DNA from: an uncultured Poribacteria bacterium
Lineage (GTDB): Bacteria; Poribacteria; WGA-4E; PCPOR2b
DNA: 64,000 nt
Reading direction: 5' to 3'
Assembly (NCBI GenBank): GCA_958296125.1
Contig: OY282444.1
Coordinates: forward strand, 3,319,623-3,383,622
A model generated the notes under the pieces. The model ran no database searches. It was given only the letters and a program-made list of their open reading frames with translations, and was not told the origin of the DNA. Positions 1-64,000 of the stretch are shown piece after piece (position 1 is the stretch's first letter; the number at the start of each line of letters is the position of its first letter). The translations under genes were made by a program, and so were the position numbers.

Positions 1-69
1 GGCAGGGGGATGTGCACTTCAGGGGTTAAAAGACCTCTCAATGCCCCTCAACCGGAGAGAGAACAACAG

Positions 70-1080
70 ATGAAAGATCTTAACCAATTTAACAAGTATT
101 CCCCTCTCATATCAATTTTACTCCTGATTGCATTCCTCTCCATAGGTTGCGCCACTTTAGAAGAGGCACAACGGCGAAAACAGGCGCGAACTAAGCAACA
201 GCAACAGGAACGGTATGTGACATTTGAACGTCCAACTACTGAAATCGAAACGTCAGCTGATGGCTTGACGCTTGAGAGCGAACACTACACCTTTACCTTT
301 GCCGAGGACCTATTAAAACACAAAGACTTTGACGAAGCCGACGAACGTCAGAGCATGGGAAAAGGTGCACTGCTGTTTATGGAGAGTCTTTACAATTACG
401 TCCACGACATCTTCGGTTTTGAACCGAATCACCAACTGAAGGTGAACCTCCGTCAGACCCATCATGGCAGCACACACCTTGCAACAACAGCAACTCGCTC
501 CAAAACAGTCTATCAAAACGGTGAGTGGCTAAAAATTATTGAAGGGATCGAAATGGATTTCCCGGTTGCGATGTTTAACCAGCGGGATGTCCGGGCGCAC
601 GAATTGACCCATGCGTTTACAAATATCTACCTGCTTCCAACATGGTTCGCAGAAGGCATTGCGGTTTTGGTTCAGGTTGAATATGCACGGGGCAAGAGCT
701 TCCGCCGGCTTGATCTCCAAGAAGACTTGAAAACCAATCTTGACGGTGATAATGCCGTTCAAAATTGGAAGGGCCATCTCAGTACGGATCAATTGACTCA
801 ATGGCGGTATAGCTATTCCTACTCAATTGTGGCAGAATTGAAAAAGCGATTCGGTGAGGATTTTTATCCGACTGTCTTTCGTTTAATCGAAGAGGATCAG
901 CTCCATCAAAGATTGCCCGGTGAAATGACCACCAGCTTTCTGGTTTACTACTTGAGCAAAGCCGCCGGTCAGGAGCTTGTCCCATTTTTTAAAGAACTTA
1001 AATTCAATGTCCGCCGTTTAACCAAATCGGAAATTGTGTCGATTATCATGCAAGCAAATCAGGAGCAACTTGGGAGGTAA
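70..1080 (+). CDS. Lipoprotein with gluzincin-like metallopeptidase domain (peptidase MA-like)
   Basis: The product is about 336 residues with a lipoprotein signal: a hydrophobic stretch ending LSIGC, so it is probably an envelope-anchored protein. A zinc metallopeptidase motif HELTH lies near residue 177, followed about 18 residues later by WFAEGIA, whose Glu would be the third zinc ligand as in gluzincins of the peptidase MA/DUF1570 type. The start at 70 is preferred over an in-frame ATG at 10 because the signal peptide begins there and a GGAGAG ribosome site lies just upstream. The next lipoprotein gene follows after 6 bases, so they are probably co-transcribed. Substrate unknown. Confidence 0.8.
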   Translation: MKDLNQFNKYSPLISILLLIAFLSIGCATLEEAQRRKQARTKQQQQERYVTFERPTTEIETSADGLTLESEHYTFTFAEDLLKHKDFDEADERQSMGKGALLFMESLYNYVHDIFGFEPNHQLKVNLRQTHHGSTHLATTATRSKTVYQNGEWLKIIEGIEMDFPVAMFNQRDVRAHELTHAFTNIYLLPTWFAEGIAVLVQVEYARGKSFRRLDLQEDLKTNLDGDNAVQNWKGHLSTDQLTQWRYSYSYSIVAELKKRFGEDFYPTVFRLIEEDQLHQRLPGEMTTSFLVYYLSKAAGQELVPFFKELKFNVRRLTKSEIVSIIMQANQEQLGR

Positions 1081-1086
1081 AACCAA

Positions 1087-1737
1087 ATGAAACTCCAATC
1101 AACCTTTGCTTATCTCTTTCTGGCGTTCAGTATTGTTTCATTTTATGGGTGTACCACGGTTCCGGGGTTCATCGCTGATCAAACATGGAGTGAGAACTAC
1201 GCCCTTATGGCAGGTGTACAAGCCAATGATCCAGCCATCGTTGATGGAGATCTCAAAACGATTGGTCAATCCCAGTATGTCGAGGCATCGTCGGATGTCA
1301 TTCAAAGTCATCACGCCTCCTCCGAATCGGTGATACTCCTGCCCGTCCCGAAATCCATCCATCGCGTTGTGTTGCATTCCTCCAACATGGAGGCATTTGA
1401 TATATGGGTGGCTGACAACCAAGGAAGATGGGGGCGGATCAAGGAGATTAAAAGCATTACACAGAAGGTCATTGATGTTCGACTGAATCGCGCCGTGCGC
1501 ACGACCGGCGTTAAAATTCGGATTCGTCGCACTTCAGATGATGCAGAGCTTCGGCAGAAGAACATCCAACGGATCCGCGGATGGCGGATTTACTCTGGGC
1601 ACGTTCGGGCACCTGCGAAGATTTCTGAAATTGAACTATACGGCTTCGCCTCCAAACGGGACGTGGAAGACGCACAAAACGCGCTTTCTCAGGAGGAGAC
1701 AGACGAGAAGGAGCTCGATGAATTGTTGGAATTTTAG
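1087..1737 (+). CDS. Lipoprotein with probable discoidin-like beta-sandwich domain
   Basis: This 216-residue protein has a lipoprotein signal ending SFYGC. The body is beta-rich and ends with a segment of the type KISEIELYGF, which resembles the closing strand of F5/8 type C (discoidin) domains that bind sugars or other ligands. A charged acidic tail follows. It starts 6 bases after the peptidase-like lipoprotein gene, so the two are likely one operon and both products would sit at the membrane. The discoidin assignment is by motif only; no catalytic residues are visible. Confidence 0.7.
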   Translation: MKLQSTFAYLFLAFSIVSFYGCTTVPGFIADQTWSENYALMAGVQANDPAIVDGDLKTIGQSQYVEASSDVIQSHHASSESVILLPVPKSIHRVVLHSSNMEAFDIWVADNQGRWGRIKEIKSITQKVIDVRLNRAVRTTGVKIRIRRTSDDAELRQKNIQRIRGWRIYSGHVRAPAKISEIELYGFASKRDVEDAQNALSQEETDEKELDELLEF

Positions 1738-1774
1738 GCAGGACCGATAGATATACCTCTATTTTTTGATGTCG

Positions 1775-2323
1775 TTAATAATCTAAATTGGCGAGAAGCT
1801 CTTTTATCTTTTCCTCAATCAATATGTCGTCACCGGGAGCAAAACCCACGCTACGGTGGCGAACAATTCCTTTCCTGTCAATATAGTATGTGCACGGGAT
1901 GCCGCTGATGTCATATCCCTGAGATTGGGTGCGCCCATCTAAAAGCACGGTGTATGAGATCTGGGGTTCCGCAAACTTCTTCACTTTCATATAATCTGTT
2001 TCGATGTTCACGCCAATGACCACCAACCCCTGATCTTTATACTTTGTGTAAAGTGCCTCCAGATGTGGGATCTCCGTGCGACAAGGAGCACACCACGTCG
2101 CCCAGAAGTTGAGTACGACAGGCTGTCCTCTGAAGTCCGAGAGACTGACCTGATTTCCTTTTAGATCCCGTAGTGTGAAGTTCGGCGCAGGTTTATCAGT
2201 GAGTGCACTCTCCGGTTCTCGAATTGCTGAATCCTGTGACGTGCAACCAGCTAAAGCAAATAGTAGCGAAAGCAGGATAGGCATAGCGAGAGAATACTTT
2301 GGGGGCTTGTTTGTCTGTCTCAT
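1775..2323 (-). CDS. TlpA/ResA-like thiol-disulfide oxidoreductase lipoprotein
   Basis: This 182-residue protein has a lipoprotein signal (FALAGC) followed by an AhpC/TSA-Redoxin thioredoxin fold. The active site WCAPC lies about residue 77-81 after NFWAT, as in TlpA and ResA proteins that reduce extracytoplasmic disulfides, for example in cytochrome c maturation. The cis-proline loop reads GIPCTYYID; family members usually have Thr or Ala where this one has Cys, so a third cysteine sits next to the active site. The gene converges on the two lipoprotein genes before it and stands alone. Confidence 0.88.
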   Translation of the reverse strand: MRQTNKPPKYSLAMPILLSLLFALAGCTSQDSAIREPESALTDKPAPNFTLRDLKGNQVSLSDFRGQPVVLNFWATWCAPCRTEIPHLEALYTKYKDQGLVVIGVNIETDYMKVKKFAEPQISYTVLLDGRTQSQGYDISGIPCTYYIDRKGIVRHRSVGFAPGDDILIEEKIKELLANLDY

Positions 2324-2382
2324 CGGTTGTTCTCCTGAACGATTTGGTTCACAGTCACGTAGGCTATGACAATGAACCTTAC

Positions 2383-2404
2383 CAAAATCTTCTGATCTAA
2401 AGCC
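2383..2404 (+). repeat. 22-bp dispersed repeat, copy 1
   Basis: The motif CAAAATCTTCTGATCTAAAG and two further bases recurs at 39189-39210 with two differences. Both copies lie between genes. Just downstream here is an imperfect GC-rich hairpin (GCCCCC ... GGGGGGC, about 2429-2458). Confidence 0.5.
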
Positions 2405-2550
2405 TCGTCCAATTCCCCTGCGAAGGGAAAGCCCCCTGACCCCTCATGATAAGGGGGGCAGGGCGGAGAGTATGTCAAAAACTTGGTCTATTATACTAGT
2501 AGACTGTAGCAATCTCAAGCCAAATTTATCCGAAAAAGGAATCTCCATCT

Positions 2551-3717
2551 ATGCGTATTCTTCACACATCAGATTGGCATATCGGGCATCGGTTCCATGA
2601 GCGGAGTCGGATCGAGGAGCACCGTCAATTCCTCGATTGGCTGCTGACGACGCTCCAAGAAAATGCGGTTGATGTGCTGCTTGTTGCGGGCGACATCTTC
2701 GATACGGCACTGCCTTCTTCTGAAGCAACAGATCTCTACTATCAATTCCTCTTTCGGCTATATCGTGAGACACACGCTCACGCTGTCATCACAGCCGGCA
2801 ATCACGATTCTCCGATGCGTTTGGCTGCGCCCCAAGAGTTTCTCAGAATGGGACGGATTCACGTTGTTGGGCTTGCATCTGAACCTACGGAGTGTGTTCT
2901 CACCTTCCCTCCAGAAAATCCGAGCGTTGCTATTGCAGCAGTTCCCTACCTCTCTGAAAGCGAACTTTCACACATTTCATTTGAGACAGAGCCTGAAAGA
3001 GCAGGACGTTATCGCGAACGGTTGAAAGTATTCTATCACCAATGCGTTGAGTACATGCCACCGGGGCTTTCCAAGATTTTGATGGGACACCTCTTTGTTC
3101 AGGGCGGAAAAGTGGGGGATTCGGAACGGAATATCCAAATCGGCGGGGCGACAGCTATGCAGGTCAGCGATTTCCCTGACGACGTAGCTTATGCCGCCCT
3201 CGGACATCTGCACCGGCCACACGCTATCAGTGGTGCCAGTTATCCTATTCAATATGCTGGTTCGCCGCTGCCGCTGAGGTTTAACGAAGCTAGCTATCGT
3301 AAGATGGTGTATATGCTGGATGTTCCAGCAGCCGGTGATGTGCAGGTGGAAGAAATTGAGATTCCTATTTTCAAGGAACTTTGTATCGTGACAGGGAATG
3401 CCGACGAGGTGTTTTCAAGGGCGATGTTACCAGAATGGGCCGGGAAATATATTCAGGTACAACTGAAACTAGACCGCCCGAAGATTGGTATCAACGATAG
3501 TATTCGGGAGGTGTTTCGCCAACATGGTGGAGATGTCCTAAGCGTTGAGATTGAACTTCCCGCACAAACAGAGCGGCAAGAAATACCAATTGAGGATATG
3601 CAGCAGCCAACAGAAATCTTTGAGCAGTTTTACAAGGAAAAGTTTAGTGATATCCCTGATGAACTCCTAATGAAAACGTTCGATGAATTATTGCAACTCG
3701 TTGAGGAGCAAGTATGA
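2551..3717 (+). CDS. sbcD: Exonuclease SbcCD subunit D (Mre11-like nuclease)
   Basis: This is the 388-residue nuclease subunit of the SbcCD complex, a Mre11-family metallophosphoesterase that processes DNA hairpins and protein-blocked ends. Phosphoesterase motifs are present: SDWHIGH (Asp8/His10), VAGDIFD near residue 48, AGNHDS near 85, and MGHLFV and GHLHRPH further on. The length is normal. Its stop codon overlaps the start of sbcC in an ATGA junction, which implies translational coupling and a matched complex. Confidence 0.96.
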   Translation: MRILHTSDWHIGHRFHERSRIEEHRQFLDWLLTTLQENAVDVLLVAGDIFDTALPSSEATDLYYQFLFRLYRETHAHAVITAGNHDSPMRLAAPQEFLRMGRIHVVGLASEPTECVLTFPPENPSVAIAAVPYLSESELSHISFETEPERAGRYRERLKVFYHQCVEYMPPGLSKILMGHLFVQGGKVGDSERNIQIGGATAMQVSDFPDDVAYAALGHLHRPHAISGASYPIQYAGSPLPLRFNEASYRKMVYMLDVPAAGDVQVEEIEIPIFKELCIVTGNADEVFSRAMLPEWAGKYIQVQLKLDRPKIGINDSIREVFRQHGGDVLSVEIELPAQTERQEIPIEDMQQPTEIFEQFYKEKFSDIPDELLMKTFDELLQLVEEQV

Positions 3718-6700
3718 AATTATGTAAATTGAAACTCAAAAATCTGAATAGTTTCCGCGGAGCGATCGAACTCGATTTTGAAAAATCACCGTTGGAGGAA
3801 GCATCCCTTATAGCAATTACTGGATCCACCGGCGCAGGGAAAACAACGCTGTTGGATGCGATTTGCGTCGCTTTATACGGCAAAACGCCGCGCTTGACAG
3901 GAAGCGGCAGTCAAAATCCTAGTCATCTCATCAGCCACGGCGAAACCGATGGCTATGCTGAAGTGCATTTTATGGCAAACGGCATCCGTTACCTCGCTGA
4001 GTGGAGCCTGAGACGTGGAAGGCCCCCAAAAGGACAGCTACTTTCTACAGAAAATGGCAAGCTGATTAGCGATAGATTATCCGCCCGAGGTAAAACTCTC
4101 GGGGCCAGCAGAAACACAATCAGCGAAGAGATAAGTGCTATCTTGGGGCTCGATTTTGATGCATTTAAGCGGTCTGTCATGTTAGCACAGGGAGAATTTG
4201 CAGCCTTCTTGAAGGCAAAGGATGAAGAAAGACGGACAATTTTGGAAGCCACTGCGGGCATCGGCATCTACGATGAACTGAAAAAAGCGTTAAATGAAAA
4301 AGTACGAGTGGCTAAGGTTGAACAAGAGGAGGTCTTAAAAAAACTAAATACCATCCCAGAAGCCTCTCGTGAACAACTCACTGCAGCCGAAGCTGAACGT
4401 GACAGCTTGCAAGTGTCATCTAATGCGTTAAGTGCGAAAAGCGAGAAAATTCAGAAGGAGAAAGAGCAAAAAAAGAGGCGCGAAGAAGAATTTGCAGAAC
4501 TCAAGGATTCAGAAATACGCCAAGAAGAGCTCTTGAATCAAGGTCCGATAATCGAAGCACTCGGAGCAGAACAAGAACGCGCAGATCGTGCGAATCGTCT
4601 GCTCCCTGAAAAGCAGGCGTTTGATACGGCAAAATCGGACCTCGGAAAAGCGGATGCGGCGTTTCGTCAGGCTGAAATGGAGTTTGCGGATGCACAAAAG
4701 CAATTTGTTGACAATCAAGCCGATTTTGACGAAAAAGACGAGGCTTATCAGACAGCGAAAACCGCGGGCGAGCAGAAAACCGAGGTATACAGGCAGGCAA
4801 AATCTGATGTGGCGCGCGCGCATACGCAATTTCAGGTTGTCGAAAATCGGAGACCTCGCTTGCAGCAGCTTGAGGTGCAAATTGATACCCTTTCCACCGA
4901 GTTAGCTGACGCGCGCCAGAGGCAAGCCACGCTAAAGGAGGATATTCACAAGGCAGAAATCTTCTTGGCAGCAAACCCGCTTCCTCTTGATCGTCAATCA
5001 CGTCTCACCCAAGCAACAGAAATTCGGGTAAAACTCCGCTCAAAACAACAACAGCGAGCAGACAAAGTGGATAGCCAGTCGGAGCACACCTCAGAGATAG
5101 ACAAGTTAGAGGGAGAATTAAGAAAACTATCCGAGAATCGAGAAAAACTCCTTGCAGAAAAGGTGAGTGCCGAGGCTTCGCTTGCAGAGGCTGACACGGC
5201 ATTAAAGACATTCCAAGCAACCGGCAACCTTGAGGACTGGCAGAACCGAAGAGAGCAGGCAAGACAGGCATTGCCCATTGCACAGCGTTATGAAGTTTCT
5301 CATAACCAACTACGTAGCGAGGAAAGTATTGCAGCAGAATTACGGGAACGCATTGCCACATTTAATGAATCACTTGATGACCTCAAAGAGAAATTAGGGG
5401 TTCAATTTCATTTGTGCAGGCGTGCGGAGGCTGCAGTCATTGGGTTGGAGGCAGAGAAGGAATTGGCACTTTTGGCAAACCCTATCAATCAGCTCCGGCG
5501 GCAGCTTGAACCAGGGAAGCCGTGCCGCGTGTGCGGATCCACGGAGCACCCCTGCGCTGATAATGTCGAGCTTGAAGGCGAAGAACAACTAGAGATTGTG
5601 CAAAACGCCTTAGATGCTGCCGAAACGGAGGCGCGGAAGGCACAAGAACAGAACAAGCATCTAGAACAAGAGCAGGTGCGTCTCCAACAGAATAAGACGA
5701 ACAGCACCGCCCAAGTTGACGCATGTATGACGAAGATAAAGAACCTGGGGAGTGAAATCAAATCCGCCCGGACGCAGTGGCAAGCCCTTTACGAAACCGC
5801 AGACATCTCATCCGAGTGGGGTGAAGAAAAGATTAATGAAGCAGACACTGCGATCGATAACCTTGTTAGTGCTCACGATGCATACAATCAAGCATCATAT
5901 AAATTAAAGGAAGTTTTTGGAAAACTCACAACTTGTGAGCGAGATATTGAACGAGAAAGCAATCGATTGGATGACAACCAACAGAGGCTGCATGATGTAA
6001 CCAATGAGATTGAGGATTTGACAAGAGACCTCATAAACAGTGAAGCCCGTTTTTGGGAAGTGCTGCCTGAAGCCTTCCACAAAATTGGTATAGAAGATGC
6101 CATCAATCAATTTGCTGATAGGATTGAGGTTGTAGCAGCACGTGATCAGGAACTTAGCACCAAACAGACTCAACTTGAATTGCATAACGTTGATATCCAG
6201 GCAAACCAACACGAACTTGAAGGAGCAGAGGGAGACCACGACGAATTGCAAGCCGAGATCGAGGGCTATCGAAGCGAAGGAAACGGCTTTTTGGACGCTG
6301 CCCGCCGCAAAACTGGTGGATTGACAACCGAAGAGGAGATTGACACCGCTATCGAAAAATTAGACGCAACGATTCAGGCAAAAGCTGACCGGCGTGAAGA
6401 AGCGGACCAGAAATTACGGGAAAGCCGAGACCAACGCACCGAAAAACAAGCTAATCACCGGAGTTGCCAAGATCGGCAAGCGGAGTGTGGTGAAAACTTT
6501 GAAACAGCGCACACTGCTTACTTTGATAAGTTAAGCAGCGCAGGATTTGACTCGCCACAGGCACATGATAGCTCGTTCCGAGCAGACTCGGAGATACAAC
6601 GGATGCAAAAAGAGATAGATGATTTCACCCAAAAAAAGCACCTGCTTGAGGAAAAAATCGCTAAATTGCGGACTCAATTTGAGGAAACCCCGTTTGATCC

Positions 6701-7418
6701 ACAGGCATTAGGACGAATTACAGCGCAGGCTGAAGAAATTGAAGCGCGGATTCAAGAGGCACAGCGAGATATTGGTGCACAAGAGAGAAAAATAGCCGAT
6801 CTGACAGATGCCATCTCCAAGCGTGAGGCTCTTGATGATGAAATTCAGACTGCCTCTGATGAATTGGAGCGATGGAGTCGTTTACAAAATGCAATTCCTG
6901 CCAATGACCTACGCGATTTTGCGTTGGATATTATGTTCAAACAGGTCAGCCGCATTGCCAATGCACAATTGAAAGACTTGACCGCAGAGCGTTACCAACT
7001 CAAGGTTGAAGGGATCGGCAAACTCGCTGTCGTTGATAGGTGGAACGCCAATGAAGAACGGCCTGTTGAAACGCTCTCCGGCGGGGAATCGTTCCTGACG
7101 AGTCTCGCCTTGGCACTTGCGCTTTCTGAGCTCAGCCGTGGGCGGTCTCAGATCAGCTCGCTTTTCCTTGACGAAGGTTTTGGGACGCTTGATTCCGAGA
7201 CACTTGACGTTGCCATCGCCGCACTTGAAGGACTACAGATGCAAGGGCGAAGCATTTTTCTTATCAGCCATGTTGAAGAATTGACGCGGCGTATCCCCGT
7301 CCGAATAGCTGTCGAAAAAATGGGGAATGGCAGCTCGCGGGTGCAAATACAACACAAGAGATTAAGTGATGAAACTACTTTCAGTGAACGTTTCGCGACC
7401 CAAGGAAGTGTCATATAA
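3714..7418 (+). CDS. sbcC: Exonuclease SbcCD subunit C (Rad50-like ATPase)
   Basis: This 1234-residue SMC-type ATPase is the partner of SbcD. Walker A GSTGAGKTT lies near residue 39; long coiled coils rich in Glu, Lys, Arg and Gln flank a zinc-hook CRVC near residue 603; the ABC signature LSGGES is near 1122 and Walker B LFLDEGFGTLD near 1150. These are the diagnostic parts of Rad50/SbcC, in the expected order, in a full-length protein. The 3' end overlaps the start of the MOSC gene by about 50 bases, so the operon continues past sbcC. Confidence 0.97.
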   Translation: MKLCKLKLKNLNSFRGAIELDFEKSPLEEASLIAITGSTGAGKTTLLDAICVALYGKTPRLTGSGSQNPSHLISHGETDGYAEVHFMANGIRYLAEWSLRRGRPPKGQLLSTENGKLISDRLSARGKTLGASRNTISEEISAILGLDFDAFKRSVMLAQGEFAAFLKAKDEERRTILEATAGIGIYDELKKALNEKVRVAKVEQEEVLKKLNTIPEASREQLTAAEAERDSLQVSSNALSAKSEKIQKEKEQKKRREEEFAELKDSEIRQEELLNQGPIIEALGAEQERADRANRLLPEKQAFDTAKSDLGKADAAFRQAEMEFADAQKQFVDNQADFDEKDEAYQTAKTAGEQKTEVYRQAKSDVARAHTQFQVVENRRPRLQQLEVQIDTLSTELADARQRQATLKEDIHKAEIFLAANPLPLDRQSRLTQATEIRVKLRSKQQQRADKVDSQSEHTSEIDKLEGELRKLSENREKLLAEKVSAEASLAEADTALKTFQATGNLEDWQNRREQARQALPIAQRYEVSHNQLRSEESIAAELRERIATFNESLDDLKEKLGVQFHLCRRAEAAVIGLEAEKELALLANPINQLRRQLEPGKPCRVCGSTEHPCADNVELEGEEQLEIVQNALDAAETEARKAQEQNKHLEQEQVRLQQNKTNSTAQVDACMTKIKNLGSEIKSARTQWQALYETADISSEWGEEKINEADTAIDNLVSAHDAYNQASYKLKEVFGKLTTCERDIERESNRLDDNQQRLHDVTNEIEDLTRDLINSEARFWEVLPEAFHKIGIEDAINQFADRIEVVAARDQELSTKQTQLELHNVDIQANQHELEGAEGDHDELQAEIEGYRSEGNGFLDAARRKTGGLTTEEEIDTAIEKLDATIQAKADRREEADQKLRESRDQRTEKQANHRSCQDRQAECGENFETAHTAYFDKLSSAGFDSPQAHDSSFRADSEIQRMQKEIDDFTQKKHLLEEKIAKLRTQFEETPFDPQALGRITAQAEEIEARIQEAQRDIGAQERKIADLTDAISKREALDDEIQTASDELERWSRLQNAIPANDLRDFALDIMFKQVSRIANAQLKDLTAERYQLKVEGIGKLAVVDRWNANEERPVETLSGGESFLTSLALALALSELSRGRSQISSLFLDEGFGTLDSETLDVAIAALEGLQMQGRSIFLISHVEELTRRIPVRIAVEKMGNGSSRVQIQHKRLSDETTFSERFATQGSVI

Positions 7419-8025
7419 CGGTAAGCGCATCAAAACAGGGATTTTCAAAGAGCCGGTATCAGGTCGGACGATGATGCGAAGGTTGAACCTTGATGGCGAT
7501 GGGCAGGGGGACCCGACCGTGCACGGCGGCATCCACAAAGCGGTCTACATTTATACGATTGAGCATTATGACTATTGGAAGCGTGAACTCGGCAGAGATA
7601 ATCTGACCTACGGGCAATTTGGTGAAAACTTGACTGTGGAAGGACTGTTAGAGGAAGCAGTCCATATTGGAGACGTTTTTCGGGTAGGCGAGGCTGTGAT
7701 CGAAGTGTCCCAACCGCGTGTCCCATGCTTTAAGCTCGGCATCAAAATGGGAAATGCGCGGTTCGTCAAACCATTTTTGGCGAGCGAGCGGGTTGGATTT
7801 TACGTCCGCGTGTTGGAAGAGGGGGAAGTGGGTGCCGGCGATGCCATTGAACGGACGAAGGTCGGAGATGGACAGATGACGGTGAAAGAAATCGTTCACC
7901 TACTCCATTTCGACAACACAAATGCGGCAGCCATTAAGAAAGCGGCAAACCTCCCTGCCCTGTCGCCCGGCTGGCGTGACTCATTCAAGGAAATTGTGGT
8001 CAAAACTCAAGGAGGGCCTCAATAG
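7369..8025 (+). CDS. MOSC domain protein, YiiM-like
   Basis: This 218-residue protein matches the MOSC family (molybdenum cofactor sulfurase C-terminal) of YiiM type: DPTVHGGIHKAVY, a GQFGENLTVEG segment and the conserved Cys in PRVPCFKLG. YiiM-like proteins bind molybdenum cofactor and reduce N-hydroxylated compounds. The coding start lies inside the end of sbcC; an in-frame GTG at 7366 is an alternative. It ends 3 bases before the RibD-like reductase gene. Assignment to the family is firm, substrate is not. Confidence 0.85.
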   Translation: MKLLSVNVSRPKEVSYNGKRIKTGIFKEPVSGRTMMRRLNLDGDGQGDPTVHGGIHKAVYIYTIEHYDYWKRELGRDNLTYGQFGENLTVEGLLEEAVHIGDVFRVGEAVIEVSQPRVPCFKLGIKMGNARFVKPFLASERVGFYVRVLEEGEVGAGDAIERTKVGDGQMTVKEIVHLLHFDNTNAAAIKKAANLPALSPGWRDSFKEIVVKTQGGPQ

Positions 8026-8028
8026 GTA

Positions 8029-8706
8029 ATGAAGCCACACACAGCCCTTATCATGGCGGTGAGCCTTGACGGCAAGATTTCTACACGCGATGGCGCGGGC
8101 CCGCGATTCGCCAGCAAGGCGGATGGGATTCGGCTCCGGGAAATTCGGAGCCACGCCGATGCGATTCTTGTGGGAGCAGGAACAATCATCGCGGATGATC
8201 CGACATTTACTGAACGCGGAAAATACAAAGAATTGCGTCTTCAACGCGGTCTGGCACCCAACCCAATTAAAGCAGTAGTGAGCGGAAGCGGCAGCGTTCC
8301 TGAAACCGCCCGAATGTTCCAGTCTAACGGTGCACCCGCATTGGTTTTTACAACGGAGCGCATCCCCCCGAACCGGCTTGCACCATTACAACAGGTCGCA
8401 GAAGTTCGCTGCGTCGGCGAAACCACAGTCAATTTTCGGCATGTGGTTGATATTTTGGGCGAAGCGTATCAAGTCAAGCGATTGTTGATTGAGGGAGGTG
8501 GACAGGTGAATTTCGACCTATTTCGGGCAGGATTAATCGACGAGGTGTACCTCACTTTATGCCCGAAAATCATTGGAGGGCGAGATGTGCCCACGAGCGT
8601 TGAGGGAGATGGATTCGATTTTCCCGATATTGTTGATGTCGAGCTGCTAGACCGCCGCGCCGTGGGTAATGAGCTCTTTCTGCATTATCGCATTTGGAGG
8701 GGTTGA
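8029..8706 (+). CDS. RibD C-terminal/dihydrofolate reductase-like NADPH reductase
   Basis: This 225-residue protein carries the RibD C-terminal reductase fold: N-terminal MAVSLDGKIST, DAILVGAGTIIADDPT in the middle, and LLIEGGGQVNFDLFRAGLIDEVYLTLCPKIIGG near the C terminus in consecutive conserved blocks. This family reduces pyrimidine intermediates in riboflavin synthesis (2,5-diamino-6-ribosylamino pyrimidinone 5'-phosphate reductase) or related pteridine steps. The deaminase domain of bifunctional RibD is absent. It is last in the sbcDC operon. Confidence 0.82.
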   Translation: MKPHTALIMAVSLDGKISTRDGAGPRFASKADGIRLREIRSHADAILVGAGTIIADDPTFTERGKYKELRLQRGLAPNPIKAVVSGSGSVPETARMFQSNGAPALVFTTERIPPNRLAPLQQVAEVRCVGETTVNFRHVVDILGEAYQVKRLLIEGGGQVNFDLFRAGLIDEVYLTLCPKIIGGRDVPTSVEGDGFDFPDIVDVELLDRRAVGNELFLHYRIWRG

Positions 8707-8732
8707 AGCCTGCATTGTGCAGCGCGAGTGTC

Positions 8733-9992
8733 CTACTCAGACTCCGAATCTGATGGCATCGGCTTTTCCTGTTTGACCCGATCCCCTTTTTTTATCTCAC
8801 CAAACCCCTCAACAATCTCCACTCTGGAAAGCCGATCGCTTTGAACTTCAACGACCTTGACAACCCCCACCGATTTAGGGACAATTCCAAGCACATCGCC
8901 TGTATCCGGATCAATCAGCGATTCAATCGTGTAAACTTTCAGTTGCTGATGGATAGCAATACCTGCGGCGGAACCGATGTTGATATAGGTGTTTTCAGGG
9001 TCCTCTGAATCAACGTAAATGATTGTTCCCTGAATTATGCTCGCCTGAGGAGAGGGCTGGCCGGGTTTACCCGCGCCATGTTGTAGCACCACATCAGAGC
9101 CGGGCAATGTGGGACCAATGTTTTCACGTAAAGCCAGCACTATCTTATGCAAAGCCTCATCTGTTGCCATACCAAACAGGGTTTTATCGTACTTGGTACT
9201 CCCAAATTCAATCTGGTTCAACTCCGTAGGCGCAACGATTGGGCGAGGCTTCCTTTTGAGCCCCGGTGACTGTCCGAATTGCAACTCTGTGCCCTGTTCA
9301 GTGACAACCGCTTCGAGGGCGGCAATCCTCGCCCCACCAATCTGGTGTTGTTTTCTGGCTGCGATTTTGGGGTTATCAATTTCATTGCCCGATGTACCGA
9401 AGAATCGCATATCAAGCTGAATAGAGGCGATATAAAGACTTCCCATTAACTGTACACCACCGATATAACTGGCTGTTGCACCTTGAAACCCCAGTCCACT
9501 TTGTCTTATCAGGCGTCCGGCATTCGCTTTCACGCGCTCCTGGTTGAACTTCCGTATATCGCCCACAATGAGTGCCTCGACTTTCAGTGCCTTTGCCAAC
9601 TGCGCCCGTTTTTTCGGGTCCGATCGAAGTCCCCTCCTAGACAATCCCGACTCTGCCATTGCATCCAACAATTCATCTTGGCTAACAGGTTCGTATACCT
9701 CTGCTTGCTCCAGTTTTCGGTTAAGTAATTCCGTAAACCCTTCCTTCAGATACCACTTTTTATGGTTCTTGCGTCCACCGAAGAATTTGCCGAATGGTCC
9801 TGTGGGGATACAACCACAGCCTGTTGGATGGTCGAAGCGACTATGATCTTCAAAGTATAAGACAACAACTCGCTTTGGCGCGGCGAAACCGTTGGGTACA
9901 AACAGAATCAACAGACACAGAACAATCGCAGCGGTGAGGCATTTATCTGCTAGTGTAGACAGACGATATGAACATGGATATTGAATTGTCAT
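8733..9992 (-). CDS. Secreted CsgG/LpoB-like protein
   Basis: The 419-residue product has an N-terminal signal (LCLLILFVPNGFA) then RVVVLYFEDHS, the start typical of the CsgG/LpoB/TolB-N fold. The middle (KALKVEALIVGDIRKF, then LDMRFFGTSGNEI) matches the CsgG family pattern in which a membrane-associated assembly factor senses or builds an envelope complex. The C terminus holds a small beta domain (NINIGSAAGI-like through EIKKGDRVK) as in FlgT-like or OB-type domains. The ATG at 9992 fits the signal peptide and the AAAGGA site; an ATG at 10082 would add an unlikely 30 residues. A structured 5' leader precedes it. Confidence 0.7.
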   Translation of the reverse strand: MTIQYPCSYRLSTLADKCLTAAIVLCLLILFVPNGFAAPKRVVVLYFEDHSRFDHPTGCGCIPTGPFGKFFGGRKNHKKWYLKEGFTELLNRKLEQAEVYEPVSQDELLDAMAESGLSRRGLRSDPKKRAQLAKALKVEALIVGDIRKFNQERVKANAGRLIRQSGLGFQGATASYIGGVQLMGSLYIASIQLDMRFFGTSGNEIDNPKIAARKQHQIGGARIAALEAVVTEQGTELQFGQSPGLKRKPRPIVAPTELNQIEFGSTKYDKTLFGMATDEALHKIVLALRENIGPTLPGSDVVLQHGAGKPGQPSPQASIIQGTIIYVDSEDPENTYINIGSAAGIAIHQQLKVYTIESLIDPDTGDVLGIVPKSVGVVKVVEVQSDRLSRVEIVEGFGEIKKGDRVKQEKPMPSDSESE

Positions 9993-9993
9993 A

Positions 9994-10155
9994 ATAAAGT
10001 CACATCCTTTATAAGGGGCGTTCGGTGCAGATAACTTCCTGTGTCCCTCCACGAAGGGGTGTAGCAACCCTGAGGATGTCAAGGGGGGTTGGCTTTGATG
10101 TCCGTTTCAGCGGATGTGGGAGACCTAATAGGCGTTAGGACTGAAACTCTCCCAC
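9994..10155 (-). promoter_or_regulatory. Structured 5' leader of the CsgG-like gene: pseudoknot plus RBS hairpin
   Basis: On the minus strand the leader opens with GTGGGAGA (10155-10148), GTTTCAG (10147-10141), a hairpin CCTAA/TTAGG (10139-10124), TCTCCCAC (10123-10116) and CTGAAAC (10110-10104). The 8-bp and 7-bp stems cross, giving an H-type pseudoknot with a nested hairpin. Next to the start codon, ATAAAG (10012-10007) can pair with CTTTAT (9999-9994), which would bury the ribosome site. A 170-base leader with these two elements suggests regulation by RNA structure. Function unknown. Confidence 0.45.
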
Positions 10156-10168
10156 GAAAGCCGAGTGA

Positions 10169-10177
10169 ATTATACCA
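10169..10177 (-). promoter_or_regulatory. Extended -10 promoter element for the CsgG-like gene
   Basis: The minus strand reads TGGTATAAT, a full extended -10 box. No good -35 hexamer sits 17 bases upstream, which is tolerated for extended -10 promoters. Transcription would begin near 10162, directly before the pseudoknot. Confidence 0.5.
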
Positions 10178-10727
10178 TATTTTGTCTGCAAAATCGCCAA
10201 AAAAACGCTAAAGCGGATGTTCCCTCGCAAGTATAAATGTTCCTGTTCGTTCCAATCTAACGAAATCGGGACTTGGGATTCTACACCTAAAAGTTAATCA
10301 TTAAATATTCCTGTCCTATCCTTCATGTTTGAAAAGCCAAGCGCACGAAATTTTTGTAGCTAGGTTCTGTTGACACTTCAGCGGCACCAGATAAAATCTG
10401 ACGCGAATCGTTGCCAAACGAAATTCACTTGGCGCATTGACCACAAGCAATTTAGATGCCACAGTTATCTCGAATCACATGAAGAAATTGTGCAAGCAAC
10501 TGAGTTTTTCGGCAAACGCTTTCTCCGTGCAACTTTGCATCTGCTTTTGACATGCGCTATGATTTCAAAGGGAGTATCGTGGTCACAAGGAGACTGTCGA
10601 AACTGCGCCACACCATCGTTGCAAAAATGCCACACCGGTACTAGGACTTGCTGGCCTCTATGGCATAATAACGATATCTCAACACATGCCTATGCGCGAT
10701 ATTATGTGGATGGGCCGCTCTCAATCT
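10178..10727. other. 550-bp stretch with no supported gene
   Basis: Open frames here have no recognisable product, poor start context and unlikely composition. The only recognisable item is a 17-bp repeat at 10359-10375. The stretch lies where a beta subunit for the truncated-looking decarboxylase pair would be expected, so it may be degenerate remains of an insertion or deletion. Confidence 0.5.
10359..10375 (+). repeat. 17-bp direct repeat, copy 1
   Basis: GCTAGGTTCTGTTGACA is repeated exactly at 13772-13788. Flanks differ. The sequence could be the end of an insertion element, but no transposase was recognised nearby. Confidence 0.55.
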
Positions 10728-11222
10728 CTACGTGCAGACACCAACAATAAGTACAGCTGTTGGCATTGATGTCTCTTGAGCCTTTGTAAAGGCATCGCTG
10801 ATATGGGGAATCTCCTCATCGGTTTCAAGTGTGTTGTATGGAAGCCCCCACGCCTTGAGCGTCGGTTCAAGGAAGGTCGCGGCAGTGTCTACACGAGAAG
10901 TATCGGGTTTCATGGTCTGATACCCACGATAGCCGATCAGTACTACCAAGGGGATTTCCATATTAAAGACTGTACCTCGGATGGCATCTCCAGACTCCAG
11001 AAAACCGGTATTCTGGATGATGACCGCAGGGTGTTTTCCGCCAACGTATAGTCCTGAGGCGATGGCAAATGCCTCACCCTCACGGCTAACGGTGATGACA
11101 TCGATTTCCGGGTCCTCGTGGAGTTGCTCGAAGAGTCGCGCTGTCCCGTTGTCGGGCAAGCCAATTGCATGGGTCACGTTCCATTTTTTCAACTCGTCTA
11201 CCATCTTCTGTGCGGATGCCAA
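10728..11222 (-). CDS. Sulfopyruvate/phosphonopyruvate decarboxylase alpha-like subunit (TPP-binding N domain)
   Basis: About 164 residues with the pyrimidine-binding TPP fold seen in ComD and in the N half of phosphonopyruvate decarboxylase: GLPDNGTARLFEQL, then VSREGEAFAIASGLY with the catalytic Glu, VIIQNTGF and IPLVVLIGYRG. The TTG start at 11222 has GAGGGGG upstream at good spacing; an ATG at 11204 is the alternative, and the longer frame to 11339 lacks support. These subunits need a beta partner carrying the TPP diphosphate-binding motif; none is present in the window, so the gene is an orphan or its partner was lost downstream. Confidence 0.7.
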   Translation of the reverse strand: MASAQKMVDELKKWNVTHAIGLPDNGTARLFEQLHEDPEIDVITVSREGEAFAIASGLYVGGKHPAVIIQNTGFLESGDAIRGTVFNMEIPLVVLIGYRGYQTMKPDTSRVDTAATFLEPTLKAWGLPYNTLETDEEIPHISDAFTKAQETSMPTAVLIVGVCT

Positions 11223-11458
11223 ATTATATACCCCCTCAATGCCCGATTCATTGCGGCTGAAATGGACGATTGTTGCTAATACAATTATATTGGTTCCTTC
11301 TTCGATTGCGTTGTCATTGAACCCACTTCCCTTCCACAAACTCCAGCGATTTAGGCTCAGATTGTAGGTTAAGGATTCATGGGATTATTACGAGGGAAAA
11401 GGTTCAGCGTCCAAGGTTTCAATGAGCCAATGAACGCATGAACTGATATCTCCTCTTT

Positions 11459-13402
11459 CTACTTCCGCCCTTCGACGAGCGAATCGACAACTGCTGGCTC
11501 GGCAAGCGTTGAGGTATCTCCTAGGTCATCAATTTCCCCTTCAGCGATTTTCCGAAGGATGCGCCGCATAATTTTACCGGAGCGGGTTTTAGGGAGGGCG
11601 GGTGAAAACTGAATCTTGTCCGGTGTCGCATGGGGCCCGATATGCCGACGTACCACACCCTTGATGCCGGTTTCGATCTCATCTGAAGGAGACACACCGC
11701 TCATCAGTGTGATATAAGCGTAGATGCCCTGTCCCTTAATCTCGTGTGGGTAGCCGACAACAGCTGCTTCAGCGACCGTTTCGTGCTGCCCGATAGCTCC
11801 CTCGACTTCGGCTGTCCCCAAGCGGTGGCCAGAGATGTTCAGCACATCGTCAACACGCCCGGTAATCCAGTAGTAACCGTCTTCGTCTCGCAACGAACCA
11901 TCGCCGGTCATGTAGTAGCCGGGGAACCGATCGAAATAGGTTTCGCGGAAGCGCTCATGGTTTCCGTAGACGGTTCGCATCACGCCGGGCCACGCTGTCT
12001 TGATACACAAATATCCGCGTGCCGGGTTGCCTTCAACTTCTTTTCCTTCCTCATCCAAAATGACCGGTTCGATTCCGAAGAAGGGCAAGGTTGCGGAGCC
12101 GGGTTTCAGCGGCGTTGCTCCCGGTAGCGGTGTCATCAAAATACCGCCAGTCTCTGTTTGCCACCATGTATCAATAATGGGGCATCGTCCATCTCCGACA
12201 ACGTTGTAGTACCAGAGCCATTCCGGTTCTTTGATCGGTTCACCGACGGTGCCAAGCAGTCTCAGGCTTGATCGTTGATGTTTGGTGACCCACTCATTTC
12301 CCTCCTTCATCAAGGCACGTAAGGCGGTTGGCGCAGTGTAGAAGAGATTAACTTGGTGTTTGTCGATTACTTGCCAGTAACGTCCGAAATCAGGATATGT
12401 TGGGATGCTTTCAAACATGAGGGTAATCGCGCGGTTTGAAAGGGGACCGTACACAATATAAGAATGCCCGGTAATCCAACCGATGTCAGCCGCACAGAAA
12501 TAAACATCCCCCTCGTGATAGTCGAAAACCATCTCGTGGGTGAACGATGTATAAACGAGATAGCCGCCGGTTGTGTGAAGCACCCCTTTCGGCTGGCCCG
12601 TCGAGCCGGAAGTATAAAGGATAAACAGCGGATCTTCGGCATCCATCTCCTCCGGCGGGCACTCATCGTCGGTGGTTGCCATCGCCTCGTGCCACCATAC
12701 ATCGCGGGACGGATCGAAATCAACGGGATCGCCGGTGCGGCGGACAACGATAACGCCTTCAATCGAGGGGCATTCCACCAGCGCTGCATCGCCGTTGGCT
12801 TTCATAGGAATGCCGCTGCGGTCTCCACGAAACGCGGTGTCCTGAGTAATCAGCAACTTGCACTCGGAGTCGTTGATCCGATCGCGCAGAGAGTCGGCTG
12901 AAAATGCACCGAATACAACGGAATGGACAGCACCGATCCGCGCACATGCTAACATGGCAATCGTCAATTCTGGGACCATCTGCAGATAGATACAGACGCG
13001 ATCGCCCTTACGGATACCTTGCGCCTTGAGGACGTTGGCAAAACGTTTGACCTCCCCCAATAACTCGCTGTAAGTGAAGGTCTTATCCTCATCGGGCCCG
13101 TTGCCCTCCCAAATGATCGCGGTTGCATCACCGTGTCCTGCTTCCACATGTCGGTCGAGACAATTATAGCAGGCGTTCAGCTTTCCGCCATCAAACCATT
13201 GAATGCTGGCGTTCACAAAGTCATATTCTCGGACGGTGTCCCACTTCTTATACCACGTAATTCGTTCAGCGACATTCGACCAGAAACGCTCTGGATCTGC
13301 CACTGATTCATCGTACATCTTTTGATATTGCTCCATGCTGCTCACATGCGCGTTAGCAATGGGGTAGTTTGTGTTCTCTGGTGGAAATATTTTAGTTGCC
13401 AT
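11459..13402 (-). CDS. acs: Acetyl-CoA synthetase
   Basis: This 647-residue AMP-forming acetate-CoA ligase converts acetate, ATP and CoA to acetyl-CoA. It shows the adenylation motif [14 protein letters not shown], the WWQTETGG acyl-pocket segment, [13 protein letters not shown] hinge, and near the C terminus [13 protein letters not shown] with the Lys that is usually the acetylation target. Length is typical. The ATG at 13402 follows GAGGAGG closely and begins at MATKIFPPE; a longer frame to 13429 is unlikely. A strong sigma-70-like promoter lies upstream. Confidence 0.96.
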
Positions 13403-13474
13403 AGAATCCTCCTCGGAATTTGCAATCAAGCAAATGCGCTGACAGAAGTTTTGAAATGTTTGCGAATTTCCTTT

Positions 13475-13502
13475 ATTATAAACAAAAATATGATGTTGTC
13501 AA
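13475..13502 (-). promoter_or_regulatory. Sigma-70-type promoter of acs
   Basis: Minus strand TTGACA (13502-13497), 16-base spacer, TATAAT (13480-13475): a consensus match in both boxes, with transcription starting about 65 bases before the acs start codon. Confidence 0.75.
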
Positions 13503-13539
13503 TCAAAAATAGGTAATGCTGTTTCGCTACTACGCCTAC

Positions 13540-13737
13540 TCACTCGTTCTCCAATTCTGCTAAAGTCCACTGTTTTGCCTGTGTTTCAAGTCGTTCAATG
13601 GCAATAAAGGTATCCTCCATATCCTCAAGATATCGGAGAATGGCTCCACGCGCATGAAAACTCTTTGTTCGCCCTGTTTTATCCGTTGATAGTTTCAAGC
13701 GTTCCATAGTCTCCGATGCAAGAGGGACGGATAACAT
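13540..13737 (-). CDS. RelB/StbD-type ribbon-helix-helix antitoxin, apparently without toxin
   Basis: The 65-residue product begins MLSVPLASETMERL and contains TKSFHARGAILRYLEDMED, the pattern of RelB/DinJ/StbD antitoxins whose N-terminal ribbon-helix-helix binds the operator and whose C-terminal tail neutralises a RelE-type toxin. The ATG at 13737 is preceded by AAAGGAGGG; the longer open frame to 13902 runs into repeat sequence and is not used. The toxin gene normally follows within a few bases, but the next 137 bases to acs hold only a promoter. It may be an orphan antitoxin or remnant. Confidence 0.75.
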   Translation of the reverse strand: MLSVPLASETMERLKLSTDKTGRTKSFHARGAILRYLEDMEDTFIAIERLETQAKQWTLAELENE

Positions 13738-13771
13738 CTTTATCCCTCCTTTTCTTGTAATAATGCAGGTT

Positions 13772-13788
13772 GCTAGGTTCTGTTGACA
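13772..13788 (+). repeat. 17-bp direct repeat, copy 2
   Basis: Exact second copy of GCTAGGTTCTGTTGACA found at 10359-10375. It lies 35 bases before the antitoxin start codon. Confidence 0.55.
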
Positions 13789-13792
13789 GCAC

Positions 13793-13840
13793 GTAGGTTG
13801 GGTTGAACGGGAACCGTGAAACGCAATACCCAATTCAACC
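13793..13840. repeat. REP-like imperfect palindrome
   Basis: GTAGGTTGGGTTGAA is followed after about 23 bases by CCCAATTCAACC, forming an imperfect hairpin. It resembles the widespread GTAGGTTGGGTT-type intergenic palindromes of many bacteria. It sits between the antitoxin gene and the end of the nucleotidyltransferase/DUF89 gene. Confidence 0.45.
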
Positions 13841-13883
13841 GAAGCGAGAGTGGTAGGCACGGCTCTACCTATATCGGAACTCC

Positions 13884-16442
13884 TCAACCATCTATCGTGC
13901 AAAATTCCTTGAGTGTCCGATCCAGTCGTGTTCCGCCCGGCACATACGCCAAAATCAACCCATCAATCACCCGACTCTGATCCGGAACAACCCCGGTTAA
14001 ACGCTCTGCCGTTACCCCTTTGGAGAGCAGCAGGTAGAACGTGTCCTTTTTTAACCCCGACGTTGTAAAGAGATTCCCTTGTCCTTTTGAAATGACGAGA
14101 TCTGCATCGAGGAGTGCATTCGCGAACTCTCCAGTAGCTTGATAGAGATTGGTTCCGACGGTGTTTGAGCCTGACGAGATTAAACGTACATCACCAACGG
14201 CGATCTGTTCCTGAAGCTTTTGGAAATGCGGATGCCCAGTGAGTTCCCGCAGATCATCGAGCGTTGCATCGTTAGTTGCGGGTTCCGCCTTGCCAACAAC
14301 CGTGATCTGATGTCCGCGTTCGGCGAGAGTCTCTATAAGCGATAGATCAAAGACCGACTCACCATCGTTATCAATGAGCCAGAGGAGGCACTGCGGTTTA
14401 CCTTCGATTACCGTTGATTGAAATTGACCAAAACAATCAATCGCCAAGGAAGCGCGGGGTGCCTCCCGAAATACAAGGTTGAAGTAATCTGGATTCTCCC
14501 GGAGTTTCGCCACGACCCTTGCGTTACTGTAATCAATTATATTAGCGGCGATGGCCAGTTTCAGTCGTTCTAGCCAATCGCAGTCCGAAAATTGGCTGAG
14601 CAGGTTAATCGCTGTTTGTCTGGCGTTTAGTTTCTCCCTGCGATAGGAATCTGGGTTTCCTGTGGAGAGCGTAACAATCTGGAAGATGCTCCCCCACAGT
14701 TCTTCAGGGGTTAGATTATCGATGACCTGCGTACCGTTAGCTTGCCGCAACTCTAGCAGCTCTCCAACGGTATTTATTGCAGCTTGACGTAATATCGGGT
14801 TGCGGGTGGCACGTCCAATCAGTTCGTGCTCCGAATGCGAGCTGACATGCCGGCGGAGATTTTCCCAGTCCGGCAATCCACGCTTTTCACTAAAAGTGAA
14901 TACGCCGGGTTTATAGTCGGGTAAGACTAGTTGATTCAGAAAAGTCTGAGGAATTTGGCTTGAAACGTATTGTATATCGGGTTTTGCGTGATCGGTGGAT
15001 CTGTCAGGAACACCTAATTGTTTGTCCCTTATGGAGATTTCTGCTGGAATCACTATTGCCCTTGCAACAATGGATTTGAGATTTGCCGAGCCTCCGACTT
15101 TCACACAGTCGAACTGGCTATCTTCGATATAGCTGCCGACAGCCAAGCCAGTAATCGGGGCGGCGATTTCGGTCGAAAGCGCATTTGGCTCAAAAACTGT
15201 GTCCGTTGCAGTTACATCTTTCAAACCGACGCGGGCCCCGACGGTGGTATTTCCTAGCAGCACGACATTTTCGAGACGACAGTAGGGGCCAATCTCCACC
15301 CCGTCGCCGAGATGAATACGCCCTAAAAGGTAGCAGCCGTGACCAATCTCAATATTATCATTTGCCAGCGTGATCTGTGCCGCCGGATCCACCCGAACCC
15401 CTTTCTGTGCCAGTTTTTTCTTAGCATCTGCAAACAGGTGTGCCTCGCCAGTGAGGACGTTTGACCAGCGATTGATACCAGAGATAATTTCACTCCGATG
15501 GATATAAGCATGGGTTTTCAAACCGTCCTCGTGGCAATGGCGGATGAGATCGGTATGGTGGAGTTCGGACTTGTCGCCGTGGGGTTGCAGCCGATCCATT
15601 CGGGCGATCGCCGCATCACGGTGGATTAAGGTAATGCCGGTGTTGGTGTAAGCTTCCCCGCGCTCGAACCGATGCCACATCGCTTCTTTTTCCGCGTCGG
15701 TCATGTCGTACCACTCTTTTGTGCCGATGAATTTGCCCTCGCTGTCAAAGAATAATCCTCCTTTATCGACGACGGTATCTGGAATTTTGCCACAGAGGGT
15801 AACATCTGCACCGACGGTAAAGTGTGACAGGAATGTACCCACAAAGATGGCTTGATTCAGAAACGGCTCATCCCCAAAGGCAACACCGATGTATTCTGCA
15901 TCGGATTCGGCAACTGCCGGTAAAGCGACTTGTAGCGCGGCACCTGTGCCGTAAGGATATTCGGGTTGTACACACAAGATGACGTTTGGTCCGAACAATC
16001 GATCGGTTTCTTCTGGATCGAGCTCCGAAGTGGGGATAATGCCACTTGGAGGGATACCTGCTTTCGCCACACGCATCGCCATTTGAGGATTGACGACGAT
16101 GATGTGTGGACGACTCCCCGGCAGGTAGCTTCGCGACAATTGCAAGGTATTCTGCTCACCAAACCATAGGTCTAAGTTTTTATTCAGACGACTAGATGGA
16201 TCAATACGGGTCCCTTTGCCGGCTGCTAGGATGACCCACAGCGGGTCGATTTGACAAGACAGTTGCTCTGAATCCCGATGAACTGGATCTGATTGCCCAC
16301 CCATTCGATCCGAGACAGCGCGAAGAAATCGCCGAACCAGTTTCTCAGCTTCCACCTTATCCGGAATGCCGATTGCTTCGGAGAGGTTACAACGCAGAAC
16401 GGTTTCGATTGTTTGGCGAAGATTATCAAGGGTACTATTCAT
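13884..16442 (-). CDS. Fused nucleotidyltransferase, left-handed beta-helix and DUF89 (ARMT1-like) protein
   Basis: This 852-residue protein has three parts. An N-terminal sugar-phosphate nucleotidyltransferase domain shows WVILAAGKGTRIDP near residue 70 and a Lys in SRLNKNLD. Residues about 350-480 are hexapeptide-like beta-helix repeats (IGHGCYLLGRIHLGDGVEIG) as in GlmU. The C-terminal third is DUF89: IAANIIDYSN, LIDNDGESVFD, NDATLDDLREL, SSGSNTVGTNL and LVISKGQGN, the metal-binding core of damage-control phosphatases (ARMT1 family). The first two parts together resemble GlmU-type enzymes; the added phosphatase-like domain is unusual. It could make a nucleotide sugar and clear a wrong sugar phosphate, which is inference. 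Confidence 0.82.
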   Translation of the reverse strand: MNSTLDNLRQTIETVLRCNLSEAIGIPDKVEAEKLVRRFLRAVSDRMGGQSDPVHRDSEQLSCQIDPLWVILAAGKGTRIDPSSRLNKNLDLWFGEQNTLQLSRSYLPGSRPHIIVVNPQMAMRVAKAGIPPSGIIPTSELDPEETDRLFGPNVILCVQPEYPYGTGAALQVALPAVAESDAEYIGVAFGDEPFLNQAIFVGTFLSHFTVGADVTLCGKIPDTVVDKGGLFFDSEGKFIGTKEWYDMTDAEKEAMWHRFERGEAYTNTGITLIHRDAAIARMDRLQPHGDKSELHHTDLIRHCHEDGLKTHAYIHRSEIISGINRWSNVLTGEAHLFADAKKKLAQKGVRVDPAAQITLANDNIEIGHGCYLLGRIHLGDGVEIGPYCRLENVVLLGNTTVGARVGLKDVTATDTVFEPNALSTEIAAPITGLAVGSYIEDSQFDCVKVGGSANLKSIVARAIVIPAEISIRDKQLGVPDRSTDHAKPDIQYVSSQIPQTFLNQLVLPDYKPGVFTFSEKRGLPDWENLRRHVSSHSEHELIGRATRNPILRQAAINTVGELLELRQANGTQVIDNLTPEELWGSIFQIVTLSTGNPDSYRREKLNARQTAINLLSQFSDCDWLERLKLAIAANIIDYSNARVVAKLRENPDYFNLVFREAPRASLAIDCFGQFQSTVIEGKPQCLLWLIDNDGESVFDLSLIETLAERGHQITVVGKAEPATNDATLDDLRELTGHPHFQKLQEQIAVGDVRLISSGSNTVGTNLYQATGEFANALLDADLVISKGQGNLFTTSGLKKDTFYLLLSKGVTAERLTGVVPDQSRVIDGLILAYVPGGTRLDRTLKEFCTIDG

Positions 16443-16682
16443 CCGAGAAATTCCATCTGATTTCTTGTTAAGGAGCAGGGAAAAATGCGGGGATCGAACG
16501 ATAATTCGATACGGGAAATCGGTGGTCGCTTATAACTGTTAAGCGGCAAAGACACAGCGACCGAACCGGAGCCGCAGTTGACGGCGGGGTTGTCTTTCGG
16601 CTTTCTATTAACACGCGATGGTTGCATCCAAAGCATAAACGTCGTAAGCTCGGAAGGTATTTCATTTCTCCTGCTGTAAAGC

Positions 16683-16721
16683 AAAACGTGAAACGTAATC
16701 AACTCCTACGTTTCACGTTTT
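16683..16721. terminator. Perfect 15-bp hairpin between convergently spaced minus-strand genes
   Basis: AAAACGTGAAACGTA (16683-16697) and TACGTTTCACGTTTT (16707-16721) are exact reverse complements with a 9-base loop. It lies just past the aldehyde dehydrogenase stop on the minus strand and ends in a T run, so it can terminate that transcript. The motif AAAACGTGAAACGT recurs at 32131-32144. Confidence 0.6.
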
Positions 16722-16733
16722 ACGTTTCAGGCT

Positions 16734-18152
16734 TTACTCGCTCAGATGGAAAATCGCCATCTTCGTCTCAGTCATCTCCTGTACAGCGTACTTCGGTCCC
16801 TCCTTGCCCATGCCGCTCTCTTTCAGGCCGCCATAAGGCATGAGGTCTGCCCGCCACTGCGTCCCCCAATTCACCATCAGGTTACCGGAGTCAACTTCAC
16901 GCACGAACCGCATCGCCCAATCGATGTTTTCGGTGAAGATTGCCGCGCTTAACCCGTAGTTGGTGTCGTTGGCAAGGGCAATAGCATCGTCGATGTTTGC
17001 GACCTTCGTTACACCGACAACGGGCCCAAAGATTTCGTCGCATGAGATTTTCATCTCCGGCTTGACATTGGCGACAAGCGTTGGGGCATAGATTTGCCCA
17101 TCTCTTTCACCGCCGGTGAGGAGCTCAGCACCATTACTGACCGCTTCATTGACCCACTCGCCAACGCGGATGGCATCATCCTCACGAATCATTGGTCCCA
17201 TCTTGGTTGGTGCATCAAGGGGATTTCCTGTCGAGATACCTTCAACGGTTGATTTGAAAGCATCGAGAAAATCGCCGTAGATACCCTCGTGGGCGATGAC
17301 CCGTTGTGTGGAGATACAAACCTGTCCTGCATTAGAATAGCCGGATGCCGCCGCAGCCACTGCAACTTTCTCTGGATCCGCGTCCGGCATGACAATTAGC
17401 GGCGAATTCGATCCGAGTTCCATCGTTACACGCTTTAGGCCCGCAGTGTGGCAGATGTGCTCCCCGACATCACGGCTGCCGGTGAAGGTAATCTTTCGGA
17501 CCCGCCGATCGGCGCAGAGGGCATCGCCAATCACGCTGCCTGATCCGGTCAAACACTGAATCGCTTCCGGCGGGGTGCCCGCTTCAAGGAAAAGCTCAAC
17601 CAATTTTAACGCCGACAACGGGGTGTCTGTGGCAGGTTTAACGATAATCGCGTTTCCTGCCGCGAGTGCGGGCCCCACTTTGTGACAAACGAGGTGCAGC
17701 GGGAAGTTAAACGGGCTAATCCCAACGACGATGCCACAGGGAACTCGTACCGTGAAGCCTAATTTCCCCTTAACCCCAGGTCCACCTTCGAGCGGGATGA
17801 CTTCCCCGTAAAGCCGCTTGGCTTCCTCTGCGGAGAGAGCGATAATCTCGGCTGCGCGACCGGCTTCCATCGTCGCCTCCGAAAGAATCTTCCCTTCCTC
17901 CAATGTAATGATTCGAGCGAGCTCATCAACACGCTCTGCCATCATCTCCGAAACCTTGTGAATGATTTCATAACGCTCGTAACCGGTCATTTTTGCCATA
18001 ATCTTGGCACCGCGTTCGGCGGTCTTGAGCGCGGTTTCGATATCGTCTTGATCACCTCTGGGAATGGTGTCAACAACAGAACCATCAAAAGGGTTCAAAA
18101 CTTCAATTTTCTGCGGCTTGTCAATCCATTCGCCGCCGATGTGCATTCTCAT
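16734..18152 (-). CDS. NAD(P)-dependent aldehyde dehydrogenase
   Basis: This 472-residue aldehyde dehydrogenase shows ISPFNFPLHLVCHK at the cofactor site, GSRDVGEHI of the Rossmann turn, general base Glu in VTMELGSNSP, and catalytic Cys in NAGQVCIST. The C-terminal ESGMGKEGP segment is typical of succinate-semialdehyde, lactaldehyde or phosphonoacetaldehyde dehydrogenases of this superfamily. Substrate cannot be read from sequence. A GGAGA site precedes the ATG at 18152, with a second ATG two codons in. Confidence 0.88.
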   Translation of the reverse strand: MRMHIGGEWIDKPQKIEVLNPFDGSVVDTIPRGDQDDIETALKTAERGAKIMAKMTGYERYEIIHKVSEMMAERVDELARIITLEEGKILSEATMEAGRAAEIIALSAEEAKRLYGEVIPLEGGPGVKGKLGFTVRVPCGIVVGISPFNFPLHLVCHKVGPALAAGNAIIVKPATDTPLSALKLVELFLEAGTPPEAIQCLTGSGSVIGDALCADRRVRKITFTGSRDVGEHICHTAGLKRVTMELGSNSPLIVMPDADPEKVAVAAAASGYSNAGQVCISTQRVIAHEGIYGDFLDAFKSTVEGISTGNPLDAPTKMGPMIREDDAIRVGEWVNEAVSNGAELLTGGERDGQIYAPTLVANVKPEMKISCDEIFGPVVGVTKVANIDDAIALANDTNYGLSAAIFTENIDWAMRFVREVDSGNLMVNWGTQWRADLMPYGGLKESGMGKEGPKYAVQEMTETKMAIFHLSE

Positions 18153-18192
18153 TGATATTGATCTCCATTAATATAAATTGTTAAATTGTTAA

Positions 18193-18897
18193 TTAAACGC
18201 TAACTCTGAACTTCTGACACGTTTCCATATACGTTTGCTCTAGCCTGACGGGTACGGCAATTTCCGAACGGATAAACAACGGTAGTTCAGGCAAATTAGA
18301 CCCAACCGAGAGCGGATGTGCCCAGCATTCAACACGTGAATCATCCGGATTAAAGGTATAACGATATGCGGAACAGTAGAGTGGAGTTTGCTCAGTTTCC
18401 GGCATTTGACCGTCTTTGGATTCCAACCGCCACATCAACTCATTGTGAAAATTGAACAACCGAACCGTAACAATGTCCACAATGATCAGAGAAATTCCTT
18501 GCGAAATAAGGTTCAAGCATTTGGCAATAAAGGTATCTCGGTGCTGTGGTCTGTCCTTATTAGCTGGGCTAACAATCTCAATCACGCCAACAGTCTGTCT
18601 GGCAGCATCAAGATCTACGATGTAGACCTCCGTTTCGTCTGGAAACGATGCCGGCAGACTCGCCGTTGACGGTGGAACTCGGTATTGCCAGATAAGTCGG
18701 TTCTCGCCCTCAGTCGGCAATTCAACCGCTTGCACGTCTTCAATCAAACTGCTAATCTGGACGTTCGGTTCTGCGATGAAATTTTCTGGCAATAAGGCAT
18801 TCAAATCCACTGCAATGTGAGTCGCCCAGGCATTATGAAAGGAGTGAAAACGGCTGATTGCCCTGATCTTAGGACTGAAGTGATCAGCGACAGGCAT
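18193..18897 (-). CDS. DUF4058 family protein
   Basis: The 234-residue product starts MPVADHFSPKIRAISRFHSFHNAWA, cut here in two for description, which is the usual DUF4058 opening, and contains AEPNVQI and GVIEIVSPANKDRP followed by a Lys-rich helix. DUF4058 proteins share the fold and motif pattern of PD-(D/E)XK nuclease-like proteins such as Uma2, but no activity is established. The frame is open back to 19065; the internal ATG at 18897 is chosen because family members begin there and GGAAAGGA lies upstream. Confidence 0.75.
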   Translation of the reverse strand: MPVADHFSPKIRAISRFHSFHNAWATHIAVDLNALLPENFIAEPNVQISSLIEDVQAVELPTEGENRLIWQYRVPPSTASLPASFPDETEVYIVDLDAARQTVGVIEIVSPANKDRPQHRDTFIAKCLNLISQGISLIIVDIVTVRLFNFHNELMWRLESKDGQMPETEQTPLYCSAYRYTFNPDDSRVECWAHPLSVGSNLPELPLFIRSEIAVPVRLEQTYMETCQKFRVSV

Positions 18898-19086
18898 AGC
18901 AATAGCAAAGTCCTTTCCGGATGAAGTCCATCTACCAACGGTGAGATTTGTAAGTGCATCAAGTTCAAGATACCATCTCTTATCCAAATTGTCAATCGGA
19001 AATTTACCGTTCCGTCGGATATTTTCACTTGACCTGTCTGGCAAGGTTAAGGTAAAGTATAACATATTCTTGATGCGAATAAAACA

Positions 19087-19224
19087 TAGGACTTACGCAC
19101 TTCAGTTTGTAGTCGCTCGTTCATGGCGCGTTAGGACGGGCGATAAATCGCCGAACTCCCCCCTGATAAGAGAAAGCCCCCTAGGATTGGGGGGGGCTTT
19201 GAGCGTTCAACTGCGTAAGTCCTA
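19087..19224. repeat. MITE-like palindromic element, copy 1
   Basis: The element has TAGGACTTACGCA at its left end and TGCGTAAGTCCTA at its right end, exact inverted repeats 138 bp apart. An internal hairpin (AAAGCCCCC ... GGGGGGCTTT) and a GAGCGTTCAACTGCG segment are shared in part with copies at 29.5 and 34.0 kb. No open frame. Confidence 0.7.
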
Positions 19225-19249
19225 AAAGCATTTGACTTAGGAAAAGCGT

Positions 19250-19414
19250 ATGAAAGACTTGGGATGCAGCACAATTTTATACGGAGGATTTAGTTTAGAG
19301 CAGGCACTCGAAGGCATCGCGCAAGCCGGGTATAAGGCAATTGAACTCTGCGCGCGGCCCGGGATGGCACCCCATCTGGAATGTTGTGTACTTTCTTGCT
19401 CAACAGCGTGCTGA
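19250..19414 (+). pseudogene. 5' fragment of a sugar phosphate isomerase/epimerase gene
   Basis: The frame encodes MKDLGCSTILYGGFSLEQ and continues ALEGIAQAGYKAIELCARPG, the first strand and helix of a xylose isomerase-like TIM barrel protein, then becomes meaningless after HLE and stops. Only about 44 of an expected 270 residues remain. Homology switches near 19377 to the HEPN fragment that follows, so a deletion or recombination joined two genes. The MITE-like element ends 25 bases upstream. Confidence 0.7.
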
Positions 19415-19553
19415 GAAATATTTTAAGGGATTTTTAGAGGAGCACAACATCGCTTTTCAGAAGACTCATGACCTTCTGGTTCTACTGAATTCAAGTGGAG
19501 GATCACTTTCAGAAACAGTGGTAAGAACAGAATTAGGGCTTTCAGATGTCTGA
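19377..19553 (+). pseudogene. HEPN domain protein fragment
   Basis: Starting at WNVVYFLAQQRAEKYFKGFL this frame matches the core of small HEPN domain proteins (AQQxAEKxLKA, then FQKTHDLLVLL). It lacks the first helix, which has been replaced by the isomerase fragment, and ends early after about 58 residues without the last helix. HEPN proteins of this sort usually pair with a minimal nucleotidyltransferase as an MNT/HEPN toxin-antitoxin pair; no partner is seen. Confidence 0.6.
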
Positions 19554-19637
19554 CTGTTGAATTTCTATATCATAAACCGCTCATCAAAAGCGGCTTCAAT
19601 TTAGCCTGATCTAGTTGATTCTTACGGAGGGGCGACA

Positions 19638-20363
19638 ATGCGTTTAAGCGAGGCACAACTTCATCAATACAAAGAAACTGGCTTTCTCGTGGTGCCGGGG
19701 CTTTTTGATACGGCAACGGCACAGCAGATGATCCAGCACTACATGAAACGGCGTGCTGAGGGCCCAAAATCAGGAGACAGTGGTGGCACAACAGATCACC
19801 CAGAGGATCCGAATCACCAGTATCCTCGAATGATCAACATGCACAACTGGGATGCGTTGACCGAGGAATGGGCAATGCAGGCAACAATGTTAGATCTTGT
19901 CGAACAACTGATCGATGATAAGCCTATGCTTCGGCAGACAATGCTTTATTTTAAGCCACCGGGAGGCAGAGGGCAGGCACTCCATCAGGATGAGCAGTAC
20001 ATCACCACTGAACCGTTGATTGGTGTGTGGGTGGCGTTGGACAAATCGGACAAAGCCGTTGGGCAGATGGCGGTTGTCCCCGGTTCACATAAACGCGGAC
20101 TTTTACAGGTAGAAGCTGCAGATACGTCAATTTCGTTCACTGATGTACAGTCGGTGATGCCGGAGGAAGCTGAAGAGTTTTATGTTGATATGCAGCCGGG
20201 GGACGCACTGTTTTTCGACGGTAAAACTATCCACGGTTCTTACATGAACGAAACGCACGATCGCTGGCGACGGAGTTTCATCTGTCACTATATCGGTGAA
20301 CATGCGAAAAATTTTGAACCCCCACAAGGCAAACATGTATCGCATTTAAGGCGCGATGCGTAA
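19638..20363 (+). CDS. Phytanoyl-CoA dioxygenase (PhyH) family protein
   Basis: This 241-residue Fe(II)/2-oxoglutarate dioxygenase shows the iron-binding HxD in LHQDEQYI near residue 118, the distal His in GKTIHGSYMN, and a following Arg-rich strand RWRRSFICHYIG for 2-oxoglutarate. The ATG follows a strong GGAGGGG. Substrates of bacterial PhyH proteins are varied and cannot be predicted here. It is monocistronic by spacing to sucC, though on the same strand. Confidence 0.9.
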   Translation: MRLSEAQLHQYKETGFLVVPGLFDTATAQQMIQHYMKRRAEGPKSGDSGGTTDHPEDPNHQYPRMINMHNWDALTEEWAMQATMLDLVEQLIDDKPMLRQTMLYFKPPGGRGQALHQDEQYITTEPLIGVWVALDKSDKAVGQMAVVPGSHKRGLLQVEAADTSISFTDVQSVMPEEAEEFYVDMQPGDALFFDGKTIHGSYMNETHDRWRRSFICHYIGEHAKNFEPPQGKHVSHLRRDA

Positions 20364-20409
20364 AAACTACATTCTCTTGAATCTATAGCCATCATATCGG
20401 AGAAAACAG

Positions 20410-21582
20410 GTGAACGTACACGAATATCAAGCAAAACAGATCCTAGAAGCGCACGGGGTCAATGTGCAACGCGGTGAAGTCGCATCAACGCCCGAAGAGG
20501 CTGAAGCGATTGCTCGCGAGTTGGATTGCTCATTGTATATCGTCAAGGCGCAAATCCACGCGGGTGGACGGGGCAAAGGCGGCGGGATTAAGCTGGCGAA
20601 AACCCCCGCAGAGGTGCAGCAACATGCTGACGCAATGCTCGGCATGCAGCTGGTCACACCTCAGACAGGCCCCGAAGGAAAACTGGTCCGCAAGGTCCTG
20701 GTTGCTGAAGCCAGTGATATTGAGAGAGAGCTTTACCTCGGTATGGTGATTGATCGTACCGACTCACGGCTTGTCATAATGGGTAGTGAAGAGGGCGGTG
20801 TAGATATTGAAGAAGTCGCCGCGACCCGTCCTGAAAAGATTCTCAAGCAAACCATCGATCCAGCGATTGGGTTGCCCCCCTTTCAGGCACGAAAACTCGC
20901 CTACGACTTGAATATCCCGCGCGAACTGGTCAACAAAGCCGCAAATCTGATGATCGGCTTGTATAATGTCTTTGTAGATTGCGACTGCTCACTCGCCGAG
21001 ATCAACCCACTCGCCATCACGAAAGTCGGGGACGGGCAGGATATCGTCGCCCTCGATGCCAAACTCAACTTCGATGACAACGCGCTCTGGCAGCACGAGG
21101 AAATTGGCACGATGCGAGATCCACACGAGGAGGATGCCCGTGAACTCGAAGCGGGAAAATCGGGCTTGAGTTATGTCAACCTTGACGGAAATATCGGGTG
21201 TATGGTCAACGGAGCGGGGCTTGCAATGGCGACGATGGATCTCATCCAGCTGCATGGCGGCGAACCCGCAAATTTCCTCGATGTCGGTGGAGGGGCGACG
21301 ACGGAATCTGTTACGCACGCTTTCCGTCTCATTCTCGCAGACGAAAAGGTGCAGGCAGTCCTCGTCAACATCTTTGGTGGTATCATGCAGTGCGACGTGA
21401 TCGCCAACGGAATTATCGAGGCGGTCAAGCAAGTAGATTTAACAGTTCCGTTGGTTGTGCGTTTGGAAGGAACAAATGTGGAGCTAGGGAAGCAAATCCT
21501 CGCCGATTCCGGTTTGAACCTGATTGCTGCGGATGGACTTTCGGAGGCAGCACAAAAAGCGGTGCAAGCGGTGGCGAAGTGA
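20410..21582 (+). CDS. sucC: Succinyl-CoA synthetase beta subunit (ADP-forming)
   Basis: This 390-residue ATP-grasp subunit begins [12 protein letters not shown] from a GTG start and shows [21 protein letters not shown] with metal ligands, and near the C terminus [13 protein letters not shown] and [10 protein letters not shown], all diagnostic for SucC. It forms succinyl-CoA synthetase with SucD in the TCA cycle. Unusually sucD does not follow; the next gene is pgk after 137 bases. The alpha subunit must be encoded elsewhere. A malate-CoA ligase role cannot be ruled out. Confidence 0.93.
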
Positions 21583-21719
21583 GTTCATCAGTCCCGCCTT
21601 TATGGTTCCAAGTCCTTCCATCCCAATCCATCGGGGAGTTTATTGACAGTCATGTTTACGAGATAGAATTGAAGGAGAATCGTGAGAACCCGCGCTACTT
21701 TTGATGGGAGGCAGGAGGC

Positions 21720-22913
21720 ATGACAGATAAACTCGGACTACGCGATTTAGATGTTGGCGGCAAGCGGGTCCTAGTGCGCGTTGATTTCAATGTGCCGATG
21801 GATGGGAAGCGAATCGCCGATGATACACGCATCCGTGCAGCCCTGCCGACAATTTTGGAACTTATCCGGGGCAGCGCAAAAATTATCTTGGTTACGCATC
21901 TCGGACGTCCCAAAGGTTTTGCTCCCGATTTTTCTACAGAACCCCTTGCGGTAGCACTCAGCAAACTGCTGGGTCAACGAGTCAAGCATATAATTGATTG
22001 CATCGGGGTAGAAGTTGAAGGAATTGTTTCCGAACTCCGGGCAGGGGATGTATTGTTGCTCGAAAACGTCCGCTTCTACGAAGAAGAAACAAAAAACGAC
22101 CCGGAATTTGCAGTAAAGCTCGCATCTCTCGCCGATCTCTACATCAACGACGCTTTTGGTGCAGCACACCGCCCCCATGCTTCGACCGAAGGGGTAACAC
22201 ACTATTTCGATCTGTGCGCTGCGGGTTTGCTGATGGAAAGGGAAATTGAATACCTTGACAGAGTGCTTCACGATCCGGCGCGCCCCTTTGTTGCGATCCT
22301 TGGTGGTGCAAAGATTTCGGACAAAATCGGCGTGATTGAGAACCTTATCAACAAAGTTGACCAACTCATTATTGGCGGTGGTATGGCATATACGTTCCTC
22401 AAAGCGAGGGGACTATCGATTGGGGATTCAATTGTGGAGCTTGATAAGCTTGATCTAGCCAGTGCGCTGTTGCGAAAAGCGTCGGATCGGAATCTGACCC
22501 TTCAGCTCCCACAAGACCATGTCATCGGTAGGGAGTTTGATCCGAATACCGAATTTCAAGTCATCTCCAATGAAAACATCCCCGATGATTGGAGCGGTTT
22601 CGATATTGGAATCGAAACTGTCGCAAAATTCGGTAAAATTGTCGATACGGCGAAAACGATCATCTGGAATGGTCCGTTGGGTGTCTATGAGTTTGAGCGA
22701 TTTGCGAAAGGTACGCTTGAGATTGCGAAACGGATTGCTGAATCGAAAGCGGGCAGCATCATCGGCGGCGGGGACTGCGTTGCTGCGGTGCATCAGGCGG
22801 GTGTCGCAGATCAAATCACACATATCTCCACCGGTGGCGGAGCGTCGTTAGAATTTCTTGAAGGAAAACAATTACCCGGGATTGAAGCATTGACAGATAG
22901 GAGTGAACAGTGA
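21720..22913 (+). CDS. pgk: Phosphoglycerate kinase
   Basis: This 397-residue glycolytic enzyme transfers phosphate between 1,3-bisphosphoglycerate and ADP. It shows VLVRVDFNVPMD at the start, THLGRPKG, LLENVRFYEEE, AHRPHAST, ILGGAKISDKI and the C-terminal GGGDCVAAV and STGGGASLEFLEG. Length is normal. A purine-rich GGAGGCAGGAGGC sits directly upstream. It is followed one base later by the serpin gene, an odd neighbour; gapA is not adjacent. Confidence 0.97.
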   Translation: MTDKLGLRDLDVGGKRVLVRVDFNVPMDGKRIADDTRIRAALPTILELIRGSAKIILVTHLGRPKGFAPDFSTEPLAVALSKLLGQRVKHIIDCIGVEVEGIVSELRAGDVLLLENVRFYEEETKNDPEFAVKLASLADLYINDAFGAAHRPHASTEGVTHYFDLCAAGLLMEREIEYLDRVLHDPARPFVAILGGAKISDKIGVIENLINKVDQLIIGGGMAYTFLKARGLSIGDSIVELDKLDLASALLRKASDRNLTLQLPQDHVIGREFDPNTEFQVISNENIPDDWSGFDIGIETVAKFGKIVDTAKTIIWNGPLGVYEFERFAKGTLEIAKRIAESKAGSIIGGGDCVAAVHQAGVADQITHISTGGGASLEFLEGKQLPGIEALTDRSEQ

Positions 22914-22914
22914 A

Positions 22915-24141
22915 ATGAGCAAACAACGAAGCTGTCTAATCCTTGGGTATACATGCCTAGTTATGCTGTGTTTATTCGGCTGTTTCGACATCGATTTTAC
23001 AGGGAATATCATTCGTGACGCGTTAGAAGCCACTGATGATCCGGAGGTTTCGAGTGTCGCGTCGGCTAACACAAGGTTTGGATTCCAGCTGCTTCAAGAT
23101 CTACGAGAACAAGAACCTGTAGGAAATATCTTCATCTCTCCGTTAAGTATTTCAATTGCATTAACCATGACCTATAACGGTGCCGTTGGAGAAACAGAAC
23201 GTGCCATGGCGGAAGTGCTAGGGATAGACGGATTAGACCTAGATACAATCAATGATGCCAACGCAGCATTACGAACAAGCCTTGAGAATCCTGATCCCCA
23301 AGTTGAAATCTCGATCGCAAACTCGCTTTGGTACCGCCAGGGTATTGAATTCAATCCTGATTTCTTAGATCGAAATCGGGTGTTTTTTGAAGCGGAGCTT
23401 GCCGCGCTCGATTTTAGTGCGCCGCAAGCGACGGAAATCATCAACGGATGGGTTAATACAAACACAAATGGCAAAATTGAGAAAATCGTTGACAGGATTA
23501 GCCCGCAAACGCTGCTTTTCTTGATTAACGCCATCTATTTCAAGGGGAGTTGGCAGGAGGAGTTCGATAAGTCAAAAACGCGGGCGGGCATTTTTCAGCT
23601 GCCAAATGGGAGTGAGAAGCAGGTACAGATGATGCGTCGAGAAGGGGAGTACCCATACTTCCGTGGTGAGAATTTTGAAGCAACGGGCTTACCGTATGGT
23701 GCCGGGCGAATGAGCATGTATATTTTCCTGCCCAACCGCGATTCCAATCTCAATCAATTTTTGGGAAATCTAAACGCGGAAAATTGGGAGGGTTGGCTAT
23801 CACAGTTTCAGGACAGGCGGCACGATATAGTGTTGCCTCGCTTTCGATTGGAATATGAAGTAAGTCTCAACGACACACTCAAAGCATTAGGGATGGGAAT
23901 TGCTTTCAATAGCGGTGCCGATTTTAGCGGCATGGCCCCCAGCCTTTTTATCAGTGAGGTGAAACACAAAACCTTCGTGGAAGTAAACGAAGAAGGTACG
24001 GAAGCGGCGGCTGTCACCGCCGTGGTGGGAGTTACGTCTGTACCATCAGTCTTCCGGGTAGATCGCCCCTTCTTTTTCGCCATCTATGACACCACGACGG
24101 AGACCATACTGTTCATGGGAATTGTCACGGAACCGATGTAG
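22915..24141 (+). CDS. Serpin family lipoprotein
   Basis: This 408-residue protein has a lipoprotein signal ending LFGC, then a full serpin domain: NTRFGFQLLQDL, NIFISPLSISIALTM, FLINAIYFKGSW, PRFRLEYEVSLNDTLKALGM and a closing RPFFFAIYDTTTETILFMG. The hinge of the reactive loop reads EEGTEAAAVTAVV, small residues as in inhibitory serpins; by count the P1 residue is near the TSV of GVTSVPS. It would inhibit serine or cysteine proteases at the cell surface. The ATG at 22915 follows AGGAG. It begins one base after pgk ends, so the pair may be co-transcribed. Confidence 0.9.
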   Translation: MSKQRSCLILGYTCLVMLCLFGCFDIDFTGNIIRDALEATDDPEVSSVASANTRFGFQLLQDLREQEPVGNIFISPLSISIALTMTYNGAVGETERAMAEVLGIDGLDLDTINDANAALRTSLENPDPQVEISIANSLWYRQGIEFNPDFLDRNRVFFEAELAALDFSAPQATEIINGWVNTNTNGKIEKIVDRISPQTLLFLINAIYFKGSWQEEFDKSKTRAGIFQLPNGSEKQVQMMRREGEYPYFRGENFEATGLPYGAGRMSMYIFLPNRDSNLNQFLGNLNAENWEGWLSQFQDRRHDIVLPRFRLEYEVSLNDTLKALGMGIAFNSGADFSGMAPSLFISEVKHKTFVEVNEEGTEAAAVTAVVGVTSVPSVFRVDRPFFFAIYDTTTETILFMGIVTEPM

Positions 24142-24178
24142 TTTTCAGGCAACTTAATCGCACACCAACGATGGAGAA

Positions 24179-25177
24179 ATGATGGCTACTGAACCTTTGC
24201 CAAGACTTGATTCCGATGCCGAAATTCGGAAGCATCTATTGGCCTGTTGCAGACTCAAACCCGGGGATGTTTGGGAAGATCCCGTGCGAAGGCATAAGAT
24301 CGGTGTGTTAGATGCAACCTGTCCTAATGCGGTATCAGAAATAATGGGGCACAAAAAAGCAAAGGTGACTGTGAACGACCCGCCCTACAATGTGAGGGTC
24401 GGAAATAAAATAACCCCAAATCTGAGTAAGCTAAATTTAGCTGAATATATGGAATTTTCAAGGCGTTGGGTGAAAAATACAGTTGACATATTGGGTGAAG
24501 ACTCCCATTTCTACGCGTGGCTGGGTGCAGATCAGAAAGACAATTTCCAACCTTTGCCCGATTTCATGGTCATGATGAGGGAATTTGAGGATTTAAAGGC
24601 GAGAAGTTTCATTACGATGAGGAATCAGAGAGGGTACGGCACTCAGAAAAATTGGATGGCGGTGAGGCAGGAATTACTCTACTATACGAAGGGCAACCCC
24701 GATTTCGCTGTTGTTTATACCGATATACCTAAAATTTTACGCGGCTATTATAAAAAGATACGTGGGAAAAGAGTGGAAAACTTGGAACGGAGTCGGGCTG
24801 ATACCATCAGACCCGGCAATGTGTGGGTTGATATCCAACAGGTATTTTATCGCATGGAAGAGAACGTACCCGGTGCTTATGCCCAAAAGCCTCTGAAGGC
24901 AGTTGAACGGATTATTGCAGCCTGCAGCCGCGAAGGAGATTTGGTTGCGGACTTCTTCGCGCACTCAGGGACAACGTTGATCGCCTGCGAGAGGCTGGGG
25001 CGCGTGTGCTATACATCTGACATTGACCCAATATTCGCCGAAATTACAATCAGGAGGTTGGAGCATTTTCGTGAGACGCGCAGAACCGGCTTTCAATTTC
25101 ACAACCCTTTCAGAGAATTAGAAACTACTAGCGAAGCGACAGATACTAAACAAAAAGATCTATTGACAATCTTCTAG
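24179..25177 (+). CDS. DNA (adenine- or cytosine-N4) methyltransferase, beta class
   Basis: This 332-residue amino-methyltransferase shows the catalytic motif NDPPYN near residue 72 and, towards the C terminus, ADFFAHSGTTLIACERLGR, the SAM-binding motif I. The order catalytic motif then SAM motif is that of beta-class enzymes such as CcrM. The 60-residue central region would contact DNA. No restriction endonuclease is next to it, so it looks like a solitary methyltransferase. Two ATG codons in a row start the frame; either may be used. Confidence 0.85.
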   Translation: MMATEPLPRLDSDAEIRKHLLACCRLKPGDVWEDPVRRHKIGVLDATCPNAVSEIMGHKKAKVTVNDPPYNVRVGNKITPNLSKLNLAEYMEFSRRWVKNTVDILGEDSHFYAWLGADQKDNFQPLPDFMVMMREFEDLKARSFITMRNQRGYGTQKNWMAVRQELLYYTKGNPDFAVVYTDIPKILRGYYKKIRGKRVENLERSRADTIRPGNVWVDIQQVFYRMEENVPGAYAQKPLKAVERIIAACSREGDLVADFFAHSGTTLIACERLGRVCYTSDIDPIFAEITIRRLEHFRETRRTGFQFHNPFRELETTSEATDTKQKDLLTIF

Positions 25178-25233
25178 CCTATGTCAGACAAAAGAAATAC
25201 AACTCTACCGATTAAAGAGGAGCAAATCAGGAA

Positions 25234-26667
25234 ATGAGAGATAAGATCACACCTCGCAGTGAGGACTATTCAGAGTGGTACACTGAAGTGATTCGGAAGG
25301 CGGAATTGGCAGATTACGCCCCGGTACGTGGATGTATGGTCATTCGGCCCTACGGCTACGAACTTTGGGAGAACGTGAAGGCAGGGTTAGATCGCCGCTT
25401 CAAGGAAACGGGACACGAGAACGCCTATTTTCCGCTCTTTGTACCGATGAGTTTTATCGAGAAGGAAGCGCAGCACGTCGAAGGATTCGCGCCAGAGCTA
25501 GCGGTTGTTACACACGGCGGTGGCAAAAAACTGGAAGACCCGCTGGTAGTACGCCCCACCTCAGAAACGGTCATCGGATACATGTACAGCCAATGGATTC
25601 AGTCCTACCGGGACCTACCGGTGCTGATTAATCAATGGGCAAACGTCGTGCGCTGGGAATTACGCACTCGCTTGTTTCTCCGCACGATGGAATTTCTCTG
25701 GCAGGAGGGGCACACCGCCCATGCCACTGCTGAGGAAGCGCAGGAAGAAACATTGCGAATGCTGGATGTGTACACCGATTTCGCTGTGAATGATGCCGCT
25801 ATCCCTGTCATTCCCGGCCGTAAGAGCGATAGCGAGAAGTTTCCCGGTGCGAATGCCTCCTACAGCATCGAAGCCATGATGGGAGATCGCCGGGCACTAC
25901 AGTCAGGTACATCGCATAACCTTGGACAGAACTTTGCCAAAGCCTTCGATATTCAGTATCAGGATGGGAATGGGGCGCAGCAATACTGCTGGACGACCAG
26001 TTGGGGTGTGAGCACACGAATGGTTGGCGCGATCATCATGGCGCACGGCGACGACCAAGGCCTGGTCTTGCCGCCGCGTCTAGCACCAACTCAAGTGGTG
26101 ATTGTGCCGATCTATCGAAAGGATGCTGAACAAAGCACGGTCATGGAAGCAATCGAAAAGATCGAAGCCATGTTAGGGCAGAACATACGGCTGAAGGTGG
26201 ATCGGCGCGACGAATACTCTCCCGGTTGGAAGTTCAACGAATGGGAGTTGAAGGGTGTGCCGTTACGAATAGAGATTGGACCCAGAGATATTGCAAAAGA
26301 TCAGGTAGTGCTCGCCCGCCGCGATATGCCGGGACGCGATGGCAAATCGTTTGTTCCATTGGCAGGGCTAGCTGATATCGTCCCCGATACACTCACAAAT
26401 ATTCAGGATAATTTGCTCGGGCGCGCTATCGAATTCCGTGACACCAATATATCGGAGCCGTCCGACTACAATTCGCTTCGAGCAGCGGCGGCACAAGGCT
26501 TCGCCCGCGCTTGGTGGTGCGGGGAAGTTGCGTGTGAGGATAAGATTAAAGACGATACCAAAGCGACGACGCGCTGCATCCCTTTGGATCAGCCCGGCGA
26601 AGGTGGGAACTGTATTGTGTGCGGCAAATCGGCAGAGGAGATTGCTATCTTTGCGCGGGCGTATTGA
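25234..26667 (+). CDS. proS: Prolyl-tRNA synthetase, archaeal/eukaryote-type (ProS type 3)
   Basis: This 477-residue class II synthetase charges tRNA-Pro. It shows RGCMVIRPYGYELWENV, LVVRPTSETVIG of motif 2 region, TAHATAEEAQEE, and a C-terminal domain with zinc-site cysteines ending CIVCGKSAEEIAIFARAY. The short form without the bacterial editing insertion and with this zinc domain is the ProS3 type shared with archaea and eukaryotes and present in some bacteria. GAGGAGC lies upstream of the ATG. Confidence 0.96.
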   Translation: MRDKITPRSEDYSEWYTEVIRKAELADYAPVRGCMVIRPYGYELWENVKAGLDRRFKETGHENAYFPLFVPMSFIEKEAQHVEGFAPELAVVTHGGGKKLEDPLVVRPTSETVIGYMYSQWIQSYRDLPVLINQWANVVRWELRTRLFLRTMEFLWQEGHTAHATAEEAQEETLRMLDVYTDFAVNDAAIPVIPGRKSDSEKFPGANASYSIEAMMGDRRALQSGTSHNLGQNFAKAFDIQYQDGNGAQQYCWTTSWGVSTRMVGAIIMAHGDDQGLVLPPRLAPTQVVIVPIYRKDAEQSTVMEAIEKIEAMLGQNIRLKVDRRDEYSPGWKFNEWELKGVPLRIEIGPRDIAKDQVVLARRDMPGRDGKSFVPLAGLADIVPDTLTNIQDNLLGRAIEFRDTNISEPSDYNSLRAAAAQGFARAWWCGEVACEDKIKDDTKATTRCIPLDQPGEGGNCIVCGKSAEEIAIFARAY

Positions 26668-26749
26668 AATCATGCGTCACCACACCGTAGTTGTGAAACC
26701 ACTTTGAAAGTGGTTTCCTGATAAATGTCGTCTAGTCTGAAAGGTTGTT

Positions 26750-27808
26750 ATGCGTCGAGCAGCAGCTCTAAGCGTTCTTCTCACCTGTACCACCTTTGCT
26801 CCCTGGCTATTAGGGTGTTGGGATACACCATCAAGCGGACCTAGGGCGACAACATCGGAAGCAGTTGCCACGGAAGGTAGGGCCGAGCCGCTCCATCTCT
26901 ACACGGCTCTCGACACCAATGAGGCAAAGATCTATATCCGAGCTTTTGAGGCAGAGACCGGTATTCAGGTGCGATGGGTGCGTTTGTCCGCAGGAGAGGT
27001 GTTGGTGCGAATCAGAAGTGAGCAAACCAATCCACAGGTTGCGCTCTGGTTTGGCGGACCATCACCAGAGTTTATTGTCGCTAAACGCGAAGGGTTACTC
27101 GCTCCTTATGTGCCGCGTATTGATTTTGAGCCGCCCCCCGGCACATTCGACGCAGCGCACTACTGGACCGGCTTCTACTTCGGTGAGATCGGTTTTGCGT
27201 CCAACACGGAGATTTTAGCGCGCAAAGGGATTCCACCGCCAACCTCGTGGGATGACCTACTAAAACCCCAACTCAAAGGTGAGATCAGCGTGGCTTATGC
27301 CTATACATCGGGCACCGCCAACACACTACTCGCTGCGATTGTGCAGATGATGGGCGAGGATGCGGGTTTCGATTATATTGCAAAGTTAGATCGAAATGTC
27401 CACCACTACAACAGGTCCGGATCAAGGTGTGTAACACAGGTGGGGTTCGGCGAAGTCGCTGTGGGGATTGCTTTTTCGCACGACATTGTTAAGAAGGGAC
27501 CCGCGAAAGGGTATCCGGTCGTGTTGAGTTTTCCGAAAGAGGGGACCGGGTTCGAGATCGGTGCGATGGCACTTGTCAAAGGGGGACCTAACCAAGTCGC
27601 CGCAAAGCGATTTATGGATTGGGCCCTCTCAGTTCGAGCACAGAACTTGATGCAGCAATGGTTTCGGACCCCCTTGAATCCGAGAGCCGAAGTCGCTCAA
27701 GGGGCAGTTACCGCTGATAAGGTGCAGCTGATTCAGTTTGACGCTATCTGGGCAGCAAACCACCGGCAGAGATTGGTTGAACGGTGGCGAGAAATTACAG
27801 CACAATAA
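26750..27808 (+). CDS. Lipoprotein ABC transporter solute-binding protein, FbpA/iron(III)-type
   Basis: This 352-residue protein has a lipoprotein signal ending LLGC and a family 1/13 solute-binding body: LHLYTALDTNEAKIYIRAFE, VRWVRLSAGEVLVRI, NPQVALWFGGPSPEF, VAYAYTSGTANTLL and VGIAFSHD. This pattern fits binding proteins for ferric iron or 2-aminoethylphosphonate. No permease or ATPase gene is adjacent, so the ligand and transporter remain open. It follows proS by 82 bases. Confidence 0.85.
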   Translation: MRRAAALSVLLTCTTFAPWLLGCWDTPSSGPRATTSEAVATEGRAEPLHLYTALDTNEAKIYIRAFEAETGIQVRWVRLSAGEVLVRIRSEQTNPQVALWFGGPSPEFIVAKREGLLAPYVPRIDFEPPPGTFDAAHYWTGFYFGEIGFASNTEILARKGIPPPTSWDDLLKPQLKGEISVAYAYTSGTANTLLAAIVQMMGEDAGFDYIAKLDRNVHHYNRSGSRCVTQVGFGEVAVGIAFSHDIVKKGPAKGYPVVLSFPKEGTGFEIGAMALVKGGPNQVAAKRFMDWALSVRAQNLMQQWFRTPLNPRAEVAQGAVTADKVQLIQFDAIWAANHRQRLVERWREITAQ

Positions 27809-27991
27809 AAGAAGGGGAAAGAAAGGGAATCAGTCATCATGTTTGCTGTGTCGATATAAGATCGGGCAGGAAAGAGAGGGTGGTGGAACGAAGTCACAGT
27901 CTCAGCAAAGCATCTTATAAAAGAAATCGTTGGGAACGGACATTGGGTTGGTTCCGTAAGTACCTTATCGAATCAAATTGACATCTCTTTT

Positions 27992-28528
27992 CTACGTAAA
28001 GAGGTCTGCCACACGGCAACGAAATCCCTTAACCGCCGGTTCGCCGGGTAAAGTGTCGTCGATTGCCAAGAGACTGATGTCCGTGGATGAACGGTAGACG
28101 ATTACCGTTTGAGAGAACGGTTCAATTGCCCAAACCAGTTGTGTGCCGGCATCGAGATACTCGAACGCTTTTTCGTGCACAGCCTGCATCGTATCCGTTT
28201 CTGAGACAACTTCAATGGCTAAATCAGGGGGAATGGGGAAATTCTGCCATAGGTTGTCGGGTATGCGTTCCGAGGCAACAAATGCAACGTCCGGTTTCCT
28301 AGCTCTGTTTCCCACTGTGAATACTGTTTCTGCTGTGTATAGTTTACCCAACTGGTGTTCCTTAACATAGTGAAACAAAAGACCGAGGATTTCTGCTGCG
28401 ACATCTCCATGAATAATCTTCGCTGCTGCCATCGGAATTAATTTTCCTTCCACGAATTCGTAGGATTCGTAATTCCCTTCCAAAAATTCTGCTAGTGTTG
28501 ATGGGTGCTCAATAGTTTCGTTTTCCAT
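27992..28528 (-). CDS. Uma2 (DUF820) family endonuclease-like protein
   Basis: This 178-residue protein has the Uma2 fold, related to PD-(D/E)XK restriction nucleases: YEFVEGKLIPM, GNRARKPDVAFV with the Asp, LAIEVVSETDTMQAVHEKAFEYLDAGT with the Glu and Lys, and VWAIEPFSQTVIVYR. Catalytic residues look intact. A GAAGGAGG site precedes the ATG. The family is often multi-copy in cyanobacteria and planctomycete-like bacteria; its cellular role is unknown. It is more divergent from, and shorter than, the four tandem Uma2 genes at 44-48 kb. Confidence 0.85.
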   Translation of the reverse strand: MENETIEHPSTLAEFLEGNYESYEFVEGKLIPMAAAKIIHGDVAAEILGLLFHYVKEHQLGKLYTAETVFTVGNRARKPDVAFVASERIPDNLWQNFPIPPDLAIEVVSETDTMQAVHEKAFEYLDAGTQLVWAIEPFSQTVIVYRSSTDISLLAIDDTLPGEPAVKGFRCRVADLFT

Positions 28529-28581
28529 GGTGCCTCCTTCATTGGATACGGATGTTCTTGAACAAAATGGCCTCCCTGAAG

Positions 28582-29427
28582 CTATCGACGATAACCCGCC
28601 AACTCTTCCAGACGGCGGATGCGTTCCTCCATTGGTGGATGGGTGCTGAAGAGACCCGCTATCCCACCACGCAAGGGGTTCACAATAAAGAGATGCGATG
28701 TTGCCGCATTCGCTCGCATCGGATGTGTCTCAACGCCACGTTCAAGGCGACGCAGGGCATTTGCCAACGCCAACGGATCCCCACAGATTTCTGCGCCCCC
28801 CCGGTCTGCCGCGTATTCGCGAGAACGGGAGATGGCAAACTGAATAATCATTGCAGCGATAGGGGCAACGATAATCAGGAACAGCATACCGAGGATTCCA
28901 CCACCATCATCGTCGTCATCTCCACTAAAACTGCCAAATAACGCCGCCCATTGTGCCATGTTTGCAATCATCATGATTGCGCCTGCGATTGTGGCAACGA
29001 TGCTGCTAATCAGAATGTCACGGTGCTTGATGTGGGCCAGTTCATGTCCGATGACGCCCGCAAGTTCATCGCGCGATAAGATTCGCATAATCCCGTCTGT
29101 CGCGGCAACCGCTGCATGGTTTGGATTCCTACCGGTAGCAAACGCATTCGGCATATCGGTTGGAATTGTGTAGACCTGCGGCATCGGTAAGCCTGATTTT
29201 TCCGTCTGCTGTTTGACAATCTGGTATAATTCACTGTTGGGACTAACTTCCTGCGCTCGATACATTGACAGGACGATTTTATCGCTGAACCAGTAGGAAC
29301 CAAAATTCATGATTGCTGCCAGGATCAGGGCGATTGCCATTCCAACTTCCCCTCCTAATATGTTGCCGATGAACATCAGCAGGGTTGTCAACGCGATCAA
29401 AAGTATTCCAGTTTTGAGGATATTCAT
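28582..29427 (-). CDS. htpX: Zinc metalloprotease HtpX
   Basis: This 281-residue inner-membrane M48 protease degrades damaged membrane proteins. It has two N-terminal membrane spans ([18 protein letters not shown] and the next), the zinc motif [11 protein letters not shown] near residue 123, and the third ligand Glu in [13 protein letters not shown]. Two more hydrophobic segments lie between. A short run of Asp-Gly (about residues 174-180) is an oddity. The ATG follows AAGGAGG. Confidence 0.94.
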
Positions 29428-29470
29428 TTTGAGTGACCTCCTTAGATAAATTGAACTGTGTATTATGCGT

Positions 29471-29631
29471 TAGGACTTACGCAGTTGAACGTTCAAAGCC
29501 TCGTAGGGGCACCTCCCCGCCTGTCCCCGTTCCGAGGGCCCCGCGAACGGGACAGGCAGGCCCGATGCAATCGGGGCCGGCCCGGACGCTCCCTAAATTG
29601 TGCGACTGCAATCTGAAGGGCGTAAGTCCTA
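29471..29631. repeat. MITE-like palindromic element, copy 2
   Basis: TAGGACTTACGC at the left and GCGTAAGTCCTA at the right are inverted repeats, 161 bp overall. The centre holds a GC-rich palindromic stretch (CCTGTCCCCGTTCC ... GGAACGGG-like, with GCGAACGGGACAGGCAGG). It lacks a coding frame and lies just upstream of htpX. Confidence 0.7.
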
Positions 29632-29775
29632 ATGTATATTAACTATAAGTGGGCAGCTGGCCCACCTTGCTCATCAAAGCTAATTTTTATTTAACGGTGA
29701 AGTCATGTTCCAGATTTCACAATTCTTTACTCAAACACACCAAATTTGATATTTTGTTCATAAATGATACCCTAG

Positions 29776-29997
29776 AGAAAACATAGATTCAAGGGCACGA
29801 TCCGCACATTTGCTTTCGATGGCACCTCGCGATATGGAAAAGTGCTCCTTCCGAGAATGGGGGCTATCGTTTTTAGACGTGCAATGCACTTTTTAAGTGT
29901 AGATGTTTTTTTTGAAATTCGCTATGGACCCTATCAAATGAAAAGAGGCGATGAACAATATGAAGCCGAATGGTATGTAGGTTTGCCCAACGAATAA
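29776..29997 (+). pseudogene. Open frame without start, possible gene remnant
   Basis: A 73-codon open frame directly after a TAG at 29773 reads GTIRTFAFDGTSRYGK and later FFEIRYGPYQMKRGDEQYE before ending. Composition looks protein-like, but no start codon with a ribosome site is present and I recognise no family. It could be the 3' end of a truncated gene. The rest of the stretch from 29632 to 30147 holds nothing I can identify. Confidence 0.2.
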
Positions 29998-30147
29998 CTT
30001 TGCCCATCATCGCTGCCCTAGAGGACGCTAAGGTTTTCATTGAGAATTCTTTGCAATCTGATAGGGCGTTATGATAATATAATGCGCTTGTTCGACATGA
30101 CTGATTTTTCCCAATGGATATGTCCAATCACACCCAGGGAGATTAGG

Positions 30148-31023
30148 ATGAAAGAAATCAGGATTCGTAATCCGCAGGCAGAAGCGAAAGCATTGCTCGA
30201 GATGGATGCCAAGCAGGCAGCCCTCCAATTCCAACAGTATACCACTGAAGAGCAACTCGCAATCATTGAAACGGTTTCGGATGCGAAAAGTCGCGAGGAA
30301 TTGTACTACCTCGTTCCCGATTGCACGGAGCTAATTCAAAGAAGTCCAACTGAGAATGTGATGCAGATGGCACTCGTTCATCTCGGAACCGGACAATCTG
30401 CCGGTATTCTATTCGCAGCGTCTTCCGAGCAGCTTGCAGATATTGTTGACCTGATTGCCTACCAAAATGACAAGCTGGATGATGTGCGATTTGAAGCATG
30501 GCTGATGGAGATGTTGCACGCGGGAGAAGATATCTTTGAGAGCGCGTTGCGTGCCATTGACACGCATCTGCTCGGCGAATTTTTCTGGGATCGGCTAGAA
30601 CTGGCAATTACAAAATCTGATGTAATTCCTTACCCCGCGTTTCTGGTGGAGGAAGCTCTCATTAGTCCTGAAGATCTTAGTTACGACACCGAGGATATCC
30701 AACTACTGATCGAAATGCTCTACGCTGCGGATGGAGACCTGTTTCAATCCCTCATGGAGTATATATTCCTTGAAGATACGAAAGCACTAGAGGGTTACGC
30801 TAGGGAGATTAAAGCACGGGGAGTGCGAGAAGCTGCCAAAGCCCGAATCGAAGAACGGGATCGAGAAAAGGGCGTGACTGAAGAAGCCTTGGAGAAGTTG
30901 GTAGATCTCGACAATGTGCAGCTGGACCAAGGGCAATCACCCCGAAGGTCTGCCAAAGATGGTCCCACCGAAGACGATTTGGATAAGTTAGTTGACCTTG
31001 ATAATCTACAGTTAGACGAATAA
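30148..31023 (+). CDS. DUF6178-like protein, N-terminal type
   Basis: The 291-residue product is acidic and helical, starting KEIRIRNPQAEAKALLEMD and reading LALQ-type helices such as AALQFQQYTTEEQLAIIETV, then LYYLVPDCTELIQRSP. This resembles DUF6178 proteins, which have no known role. The C terminus repeats a motif twice: LEKLVDLDNVQLDQ and LDKLVDLDNLQLDE, separated by about 17 residues, perhaps short binding modules. The ATG at 30148 follows AGGGAGATTAGG; the frame is open back to 30040 but without support. The next gene starts 50 bases on. Confidence 0.55.
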   Translation: MKEIRIRNPQAEAKALLEMDAKQAALQFQQYTTEEQLAIIETVSDAKSREELYYLVPDCTELIQRSPTENVMQMALVHLGTGQSAGILFAASSEQLADIVDLIAYQNDKLDDVRFEAWLMEMLHAGEDIFESALRAIDTHLLGEFFWDRLELAITKSDVIPYPAFLVEEALISPEDLSYDTEDIQLLIEMLYAADGDLFQSLMEYIFLEDTKALEGYAREIKARGVREAAKARIEERDREKGVTEEALEKLVDLDNVQLDQGQSPRRSAKDGPTEDDLDKLVDLDNLQLDE

Positions 31024-31073
31024 ACGAATGGACAAATTACGTTTTACTTCTCACGCATCACGGACAAATATCA

Positions 31074-32072
31074 ATGGCAAATGCAAACTCCCTTATCGAA
31101 TATGATCCACGATGGTTCCTATTCAGAGCCCTATCTGAACTTGAGGAACTGGAGAAGGGCCCGATTGAACGGATTGACGAAATCAACCGCCAGATTGCCG
31201 CAATCATGAACAAGCGGTCAATTATGGAACCGATTGACATCTCCAAGCTATCCGAACTGCGAACGGTCGCAAGGGATGTCGTCCTCCGACTCAATCTTGG
31301 GCTTGAGCATGGGAGTCGGCTCAATCTCGTTCGAGCCACACACCTGCTGGTTCACAACGACATGATCCGCTTCTACCAGATTGGGAACACATTGATGACC
31401 AAATTGAAGCGCGATGCCGAAGACATTCAACAGCGTGCGCGATTGACCATCGCTGAATCGGGAATGGTGCAGATCGGAGTGCACCCGGAAGCAGCAATGG
31501 ACATACCTCTACTCAGCCAAACCGAAGAAGCTTTTCTCTCAGCACTGATAAAAGCAAACCTGATAATAGGTGAAGTTGCCGCTATCGCCAAATCAACGAA
31601 TGAAGCAGAACAACCGATTGAACAACTCGCTCAGGTTGAAATTGCGGATGGGATGCTGAAAAATCTAAGCTTACGGTTGGATTATCTCCAGACACTTCCC
31701 CTTTACCTCATCATAAAGGAGAAGGATTTTCTTCGATATGTGGAAAGTATGGAATGGTCAGAAGATCTGGCTGGAAAGATTACGTGCGGTCTGATGGTCA
31801 ATCTGGTAATCGATGACGGTAGACATTTCTGTGTAACGCTTGATAATGTTCGTAGATTCCGCGAGGACTGTGTCACCGTAAATGGGGTCTCTGAAGTGGT
31901 TGAGGAGAGACTACTCGCGTGGCTAGTTGAATACTTGGAAACCCATCAAGTAACGGAGGCGGTAATCGATTATGCTTACGACTACTGGATTTATTGGCTT
32001 AATCAGTTAGGTAGGTATTTACAAGAGCCGACAACGGACTACGACACTCTACACGATTGGTTCGTTCTTTGA
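31074..32072 (+). CDS. Conserved-looking helical protein paired with the DUF6178-like gene
   Basis: This 332-residue protein has no motif I can name. It is strongly helical (EYDPRWFLFRALSELEEL; LRTVARDVVLRLNLGLEHG) and ends in an aromatic C terminus with YAYDYWIYWLNQLGRYL. Typical DUF6178 proteins are over 500 residues, and this gene plus the previous one total that length, so together they may be a split form; this is inference. No clear ribosome site precedes the ATG at 31074, consistent with coupling to the upstream gene. Confidence 0.55.
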   Translation: MANANSLIEYDPRWFLFRALSELEELEKGPIERIDEINRQIAAIMNKRSIMEPIDISKLSELRTVARDVVLRLNLGLEHGSRLNLVRATHLLVHNDMIRFYQIGNTLMTKLKRDAEDIQQRARLTIAESGMVQIGVHPEAAMDIPLLSQTEEAFLSALIKANLIIGEVAAIAKSTNEAEQPIEQLAQVEIADGMLKNLSLRLDYLQTLPLYLIIKEKDFLRYVESMEWSEDLAGKITCGLMVNLVIDDGRHFCVTLDNVRRFREDCVTVNGVSEVVEERLLAWLVEYLETHQVTEAVIDYAYDYWIYWLNQLGRYLQEPTTDYDTLHDWFVL

Positions 32073-32130
32073 CGAGGATCCACCATCACCAAATCTATCC
32101 GTTTGGAGAAACACTTCACCCGTTATGCGT

Positions 32131-32175
32131 AAAACGTGAAACGTGAGGGATAGGATTCTTCACGCCTCACGTTTC
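32131..32175. terminator. Hairpin between convergent genes with AAAACGTGAAACGT motif
   Basis: GAAACGTGAGG (32138-32148) and CCTCACGTTTC (32165-32175) are exact reverse complements. The left arm begins AAAACGTGAAACGT, shared with 16683-16696. Its position between converging genes suits a two-way terminator. Confidence 0.5.
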
Positions 32176-32189
32176 AATATATCGGTCTA

Positions 32190-32957
32190 CTAAACAGAAA
32201 CGTTGCACGTATCAAAGGCGGCTTGCATCGCGGCGAGTGGATCGCCTTTCGGGACAAATTCGTGTCCGACGTAAAGATCGTAGTCTGTCTCAGCGATAGC
32301 GCGCATGACGGGCGGATAGTAGATTTCCTGTTCATCATCGAGGTCTTTGCGACCCGGGTTCCCCGCCGTGTGGAAATGCCCGATGTAATCAATGCTCTCC
32401 TGAATCGTCCGGACGAGGTCCCCTTCCATAATCTGCATGTGATAAATATCGTAGAGTAGCTGGACCCGCGGTGAGTTGATGCCTTTGCAGACTTCTACCC
32501 CCCAAGGTGTCCGGTCGCACTGATAATCGGGGTGATTTACTTTGCTGTTGAGCAGCTCAATGCAAAGGTTGACCCCTTTATCTTCGGCTGCCTTGGCAAC
32601 GCGCAAGAGCCCTTCGATGGTATTATCCCGCCCCTCTTCGTCTGACTTCCCCTCTCGGTTTCCTGAAAAGCAGATGAGACCGGGGATATCATTCGCGGCA
32701 GCAACTTCGATATTTTCCAGAATCTCCTGCTCAATGCGATCATGGTTCTCACGCTTGTTGAGACCATCGGGCAAGGACTGATGCCCAACAATAATCGCGA
32801 CGCGCATCCCACTTTCGCGCACGAGGGGCCAATATTCTTGGGGAGCCATTTCAACGGATTTATAACCGATTCTCGCCGCCTCGCGGATGACCTGTTCAGG
32901 GGAAGCATCGTCACGAGTAAAACAGCCATAACAGATTGATTGATTAATTGAGCCCAT
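32190..32957 (-). CDS. Hydroxypyruvate isomerase-like TIM-barrel protein
   Basis: This 255-residue xylose isomerase-like (AP endonuclease 2 fold) protein starts with SICYGCF and shows LCIELLNSKVNHPDYQCD with a metal-binding Glu, LLYDIYHMQIMEGD with Asp and His, GHFHTAG and a C-terminal VGHEF Glu. This set matches hydroxypyruvate isomerase (Hyi) relatives. It lies 82 bases from a Gfo/Idh gene transcribed the same way, a common pairing in sugar or inositol catabolism. Confidence 0.85.
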   Translation of the reverse strand: MGSINQSICYGCFTRDDASPEQVIREAARIGYKSVEMAPQEYWPLVRESGMRVAIIVGHQSLPDGLNKRENHDRIEQEILENIEVAAANDIPGLICFSGNREGKSDEEGRDNTIEGLLRVAKAAEDKGVNLCIELLNSKVNHPDYQCDRTPWGVEVCKGINSPRVQLLYDIYHMQIMEGDLVRTIQESIDYIGHFHTAGNPGRKDLDDEQEIYYPPVMRAIAETDYDLYVGHEFVPKGDPLAAMQAAFDTCNVSV

Positions 32958-33039
32958 TTCTTTCTCCTTTCATGTCCTCAACCGAAGTCGAGAACAGGTC
33001 TGAAGGGGTCTAATAGATCTTGTGCTAACAAACACCCTC

Positions 33040-33996
33040 CTATAGATCCACCGCTTTGCCCGTTTCAAACGATGTGCTCGCCGCCATCATAATTCGGAGC
33101 GTCTTTAACGCATCGCTGTAAGGTGAAAGGATCTTCGATGAATCGCCAGTCTTCACAGCATCAATGAACACCCGATCCCGGTCTTGACCTCCATTTTCGG
33201 GCAGTGACTCCTCCTCACCTTTCCTATTCATGATGTTAGCCTCACCAACAGTCACCACCAAACCGCGGCAGAATACCTCCAGTTGTACCCGATTCCACCC
33301 CTCCATCGCGCAACATGATACGATATTGGCGATTGCACCGCTCTCGAATTCAATATTGACCATGCTGAGGTCATCGACATCATACTGCGGAATATCTGTC
33401 ATACTCCCACGGGTCGCAACGCCGTGTACCGTTTTTGCATCTCCGAGCAGAAAACGCGCCAAATCGAAAATATGCGTTGTTTGCTCGACATGCTGCCCGC
33501 CGGACTGGGCACGGATTCGCCACCAGAGTGTACCCGGTAGCCCGCCCATCCAGTATCCCAACGCACCGAGAACTGGCGATTCCTTTTCGAGAACCGACTT
33601 CGCATATTGAGCGTTGCCACCATAACGCCAATGGTATCCAACACTGGTGATAACACCACTCCGCCGGACATCCTCATTGATGATAACTGCCTGCTCTAGG
33701 TCCGCAGCGATTGGCTTCTCGATGAACATCGGGATGCCTTTCTCACACGCAATTCGCTCCTGCTCACCGTGGGCGAAGGGGGGGGTACAGATATAAACCG
33801 CATCGAGGGATTCCTTGTCATACATCTCACGGTAGTCTATGTAGACGTTACCCCCAAATTCTTCTGCACACCCCTTTGCGCGTTCCTCCGAAACATCGCA
33901 CATGGCAGTAAATTCTATATCGTTGAAGGTTTGCAGGTTTCGCATGTGAGCCCCTGCCATACCACCTGTTCCAATAAAACCGAGTTTTACTTTCAT
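33040..33996 (-). CDS. Gfo/Idh/MocA family oxidoreductase
   Basis: This 318-residue NAD(P)-dependent dehydrogenase starts MKVKLGFIGTGGMAGAH with the GxGxxG dinucleotide site, followed by VYICTPPFAHGEQ, FIEKPIA with the catalytic Lys near residue 94, and GQHVEQTTHIFD with a conserved His. Members oxidise sugars or inositols. It is upstream of, and on the same strand as, the isomerase-like gene, so they probably form an operon. GAGGAG precedes the ATG. Confidence 0.9.
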   Translation of the reverse strand: MKVKLGFIGTGGMAGAHMRNLQTFNDIEFTAMCDVSEERAKGCAEEFGGNVYIDYREMYDKESLDAVYICTPPFAHGEQERIACEKGIPMFIEKPIAADLEQAVIINEDVRRSGVITSVGYHWRYGGNAQYAKSVLEKESPVLGALGYWMGGLPGTLWWRIRAQSGGQHVEQTTHIFDLARFLLGDAKTVHGVATRGSMTDIPQYDVDDLSMVNIEFESGAIANIVSCCAMEGWNRVQLEVFCRGLVVTVGEANIMNRKGEEESLPENGGQDRDRVFIDAVKTGDSSKILSPYSDALKTLRIMMAASTSFETGKAVDL

Positions 33997-34027
33997 ATCT
34001 TCTCCTCAAAGCAAGGAATCTATCTAT

Positions 34028-34156
34028 TTAGGACTTGCACAGTTGAACGCTCAAGGCCAACCTCCTGTCAAGGAGGTTCAGGGAGGTAGTTCGGCGATTT
34101 ATTGCCGCGCCGATAAGATCGGGCAACTACAGTTGGGACAAGTGCGTAAGTCCTAA
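34028..34156. repeat. MITE-like palindromic element, copy 3
   Basis: TTAGGACTTGCAC at the left and GTGCGTAAGTCCTAA at the right are imperfect inverted repeats, 129 bp in all. AGTTGAACGCTCAAGG next to the left end matches copies 1 and 2. With copy 4 it fills much of the gene-free stretch 33997-34429. Confidence 0.65.
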
Positions 34157-34211
34157 GTTTTAACAGTTTATCAAAAAATGCACTCCGTATCAACCAGAAA
34201 TTTCTTATTTT

Positions 34212-34251
34212 TAGGAGTTACGCATTTAAACGTCCAACTGCGTAACTCCTA
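34212..34251. repeat. MITE-like palindromic element, copy 4 (minimal)
   Basis: TAGGAGTTACGCA and TGCGTAACTCCTA are perfect 13-bp inverted repeats separated by only 14 bases. It appears to be an internally deleted form of the family, with both ends carrying the same C/G change, which implies paired mutation or gene conversion. Confidence 0.6.
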
Positions 34252-34429
34252 GGAATATTAAAGGAATATTAAAAAAAATAAAAAAAAGAGCTTAAGATTT
34301 TCCAGCGAACTGAATATAATTAAATGAGGGCAGAATCGCCTCAAAAATAGGAAGGTTGATATAGAGGCAGTAGAACCATCTCTTACCTCTCACATTTTCA
34401 CCTCGTTTTACAAAGGAAAGGAGGCTGTG

Positions 34430-35407
34430 ATGCGTCTTTCAATTCTCGTGATCAGCTTTTTGCTGGTCACGAGCACCCTTCAGGGCAAAATTGTTTTTAC
34501 TTCCTATCGGGATGGAAACGGTGAAATCTACGTGATGAGCTCATTCGGAAACAATCAAACGCGCCTGACGAACACCGATGAAGCTGATGCTGCTCCAGCC
34601 TGGTCCCCCAACGGTCAGCAAATTGCATTCAATAGACTTCTACTCAATAGAAAGGGGGATCTGAACGAGGAGGTTTACGTGATGGATGCCGATGGCGGCA
34701 ACCAGATCAACCTAACTCATCATCCGGCGTATGATAACTTTCCCGACTGGTCTCCTGATGGGACGCAGATTGTCTTTGTGAGCGATAGGGATAGCAGGGG
34801 TAACCCCAACATCTACGTGATGGATGCCGATGGTGGCAACGTGACACGGATAACGCACCTCAAATGGGCAGGCCCCGCGATGTGGTCTCCTGATGGACTA
34901 TATATTGCCTTTCAAGCGAGCATAGACCACCAAGGGCTGCAGATCTATGTGGTAGATGCCGATGGCACCAACCGATGGCAGGTGTCAAAACCGCTCCCCG
35001 AGCTCCCCAACAAGGCGATGAACTTTGAGGGATGGTCACCGGATGGCACACAGATTCTGTATCAGGCGACCATTGGTGGCACGGTAATAGACCCAATCCT
35101 GATGATAGCGACCCTTTCTCTGAAAAGGCGTAAAGCTGTCAAGCATGAACTGGTACCGGTCTCCGGGGTGGACATGGCAGGTGCTACTTGGGGAGCTGAT
35201 GGAAAGTCAATTCTCATTGCTTTAAGAAAAGCGAAAGCAGAGGAACTGGAATGGGATATCTACCGTTTCCACCTCCCAGACGGGCCGCTCATTCAACTGA
35301 CCAATCATCCTGCTTCTGATTACAGCCCCAGGGAATGGAATCACCGGCTGCCGGTTTCACCGCAGGGGTTGACCCCCAAACACTGGGGGGAGATTAAATC
35401 GAACTGA
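34430..35407 (+). CDS. Exported TolB-like beta-propeller protein, copy A
   Basis: This 325-residue protein has a signal peptide (LSILVISFLLVTSTLQG) then WD40-like PD40 repeats: IVFTSYRDGNGEIYVM, PAWSPNGQQIAFN, EEVYVMDADGGNQINLT, PDWSPDGTQIVFVSDRD and NIYVMDADGGNV. These form a TolB-like propeller that usually binds peptides or other proteins in the periplasm or outside the cell. A near-identical copy lies at 35969. The ATG at 34430 follows GGAGG by 5 bases; a GTG one codon earlier is possible. Confidence 0.85.
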   Translation: MRLSILVISFLLVTSTLQGKIVFTSYRDGNGEIYVMSSFGNNQTRLTNTDEADAAPAWSPNGQQIAFNRLLLNRKGDLNEEVYVMDADGGNQINLTHHPAYDNFPDWSPDGTQIVFVSDRDSRGNPNIYVMDADGGNVTRITHLKWAGPAMWSPDGLYIAFQASIDHQGLQIYVVDADGTNRWQVSKPLPELPNKAMNFEGWSPDGTQILYQATIGGTVIDPILMIATLSLKRRKAVKHELVPVSGVDMAGATWGADGKSILIALRKAKAEELEWDIYRFHLPDGPLIQLTNHPASDYSPREWNHRLPVSPQGLTPKHWGEIKSN

Positions 35408-35417
35408 CACCGTAACC

Positions 35418-35444
35418 GAGGGATTGGAGGTGCCCCAATCCCTC
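35418..35444 (+). terminator. Hairpin after propeller copy A
   Basis: GAGGGATTGG (35418-35427) pairs with CCAATCCCTC (35435-35444) over a 7-base loop. No T run follows. The same hairpin follows copy B, as part of the duplicated unit. Confidence 0.5.
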
Positions 35445-35537
35445 CTGCTCATACTCAAAATGTATCGTCTTGATGTAATTGTCATAATTCTGGAGCGTAT
35501 GGCTGCATCTGTGGCCCCTGTTCAAGGGAGGGACTGC

Positions 35538-35573
35538 CTGTTAGGTGATACCTAACAGACATTTCAGAAATGT
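35538..35573. promoter_or_regulatory. Two adjacent palindromes at the start of the small membrane protein gene
   Basis: CTGTTAGGT-GAT-ACCTAACAG (35538-35558) is a perfect 9-bp inverted repeat. It is followed at once by ACATTT-CAG-AAATGT (35559-35573), which includes the ATG at 35570. They could be an operator or an RNA switch that hides the start codon. Confidence 0.4.
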
Positions 35574-35848
35574 TTGTTCCCGATGTATACATGATAATAG
35601 GGGGGGCCATCCTTTTTTGCATGGCTCTTAATTACTTTCCGAGGACTCGACGTTTTTATGAGACAACAGGATCTACTTGGCTGCTTGTTCTTTCCGGGAT
35701 ATGGCTGGGACTATTTCTACAGGATAAATCTTCATATATTATCGCTATAGTGGTGGTTACGGCTATAGTGGTGGTTACGACTGTTAATTGGAAAAAGCTG
35801 ATAAACAGGATTGCTCGTCTGTTCCGTCGCTTTAAACAACTGAGATAA
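35570..35848 (+). CDS. Small membrane protein, unknown function
   Basis: This 92-residue protein has three hydrophobic segments (MIIGGAILFCMALNYF; WLLVLSGIWLGLFLQ; IIAIVVVTAIVVVTTV) and a basic tail rich in Arg and Lys that should lie in the cytoplasm. I recognise no family. An 18-bp tandem duplication makes the third span. No clear ribosome site precedes the ATG. It lies between the two propeller copies. Confidence 0.45.
   Translation: MFVPDVYMIIGGAILFCMALNYFPRTRRFYETTGSTWLLVLSGIWLGLFLQDKSSYIIAIVVVTAIVVVTTVNWKKLINRIARLFRRFKQLR
35744..35779 (+). repeat. Tandem 18-bp duplication within the small membrane protein gene
   Basis: GCTATAGTGGTGGTTACG occurs twice head to tail, giving repeated residues of the type AIVVVT in the third membrane span. 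Confidence 0.7.
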
Positions 35849-35968
35849 TACAGCCTTCTCCCCTGATGATGCGTCTCCGACATAGGCGAGGCATCTTTAT
35901 TAACACCGTAAGCGGCGTACCAGGAATATTCGGAGCGGCTGACTATCTACAAAGAAGAGGAGGATATG

Positions 35969-36955
35969 ATGCGTCTTTCAATTCTCGTGATCAGCTTTTT
36001 GCTGGTCACGAGCACCCTTCAGGGCAAAATTGTTTTTACTTCCAATCGAGATGGAAACCGTGAAATCTACGTGATGAGCTCATTCGGAAACAATCAAACG
36101 TGCCTGACGAACACCGAGGAATTCGGTGAGGCTCAACCAGCCTGGTCCCCCAACGGTCAGCAAATTGCATTCAATAGACTTCTATACAATAGAAAGGGGA
36201 TTAGGAACGAGGAGGTTTACGTGATGGATGCCGATGGCGGCAACCAGATCAACCTAACTCATCATCCGGCGTATGATAACTTTCCCGACTGGTCTCCTGA
36301 TGGGACGCAGCTTGTCTTTGTGAGCGATAGGGATAGCAGGGGTAACCCCAACATCTACGTGATGGATGCCGATGGTGGCAACGTGACACGGATAACGCAC
36401 CTCAAATGGGCAGGCCCCGCGATGTGGTCTCCTGATGGGCTGTATATTGCCTTTCAAGCGAGCATAGACCACCAAGGGCTGCAGATCTATGTGGTAGATG
36501 CCGATGGCACCAACCGATGGCAGGTGTCAAAACCGCTCCCCGAGCTCCCCAACAAGGCGATGTACTTTGAGGGATGGTCACCGGATGGCACACAGATTCT
36601 GTATACGGCGACCATTGGTGGCACGGTAATAGACTCAATCCTGATGATAGCGACCCTTTCTCTGAAAAGGCGTAAAGCTGTCAAGCATGAACTGGTACCG
36701 GTCTCCGGGGTGGACATGACAGGTGCTACTTGGGGAGCTGATGGAAAGTCAATTCTCATTGCTTTATGTAAGAAAACAGCGAAAGCAGAGGAACGGGAAT
36801 GGGATATCCACCGTTTCCACCTCCCAGACGGGCCGCTCATTCAACTGACCAATCATCCTGCTTCTGATTACAGCCCCAGGGAATGGAATCACCGGCTGCC
36901 GGTTTCACCGCAGGGGTTGACCCCCAAACACTGGGGGGAGATTAAATCGAACTGA
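35969..36955 (+). CDS. Exported TolB-like beta-propeller protein, copy B
   Basis: This 328-residue protein is almost identical to copy A over its full length, including the signal peptide and the 3' hairpin. Differences are few: an altered stretch after the first repeat (EEFGEAQPAWS instead of DEADAAPAWS), CKKTAKAEERE instead of RKAKAEELE, and scattered single changes. GAGGAGG lies 5 bases before the ATG at 35969. The high identity with two small indels points to recent duplication. The ligand is unknown. Confidence 0.85.
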   Translation: MRLSILVISFLLVTSTLQGKIVFTSNRDGNREIYVMSSFGNNQTCLTNTEEFGEAQPAWSPNGQQIAFNRLLYNRKGIRNEEVYVMDADGGNQINLTHHPAYDNFPDWSPDGTQLVFVSDRDSRGNPNIYVMDADGGNVTRITHLKWAGPAMWSPDGLYIAFQASIDHQGLQIYVVDADGTNRWQVSKPLPELPNKAMYFEGWSPDGTQILYTATIGGTVIDSILMIATLSLKRRKAVKHELVPVSGVDMTGATWGADGKSILIALCKKTAKAEEREWDIHRFHLPDGPLIQLTNHPASDYSPREWNHRLPVSPQGLTPKHWGEIKSN

Positions 36956-36965
36956 CACCGTGACC

Positions 36966-36992
36966 GAGGGATTGGAGGTGCCCCAATCCCTC
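36966..36992 (+). terminator. Hairpin after propeller copy B
   Basis: GAGGGATTGG (36966-36975) pairs with CCAATCCCTC (36983-36992), identical to the hairpin after copy A. Confidence 0.5.
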
Positions 36993-37417
36993 CCATTTCT
37001 TAACCCTTTAAGCAAGATAGCAGGGAGTCACTAGGGGGTATTGACATTTAACAGTTCTATATCCTGAAGATCCGTGATTCAGACAACAATTATGAGCACC
37101 CTTCAATTATTTAATGCCGCTTTGCACACTTGGGGTTAAAGACGACAACCGGATTGCACGGTGTTGGGCAATTTCTTATCTAGCCGTGGGTGGGAAGTCA
37201 AAGTTGTTCGAGAGGCATGAATGAGCTGGGTTGTGTGTCAATCCACAACCATTCCCTTAACTGTTCGGGTATTTCATGGGTGGCATCCCCTATTCTACTT
37301 TGATGATGAGATTCACAGGTTGGAGTGATTTCCTGTGTTTCTCGTTGTCAATGGATGCTTGGCATAAGGATTGCACCATAAATATAAACCAACTTCCACT
37401 TATAAGGAGGAATGGCC
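36993..37417. other. 425-bp stretch without a supported gene
   Basis: No frame with a start codon, ribosome site and recognisable product was found. An AAGGAGG at 37404-37410 belongs to the sigma factor gene that follows. The length leaves room for regulatory sites of that gene. Confidence 0.5.
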
Positions 37418-38032
37418 ATGGCACAACAACGGAATCCGCGCAACCCAGAAAAATGTCCCTTCTATATTCAACCGACAGCCCTCTCAACCGCAGAAAAATC
37501 GATTGACCGATGTGTAACATGTGTCGCCGGCGGCAACCAACAGCTTCAAAGCCTGAAAGAGGATTTGCGGCAAACGGCGCTCCTGACAATTTGCGAACAG
37601 ACACCGAAGTATGACCCGGACCATGAAAAGGGGGCCAGTTTCAGCACATTTATCCGTTCCCGGGTGTGTGGCAAACTCTGGAGCGAAAGAACGAAGTACC
37701 TCAAGTTCATTCCGTTTTCGACCTATGAGGATACAGAAAACGCTCAATCCCTCGCGAACAATCCATTGGTTGATGAAATGGTAGCCGATGCGTGTCAATG
37801 TGAAGGTGTCGATGAGCGGGCAACTCGCTGTGTTGAGGTTGAACAATTTAAACAGCAGCTGCCCCAATTTTTAGAACGTTTGTCCGAGCGGGAACGGTTG
37901 ATATTGAAGTTGAAATTCTTTGAGAGAAAAACAGGAGTTGGAATAGCTAAAATTCTTGATGTGAGTGAGGCACGTGTGAGTCAATTGATTAAAACCACGC
38001 TTGCTAAATTGAAGAAAATCTATCTTTGTTAA
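37418..38032 (+). CDS. Sigma-70-like RNA polymerase sigma factor, divergent
   Basis: The 204-residue product resembles sigma-70 family proteins: a region 2-like part (LRQTALLTICEQTPKYDPDHEKGASFSTFIRSRVCGKLW) in successive helices near residues 50-85 and a region 4-like helix-turn-helix (LSERERLILKLKFFERKTG, then IAKILDVSEARVSQLIKTT). The N terminus before region 2 has a Cys-containing segment (CPFY ... CVTC), seldom seen in sigma factors. The ATG at 37418 is 7 bases from AAGGAGG; an in-frame ATG at 37412 is too close. No anti-sigma gene is adjacent. It may direct transcription of an unknown set of genes. Confidence 0.7.
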   Translation: MAQQRNPRNPEKCPFYIQPTALSTAEKSIDRCVTCVAGGNQQLQSLKEDLRQTALLTICEQTPKYDPDHEKGASFSTFIRSRVCGKLWSERTKYLKFIPFSTYEDTENAQSLANNPLVDEMVADACQCEGVDERATRCVEVEQFKQQLPQFLERLSERERLILKLKFFERKTGVGIAKILDVSEARVSQLIKTTLAKLKKIYLC

Positions 38033-38054
38033 TTTAATGAGGTGGGGAGCGTTG

Positions 38055-39044
38055 ATGAACAACAATAACACCGGTGAACCCACGCGCATTGCTGATGTGA
38101 TCGGTGGGCACATTCATCCGGCAATCTGTGTCACGCAAAGTGGAACGCTGCTTGTCGTTTACAATAAAGAGGGCGGCGGTGGAAAAGAACTCCTGTTAAG
38201 CCGCTCCAACGATGGCGGCGCGACTTGGAGCACGCCAGCACCCATCCCCGTTATCCACGACTGCTCAATCTATCCCGGATCACTGGCGACATTCAGCGAT
38301 GGACGGGTTCTGCTCAATTGGTCCTGTTATCACAAAGCGGGGGAACGACTCTGGCGGGAGCCGCAATTTTCGATCAGCGGCGACGAGGGGGAAACGTGGT
38401 CTGAATCGCGAGATTATCCCATCACCAACCACACCAACTATACTTGTATGCGCCATGCCCCGGTCGAATGGTCAACGGATGCATGGGTGTGTCCATTCTA
38501 TGATCGCACCGTGCTTTACGATATGGGGGTAGATCGGATTAGGGCTTTTGGCGATGGACGCAATCACGGCATGGTGCCGATTGTGTGCACTCCCCAAGGA
38601 ACGCTAATCAGTGGTGCCCCGCAGACGGTTGCGCCTGTGCCAGTAGGTGTACCGGGGAATATGGTCAGGGGGCTTCGTTCGACAGATGAGGGTAATACGT
38701 GGCACGCTTTGAACGTCTTTCCGCACTTTGGTGTTGCTGGATACGATCTAACTGTGTTGACAAACCATTGGGTCGTCTTAACCTACATTGTCTACGGCAT
38801 CGGCGTGGATGGGGAGTTTAGCTACGAACTGGTTGTATCGCGTGATGACGGGGCAACTTGGGATTTTGACAACGTAATTGAAGTCCACAATCCGGGCAGA
38901 CGCATCATGGGGCGAGGTTGGCCCCGCACGGTGCAGATTGACGCAGAGACCCTGGGCACCCTCTTTTACGACCTTGACCAAGACCAAATCGGGGGACCGG
39001 GGGTGTTCATTGTTCGGACACCCCTCGCGCGATTGGACGGTTGA
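38055..39044 (+). CDS. BNR/Asp-box sialidase-like protein
   Basis: This 329-residue protein is a six-bladed sialidase-fold propeller with Asp-box repeats SNDGGATWS, SGDEGETWS, STDEGNTWH and SRDDGATWD. A signal peptide is not visible, so it may act in the cytoplasm or be exported by another route. Whether it cleaves sialic acid is unclear because the Arg triad is not evident by eye. The ATG at 38055 follows GGTGGGGAG; an in-frame ATG at 38037 lacks such a site. The gene starts 22 bases after the sigma factor ends and is likely co-transcribed. Confidence 0.8.
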   Translation: MNNNNTGEPTRIADVIGGHIHPAICVTQSGTLLVVYNKEGGGGKELLLSRSNDGGATWSTPAPIPVIHDCSIYPGSLATFSDGRVLLNWSCYHKAGERLWREPQFSISGDEGETWSESRDYPITNHTNYTCMRHAPVEWSTDAWVCPFYDRTVLYDMGVDRIRAFGDGRNHGMVPIVCTPQGTLISGAPQTVAPVPVGVPGNMVRGLRSTDEGNTWHALNVFPHFGVAGYDLTVLTNHWVVLTYIVYGIGVDGEFSYELVVSRDDGATWDFDNVIEVHNPGRRIMGRGWPRTVQIDAETLGTLFYDLDQDQIGGPGVFIVRTPLARLDG

Positions 39045-39140
39045 GGCGAAACGCCCGCGTTCTTGATAGGGATTTTTTTAACCGTTCAACCTAACCTATA
39101 CCGCTATAACGCAACACGAAATATCTAGCTATAAAATCAA

Positions 39141-39179
39141 AAAGCCGTAGAGACACAACATACCGTGCCCTACGGCTTT
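39141..39179 (-). terminator. Intrinsic terminator of leuA
   Basis: AAAGCCGTAG (39141-39150) pairs with CTACGGCTTT (39170-39179). On the minus strand the stem is followed by a T-rich tail, fitting termination of leuA; it may also serve the sialidase-like gene from the other side. Confidence 0.65.
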
Positions 39180-39188
39180 CTTGTTTAT

Positions 39189-39210
39189 CAAAATCTTCCG
39201 ATCTAAAACC
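39189..39210 (+). repeat. 22-bp dispersed repeat, copy 2
   Basis: CAAAATCTTCCGATCTAAAA and two further bases match 2383-2404 with two differences. It is between the leuA terminator and the end of leuA. Confidence 0.5.
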
Positions 39211-39294
39211 CCTTGCAGAGCCTACCCCCGTTCCGATAACCTCGTTAATTGCACAATTTTCACCTAAAGGGCAATTAGCGGTTTTCCGATTTTT

Positions 39295-40830
39295 TTATTC
39301 TTCATAGCGCAGGTTGACAATCTTATTGATAGCATTAATGTAGGCTTTCGCACTCGCTTCAATAATGTCCGTGCTGGCACCATGCCCAATAATCACATGC
39401 CCGTTATCCTGCACCCTGATTGTGACCTCACCGATGGCATCCTTTCCCTCGGTCACAGCCCTGATGTTGTAGTCTGCGAGCAGGAGCGGAATCTTGGCGA
39501 TCCGGTCAATTGCCTTGTAGGCTGCATCAACGGGCCCGTCACCGGTGGATGCAGCCTCGATGATGCCTGCTTCGGTACGGACACCCACCGTCGTTGTTGG
39601 GGAGATCCTCGTCCCGCTGACCACCTGAATGTATTTCAATTGGAAAACTTCGGGAATTGAGCGGACCTCGTCTCTCATGATAGCTTCAAGGTCAGCATCG
39701 TGGACCTCTTTTTTCTTATCGGCGATTTTGAGGAATCGCTCATAGATTTTTTCGATCTGTTCCGGTGTTACCTCATAACCGAGCGCATTCAGACGGTGCC
39801 TGAGTGCGTTGCGCCCAGATCGCGGGCTGAGGATAATCTGACTCTCCTGCCAACCGACATCCGCCGGATCGATAATCTCGAAGGTATTTCGCTGCTTGAT
39901 AACGCCGTCTTGATGAATGCCAGAACTGTGTGCAAAAGCATTGGCACCAACGATGGCTTTGTTCGGTTGAACGGAAATCCCCATCGTCCGACTGACGCGA
40001 CGGCTAATCGGAACAATTTCTTTCGTATTGATGTCGGTATAGTAGTCGCTGAAATAGTCTCGACGGGTTCGGATTGCCATCACAATCTCTTCAAGTGCTG
40101 TGTTGCCAGCGCGTTCACCGAGGCCGTTGATTGTGCATTCAACCTGCCTTGCCCCATTTTCAATCGCTTCGAGGCTATTGGCAACAGCGAGTCCGAGGTC
40201 ATTGTGGCAGTGGACGCTGATGATTGCTTGATCAATGTTCGGGACATTCGCTTTGATGTCCGCGATGAGTTTTCCAAATTCAGCCGGCACAGTCCAACCC
40301 ACCGTTTCGGGGATGTTCACAATCGTCGCCCCCGCCGCAATCGTCGCCTCAACCACTTCATAAAGATAGCTTAACTCCGTGCGTCCGGCATCCATCGGCG
40401 AAAATTCGACGACTGCACCGGGGTGCCCGGCAGATAGACTCTTCGCGTAGGTGACAGCGTTGATTGCCATCTGCAGCGTCTCTTCAGGGGAGGTGCGTGT
40501 GATACGTTCTCGGTGAATGGGCGATGTGCCGACAAATGTGTGAATACGAGGTTTTTGTGCATCTTTAATCGCTCCCCACGCCGCGGTGATGTCCTTCTCA
40601 ACCACGCGTGAAAGCGCACAAATTTCCGGACCCTCAACTTCATTCGAGATGCGCGTCACTGCATCGAAATCGCCGGGTGATGAGACGGGGAAACCGGCTT
40701 CGATAATATCGACTTTCAGCTTTGCGAGGTGTTTCGCTATTTCCAGTTTTTCCTCAAGATTTAGTGCGGCACCGGGTGTTTGCTCGGCATCTCGCAGGGT
40801 TGTATCAAAAATATAAACTTTCTCAGACAC
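39295..40830 (-). CDS. leuA: 2-isopropylmalate synthase
   Basis: This 511-residue enzyme condenses acetyl-CoA with 2-oxoisovalerate in leucine synthesis. It shows [13 protein letters not shown] with the catalytic Arg and metal Asp, [32 protein letters not shown], and a C-terminal regulatory domain with [21 protein letters not shown] for leucine feedback. The GTG at 40830 follows AAAAGGAG and gives the normal length. The frame stays open to 40950, where an AAAGGAGGTGATG site could start a 40-residue longer form, so two starts are possible. Confidence 0.94.
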
Positions 40831-41015
40831 GGTGTGATTCTCCTTTTCTGTAACTGCGTTAAATTCAGCTCTTTGTGCTAACGACATCAGATTGTCTTCG
40901 GTATCACGTAAATCCGGTTCTTCGGTAACCGTCAACCCCACCTTCATCACCTCCTTTCGTGAAACGCGATAGGGGATTCCCTTTTAACGCTTTGACTTGC
41001 TTCTTTTAGGCATAA

Positions 41016-41239
41016 TCAGGCTTCACGCCGCTTTTCAGCCAAAACAGTCATCCGCCTCGCATCCAGTGTGTACTCGCTGCCATCAAAATTGCCGAAGACC
41101 TGAATCGGTGCCAGACCTGCACGGTTAAGCATCTTTGTAAACTTAGGATAGAAATACATCCGTCAAACCAGACGAACTTCGCGCACCCTCCCGTCAGGAG
41201 CAATGTAGGTGCGACGCTCTTCATTATTCCCTGTCAAGA
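41016..41239 (-). pseudogene. C-terminal fragment of a class I SAM-dependent methyltransferase
   Basis: The minus-strand frame reads NNEERRTYIAPDGRVREVRLV, shown here without its final stop, then an in-frame TGA at 41163-41165, then RMYFYPKFTKMLNRAGLAP and VFGNFDGSEYTLDARRM before the true stop. This is the usual C-terminal end of type 11/25 methyltransferases (a Tyr-rich strand, then an AGF-like helix, VYGDFDGSxY, DSxRM). Only about 74 residues remain and the stop breaks them. It lies 12 bases after the DAHP synthase stop codon. Confidence 0.6.
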
Positions 41240-41250
41240 GAGAGTTGTCC

Positions 41251-42315
41251 CTACCCTAGGCTCTTATGTGCAGCCTTAAGCAATGAAGCGGTCATTTCCC
41301 AATCAATACAACTGTCGGTGACAGAAACGCCGTATTCAAGCGTGGATCGATCAAACCCCGTTAAGTCAGAAGGTATTTTCTGGCTTCCAGCGTTAATATT
41401 TGATTCTAACATGATTCCCACAATCCCATCATTTCCATCACGAATCTGTTTCAGTATTTCCTCAAAAACAGTGGGCTGCTTGTTGTAATCCTTCTCTGAA
41501 TTTCCGTGACTGCAATCGATCACAACCTTTGGAGACAGGTCCGCTTCCATCAGCATCGCTTGGACCTCTTGAACACTTTGTGAGTCATAATTTGAACTCG
41601 TATTGCTCCCCCTTATCACAATATGAGTATACGGATTACCTGTTGTTCTTACAACGGAGGGAGCCCCATATCCATCAATTCCCAGAAAAGAGTGTTCGCC
41701 ATTTGCAGATAGAATGGCATTGACAGCGACAGAGAGGTCGCCCTGAGTGCTGTTTTTGAAGCCAACCGGCATCGAGAGACCCGAAGCGAGTTGTCTGTGT
41801 TGTGGCGACTCAGTTGTTCGCGCCCCGATCGCCGCCCACGAAACTAAATCAGAATTATATTGAGGCGTGAAGGTTTCAAGATATTCAGTGGCACATGGCA
41901 CCCCTATTTCAAGACTATCCATTAATATCCTTCTTGAGATATATAAACCATCTTTGATATCCCCTGCTCCATTGAGATGTGGGTCGTAGATTAAGCCTTT
42001 CCAGCCTAAACTGGTGCGGGGTTTTTCAAAATAAGACCTGACGATAACAACTAGGCGATCCGAAACAGCATCTGAAACCTCTTTCAATCTGACCGCATAG
42101 TCATGGGCGACCTCTGCATCATGGATAGAACAAGGTCCAACAATGACGAATTTTCGTGGATCGGTGCCATCCAAGATATTTCTGATGCTTGTTCTGCCAT
42201 ATATGACAGTCTGCGTCATCGCATCTGTTCTTGGGAGATCTGTTAGCAACTGTCTTGGACTCATCAAGGTCTGATAGTCTTTGACATTTCTGTCAATTGT
42301 ACCATTGGTTTGCAT
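41251..42315 (-). CDS. aroG: 3-deoxy-7-phosphoheptulonate synthase, class I (DAHP synthase)
   Basis: This 354-residue enzyme makes DAHP from phosphoenolpyruvate and erythrose 4-phosphate, the first step of aromatic amino acid synthesis. It shows FVIVGPCSIHD, YFEKPRTSLGWKGLIYDP, GARTTESPQHR, MPVGFKNSTQGD, VIDCSHGNSEKD and GIMLESNINAGSQ, the class I AroF/G/H pattern. The ATG at 42315 is 10 bases from AGGAGG; the open frame back to 42450 runs through the attenuator and is not coding. The symbol aroG is for the family; AroF or AroH could be the true equivalent. Expression is probably controlled by the attenuator upstream. Confidence 0.93.
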   Translation of the reverse strand: MQTNGTIDRNVKDYQTLMSPRQLLTDLPRTDAMTQTVIYGRTSIRNILDGTDPRKFVIVGPCSIHDAEVAHDYAVRLKEVSDAVSDRLVVIVRSYFEKPRTSLGWKGLIYDPHLNGAGDIKDGLYISRRILMDSLEIGVPCATEYLETFTPQYNSDLVSWAAIGARTTESPQHRQLASGLSMPVGFKNSTQGDLSVAVNAILSANGEHSFLGIDGYGAPSVVRTTGNPYTHIVIRGSNTSSNYDSQSVQEVQAMLMEADLSPKVVIDCSHGNSEKDYNKQPTVFEEILKQIRDGNDGIVGIMLESNINAGSQKIPSDLTGFDRSTLEYGVSVTDSCIDWEMTASLLKAAHKSLG

Positions 42316-42337
42316 TACTTTGCTGCCTCCTATAAAC

Positions 42338-42378
42338 AAAAAAACGCCCACCATCGAACCTGTCTTCGATAATGGGCG
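42338..42378 (-). terminator. Attenuator terminator of the DAHP synthase gene
   Basis: On the minus strand CGCCCATTATCGAA (42378-42365) pairs with TTCGATGGTGGGCG (42358-42345) over 14 pairs (two are G-U), loop of 6, then seven Ts (42344-42338): a strong intrinsic terminator between the leader peptide gene and aroG. A second copy of CGATGGTGGGCG at 42444-42433, inside the leader coding region, can pair with the same first arm and would act as antiterminator. Confidence 0.85.
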
Positions 42379-42407
42379 TGAATGAACAACCGAATGTGGG
42401 AAAATCT

Positions 42408-42533
42408 CTACATCTTCGATGCGAGGTCTACCCGCCCACCATCGCAGCACAAGTACAACAAAAAGAGATAGAGATAAAGAAAGTAGGGCGTTGTTTGATG
42501 TGCGCTGTGGGTATGTGGGTAGAATTTTTTCAT
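42408..42533 (-). CDS. Phe/Tyr-rich attenuator leader peptide
   Basis: A 41-codon frame begins MKKFYPHTHSA and has the cluster YFLYLYLFLLYL at codons 17-28: five Tyr and three Phe codons in the whole peptide, eight aromatic residues of these kinds out of 41. Ribosomes stalled here for lack of charged Tyr- or Phe-tRNA would leave codons 31-35 free to form the antiterminator; ribosomes reaching the stop would cover it and allow termination. No strong ribosome site is visible, only GAAAGAAA about 8 bases upstream. It lies about 100 bases from the promoter start. Confidence 0.75.
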   Translation of the reverse strand: MKKFYPHTHSAHQTTPYFLYLYLFLLYLCCDGGRVDLASKM

Positions 42534-42642
42534 GGTTGTTTCTTTCAGGTTTACCAATATTGACTGCTCCTATGATAGACTGACCAGTAGCAGTCCGTTC
42601 ACTTCGTTGTTTCTACTACACGCTTCAGGAGAGTATGCAACG

Positions 42643-42671
42643 ATTATAACACATTTCTAAGGCGTGTGCAA
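42643..42671 (-). promoter_or_regulatory. Promoter of the DAHP synthase leader
   Basis: Minus strand TTGCAC (42671-42666), 17-base spacer, TATAAT (42648-42643) with TG ahead of the -10 box. Transcription would start near 42636, about 100 bases before the leader peptide start codon. Confidence 0.75.
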
Positions 42672-42692
42672 GAGAAAATCACATCGTTTGAC

Positions 42693-42818
42693 CCAATGCT
42701 GTCCGTTCCAGCCTGTCCCGATCTATCGGGGAGACCCCCGCGAACGGGCCTGTCCCGATAGAATCGGGGATGGAATCGGGGAGTCCGTGCCGAGACCGGG
42801 CAGGCAGGAAAGCATTGG
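42693..42818. repeat. Nested palindromic repeat region
   Basis: CCAATGCT (42693-42700) pairs with AGCATTGG (42811-42818), and inside are repeated CCTGTCCCGAT ... ATCGGGG palindromes, also found near 55949 and in MITE-like copy 2. It lies between two divergent promoters and looks like a mobile non-coding repeat. Confidence 0.5.
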
Positions 42819-42851
42819 ACTTGTGCGAATTACTGTCAAGGGAATTTTCTG

Positions 42852-42880
42852 TTGACAACCCTTTTTCTGGGTGTTATAGT
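42852..42880 (+). promoter_or_regulatory. Promoter of the ATP-grasp-like gene
   Basis: TTGACA (42852-42857), 17-base spacer, TATAGT (42875-42880). It is about 92 bases before the TTG start codon at 42973. Confidence 0.7.
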
Positions 42881-42972
42881 TACATGTTGGAGTGTAGATG
42901 ACACAGACTTTAATCGGGATTAAAGGATTAAAGCATCAGGAGAATCCGACAATCCTGTAAAGGAGTAGTGGT

Positions 42973-44403
42973 TTGAACGCTGAAGAAAAGTGTTTATTCA
43001 TTAACAGCCAGATTCCCAAAGGGGGGCTCTTCACCGGCGAAAAGAAGGCCATTCACCCCGATAGCAATGTAACGTGGCGGATTTCGCCGGAGCCATTTTG
43101 GATTCTGCCAGAGCACTTGGCCTGGCTTGAGGAACTTGGGCCGCATCTGCTGCGGTTCTACAAAACCTGTAACCTGCTCTATTCGCAGAGCGTGCGGGGT
43201 ATCCAGCCGGATTGGGTTGCAGCGTACCTTGATCAGGGGAAACCTGAGTCTGTGATAGAACTCGGACGGATGAATCGGTTCAAGAGTCAACTGCCGCAAG
43301 TGATTCGTCCCGACATCTTGCCGACTCCCGATGGTTTTATCATCACCGAATTGGATTCTGTCCCCGGCGGTATGGGATTTACGGGCAGCCTAGCAACGCA
43401 GTATGCCAAACTCGATTACGACATCATTGGCGGTAGCCATGGGATGCAACTCGCTTTTGCGGAGATGGTCAGGTCGCTAGCGAAGGTTGAACACCCAACG
43501 GTGGCAATCGTCGTTTCCGATGAATCAGCAGATTATTGGGACGAGATGAAGTGGTTAGAATCAGCACTGCAAGAGGTAGGTTTGGATACACACACCATCA
43601 AACCCCGCGACGTAATCTTTACGGAAGACGCGCTGTTTCTTGAGACGGATGGGGGAAGGGTCCAGATTGATGTCCTCTACCGCTTCTTTGAACTATTTGA
43701 TCTGAAAAACATCCCCAAAGCCGAGCTGATGCTCTACGGTGCCAAACGGCGAACAGTGGTCATGACCCCCCCACCGAAGACATACCTTGAGGAAAAGCTG
43801 CTGTTTGCCCTGTTTCACCACCCATCCCTCCAACCCTTCTGGCGGAGAGAACTTGGGAGGAAAACCTACCGATTCCTACCGAACATCATCCCACAGACAT
43901 GGCTGCTCGATTCGCGCGAGCTGCCGCCACACGCCGTCATTCCAGGCCTTGAGATTGATGAGCTGCCTGTCACAAACTGGCGGCAAATCATTTCTGTCTC
44001 GCAACGTCAGCGTGAGCTTGTCCTCAAGCCATCGGGATTCTCTGAATTGGCATGGGGAAGTCGCGGAGTCTCAATCGGGCATGACCTTCCCACCGAAGAT
44101 TGGGAGGGTGCAGTGGAGAACGCGCTGACCAGCTTTCGTCAAACCCCTTATGTCCTACAAAAATTCCACAGGGCGGAACGCCTCACTATGACCTATTACG
44201 ACTTCGAGCGCAGCGAAGTTCAGAGAATGCCGGGGCGGGCGATGATTCGTCCTTATTACTTCACAATGGGCGACAAGGTGCGCCTCGCTGGGATTCAAGC
44301 GACCATCTGCCCCCAAGACAAAAAAATCCTGCATGGGATGGTTGATTCGATTATTGTGCCGTGTGCGGTTAAACCGGATATATATATTTCAGGGAAGGCT
44401 TAA
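42973..44403 (+). CDS. Probable circularly permuted ATP-grasp protein
   Basis: This 476-residue protein resembles glutathionylspermidine synthase or circularly permuted ATP-grasp proteins: ITELDSVPGGMGFTG near residue 131, ELVLKPSGFSELAWGSRGVSIG near 355, and VLQKFHRAERL, a layout like the split ATP-binding lobe. The family joins carboxylates to amines using ATP; its substrate is not known. The TTG start follows AGGAG at 7 bases. Its 3' end (coding SGKA and the stop) is the left edge of the repeated Uma2 unit, so the tandem duplication began inside this gene. Confidence 0.55.
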   Translation: MNAEEKCLFINSQIPKGGLFTGEKKAIHPDSNVTWRISPEPFWILPEHLAWLEELGPHLLRFYKTCNLLYSQSVRGIQPDWVAAYLDQGKPESVIELGRMNRFKSQLPQVIRPDILPTPDGFIITELDSVPGGMGFTGSLATQYAKLDYDIIGGSHGMQLAFAEMVRSLAKVEHPTVAIVVSDESADYWDEMKWLESALQEVGLDTHTIKPRDVIFTEDALFLETDGGRVQIDVLYRFFELFDLKNIPKAELMLYGAKRRTVVMTPPPKTYLEEKLLFALFHHPSLQPFWRRELGRKTYRFLPNIIPQTWLLDSRELPPHAVIPGLEIDELPVTNWRQIISVSQRQRELVLKPSGFSELAWGSRGVSIGHDLPTEDWEGAVENALTSFRQTPYVLQKFHRAERLTMTYYDFERSEVQRMPGRAMIRPYYFTMGDKVRLAGIQATICPQDKKILHGMVDSIIVPCAVKPDIYISGKA

Positions 44404-44449
44404 AGGATTGAGATTAACCGGACTTATTCTTTAAGAAGGGAACATCGCC

Positions 44450-45262
44450 ATGAAAATTGCAACTAATCCAACCAATGGAGAAATCCTTGATAAGAAAGAC
44501 CCCTATCGCTACGGGTGGCGTGAAGCAATACGGACTTTGTCAGACGGAACAGAAATTCTGGAACGGACCCCCCTAACACTTGAGGACATCCTTCACCCCC
44601 AGGTGGGAGATTACCGAATGCACTCCGATGAACATGAGCGATTTTGTAACTATCTCTACAATGTATTGTCAGCTCGCCTCGCCGATGAACCGGATGCCGT
44701 GGTCTTGCATGACCTGCGCGTGGCGTGGGCCCACCCTTCCCTGAGAGCCCATGGCCCCGACATTGCGGTGATTTTCAACGTTCGGCGGCACATCAACTGG
44801 AGTACCTTCTCGGAAGCAGAAGAGGGGACGAAGCCAAGCTTGATTATTGAAATCGTTTCGCCTTCGACCCGCTCAGTTGATGTTGTCAAGAAGGTTGACC
44901 ACTATGCGCGGGTCGGCGTACCGAACTACATCATCGTAGATCGATTTGAGCGACGGGGGGTCATGGTGCGAGAGTTGGTGGGATACCGGCTCACATCGGA
45001 TGGCTATTCGGATGGCTATGAGGAATTGAGTCCCAATGCGGATGGCTGGCTATGGCTCGATCCTGTCAACCTTTGGCTTGGCTTGGATGGCGAAGATTTA
45101 GTCTGCTATGATGAAAGTGGCGAAGCCACCCTCGATTACGTAGGAGTGACAGCGGCCCGTGCGGCAGCGGAAGCGCGTGCGGCAGCGGAAGCCCAAGCTC
45201 GTGCTGCGGCAGAGGAACGGATTCGTCAACTTGAAGCTGAATTACAGCGTCGTATACCGTAG
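44450..45262 (+). CDS. Uma2 family endonuclease-like protein, tandem copy 1
   Basis: This 270-residue protein has a Uma2 (DUF820) domain: HGPDIAVIFNVRR with Asp, SLIIEIVSPSTRSVDVVKKVDHYARVG with Glu and Lys, and NYIIVDRFERRG. These are the PD-(D/E)XK-like catalytic residues. A C-terminal Ala/Arg/Glu coiled coil follows (AARAAAEARAAAEAQARA then EERIRQLEAEL), with one EAQARAA heptad. An SDGYSDGY duplication lies near residue 185. AAGAAGGG precedes the ATG. First of four tandem copies; function unknown. Confidence 0.88.
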   Translation: MKIATNPTNGEILDKKDPYRYGWREAIRTLSDGTEILERTPLTLEDILHPQVGDYRMHSDEHERFCNYLYNVLSARLADEPDAVVLHDLRVAWAHPSLRAHGPDIAVIFNVRRHINWSTFSEAEEGTKPSLIIEIVSPSTRSVDVVKKVDHYARVGVPNYIIVDRFERRGVMVRELVGYRLTSDGYSDGYEELSPNADGWLWLDPVNLWLGLDGEDLVCYDESGEATLDYVGVTAARAAAEARAAAEAQARAAAEERIRQLEAELQRRIP

Positions 45263-45367
45263 ACCGCCTCGCCCGGAACCAGTCCCATCACTCTCTTATG
45301 TATAGTTCAGGGAAGGCTTAAAGGATTGAGATTAACCGGACTTATTCTTTAAGAAGGGAACATCGCC

Positions 45368-46147
45368 ATGAAAATTGCAACTAATCCAACCAACGGAGAA
45401 ATCCTTGATAAGAAAGACCCCTATCGCTACGGGTGGCGTGAAGCAATACGGACTTTGTCAGACGGAACAGAAATCGTGGAACGGACCCCCCTAACACTTG
45501 AGGACATCCTTCACCCCCAGGTGGGAGATTACCGAATGCACTCCGATGAACATGAGCGATTTTGTAACTATCTCTACAATGTATTGTCAGCTCGCCTCGC
45601 CGATGAACCGGATGCCGTGGTCTTGCATGACCTGCGTGTGGCGTGGGCCCACCCTTCTCTGAGAGCCCATGGCCCCGACATTGCGGTGATTTTCAACGTT
45701 CGGCGGCACATCAACTGGAGTACCTTCTCGGAAGCAGAAGAGGGGACGAAGCCTAGCCTGATTATTGAAATCGTTTCACCTTCGACCCGTTCAGTCGATG
45801 TTGTCAAGAAGGTTGACCACTATGCGCGGGTCGGCGTGCCGAACTACATCATCGTAGATCGATTTGAGCGGCGGGGGGTCATGGTGCGAGAGTTGGTGGG
45901 ATATCGGCTCACATCGGATGGCTATGAGGAATTGAGTCCCAATGCGGACGGCTGGTTATGGCTCGATCCTGTCAACCTTTGGCTTGGCTTGGATGGCGAA
46001 GATTTAGTCTGCTATGATGAAAGTGGCGAAGCCACCCTCGATTACGTAGGAGTGACAGCGGCCCGTGCGGCAGCGGAAGAGCGTGCGGCTGCGGCAGAGG
46101 AACGGATTCGTCAACTTGAAGCTGAATTACAGCGTCGTATACCGTAG
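45368..46147 (+). CDS. Uma2 family endonuclease-like protein, tandem copy 2
   Basis: This 259-residue copy has the same Uma2 core as copy 1 with all apparent catalytic residues. It is the shortest: the SDGY duplication is single, and the coiled-coil tail has no EAQARAA heptad, only AARAAAEERAAAAEERI. It therefore may reflect the unexpanded form or a contraction. Confidence 0.88.
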   Translation: MKIATNPTNGEILDKKDPYRYGWREAIRTLSDGTEIVERTPLTLEDILHPQVGDYRMHSDEHERFCNYLYNVLSARLADEPDAVVLHDLRVAWAHPSLRAHGPDIAVIFNVRRHINWSTFSEAEEGTKPSLIIEIVSPSTRSVDVVKKVDHYARVGVPNYIIVDRFERRGVMVRELVGYRLTSDGYEELSPNADGWLWLDPVNLWLGLDGEDLVCYDESGEATLDYVGVTAARAAAEERAAAAEERIRQLEAELQRRIP

Positions 46148-46252
46148 ACCGCCTCGCCCGGAACCAGGCACATCACTCTCTTATGTATAGTTCAGGGAAG
46201 GCTTAAAGGATTGAGATTAACCGGATTTATTCTTTAAGAAGGGAACATCGCC

Positions 46253-47086
46253 ATGAAAATTGCAACTAATCCAACCAACGGAGAAATCCTTGATAAGAAA
46301 GACCCCTATCTCTATGGGTGGCGTGAAGCAATACGGACTTTGTCAGACGGAACAGAAATCGTGGAACGGACCCCCCTGACACTTGAGGACATCCTTCACC
46401 CCCAGGTGGGAGATTACCGAATGCACTCCGATGAACATGAGCGATTTTGTAACTATCTCTACAATGTATTGTCAGCTCGACTCGCCGATAAACCGGATGC
46501 CGTGGTCTTGCATGACCTGCGCGTGGCGTGGGCCCACCCTTCTCTGAGAGCCCATGGCCCCGACATTGCGGTGATTTTCAACGTTCGGCGACATATCAAC
46601 TGGAGTACCTTCTCGGAAGCAGAAGAGGGGACGAAGCCAAGCCTGATTATTGAAATCGTTTCACCTTCGACCCGTTCAGTCGATGTTGTCAAGAAGGTTG
46701 ACCACTATGCGCGGGTCGGCGTGCCGAACTACATCATCGTAGATCGATTTGAGCGGCGGGGGGTCATGGTGCGAGAGTTGGTGGGATACCGGCTCACATC
46801 GGATGGCTATTCGGATGGCTATGAGGAATTGAGTCCCAATGCGGATGGCTGGCTATGGCTTGAGCCTGTCAACCTTTGGATCGGCTTGGATGGCGAAGAT
46901 TTAGTCTGCTATGATGAAAGCGGCGAAGCTATCCTCAATTACGTAGGAGTGACAGCGGCCCGTGCGGCAGCGGAAGCGCGTGCCGCTGCGGAAGCCCAAG
47001 CTCGTGCTGCGGAAGCCCAAGCCCGTGCTGCGGCAGAGGAACGGATTCGTCAACTTGAAGCTGAATTACAGCGTCGTATACCGTAG
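46253..47086 (+). CDS. Uma2 family endonuclease-like protein, tandem copy 3
   Basis: This 277-residue copy matches copies 1 and 4 in the core, has SDGYSDGY, and carries two EAQARAA heptads in the tail. Small changes include ADKPDAV for ADEPDAV and LEPVNLWIG for LDPVNLWLG. The catalytic pattern is unchanged, so the gene should be functional. Confidence 0.88.
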   Translation: MKIATNPTNGEILDKKDPYLYGWREAIRTLSDGTEIVERTPLTLEDILHPQVGDYRMHSDEHERFCNYLYNVLSARLADKPDAVVLHDLRVAWAHPSLRAHGPDIAVIFNVRRHINWSTFSEAEEGTKPSLIIEIVSPSTRSVDVVKKVDHYARVGVPNYIIVDRFERRGVMVRELVGYRLTSDGYSDGYEELSPNADGWLWLEPVNLWIGLDGEDLVCYDESGEAILNYVGVTAARAAAEARAAAEAQARAAEAQARAAAEERIRQLEAELQRRIP

Positions 47087-47191
47087 ACCGCCTCGCCCGG
47101 AACCAGTCACATCACTCTCTTATGTATAGTTCAGGGAAGGCTTAAAGGATTGAGATTAACCGGATTTATTCTTTAAGAAGGGAACATCGCC

Positions 47192-48067
47192 ATGAAAATT
47201 GCAACTAATCCAACTAACGGAGAAATCCTTGATAAGAAAGACCCCTATCTCTATGGGTGGCGTGAAGCAATACGGACTTTGTCAGACGGAACAGAAATTC
47301 TGGAACGGACCCCCCTGACACTTGAGGACATCCTTCACCCACAGATAGGAGATTACCGAATGCACTCCGATGAACATGAGCGATTTTGTAACTATCTCTA
47401 CAATGTATTGTCAGCTCGACTCGCCGATGAACCGGATGCCGTGGTCTTGCATGACCTGCGCGTGGCGTGGGCCCACCCTTCTCTGAGAGCCCATGGCCCC
47501 GACATTGCGGTGATTTTCAACGTTCGGCGGCACATCAACTGGAGTACCTTCTCGGAAGCAGAAGAGGGGACGAAGCCAAGCTTGATTATTGAGATCGTTT
47601 CACCTTCGACCCGCTCAGTCGATGTTGTCAAGAAGGTTGACCACTATGCGAGGGTCGGTGTGCCGAACTACATCATCGTAGATCGATTTGAGCGGCGGGG
47701 GGTCATGGTGCGAGAGTTGGTGGGATACCGGCTCACATCGGATGGCTATTCGGATGGCTATGAGGAATTGAGTCCCAATGCGGCCGGATGGCTATGGCTT
47801 GATCCTGTCAACCTTTGGCTTGGCTTGGATGGCGAAGATTTAGTCTGCTATGATGAAAGCGGCGAAGCTATCCTCAATTACGTAGGAGTGACAGCGGCCC
47901 GGGCGGCAGCGGAAGCGCGTGCCGCTGCGGAAGCCCAAGCTCGTGCTGTGGAAGCTCAAGCTCGTGCTGCGGAAGCCCAAGCTCGTGCTGCGGAAGCCCA
48001 AGCTCGTGCTGCGGCAGAGGAACGGATTCGTCAACTTGAAGCTGAATTACAGCGTCGTATACCGTAG
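47192..48067 (+). CDS. Uma2 family endonuclease-like protein, tandem copy 4
   Basis: This 291-residue copy is the longest. Its tail holds four EAQARAA-type heptads encoded by a 21-bp repeat (one with Val in place of Ala), then EERIRQLEAELQRRIP as in the others. The core is intact. The unit ends 26 bases after the stop codon of the ABC permease gene on the opposite strand begins, so the two converge and overlap in the shared end region. Confidence 0.88.
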   Translation: MKIATNPTNGEILDKKDPYLYGWREAIRTLSDGTEILERTPLTLEDILHPQIGDYRMHSDEHERFCNYLYNVLSARLADEPDAVVLHDLRVAWAHPSLRAHGPDIAVIFNVRRHINWSTFSEAEEGTKPSLIIEIVSPSTRSVDVVKKVDHYARVGVPNYIIVDRFERRGVMVRELVGYRLTSDGYSDGYEELSPNAAGWLWLDPVNLWLGLDGEDLVCYDESGEAILNYVGVTAARAAAEARAAAEAQARAVEAQARAAEAQARAAEAQARAAAEERIRQLEAELQRRIP

Positions 48068-48092
48068 ACCGCCTCGCCCGGAACCAGTCACA

Positions 48093-49028
48093 TCACTCTC
48101 TGCGGTAAGGTAGAGCAAGCGCGGCGGGTGGTCTGACTTGTCCAACAAATCCTGCCAACACAAGCAGCGTCAAAACATAAGGCAGCATTAGGAAGAATTG
48201 GTAGGGGATAAATCCGAGGCCTGCAATTGCTTGCAAACGGTCAGGTAGAGCATTGGCAAGCCCAAACAGCAGTGCCGCACCACACGCCTTGACCGGATGC
48301 CACTTCCCGAAGATCACAATCGAGAGCGCGATAAAGCCGCGCCCTGCGGTCATCTCAGTGCTGAAGAACGGCACGTCCACCAACGAGAGATACCCCCCGG
48401 CAAGCCCCGCCATGAACCCGCCAAAGAGGACGCATCTCGCCTGCAACCGAAGTACGCTGACACCAACGGTATCCGCTGCCTTTGGGTGTTCACCGCAGGC
48501 TTGGATGGCGAGGCCATGATGGGTATGAAACAGATAAAAATACACGGCAGGAACAGCAAGAAATGTCATATAGACGAGGAAATTGTGCTGAAATAGGATG
48601 GGACCGATAATCGGTATATTGGACAACAGCGGGATATGGAGCGGCTGGAAGATTGTCACCTTCAGTGCATCCCCAGTTGCACCAAAGATTCGGCGATATA
48701 ACACCTCGACGAGGCCGAATGCCAAGAGGTTAATGCCGGTGCCCGTCACGACCTGATCAGTCTTTAGCCACAGGATCAAGGTTGCAAAAATGCTCGCTAA
48801 GACCACACCGCTCAATCCACTGAACAGGATGCCGAGCCACGGTGCAAGCCCAGGGTTCATATCTTGGATGTAGAATGAACCGATCCAGCCGGTAAACGCC
48901 CCCAAAATCATCATGCCTTCCAGTCCGATATTGATGACCCCGGCGCGTTCAGCGATAATCTCTCCGAGGGCGACAAGCAAAAGTGGTGTTGCGTAGCGAA
49001 CTGTTGCTTCGAGAATGGGCTCAATCAT
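48093..49028 (-). CDS. ABC transporter permease, nucleoside/simple-sugar type (NupQ/YufQ-like)
   Basis: This 311-residue inner membrane permease has about eight to ten hydrophobic spans and the family blocks EIIAERAGVINIGLEGMMILGAF at residues 22-44 (two consecutive conserved blocks), GDALKVTIFQP and GGYLSLVDVPFF. NupQ-type proteins form uptake systems for nucleosides or sugars with NupP, NupO and a lipoprotein. No partner genes are seen; upstream is a Gfo/Idh fragment with overlapping ATGA, so the operon looks broken. It may use subunits encoded elsewhere. Confidence 0.85.
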   Translation of the reverse strand: MIEPILEATVRYATPLLLVALGEIIAERAGVINIGLEGMMILGAFTGWIGSFYIQDMNPGLAPWLGILFSGLSGVVLASIFATLILWLKTDQVVTGTGINLLAFGLVEVLYRRIFGATGDALKVTIFQPLHIPLLSNIPIIGPILFQHNFLVYMTFLAVPAVYFYLFHTHHGLAIQACGEHPKAADTVGVSVLRLQARCVLFGGFMAGLAGGYLSLVDVPFFSTEMTAGRGFIALSIVIFGKWHPVKACGAALLFGLANALPDRLQAIAGLGFIPYQFFLMLPYVLTLLVLAGFVGQVRPPAALALPYRRE

Positions 49029-49134
49029 GTTGCGTGAAATTTCCTTTAAGGACAGCGAAAGCTACGTCGCGTAGAGGGCTGCCGCAACCGCCGTGACCTC
49101 CAAGACCGACCAGTCCAAGCCTGACTTTATCCAT
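49021..49134 (-). pseudogene. N-terminal fragment of a Gfo/Idh/MocA oxidoreductase
   Basis: The frame encodes MDKVRLGLVGLGGHG, the beta strand and glycine loop of a Gfo/Idh Rossmann domain, then 22 unrelated residues and a stop inside the start of the ABC permease gene (ATGATTGA overlap). A GGAGGG site lies 3 bases before the ATG. The 37-codon fragment is too short to bind NAD; it may survive because its ribosome site couples translation to the permease. Confidence 0.6.
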
Positions 49135-49148
49135 GGTCCCTCCGTTAT

Positions 49149-49670
49149 CTACGGGGCATAATTTTCTAAATCCGGTTCGATAGCCAGTCCTTGCTCCAGA
49201 TCGAAATCGACTTCGACCGAATGGGTGTGATAGTCCTGATCGCCACGAACCGTTTGGTAGACATCGGTGTCCTCCACACAGATAGGCATGGTATGCCACA
49301 CCTTGAGCCCCAAACAGACCCCCACACTCCCGTCCGAATAGAAGGCGTGCACATCTTCAGCTGCTAGGGTATCCTTGACAGGCCCGACCAGAAACACTGT
49401 TGGACGGTGCAGGCTTGGATAGAACGCCTGACCCGCGTCGGTGTGAAAAGCGAAGTGTGCCCGTTGCAACCCTTCGGAGAGCGGCGTTTTTTGGGGTTCG
49501 GAGTCCGCAGGCATCTCAGAAAGAGCCGCGGTCACAGGATATGCAGCCGTCCTAAGTCCCCCTTTTGCTATCTCTGGTTTAGCTTCCTCAAACGATTCAA
49601 TAACTTCCCCGAATGGCGCAAAGGCTTCGGGGGTCAGCGGTTCAACTTTGACTTTGAAGCTTTTCCACAT
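49149..49670 (-). CDS. Ureidoglycolate lyase (AllA) family protein
   Basis: This 173-residue protein is of the AllA cupin-like family, which cleaves ureidoglycolate to glyoxylate and urea at the end of purine degradation: FKVKVEPLTPEAFAPFGEVI at the start, FYPSLHRPTVFLVGP, LKVWHTMPICVED with a His, and SVEVDFDLEQGLAIEP at the end. Next upstream on the same strand is a malate/lactate/ureidoglycolate-type dehydrogenase, which supports a ureide role. AGGAGGG precedes the ATG. Confidence 0.78.
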   Translation of the reverse strand: MWKSFKVKVEPLTPEAFAPFGEVIESFEEAKPEIAKGGLRTAAYPVTAALSEMPADSEPQKTPLSEGLQRAHFAFHTDAGQAFYPSLHRPTVFLVGPVKDTLAAEDVHAFYSDGSVGVCLGLKVWHTMPICVEDTDVYQTVRGDQDYHTHSVEVDFDLEQGLAIEPDLENYAP

Positions 49671-49821
49671 GGTTCTAACCCTCCTCTAGTGCAGGTTTCC
49701 TAACCTACCTAACAGATTGGAAATCTGCCCGTAAAAAGTCTTACCCGGAAGTCCAAATGGTATAATACGAATTTATATTCACACAGAGCAACAGAGCACA
49801 AAAATCAGTGAAGGTATTAAC

Positions 49822-50829
49822 CTATAGCCGCATGGTCGGTGACAAGCCAAATTCCTCGGCGGTTTGATTGAGTCGCTCGATATCTGCGAAGCTGATAGGT
49901 GCACCATCGCGTCTGTATTCATGTTCCCTGCGAGACTCAAGTGTTCCGGGAAGCGTCGCCTCATCGTAGCCTCGCAACGGTGCCATAGTCTCCCGGACTC
50001 CACGCACCAAGTTATCAACTCCGGCCCGGAATTCTTCTGGATCGGTGAATAGCCCTATATCCATAACCACAATCAACCCCCCAGCTTGTCCACGGGGCCA
50101 TTTCGCCTTTACCGCTTTCGCCCGTGCACTGTCTGTGCCGACAAAGGGGCCACCGAGCCCCCTAGCGATGCCGGTATAGCCCATAGACTTGAAGAAGGCG
50201 GCTGGAATCATTTCCTGCAAGGTATCAAATTCTTCACCGCGCTGATAGTCGGCAAGGATGCAGGTTGCCATGTCTGGAATCAGTGGGGGTTCGTCCTGAC
50301 CGGGCAGCCCAAAACAGAGCGGAGGATTGCCCCAATAGGCAGAAGGCGGGCGGTTGTTTGGATCGGTTGGCCCCATTTCACTTGAACCGCCCTGAACGGA
50401 AAAGGCAGTGCAGCCCGCCTCCATTGCCCGACGGACATAGTGCCCCGCCGAACCGTAGTGGCCGATGTGACAGGTTGCGCCGACACTCACACCGTTCGCC
50501 TTTGCCTTGGTGATAGCCCGTTCGGTTGCCATCATCATAGGCGCGTAGCCCAAGCCGCCATCCCCATCGATCAGGACAGCGGTGGCAGTTTCTTTGAGGA
50601 CCTGGCAGTTGGGATTGGGGTTAATCAGCTTGTCTCGCAGGCTCTCACAATAACCGGGGACCTGTCGGAGACCGTGGGAGTGTACCCCCCGCAGGTCGGC
50701 GTTGGTCAATAATTCGGCGAGTTGCTCCGCGTGATCCGCACGCAAGCCCGCAGCTTTGAAACAGGCTCCAGCGAAGTCACGCAGCTCCGTTTCTGAGATA
50801 CGTTTGGATTCTGTGGGTGGACGGTTCAT
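49822..50829 (-). CDS. Malate/L-lactate/ureidoglycolate dehydrogenase family (Ldh2/AllD)
   Basis: This 335-residue NAD(P)-dependent dehydrogenase shows ADLRGVHSHGLRQVPGY with the catalytic His near residue 51, DGDGGLGYAPMMMA and VGATCHIGHYGSAGHYV. The family includes AllD (ureidoglycolate dehydrogenase), malate and sulfolactate dehydrogenases. The adjacent AllA-type gene favours a ureide substrate; alternatives remain open. ATAGGAGG precedes the ATG. It ends the block Gfo/Idh-AllD-AllA on this strand. Confidence 0.85.
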   Translation of the reverse strand: MNRPPTESKRISETELRDFAGACFKAAGLRADHAEQLAELLTNADLRGVHSHGLRQVPGYCESLRDKLINPNPNCQVLKETATAVLIDGDGGLGYAPMMMATERAITKAKANGVSVGATCHIGHYGSAGHYVRRAMEAGCTAFSVQGGSSEMGPTDPNNRPPSAYWGNPPLCFGLPGQDEPPLIPDMATCILADYQRGEEFDTLQEMIPAAFFKSMGYTGIARGLGGPFVGTDSARAKAVKAKWPRGQAGGLIVVMDIGLFTDPEEFRAGVDNLVRGVRETMAPLRGYDEATLPGTLESRREHEYRRDGAPISFADIERLNQTAEEFGLSPTMRL

Positions 50830-50840
50830 TGTATTTCCTC

Positions 50841-52010
50841 CTATCCCTTTTGCTTATTCTCGTGTAATGTTTTCATAACTTGATGGTGCCCCATGCCCTG
50901 ACTGCGTAGCTCGGCATAAGCTTTCTCATCAATAGCATCGCGTTTGAGAAAGCCGCGGATATCATATCTGCCCGGTTTCTCTACCGGCAGCTTGCCCTCG
51001 TCCACCATCAACTCCAACGGATAGCCCTCCTCCTGTAGAGGTAGGTTGATAACACGGTGCTGTCGGGCGGATTCATAAAGAGCCATCATGATCTCTACAG
51101 TCGCGCGCGCTTTTCTGCCGGTGCCACGGTGTTCGGGCCCACCTTCGATCCAAGCGATAAGTTCACGCACCTGTGCCGCGTTGGTCCGCCCGCCGATTGC
51201 TTGAATTTCTTCTGATTCTACGCGGAGGGGCACCTGTTCCCAACCGTTGGAGTTGGTGTTAAACAGTCTGACCCGTGCTTCGCTGACATCAAGCATACCT
51301 TCGGTCCCTCGGATGAGAAAGCCGCCCGCTGCTGCACCCTCCATGCACAGGTCCGACTGTATAAAGAGTTGCAGTCCACCTTCCATCTGCACGAGTGCCA
51401 TGCAGCTGTCTTCGATCGGCGTATCCCTCTCATAACGATCTGTATCCCGCTCTACCGCTCCCATCACCCAGACCGCTTGCGGATCGCCCAAAACGAAACG
51501 TGAGCCGTCAATCGCATGTGTGCCACAGTTGAGTAACCCCTGCTGGATCTTGCAGTTTACCCAGACCGGATCGCCGATGGCCTTCTGCTGAATCAGCTCA
51601 CGCCCCTTCTCCCAACCGGGCGTAAAGCGTCGCTGATGGCTGATTATCAATTTAGTGCTGCTCGCCTCGCAGGCATCAACCATACTGTTTGCCGCACCTA
51701 AGCTGGTCGCCATCGGTTTTTCGCAGATTACGGCTTTGACACCAGCCTGCGCCGCTGCGATGGTCGGTGCTGGATGCAGCGGATGCCATGTGCACACGCT
51801 GACGATATCTGGTTTCGCTTTTTCCAGCATCTCTTCAACAGTGGGGTAGCCCTGCGGAATGTTATACTTTTCCATATATTCCTCGCGGGCGACCATCAGT
51901 GGATCGGCGACTGCCACCACCTCTACATTGTCAACCAAATTATAGCCGTCCATGTGGGCGTTACCGATAGATCCACAACCAACAATTGCCGCAGTATATT
52001 GTTTAGACAT
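50841..52010 (-). CDS. Gfo/Idh/MocA family oxidoreductase
   Basis: This 389-residue protein starts AAIVGCGSIGNAHMDGY with the dinucleotide glycine loop, has VSVCTWHPLHPAPTI and VICEKPMATS with the catalytic Lys near residue 96, and an insertion-rich C-terminal domain. Substrate unknown. The stop lies 11 bases before the AllD-type gene, so the two are co-transcribed, and a PhyH gene lies 50 bases upstream. Confidence 0.9.
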   Translation of the reverse strand: MSKQYTAAIVGCGSIGNAHMDGYNLVDNVEVVAVADPLMVAREEYMEKYNIPQGYPTVEEMLEKAKPDIVSVCTWHPLHPAPTIAAAQAGVKAVICEKPMATSLGAANSMVDACEASSTKLIISHQRRFTPGWEKGRELIQQKAIGDPVWVNCKIQQGLLNCGTHAIDGSRFVLGDPQAVWVMGAVERDTDRYERDTPIEDSCMALVQMEGGLQLFIQSDLCMEGAAAGGFLIRGTEGMLDVSEARVRLFNTNSNGWEQVPLRVESEEIQAIGGRTNAAQVRELIAWIEGGPEHRGTGRKARATVEIMMALYESARQHRVINLPLQEEGYPLELMVDEGKLPVEKPGRYDIRGFLKRDAIDEKAYAELRSQGMGHHQVMKTLHENKQKG

Positions 52011-52060
52011 CTATTGCTACCTTTCTATTTAGGGTGAGTGTATCCGCGAATCTACGCGAA

Positions 52061-52813
52061 TTATGATTCGCGGGGACACCTCGGCAGCTTTCGCATTAAT
52101 CGCTTCTCGCGTTCCGAAAGCCCTGCCCAGACATATTCAGGAACCGGGTTCCGTTCCCGATGTTCTCGCTGCATCCAGCTACGGAGGCAGGCAAATACTG
52201 CAACGGGACGCGGGGTGTATGTATGATTGGGGGTCCCTCGATGTAAACAGCGCGGGTCTCGGATGAGGACATCACCAGCGTTCATCAGCAACGGTTCAAG
52301 CGGGATTTCACCATCTTCAATCCGACGCAACGCCTCCGCTTTTGGAAACAGATGTGTTCCGCGTGCGATCTCAAACGGTCCGTGCGCCGATGTAACATCA
52401 ATAAAAGGAAAGTTTACCGCAAGAATCGCGGGCGGATGTGGAAAATCGGGGTTTTCAGGAAAGAGCGGACCAACGTCGCCATGAACCTCCTGATACACCG
52501 AACCTATGAGCGGCGTGTCGCTGGCGTATTGGTCAATCATAAAATCCTCCCCCAACACTTGGCTTGCAATGGCGATAATCGTATCGTCATCGAAGAAGCA
52601 GGGATTATACAACGGCGGCTCGAAAGGCAGTGTGATGTAGTGCCTCGCTGGTCCGCGGTTCGGCGTGTCCCCATGTTCGACGACATAATCGCGCAGGATG
52701 GGTGCAAAGGCTGCGTTGCAAGCTTCAATAGCGGATTTGGGAAACTGGTCTCGCAGAATGCAGAACCCCTCTACCAGAATTTGCTCTGCCTTTTCCTGAA
52801 CCTCCACTGACAT
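52061..52813 (-). CDS. Phytanoyl-CoA dioxygenase (PhyH) family protein
   Basis: This 250-residue Fe(II)/2-oxoglutarate dioxygenase has the HxD pair in EVHGDVGPLFP, the distal His in DPRCLHRGTPN and the Arg in RPVAVFACLRSW. It differs clearly from the PhyH proteins at 19.6 and 60 kb, so the three are not recent copies. AAGGAG precedes the ATG. It lies between a Gfo/Idh gene and an aldo/keto reductase gene on one strand. Confidence 0.88.
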   Translation of the reverse strand: MSVEVQEKAEQILVEGFCILRDQFPKSAIEACNAAFAPILRDYVVEHGDTPNRGPARHYITLPFEPPLYNPCFFDDDTIIAIASQVLGEDFMIDQYASDTPLIGSVYQEVHGDVGPLFPENPDFPHPPAILAVNFPFIDVTSAHGPFEIARGTHLFPKAEALRRIEDGEIPLEPLLMNAGDVLIRDPRCLHRGTPNHTYTPRPVAVFACLRSWMQREHRERNPVPEYVWAGLSEREKRLMRKLPRCPRES

Positions 52814-52843
52814 TGTGTGATTCTCCTTGTTCTTTTCGCGGCT

Positions 52844-53857
52844 TCAAATCTGTGTTCGCCCCTGATAGATGAGCGGATGAACAATCCCAATTTTCTCTAT
52901 GGCAGCGTTGAGGTCGTCCGGAAGTGCCCCCCGGAGTGCGGCAGATATATTTAATTCAACCTCCCGGAGATTGCTGAAACCAACGACGATGGACTGTTGC
53001 CGCTTTTCTGAAAGCATCCACCGAATGCAGAGATCTGCCATGGGCACCCCCGCGTCCGCATGGAAATCGAGGAACCTGAAATAGGAGGCCTTGAAAGTCT
53101 CGTCCATCCAATCGGGAGGACTCTCCCGCCATCCGTTTTGAGGGACAGCAAGCCAACCTTTCATCAGCGGCGCACCAATCACAACACCCACGCCTAAGTC
53201 CTGAGCGGTCGGGAACAGGAATTCAACGGCATTCCTAAAGACCGGGTTGAACTGATGCGCTGCCATGACAGAATCAACCGTGACCCCTTTCAATACCCGC
53301 TCCAACAGGCGCGCATTTTTAGCAGTCAATCCTATAAAACGTGCCTTGCCGCTACGCTTCACATTTGCGAGAAATTCGACCGCCGGCGCATTAGAGAAAT
53401 TGTAGACTCTATCATCCTCAATGAGTGCACTCCAACTCCCCGCATTTTCATCATTGGGAATATCATCGGTCCACCACTTCAGATAATCCGCCTCGTGAAT
53501 CTGAATGATGTCCACGTAATCGGTCTGGAGTCGCTTGAGGGAGCTCTCGAATTGTTCCATGAGTTGGTCGGCATTACGGTGTGCCTGCAAGCTGTAGCGT
53601 TGGGAGTTCAAAAATCCTACCTTGGTGGCAAGGATAACCCGGTCCCGTTTTCCCTTCAAGGCAGCACCCAGCATGGTCTCATCCGTGCCATCCCCGTAGT
53701 TTGCGGACGTATCGAAATAGTTTACGCCGTGGTCAACCGCATAATCCACGCAACGATCCACACCAGCCTGCCCTTGACCTGCCATGAAAGCAGAACCGAG
53801 CCCAAGTTCGCTGACATGAAGTCCCGTCTTACCAAGTGTGCGTGTTCTCATTTCCAT
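52844..53857 (-). CDS. Aldo/keto reductase
   Basis: This 337-residue NADPH-dependent oxidoreductase shows LGKTGLHVSELGLGSA, GVNYFDTSANYGDG with the catalytic Asp and Tyr, VILATKVGF with the Lys, DYVDIIQIHEADY with the His, and FSNLREVELNIS at the cofactor end. This is the L-galactose dehydrogenase/D-threo-aldose-like subgroup common near Gfo/Idh genes. The start is uncertain between GTG 53866, ATG 53857 and ATG 53851; none has a strong ribosome site. Confidence 0.88.
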   Translation of the reverse strand: MEMRTRTLGKTGLHVSELGLGSAFMAGQGQAGVDRCVDYAVDHGVNYFDTSANYGDGTDETMLGAALKGKRDRVILATKVGFLNSQRYSLQAHRNADQLMEQFESSLKRLQTDYVDIIQIHEADYLKWWTDDIPNDENAGSWSALIEDDRVYNFSNAPAVEFLANVKRSGKARFIGLTAKNARLLERVLKGVTVDSVMAAHQFNPVFRNAVEFLFPTAQDLGVGVVIGAPLMKGWLAVPQNGWRESPPDWMDETFKASYFRFLDFHADAGVPMADLCIRWMLSEKRQQSIVVGFSNLREVELNISAALRGALPDDLNAAIEKIGIVHPLIYQGRTQI

Positions 53858-53970
53858 TGTTTTCACTTTCTTTCATCTAGCCCGTTGGGCGTGGAAACAC
53901 AAATAACGATGGTTTCTAAGAGACCAGCTTCACCGAGTCAGGAAATCGCGGAAATTCTGCAAGACCTCCA

Positions 53971-54411
53971 TTATTGGTCGCCACCCTGGGGTTGCGTTTT
54001 GCGGAGGACGACCTTGCCGGGACTCTTGATTTTCAAAGTCTCCGCTAGATAGCCTTCGTTAATGGCAACTTTTAGGATACTCCCCTCTACGCTGAAACGC
54101 ACCAAGTAATCTCCGACCGGCACATCGCCATAATTTTCAACGTAGCGACAGTTGATTTTCTCCCCATTTTCAAATTCGACTGTGATAGTATCTTTCAGAT
54201 TCCATCCGAGCGCAGTAAATGCAGCGGGTTTAATATCCGTTACGACATTAGCATGGTTGTCAATCGCCGTGATTTGCCCCACAATTTCTTCGTGGGCCGC
54301 CTTTTCGGCTTTTGCCATTCCCTCCTCCATGCCTGTCTTTCCCCTGCACCCCATCCCTAACATAATCCCGACCGCCAAGGTCAGGGTATAAAACAAAACA
54401 TTGTGTTTCAC
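53971..54411 (-). CDS. Lipoprotein with SAM hydroxide adenosyltransferase C-terminal-like domain
   Basis: This 146-residue protein has a lipoprotein signal (LGMGC) and then a domain like the C-terminal domain of DUF62/S-adenosyl-L-methionine hydroxide adenosyltransferases: IVGQITAIDNHANVVTDI, ENYGDVPVGDYLVRF, GSILKVAINEGYLAETLKI. In those enzymes this part completes the SAM site at the subunit interface, but the N-terminal catalytic domain is absent here. A GTG start follows AGGAGG. The protein probably binds a ligand outside the cytoplasm; function is unknown. Confidence 0.65.
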   Translation of the reverse strand: MKHNVLFYTLTLAVGIMLGMGCRGKTGMEEGMAKAEKAAHEEIVGQITAIDNHANVVTDIKPAAFTALGWNLKDTITVEFENGEKINCRYVENYGDVPVGDYLVRFSVEGSILKVAINEGYLAETLKIKSPGKVVLRKTQPQGGDQ

Positions 54412-54450
54412 AGCAAGCCTCCTTGTGTATGTGTAGGTTAATTTTCCAAA

Positions 54451-55926
54451 TTAGTGGACATCGTTGATATTTTTCGGATAGGGTCGCTGCCAATCTTCCT
54501 TACCGAACGTGGGGTCACCAGCAAGCGGATTAGAATATACCCGTTTGCTCTCATGAGAGCGGCTTAATGAAGTCATGATTTCTCGGGTCAGTTCAGCATC
54601 CAATCTTGTATACACCTCCTGATAGCGACTGTCTTTCATCAGGTTATATTGTTCGTTTGGATCTTCCACTAGATCAAAGAGCAACACCTCGCCGGTCGAG
54701 TATTTACACAGCTTCCACTGTCCGTCATAAATCATCCAACCACCCCTGACCATGCCGATGACACGCTCCCTCTGATTTTTGCGCGGGATGTCGAGTTCGG
54801 GCAACGGTATGGAGTCCATATAATTGGGTATTTCGCACCCGCCGAAATGTAGCATCGTCGCGGTTACATCGCCCAATTCAACCAAGTCTGTGCACGCCTT
54901 TGATTGGTCGGTCCACGGCAGACGAACCAAGAGCGGGACATGGATACTGGATTCAAAAAACGTCCCCTTACCGATGAAATTATGGTCGCCAAGGTAATCG
55001 CCGTGATCGCTGGAGAAAATGATAATCGTGTTGTCTAGCAATTCTTTTTCGCGCAGGGTCTCAAGGATTTGTCCCACTTCGTAATCGATCTGTTTGACCA
55101 ATCCCGCATAGTGGGCGCGAATCTTCTTTTTGTGCGCCTCTGTGAATTCGGTGTAATCAACGCCGTTCCACGCTTGACGGTTGCCCTCAATATTTTGCCG
55201 ACGGAGCCCCGAGGTATCGCCCTCTACTTCTGGGACGGAATCGGGCATGTCGGCAGGATCGAAGCCTTCCAAAAATTCGGCGTTGGGGTCATAAGGGCAG
55301 TGGGGGCCCGGAAAACCGACCATCATCGCAAAGGGGGTTTCATCGCCGTAGTTGCGGATAAAACGGCACGCCTCCTGCCCAACGAAGCGATCGACCGAAT
55401 ACCCCCAAGGAATCTTGTTGATGATCGCGCCCCTGTTTTCATGATAGCCGGGGTGTTCGTTTCCGTGGAGTTTTCGGTAACCGCCCTCCTTCAAAAAGTG
55501 ATAGTAATCATCGCGGATCTCCAACCATCGTTTGTCTTCAGCGGCAACTCGGTATTGGAATCCTAGATTGATGTCCCACGGATAGAAGTGCATCTTGCCG
55601 ATCGCAGCGGTATAATAGCCCTGTCTGGATAGTGTTTGGGGCCATGTTTCGATGCCGCACGCAGCGAGGTCAGGACTTAACCACTGACCGTTATCTGTTA
55701 CACCGTTTTTGATCGCGTTGAGACCCGTTAGGAGCGACGCTCTGGCTGGCACACATATCGGCGAGGCTGAATAGGCACGCTCATACCGCACGCCATCCTC
55801 CGCAATACTGTCGATGTGAGGTGTATCAATGAAAGCGGCACCGTAACAGCTCAAGAAATCTGCTCGCAGCTGATCGGGCATGATGAAAAGTAGATTTGGC
55901 TTCTTCGCCGTTTGGGGTTCGGACAT
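54451..55926 (-). CDS. Sulfatase (type I, formylglycine-dependent)
   Basis: This 491-residue arylsulfatase-family hydrolase shows NLLFIMPDQLRADFLSCYG at the N terminus with metal Asp residues, the CVPARASLLTG motif near residue 58 where Cys becomes formylglycine, GKMHFYPW, and IIIFSSDHGDYLGDH with the second metal site. No signal peptide is evident, so it may act in the cytoplasm on imported sugars or be a choline/phosphonate-type member. It sits with sugar-type oxidoreductases. GGGGAGGAG precedes the ATG. Confidence 0.9.
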   Translation of the reverse strand: MSEPQTAKKPNLLFIMPDQLRADFLSCYGAAFIDTPHIDSIAEDGVRYERAYSASPICVPARASLLTGLNAIKNGVTDNGQWLSPDLAACGIETWPQTLSRQGYYTAAIGKMHFYPWDINLGFQYRVAAEDKRWLEIRDDYYHFLKEGGYRKLHGNEHPGYHENRGAIINKIPWGYSVDRFVGQEACRFIRNYGDETPFAMMVGFPGPHCPYDPNAEFLEGFDPADMPDSVPEVEGDTSGLRRQNIEGNRQAWNGVDYTEFTEAHKKKIRAHYAGLVKQIDYEVGQILETLREKELLDNTIIIFSSDHGDYLGDHNFIGKGTFFESSIHVPLLVRLPWTDQSKACTDLVELGDVTATMLHFGGCEIPNYMDSIPLPELDIPRKNQRERVIGMVRGGWMIYDGQWKLCKYSTGEVLLFDLVEDPNEQYNLMKDSRYQEVYTRLDAELTREIMTSLSRSHESKRVYSNPLAGDPTFGKEDWQRPYPKNINDVH

Positions 55927-55991
55927 TTGATTTCTCCTCCCCTGGTCACGCCTGTCCCGATCAATCGGGGGAACGGACCCTATTTTTAAAG

Positions 55992-57446
55992 TTAGTTGAT
56001 TATTCCGCGTTTTCGGAGTTCGATGGTGAGTTCTTGTTGAGTTTTTGCGCCTTTGATAGAATTGCAGAAGTTACAGAGCAGTTGTAGATTCTCTTTGTGG
56101 TCTGTCCCCCCTTTTGACCGTGGGATGATATGGTCAACGGTCATGTTCCTGAACGGGAAATGGGTGCTACATCCGTTACATTCCCCCTCCTGCTCGCCGT
56201 ATAATGTGTGTTTATGGGTCCGGTAGTTCGGTAGGGGTTCTGATCGGTAGGGGATGTCTGTGCGATGAATGACCTTGCCGAGTATGCCGTCCCTTTCGTC
56301 AATTCCTAAATCCTTTTCAAGTCGCCACTTGACTAAATTGATTGCTTGGTTGCTGAGGTCTATACCCACCCATTTGCGTCCCAGTTTCTCAGCGGCAACG
56401 CACGTCGTGGCGCAGCCGCAGAACGGGTCAAGGACTATGTCGCCCGGGTTGCTACTTGCCTTGATAATACATTCTAGGAGTGCGAGTGGCTTCTGGGTGG
56501 GGTAGCCGATACGTTCTTTTGCTTTTGACCCAAGTTGATTGATGTTAATGATTATATCTTGCAGTGGACGCCCCGGGCTGCTAGCTAAATATCGCTTGAG
56601 GCTTGGCATCGTTCCACTCGCGGGCCAATAAATCAACCCCGCCTCATCAAGGGCATTCAGGCGACTATGCACACTCGATATTTGTCTGTAGTTTGGAATG
56701 AAATGCTTTTCGATATATTTAGAATACGCGCCGGTAAGCGGCACAGACCAACATCGCCCAATGCCCGTGGGATTTACATCACGCCACGGTTGCCCAGACT
56801 CTCCTTTACTTGTTCCTGGACCGGTGAGATCACTAACTCGATACCGTCCACGAGCGTCTTGATGACGGTAGGACTTTTCAACGTAGCTTTCTTCGTGTGC
56901 GTCATATTGTAAATTCCACGTCGCACCGTCCGCCTTGACGTAGAAAAGGAGGGAATCGTGGATGCGTCCGAATCGACCGGGGTCGTTGTGTGCTGATGTC
57001 CGCTTCCAAATCACCTCATTCCGAAAGTTATCCTTTCCAAACACCGAATCCATCACCATTTTCAGATAATGATTTGCTGTTGGGTCACAGTGAAGGTAAA
57101 TGCTACCTGTGTCTTTCAGGATTCGGTGCATTTCTAACATGCGGATAGCCATCATGATCAGATATGACTTCATTGACTTACCATGCGTTAGTTCGGCGGC
57201 GTGGATTGCTGCGTAAAGTGCGGGCTCCCTGTCAGCAAGCTCACCGTGCCACGCGTTGTCAAGGTCGCTGAGCGTCCATGTATCTTTGAATGCCGCCCCG
57301 GCGGCTCGACTCCCGATCGGCGCAGCATAGTTGCGGTTAGAGTTGAATGGCGGGTCTAGGTAGATAAGGTCTATGCTACTGGCATCGATACCCCGCATTA
57401 TGTATAGGTTATCATTCTCGAAGATGGTGCGGTTGTGGAGGGGCAT
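55992..57446 (-). CDS. DNA methyltransferase fused to an HNH endonuclease domain
   Basis: This 484-residue protein has a beta-class amino-methyltransferase domain: catalytic LDPPFNSN near residue 30, IWKRTSAHND in the middle, and DPFCGCATTCVAAEKLGRKW near 345 for SAM. After about residue 425 comes an HNH domain: CNGC, then MTVDHIIPRSKGGTDHKENLQ and CNFCNSIKG, with paired zinc cysteines and catalytic His. One polypeptide therefore seems to contain both modification and cutting activities. It begins 7 bases after the stop of the HEPN-like gene, in one operon. Confidence 0.85.
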   Translation of the reverse strand: MPLHNRTIFENDNLYIMRGIDASSIDLIYLDPPFNSNRNYAAPIGSRAAGAAFKDTWTLSDLDNAWHGELADREPALYAAIHAAELTHGKSMKSYLIMMAIRMLEMHRILKDTGSIYLHCDPTANHYLKMVMDSVFGKDNFRNEVIWKRTSAHNDPGRFGRIHDSLLFYVKADGATWNLQYDAHEESYVEKSYRHQDARGRYRVSDLTGPGTSKGESGQPWRDVNPTGIGRCWSVPLTGAYSKYIEKHFIPNYRQISSVHSRLNALDEAGLIYWPASGTMPSLKRYLASSPGRPLQDIIININQLGSKAKERIGYPTQKPLALLECIIKASSNPGDIVLDPFCGCATTCVAAEKLGRKWVGIDLSNQAINLVKWRLEKDLGIDERDGILGKVIHRTDIPYRSEPLPNYRTHKHTLYGEQEGECNGCSTHFPFRNMTVDHIIPRSKGGTDHKENLQLLCNFCNSIKGAKTQQELTIELRKRGIIN

Positions 57447-57453
57447 GGGCCTC

Positions 57454-58431
57454 TTATCCTATTCTTATGTTGGAGTCCCTATCTATACCTATGTTTGCTT
57501 TGTCGATGTCCCTGCCTAGTTTTGCTACTATTTCGTCTGGGGTTGGTCGGTTGTCTGATTCATTCATTTTCCATAATTTTCTTAGGATTTTTAGTAGCTT
57601 GGGCTTGGATCTACTGTCGGTGGGATGCGCGATGATGTTTCTTACATTTTTGACTACTCTCATTAGGTCCCACTTGACTTTACATTTTAGAATTGATTGT
57701 TCTTCTGCGATTTTTCCCCGGTAGTTTTGTTCCCACAGGTTGTATATGGTTAGGATATATGATTCGGAAAGGATCTCTGGGATTCTATCTCGGGGGTGTG
57801 TTTCTGTGTCTCTGAGGTTTGCTATAATTCTCACCTCTGTTAAGGGGCTATATCTTAGTTCTTGTGATAGGGGTCTATTGTTTTCTATGTCTGCTCTGAT
57901 TGTTTCAAAGTGGTTTAACTGTTCTTCGTCAACGGCTATACATAGTAGTACTCCGTAGATTTTGCTGTATTTACGACATTCTTTTTTGAATTGGCCAAAG
58001 GCTTCTGATGGGCTTTCGACTATTATTTCATGGATCATTTGGGTTTCTTCCCTTGCTCGTTGCCGTCTGTAGTGTTCTTCTAAGTCTGATGGGTTATTGT
58101 ATATGAGGATGCGTGCGAATATGCTTTCTATAAGTTCGGGCGGCTCTGGCCCTGTCCCGGTCCACTCGTAACAGATACCAGGTGGTGTTTGGATGGGTTG
58201 CCTACTGTTGGTGTCTTCGTAACGCTTTTCTATAATGTTGTAGTCTATGTATTCGTCGTATCCCTCGATTTCAAATTCCCATGTGCCTGTTTCTATCTCA
58301 TTTAGGTATCTTGGGAAGGTGTCTATTATGAGGTTTTCTTGTTCGTGTGGGGTTGGTATTTCGACGTTTGAACACCGGGTATTACCTCCGATTATTATAG
58401 TCATTACGCCGTTGTTTTCTGAGTGTTGCAT
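57454..58431 (-). CDS. HEPN-like protein partner of the methyltransferase-HNH gene
   Basis: This 325-residue protein has no family I can name. Near the C terminus KNVRNIIAHPTD contains RxxxxH (Arg-Asn-Ile-Ile-Ala-His), the catalytic pattern of HEPN ribonucleases, in a helical context typical for such domains. The DNA is AT-rich with codon use unlike its neighbours (many TAT, GTT, ATT codons), suggesting transfer. AGGAG lies 10 bases before the ATG. It is the first gene of a two-gene operon with the methyltransferase-HNH fusion, which points to a defence role by inference. Confidence 0.6.
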   Translation of the reverse strand: MQHSENNGVMTIIIGGNTRCSNVEIPTPHEQENLIIDTFPRYLNEIETGTWEFEIEGYDEYIDYNIIEKRYEDTNSRQPIQTPPGICYEWTGTGPEPPELIESIFARILIYNNPSDLEEHYRRQRAREETQMIHEIIVESPSEAFGQFKKECRKYSKIYGVLLCIAVDEEQLNHFETIRADIENNRPLSQELRYSPLTEVRIIANLRDTETHPRDRIPEILSESYILTIYNLWEQNYRGKIAEEQSILKCKVKWDLMRVVKNVRNIIAHPTDSRSKPKLLKILRKLWKMNESDNRPTPDEIVAKLGRDIDKANIGIDRDSNIRIG

Positions 58432-58725
58432 GGTGTTTTTACTCCTATGAGATGGATGTAGGGGTCCCTGTTGGGACCCCCTTTCTTGGTTATTTACGGC
58501 TCCTTAGTCTTGGTATTCTGCAAGAGGAACTCGATCGGCTGGGCATCGTCGGTTCCGATTTCGTTGCGTCGCTCCGATGCTTACGAAACGGTAAATCCCG
58601 ATCTGATCGGGACTTGCGAAAGGTGAATTAAGACCGGAATGAAACCCAGCTTCATCGTTGAAAGCACAATTCCAAAGCGGCTCAAAAGAAGTCCAATGCT
58701 TCAGCTTTGGGAGTATGCCCCCATA

Positions 58726-59928
58726 CTACGAAACAGGGCGACGCTTCCCAATTCCCTCACGCCGGGCTATCTCGGAGATAAGGTGCGTTGGTCGACGACG
58801 GTTGGGATTGGCGATTGCCCGCGGCGTGTCCCCGTGTAGCGTTTCTGCTGAACGGATATAGAGGCACCGATCGGCAAGCGGCAGATCTACACGCACATTG
58901 CCCCGGCGGTGCGATTCACGGATGGCGATGGCGAGTTCCAACAGATGTCGGCCCATATCGCCAGAACAGTTGGGCGTTTTATCCGTTTCAATACAGGTGA
59001 TGGCATCCTTGACCTGTCCCACACCAGCACTCCAGATGCGTTGGGGCCGCGGAAAGATGTGCCGCACCGGCGTGGCAGGCGCGTCGTCAGTCACGTGTCC
59101 CATTTTCCACAGCTCGAACTCATAGCCGTCGTTGGCGTTGCGGAGGTGAATCGTGCCGCGCTCACCGATTGCGTCGAGCGTCCATGTCGATGCACCGCTC
59201 GGCAGCATACGACAGAACCCGCGGACCCCGTTTTCAAATGCCAGATAAGCGTTACCGGCAAGGTCTGTATCGCCCGCGGCTTTTTCGTTGCTCTCCACCT
59301 CTCCCACAACCCAAGACACACGTTCACTCCCCCCTGCTAGCACACACATCGCGCCGAGCCAGTGGACCCCCATGTGCGACAGATTTCCCGCACCGTGGGC
59401 GGTTATTTGCAGCATCGCCCCCAGCACCCCTTCGTCGATAAGTGCCCGTGCCCTGCGATAGTATACATCGGATGCGCGCATCGCGTTCACCATGAGGATG
59501 ATACCAGCCTCGCGGCATCCCTCAACCATCGCATCGGCTTCCTCCAGAGAAATCGCCATCGGCTTCTCCACCCAAATGCACTTCACACCGGTCCGTCCCT
59601 CACGGACCATACGCGCGATGTCCAGCGTAATCTTTGCGCGCGGCGCAGCGGAGGTGCAAATGCTCACGATGTCGGGTTTCTCTCGCTCAAGCATTTCCTC
59701 GTAGCTCTCATAAAGATGCGTGTCTTCAATGGTCCAGCGTTCACCAAATGCCGCTCGCTGTTCGGCGTATAGGTCTGCGGCACCGACCACCTGCACTTCT
59801 GGCACGTCCATGTAACTGCCCATGTGGCTGAACGGCACGAGCCAGCCATCGCCCACCACTTCGTCGTCGATGGTATCTGCGATCCGTCCTAAACCAATGA
59901 GAGCGGCTCGATAGCGTTTGTCGTTCAT
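58726..59928 (-). CDS. Gfo/Idh/MocA family oxidoreductase
   Basis: This 400-residue protein opens RAALIGLGRIADTIDDE with the Rossmann loop, has VSICTSAAPRAKITLD, WVEKPMAISLEEAD with the catalytic Lys near residue 123, and GNLSHMGVHWLGAM with a His. It is distinct from the other two intact family members in the window. It lies 53 bases from a PhyH gene, the third such pairing or proximity here. AGGAGACAG precedes the ATG. Confidence 0.9.
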   Translation of the reverse strand: MNDKRYRAALIGLGRIADTIDDEVVGDGWLVPFSHMGSYMDVPEVQVVGAADLYAEQRAAFGERWTIEDTHLYESYEEMLEREKPDIVSICTSAAPRAKITLDIARMVREGRTGVKCIWVEKPMAISLEEADAMVEGCREAGIILMVNAMRASDVYYRRARALIDEGVLGAMLQITAHGAGNLSHMGVHWLGAMCVLAGGSERVSWVVGEVESNEKAAGDTDLAGNAYLAFENGVRGFCRMLPSGASTWTLDAIGERGTIHLRNANDGYEFELWKMGHVTDDAPATPVRHIFPRPQRIWSAGVGQVKDAITCIETDKTPNCSGDMGRHLLELAIAIRESHRRGNVRVDLPLADRCLYIRSAETLHGDTPRAIANPNRRRPTHLISEIARREGIGKRRPVS

Positions 59929-59981
59929 ATCTGTCTCCTGTCTAATCTGTCATATCTTTAATCGATTCCTAACGCTTGCAA

Positions 59982-60851
59982 CTACGCAGGGGCACCGACA
60001 GGTTCACCATCTCGGCAGACGGTAGGGAAATGTTCGCCGGCTTCAGCCATAGGTTCGCCATCCTCCAACGTTACAAACTGCTTCATTAAATGCTGACCGC
60101 TTGCCACAAAACGTGATTCCCCGGTCATGTAGTGGATGGCAATCGCTCGCCGGGGCCGATCCGAGCGGTTGAAAGGCGAACCGTGCCATGTCAGCGAATG
60201 GTGGAATGACACCTCACCACTCTTGACAGGACGGGGCTGCGGTGCCACCGCTTTGACTTCAGAATCGGCGGGTGGGGCAAATCCTTCAATATTCATGAAT
60301 TCGTCGCGCTGTTCAAGGTGTTGTTGGGTGCGAAGAAAATCCATCTGGTCCCCCCATTTGTAGCTGCCGGGCACCATCCACATACAACCATTTCCCTCGT
60401 CGGCATCATCCAAGGCAATCCACGCCGATACAGGAGTCATCGGGAGGATGATGGGCCAAAGCGGGGCATCTTGGTGCCATCGGGTTGCGCCACCGTAGTT
60501 TGGGGGTTTATACTGGATCTGGTCGTGCCAGACCATCAGATCGGCGGCACCCGTCAGCTGACTTATCCCCTTAACAATGGACGGGTGGTAGATTAGCTGC
60601 TGAAAAGCTGGGGCTGCTTCCCAAATATTGACAATCTGCCAAACGGCGAGCGCAGCGAGTTCGTCACCCCGCTGGGACATGTTGCGGAAAGAAACAGGAT
60701 GTGGCTCCGCATCGGAAAAGCCGTCAGGCCCCTTCTCCAAGATGTGGTCTAAATCCGCCCTCAGTGCGTCCAATTCGTCATCGGTGAGGATACGACCGCC
60801 GTTGAGGAAGCCGTTGCGATGAAACTCGTCAATTTGCGATGGTGTTAGCAT
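59982..60851 (-). CDS. Phytanoyl-CoA dioxygenase (PhyH) family protein
   Basis: This 289-residue dioxygenase has HxD in TRWHQDAPLWPI near residue 122, NGCMWMVPGSYKWGDQ typical of PhyH, distal His in HHSLTWHGSPFNRS and an Arg cluster PRRAIAIHYMTG. All expected Fe and 2-oxoglutarate ligands are present. It is immediately upstream of a Gfo/Idh gene and downstream of an isomerase/creatininase pair on the same strand. Confidence 0.92.
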   Translation of the reverse strand: MLTPSQIDEFHRNGFLNGGRILTDDELDALRADLDHILEKGPDGFSDAEPHPVSFRNMSQRGDELAALAVWQIVNIWEAAPAFQQLIYHPSIVKGISQLTGAADLMVWHDQIQYKPPNYGGATRWHQDAPLWPIILPMTPVSAWIALDDADEGNGCMWMVPGSYKWGDQMDFLRTQQHLEQRDEFMNIEGFAPPADSEVKAVAPQPRPVKSGEVSFHHSLTWHGSPFNRSDRPRRAIAIHYMTGESRFVASGQHLMKQFVTLEDGEPMAEAGEHFPTVCRDGEPVGAPA

Positions 60852-61061
60852 AACGATACGTCTCCATTTCTAGCGTCTGTGCTGAGCGGTGGACAGTCTT
60901 AGTCTGAAGGACTGTCCACAAATCTCCCGCCGATCTGGTGGGCGATTCCAAACACGCAGTTCCCAAGTCAAGTGTGAGCAAAAGCGCATCTGAGAATCAC
61001 GCCAATCTTTGCTGATCAATTCGTGGAGGGATCTAACAGGAATGGAACCTGACGGCAGAGG

Positions 61062-61949
61062 TTATCCCTCCCCTGGATTCGACATTCCCCCTGCTTCCCA
61101 ACGTTCAGACAACGCCGCGCACTCAGCAGCAACCTGTTCCGCTGTCGTTTCTGTCCGTCCCGCCAGTGCCTCTATTGTCCACGCACCATCAAAGCCGATG
61201 GCTGAAAGGGCTTCCCCTAGGGCAGACCAGTCAATAACGCCGTGTCCCGGAACCCAGTGACAGTCGTTCTGCCCATCAACATCCTGTATGTGCAGCGCGT
61301 AAAGTCGTTCCGAGGCAATCCGCGCCTGTTCTGCCGGATCGAGACCACTGATGCAGGCGTGGCCGGTGTCCAAACAAAGTCCTACCTGTTCAGGCGGAAA
61401 ACCAGCAATGAATGCGCGTAATTCCTCCATCGACTTCAGCGGACGACACGGCAAGCTTGTATTGGGTAAGTTTTCCAGCGCAATACGGACTCCAGTTTCC
61501 GCTGCAACCGTAACCAATTCACTCACAGAGCGGTAAATACGCTCCGCCGCTGCACCGATGTTTTCCAACTCGTAAGGCGATTCTTCAGGGGTGGGACTGC
61601 CTGTTGGATGCACGATCGCAGTCCGCCCCCCAAGCTCTCCGAGAAAACGCATCGCATCCCCAATACGCGCAACGCTGTCACACCGAATCTCCTCAACTGA
61701 ACTTGCCAAGTTCACGCCCGACATGGGGGTGTGTATTGTGTTCGGAAAAATCTTAAATCGCTCCAGTGCATCACGATACGGGCCCGCGTCGTGTAACCCC
61801 GGTTGCTGCCACTCGTCGCCTTCAGCCATCAGTTCAGTCTCACTGAAACCAGCAGCGGCGATTGACTCAAGTGCCGCGACGGGGTCATGTCTTGCGTCGC
61901 TCTCTGCGTCAAGAAAGAAAAGCCCTAAAGCTAAACTGTATGTAGCCAC
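61062..61949 (-). CDS. Sugar phosphate isomerase/epimerase (xylose isomerase-like TIM barrel)
   Basis: This 295-residue protein has ALESIAAAGFSETELM, RIALENLPNTSLPCRPLKS with the metal Glu, VGLCLDTGHACISGLDP with Asp and His, LHIQDVDGQNDCHWVPG and WTIEALAG with the last Glu. The set fits the AP endonuclease 2-fold isomerase family. The GTG start follows AAAGGAGGG. The creatininase-like gene begins 23 bases upstream on the same strand and is probably co-transcribed. Confidence 0.87.
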   Translation of the reverse strand: MATYSLALGLFFLDAESDARHDPVAALESIAAAGFSETELMAEGDEWQQPGLHDAGPYRDALERFKIFPNTIHTPMSGVNLASSVEEIRCDSVARIGDAMRFLGELGGRTAIVHPTGSPTPEESPYELENIGAAAERIYRSVSELVTVAAETGVRIALENLPNTSLPCRPLKSMEELRAFIAGFPPEQVGLCLDTGHACISGLDPAEQARIASERLYALHIQDVDGQNDCHWVPGHGVIDWSALGEALSAIGFDGAWTIEALAGRTETTAEQVAAECAALSERWEAGGMSNPGEG

Positions 61950-61972
61950 TATACCCTCCTTTACGTTTCACA

Positions 61973-62653
61973 CTATATCTCGTCAAGCATCTGTTGGACG
62001 CGCTCCGTAACGCCCGCAACAACGGCGTTGAGAATTTGGCCACCCTTGGGGATGCTCGCCAATTTTGCGTTGTCGTAGTTGACCTCCTCCGTCCGAATGC
62101 GCTCAGGAAAAATGACCATCGCAAATGAGGTCTCAAACTCGCCAGCATGGCCCGCACTCCGCTCCAACTCTAGATTCGCCTCATAAAAGGATTGCGGAGC
62201 CGTCTCCCAATAGGTTACATACGTGACACCCATATCATCGAGCCGCTTCATCGGGTCGGGAGCGACGGGCTCAAGATTCTCTCGCTTGTTGCCGCCGTGC
62301 CCGTTGAGCACCATGACTTTCGGAACGCCCAACCGTTTCAGGCTATGACACACATCGTGGACATATTCAAGATGGATCGCCGGCCGTATCGTCAGCGCGC
62401 CCCCTCGATTCATGTGGTGCTCCGACACCGACATAGGGACGGTCGGCGTAACCAGCACATGGGGATAAAAGTTTGTCGCAGCCCGCTTGGCAATTTCTGT
62501 AACACTGGCAGTATCGTGAATCATCGCCAGATGGTCTTGATGCTGTTCACAGGCACCTGTTGGAACAATCGCCCCTTTCACAGTGCCGCTGGAGATGGCT
62601 TCCCCAAGTTCTTTCCGTGTCAGTTCACCTAAAAATACGTTGTTGTCTAGCAT
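61973..62653 (-). CDS. Creatininase family protein
   Basis: This 226-residue protein has the creatininase fold motifs GAIVPTGACEQHQDHLAM with Glu and His metal ligands, DTASVTEIAKRAA, TVPMSVSEHHMN, VMVLNGHGGNKRENL and HAGEFETSFAM with Glu. The family hydrolyses cyclic amides such as creatinine or similar compounds, or acts in riboflavin-like pathways. The ATG at 62653 follows GAGGGAATATC; the open frame to 63004 lacks conserved sequence and is not used. Confidence 0.88.
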   Translation of the reverse strand: MLDNNVFLGELTRKELGEAISSGTVKGAIVPTGACEQHQDHLAMIHDTASVTEIAKRAATNFYPHVLVTPTVPMSVSEHHMNRGGALTIRPAIHLEYVHDVCHSLKRLGVPKVMVLNGHGGNKRENLEPVAPDPMKRLDDMGVTYVTYWETAPQSFYEANLELERSAGHAGEFETSFAMVIFPERIRTEEVNYDNAKLASIPKGGQILNAVVAGVTERVQQMLDEI

Positions 62654-62783
62654 TGATATTCCCTCTGATTTGTTAAAGCAACCGTTATGTAAGGATAAAG
62701 AAATAGTGCATATTGAGGATAGGAATTGGTTGGGCGGGAAGGCAGGGGGAAGGTTGGCAGATGCCACCTTCCACCCCAATAAC

Positions 62784-63440
62784 CTACATTGCAAAATCTC
62801 CAACGAAAACATTGTTGGTGTCCTCACCACAATTCCAAGTGACGGAGAGAATTTTGTCTTGATAGCAATAGGAGGTCGATTTACCGACGATAGGGGTATC
62901 AAGCTGCTCCAGCGGCTTATACCAGATCTGGTGCGGCTGTGTGCAGTTTTGGCAAGGATAGCGCGAAACGGATAGAGATAGCACCTTCCCAACCCGCAAA
63001 TCATATTTCACACCTTCCTTCGTGAAGCTGATTGGCGCGCGCTCTGTGCTAACAACCTCGCCGAGGACCTCACCGCGTTTCGTGGTTATCAGATCGATTA
63101 AGGCGGTGCGCTGTTCCGATGTCACCTTTCCGTCAAGATACAGGACGCTGCGGCGTGTGCTAGTATCAAGCGCAAGGTTGTTTTGTGCCGTCACCACCGC
63201 GACAATAGTTAATCCCTCTAACGAAACACCCTTCCAAGTCCCTTGACGGATATTCCAAACGAGGGTCGCCTCCCGCCCCCCTTCAACGAACTCAGCCCCG
63301 TAGTGACATGCCCCGACATAGACACTGACGGAACGGGCTTCCAAATACTCACCCTGCACGGTTTCGGGGTGTGTAGCCAACGCACTGGCGGCGGTCAGTA
63401 AAAGCGCGATCGCCATTAAGGTGAAACTCTTGGGCATCAT
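62784..63440 (-). CDS. Exported DUF1326-like protein
   Basis: This 218-residue protein has a signal peptide (LMAIALLLTAASALA) and a body like DUF1326: EARSVSVYVGACHYGAEF, LVWNIRQGTWKGVSLEGLTIVAVV and SVLYLDGKVTSEQR. The C terminus has cysteine pairs CQNC and a later YCYQDKILSVTWNC, which could bind metal. DUF1326 has no assigned function. AAAGGAGTCC lies ahead of the first ATG. Confidence 0.75.
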   Translation of the reverse strand: MMPKSFTLMAIALLLTAASALATHPETVQGEYLEARSVSVYVGACHYGAEFVEGGREATLVWNIRQGTWKGVSLEGLTIVAVVTAQNNLALDTSTRRSVLYLDGKVTSEQRTALIDLITTKRGEVLGEVVSTERAPISFTKEGVKYDLRVGKVLSLSVSRYPCQNCTQPHQIWYKPLEQLDTPIVGKSTSYCYQDKILSVTWNCGEDTNNVFVGDFAM

Positions 63441-63790
63441 CTCTGGACTCCTTTCTAAATATCAAAAGTGAAAGTTGTTATTTCCAACAAGTATGTGCAA
63501 ATTGCAAGGCAGTTTATCACACCCAAGTTGTAGCGTCAAGTGAAAAGAAAACCGCTGACCTTTAAGAAACCTCGGAGCAAGTATGCAGATAAGCAGATCT
63601 GCGTTCCCTTTGAGTTAAGATGGAATTTTTACTTGACCGAACCCACGAAATATGATAGATTGTGTTAAGTATTTCCACCATCATTGAGCGATAATATCGG
63701 AAAATTTTTGGAGTGCCTCGGCGGTCATCAGTCGTTAGCAACCCATGTTTAGCTGGGTCTGACTCGTGACCGCTAAGATAGGAGGATGAC
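63441..63790. other. 350-bp intergenic stretch between divergent genes
   Basis: No coding frame is supported. It should hold the promoters for the DUF1326-like gene to the left and the (2Fe-2S) protein gene to the right. A TTGACC hexamer at about 63633 with a weak TAGATT 17 bases on is a possible promoter for the latter; confidence is low. Confidence 0.4.
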
Positions 63791-64000
63791 ATGTCAAAAG
63801 AGAAAGAACAAAATCAGGAAACCGCCATATCGCGGCGGAGTTTCCTGAAAGGCGTGGGCACCGGCGCGGTCGCCGCAAGCGTTGCGCCGACTGTTTTCAT
63901 CGATGCGGAGACAGCGGCAGCAGCCCAGACGGGCGAAGAAATCAACCGCGCCAAAATCAAACTCAATATCAACGCCCAAACGTATGAAGTTGAGGTTGAA
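63791..64000 (+). CDS. Tat-exported (2Fe-2S)-binding protein, partial (CoxS/IorA-like)
   Basis: The first 70 codons lie in the window; the gene runs on beyond it. The product starts MSKEKEQNQETAISRRSFLKG with a twin-arginine signal, then a hydrophobic run and AAAQTGEE cleavage region, and then INRAKIKLNINAQTYEVEVE, cut short, which is the opening strand pair of the 2Fe-2S ferredoxin domain of xanthine dehydrogenase/CO dehydrogenase small subunits. It probably delivers electrons to an exported molybdenum enzyme. AGGAGG lies 7 bases before the ATG. Confidence 0.75.
   Translation, partial: MSKEKEQNQETAISRRSFLKGVGTGAVAASVAPTVFIDAETAAAAQTGEEINRAKIKLNINAQTYEVEVE

Follow-up and report, generated by a model that had tools for sequence, protein, structure and literature searches.

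The window, a 64,000-nucleotide stretch of DNA from an uncultured Poribacteria bacterium, encodes on its minus strand a class I-alpha DAHP synthase of the aroF/G/H type (41251-42315, 354 aa; TIGR00034, 436 bits with a cut-off of 173). A sequence-only reading had described a single attenuator in front of this gene. Is the gene controlled by ribosome-mediated attenuation, and does the attenuator stand alone? I-beta and type II DAHP synthases were searched for in the same genome and neither was found, so the I-alpha gene seems to be its sole DAHP synthase. Presumably, leuA, coding for 2-isopropylmalate synthase (39295-40947, minus strand; TIGR00973, 700 bits with a cut-off of 599), is the next biosynthetic gene of the same operon and would be co-transcribed with the DAHP synthase gene. 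Ahead of the conserved start, the leuA product is extended N-terminally by about 30 residues, and this extension varies among relatives. Between the two genes (41016-41250, minus strand) lies what appears to be left of a methyltransferase gene, its C-terminal part (..FDGSEYTLDARRMTVLAEKRREA); the gene is full length in the relatives' loci L002-L006. Elsewhere in the window, three tandem ORFs at 44450-47086 (259-277 aa; MKIATNPTNGEILDKKDPYRYGWREAIRTLSDGTEI..) are nearly identical to one another and resemble Uma2-type restriction-endonuclease-like proteins; they terminate in Ala/Glu-rich repeats of differing lengths.

The minus strand from 42671 to 42338 was read and scanned, and was found to hold a promoter, a leader ORF and a terminator, followed by the Shine-Dalgarno sequence AGGAGG of the DAHP synthase gene (42331-42326) and the gene start. 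The promoter (42643-42671) was located where the sequence-only reading had placed it, with a -35 element TTGCAC (42671-42666), a 17-base spacer and an extended -10 element TATAAT (42648-42643) with TG before it, though the -35 element is weak (3/6 consensus matches) and the promoter scan gave a variant with TGCACA and a 16-base spacer. Homologous leaders of other genera have TTGACA and TAxxAT at the corresponding position. The leader ORF MKKFYPHTHSAHQTTPYFLYLYLFLLYLCCDGGRVDLASKM (42408-42533) runs from the ATG at 42533 to the stop codon at 42410-42408, and its 41 codons contain the Tyr/Phe cluster PYFLYLYLFLLYL, again as had been described. Both frame and cluster are preserved in relatives. 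A clear Shine-Dalgarno sequence is missing at this ATG and at most leader starts of relatives.

Four segments of the leader can form alternative pairs. Segment 1 (42499-42522, leader codons 4-12), an element missed in the earlier reading, can pair with segment 2 (42427-42451) and hides it in the minimum free energy fold when no ribosome is present. The stretch between them, codons 17-28 (42450-42485; Y F L Y L Y L F L L Y L), holds the control codons. Segment 2 is the antiterminator 5ʹ arm inside the leader ORF, and its core CGATGGTGGGCG (42444-42433) occupies leader codons 30.7-34.3. Segment 3 (42367-42379) contains the shared arm CGCCCATTATCG (42378-42367), the partner of either segment 2 or segment 4. 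Segment 4 (42338-42356) is composed of the other copy of CGATGGTGGGCG (42356-42345) and a run of seven Ts (42344-42338). The intrinsic terminator (42379-42344), placed between leader and gene, has 15 pairs, where 14 had been counted before. Since the antiterminator 2:3 and the terminator 3:4 both use the terminator 5ʹ arm, they are mutually exclusive, and the pairings 1:2, 2:3 and 3:4 together give the four-segment layout of a trp-type attenuator.

The arrangement had been judged too exact to be accidental, and the statistics agreed. The copy of the terminator 3ʹ arm in the leader is exact, both copies pair with CGCCCATTATCG at 12/12 positions, and a 12-mer pairing equally well with segment 3 was found in 0/300 dinucleotide shuffles of the upstream region. 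The fold of the whole leader gave z = -2.57. The idea that the terminator is a genome-wide repeat was rejected, as the pattern was present once in the 5.16 Mb genome.

The geometry was analyzed with a ribosome walk, in which the footprint was masked codon by codon on an RNA ending just after segment 3 and pairs across the ribosome were forbidden. The probability of the antiterminator 2:3 was about 0.9 with the ribosome at codons 2-26, then fell to 0.73 at codon 27, 0.49 at codon 28 and 0.04 at codon 29. The permissive zone, in which stalling is predicted to free segment 2, thus ends at codon 27-28, and the last Tyr of the cluster is codon 27. The walk over 13 leaders, covering three gene types, placed the end of the zone at the cluster's last Tyr or Ile codon or no more than a few codons from it. 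When the ribosome was absent, the probability of 2:3 was 0 in the window's leader; segment 2 was hidden in this way in several other leaders, not in all. The effect at the Tyr codons vanished when pairs across the ribosome were allowed. In full-length RNA the terminator was always more stable than the antiterminator, therefore the switch must be kinetic, as in classical systems.

We concluded that a ribosome-mediated transcription attenuator of the trp/phe type very probably controls DAHP synthase-leuA via charged Tyr-tRNA and Phe-tRNA. When charged tRNA is sufficient, the ribosome would cross the leader over segment 2, 3:4 would pair, and RNA polymerase would halt at the seven Ts. Under a shortage of Tyr-tRNA or Phe-tRNA, the ribosome would stall at codons 17-27 with segment 1 behind or under it, leaving segment 2 free ahead; 2:3 would then form before segment 4 is synthesized, the terminator would be blocked, and the operon would be transcribed. 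If the leader is not translated, segment 1 would mask segment 2 in the window's genome, and termination would be the default. Computation shows the elements, their conservation, the paired changes, the geometry and, within the family, the agreement between leader residue and gene; that the leader is translated, that stalling and termination take place, that leuA is co-transcribed and which amino acid dominates we infer, Tyr being the most constant. This anatomy and the comparative data below support the earlier proposal, in which a ribosome halted on Tyr/Phe codons leaves the duplicate arm available for an antiterminator.

A leader precedes a DAHP synthase-leuA operon in 17/18 genomes examined, spanning four families. 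The one exception is G004 (88% complete), where the search gave no DAHP synthase with a leader. The I-alpha gene is present in 7/85 Poribacteria genomes, all within the window's family, and in 6 of these seven the leader lies immediately upstream of it (MKNVYLQPHIANQTTLYFFYLYLFLLYLRCDGGRVDPASKM and similar sequences in the window's genus, ..SYTVYLYSFVLFTFLLYLRCGGGLAEIMEEP in another genus). In the seventh, G008, the leader MQKFQLQTIAYLYFYTLGLFMRLLYLHNDGGLAKIAR is placed before an I-beta gene with I-alpha immediately downstream, so that both enzymes are in tandem. I-beta alone follows the leader in G007, G009, G012, G016, G011 and G014, and in the genomes G010, G019, G026 and G041 of family f3, provisionally labelled sponge-type; the arms of sponge-type leaders (e.g. 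ALGLYLYLYLYLYSYARW) differ, with the logic unchanged. I-beta is the gene behind the attenuator in most other genera and I-alpha in the window's genus, with the same leader. The replacement of I-beta by I-alpha behind one leader, together with the surviving tandem intermediate, suggests regulation outlasting the gene. The simplest history would be that the attenuator served I-beta first, that I-alpha joined the operon behind I-beta, and that I-beta was then lost.

Alignment of homologues, a check proposed in the sequence-only reading, showed that the Tyr/Phe cluster, the second copy of the arm and the terminator persist in homologues from four families, with paired changes; one relative, G005, has lost the copied arm. 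Across 22 sites, 97% of pair cells of the terminator were kept, 5 pairs were changed on both sides, and its covariation was reached in 0/500 shuffles. The antiterminator 2:3 was paired in 93% of cells, and its covariation score was reached in 3/500 shuffles; this weaker covariation is expected because the antiterminator arm is also under coding constraint. The protector hairpin 1:2 was present in the window's genome and several others, and absent in some relatives. In G005, leader and terminator are retained and segment 2 is lost, and the operon should be locked in termination or relieved in some other way. An I-beta DAHP synthase without a leader (L184) is present in G005 as well, and the loss of antitermination may therefore be tolerated. 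The locus itself (L002, upstream of aroF) is a natural deletion that took out segment 2, with the leader frame and the terminator remaining.

The terminator core was then used as a query: the pattern GCCCAT(C/T)ATCG..CG(A/G)TG(A/G)TGGGC was searched in 85 Poribacteria genomes, with the reversed pattern as control. It was found in 13/85 genomes (reversed control, 0), and the gene behind it was almost always that of DAHP synthase, ileS, leuS or tyrS. The leaders of these genes (e.g. RNIRLSIGIISIIIIIPSCDGGLMETK for ileS, ITYLYYYTSVLFVPALYLHGDGGLAKLVK and VRFLYLFYWCYSDGLAAT for tyrS, STLLDLVLLRLRGLVGGGVPDWR for leuS) were compared over the 15 codons before segment 2, using one leader per genus and genus-level permutation. 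Ile averaged 5.8 per 15 codons in ileS leaders vs 0.23 elsewhere (p = 2e-4). For Tyr, the averages were 3.18 in the leaders of DAHP synthase and tyrS and 0.00 in the rest (p = 5e-5), and for Leu 6.0 in those of leuS and 3.1 in the rest (p = 0.045). These p-values are optimistic, since frames were chosen by eye, mostly as the frame in which segment 2 reads Asp-Gly-Gly; the contrast is large nonetheless. In G008, the attenuators of DAHP synthase and tyrS are identical at 155/189 bases (82% DNA), which points to a duplicated attenuator.

The attenuator was present as the sequence-only reading had described it. That reading saw one attenuator; it belongs to a family whose other members control ileS, tyrS and, probably, leuS. 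The leuS attenuator is called probable because its segment 2 in G007, G009 and G012 was not clearly above shuffles in a gapless 12-mer test. In the window's genus a terminator is present before leuS, but leuS seemingly has its own promoter behind it, and this case was not counted. The ileS attenuator is absent from the window's own genome and present in four of the genus; no leader was found before tyrS in the genus. No terminator was found for valS in 9 genomes, and using segments 2 and 3 together as the query added no further gene. A degenerate-looking relative of the attenuator core, with a short ORF MSWKQILLVVVIAAVVSFLTAVAVTFLMWYSM, was seen before a ureidoglycolate-lyase-like gene (L099:1380-1615; G002 C58). 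The family spans an order of Poribacteria and several genes, and is apparently undescribed.

Could the same region be read without a translated leader? The terminator might simply end an upstream transcript, with the short ORF as a chance product of a pyrimidine-rich spacer and the aroF promoter behind the terminator. The leader cluster is indeed pyrimidine-rich, and the window's genus has a related terminator before the separate leuS promoter, apparently a relic or an ordinary terminator. At aroF, however, the distance from the last T to the ATG is 22 bases including the Shine-Dalgarno sequence, where a promoter cannot fit, and neither the dependence of the ORF's residues on the downstream gene nor the conservation of the second arm copy across families would be expected of chance; we regard this explanation as very improbable. 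Slightly less credit still is due to a leader RNA of the T-box or riboswitch kind that binds tRNA or a metabolite and senses tyrosine without translation. DAHP synthase, ileS, leuS and tyrS include typical T-box targets, and GGUGG occurs inside segments 2 and 4, but the window had no match in Rfam at the gathering threshold and the leader none even at E<1. Moreover, the leaders of different genes have mainly the terminator arms in common, and it is their coding content that varies with the gene.

Ribosome-mediated attenuation is also compatible with a refinement, in which leucine is sensed besides Tyr/Phe, with both kinds of codon in the alternating Leu/Tyr series exerting control. This is proposed because the operon yields aromatic precursors and leucine. 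Behind the DAHP synthase with the leader, leuA is present in 17/17 leader genomes, and it does not follow the leaderless I-beta paralogue of G004, G005, G009 and G012. DAHP synthase leaders average 4.3 Leu per 15 codons, DAHP synthase and leuS leaders taken together have 4.6, against 1.4 for the remaining leaders (p = 0.001), and the leader of one genus reads LYLYLYLYLY. Action of the Leu codons is plausible, given the invariable leuA partner and the excess of Leu; on the other hand, pyrimidine-rich codons also give rise to Leu incidentally, and the count falls to 1 Leu per 15 codons in one genus (g7, G011). We consider Leu sensing a tentative addition, somewhat short of an even chance.

The mechanism itself is ordinary, classical ribosome-mediated attenuation. 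What is new is the lineage, the set of targets, the copying of the attenuator between genes and, possibly, the joint sensing of Tyr and Leu. With some reserve, we suggest a broader picture that may perhaps hold: one module was copied among DAHP synthase-leuA, tyrS, ileS and leuS, its control codons were swapped around a near-constant core, Tyr/Phe and Leu are read jointly on DAHP synthase-leuA, and the module outlived the replacement of the enzyme. The loci form a natural series, in which one switch core carries Ile, Leu or Tyr/Phe codons depending on the gene.

In the trp leader, the stop codon is ahead of segment 2 and the control codons are inside segment 1. In the window's leader, in contrast, the reading frame continues through segment 2 to a stop codon beyond it, and the control codons fall between segments 1 and 2. 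Like the attenuators of the E. coli trp, pheA and pheST leaders (Yanofsky 1981; Springer 1985; both cited in PMC11802643), the Poribacteria attenuator has control codons in a leader ORF, the hairpins 2:3 and 3:4 as alternatives, and an intrinsic terminator; pheST is an example of this type on a tRNA synthetase. The closest functional parallel is aroR-aroF of C. glutamicum (Neshat et al. 2014, cited in PMC11802643), an experimental precedent with a Phe/Tyr-codon leader peptide before an operon with DAHP synthase and read-through on stalling. AroR has a Phe-Tyr-Phe motif, and the Poribacteria cluster is longer and Tyr/Leu-rich; in addition, the Poribacteria operon includes leuA and its attenuator family is shared with tRNA-synthetase genes. 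Likeness is claimed for the mechanism only. Given this precedent, the description of the leader as unusual was overstated. An aromatic leader with a terminator was also found before 10/76 class I-alpha DAHP synthase loci of other phyla and in no shuffled sequence, in records titled Deltaproteobacteria/Desulfobacteraceae, Chloroflexi/Dehalococcoidia and Latescibacterota (L018, L020, L021, L033, L047, L049, L053, L057, L065 and L080; e.g. YRYFYFYFYYAF and RLFYFWFYYFY).

Among tRNA-synthetase genes, leader attenuators are known or predicted for pheST, trpS, leuS and hisS (PMC11802643; PMC1262725; PMC2965389). Our literature search, with most subscription journals outside its coverage, gave no leader-peptide attenuator for ileS or tyrS and no report of leader-peptide attenuation in Poribacteria; the present loci extend it to this phylum and to both genes. 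In Streptomyces, classical leader-peptide attenuators were predicted for trpS and leuS (Seliverstov et al. 2005, PMC1262725), and ileS is a T-box gene in Actinobacteria (PMC1262725). The Poribacteria, another phylum, add ileS and tyrS, with near-identical terminator arms across genes. The His leader peptides of hisS/hisZ in bacilli (Naville and Gautheret 2010, PMC2965389) resemble the present case as attenuators beyond Proteobacteria and Actinobacteria that are similar between two targets. hisS and hisZ are, however, paralogues, whereas DAHP synthase and tyrS of Poribacteria are non-homologous genes with attenuators of 82% identical DNA.
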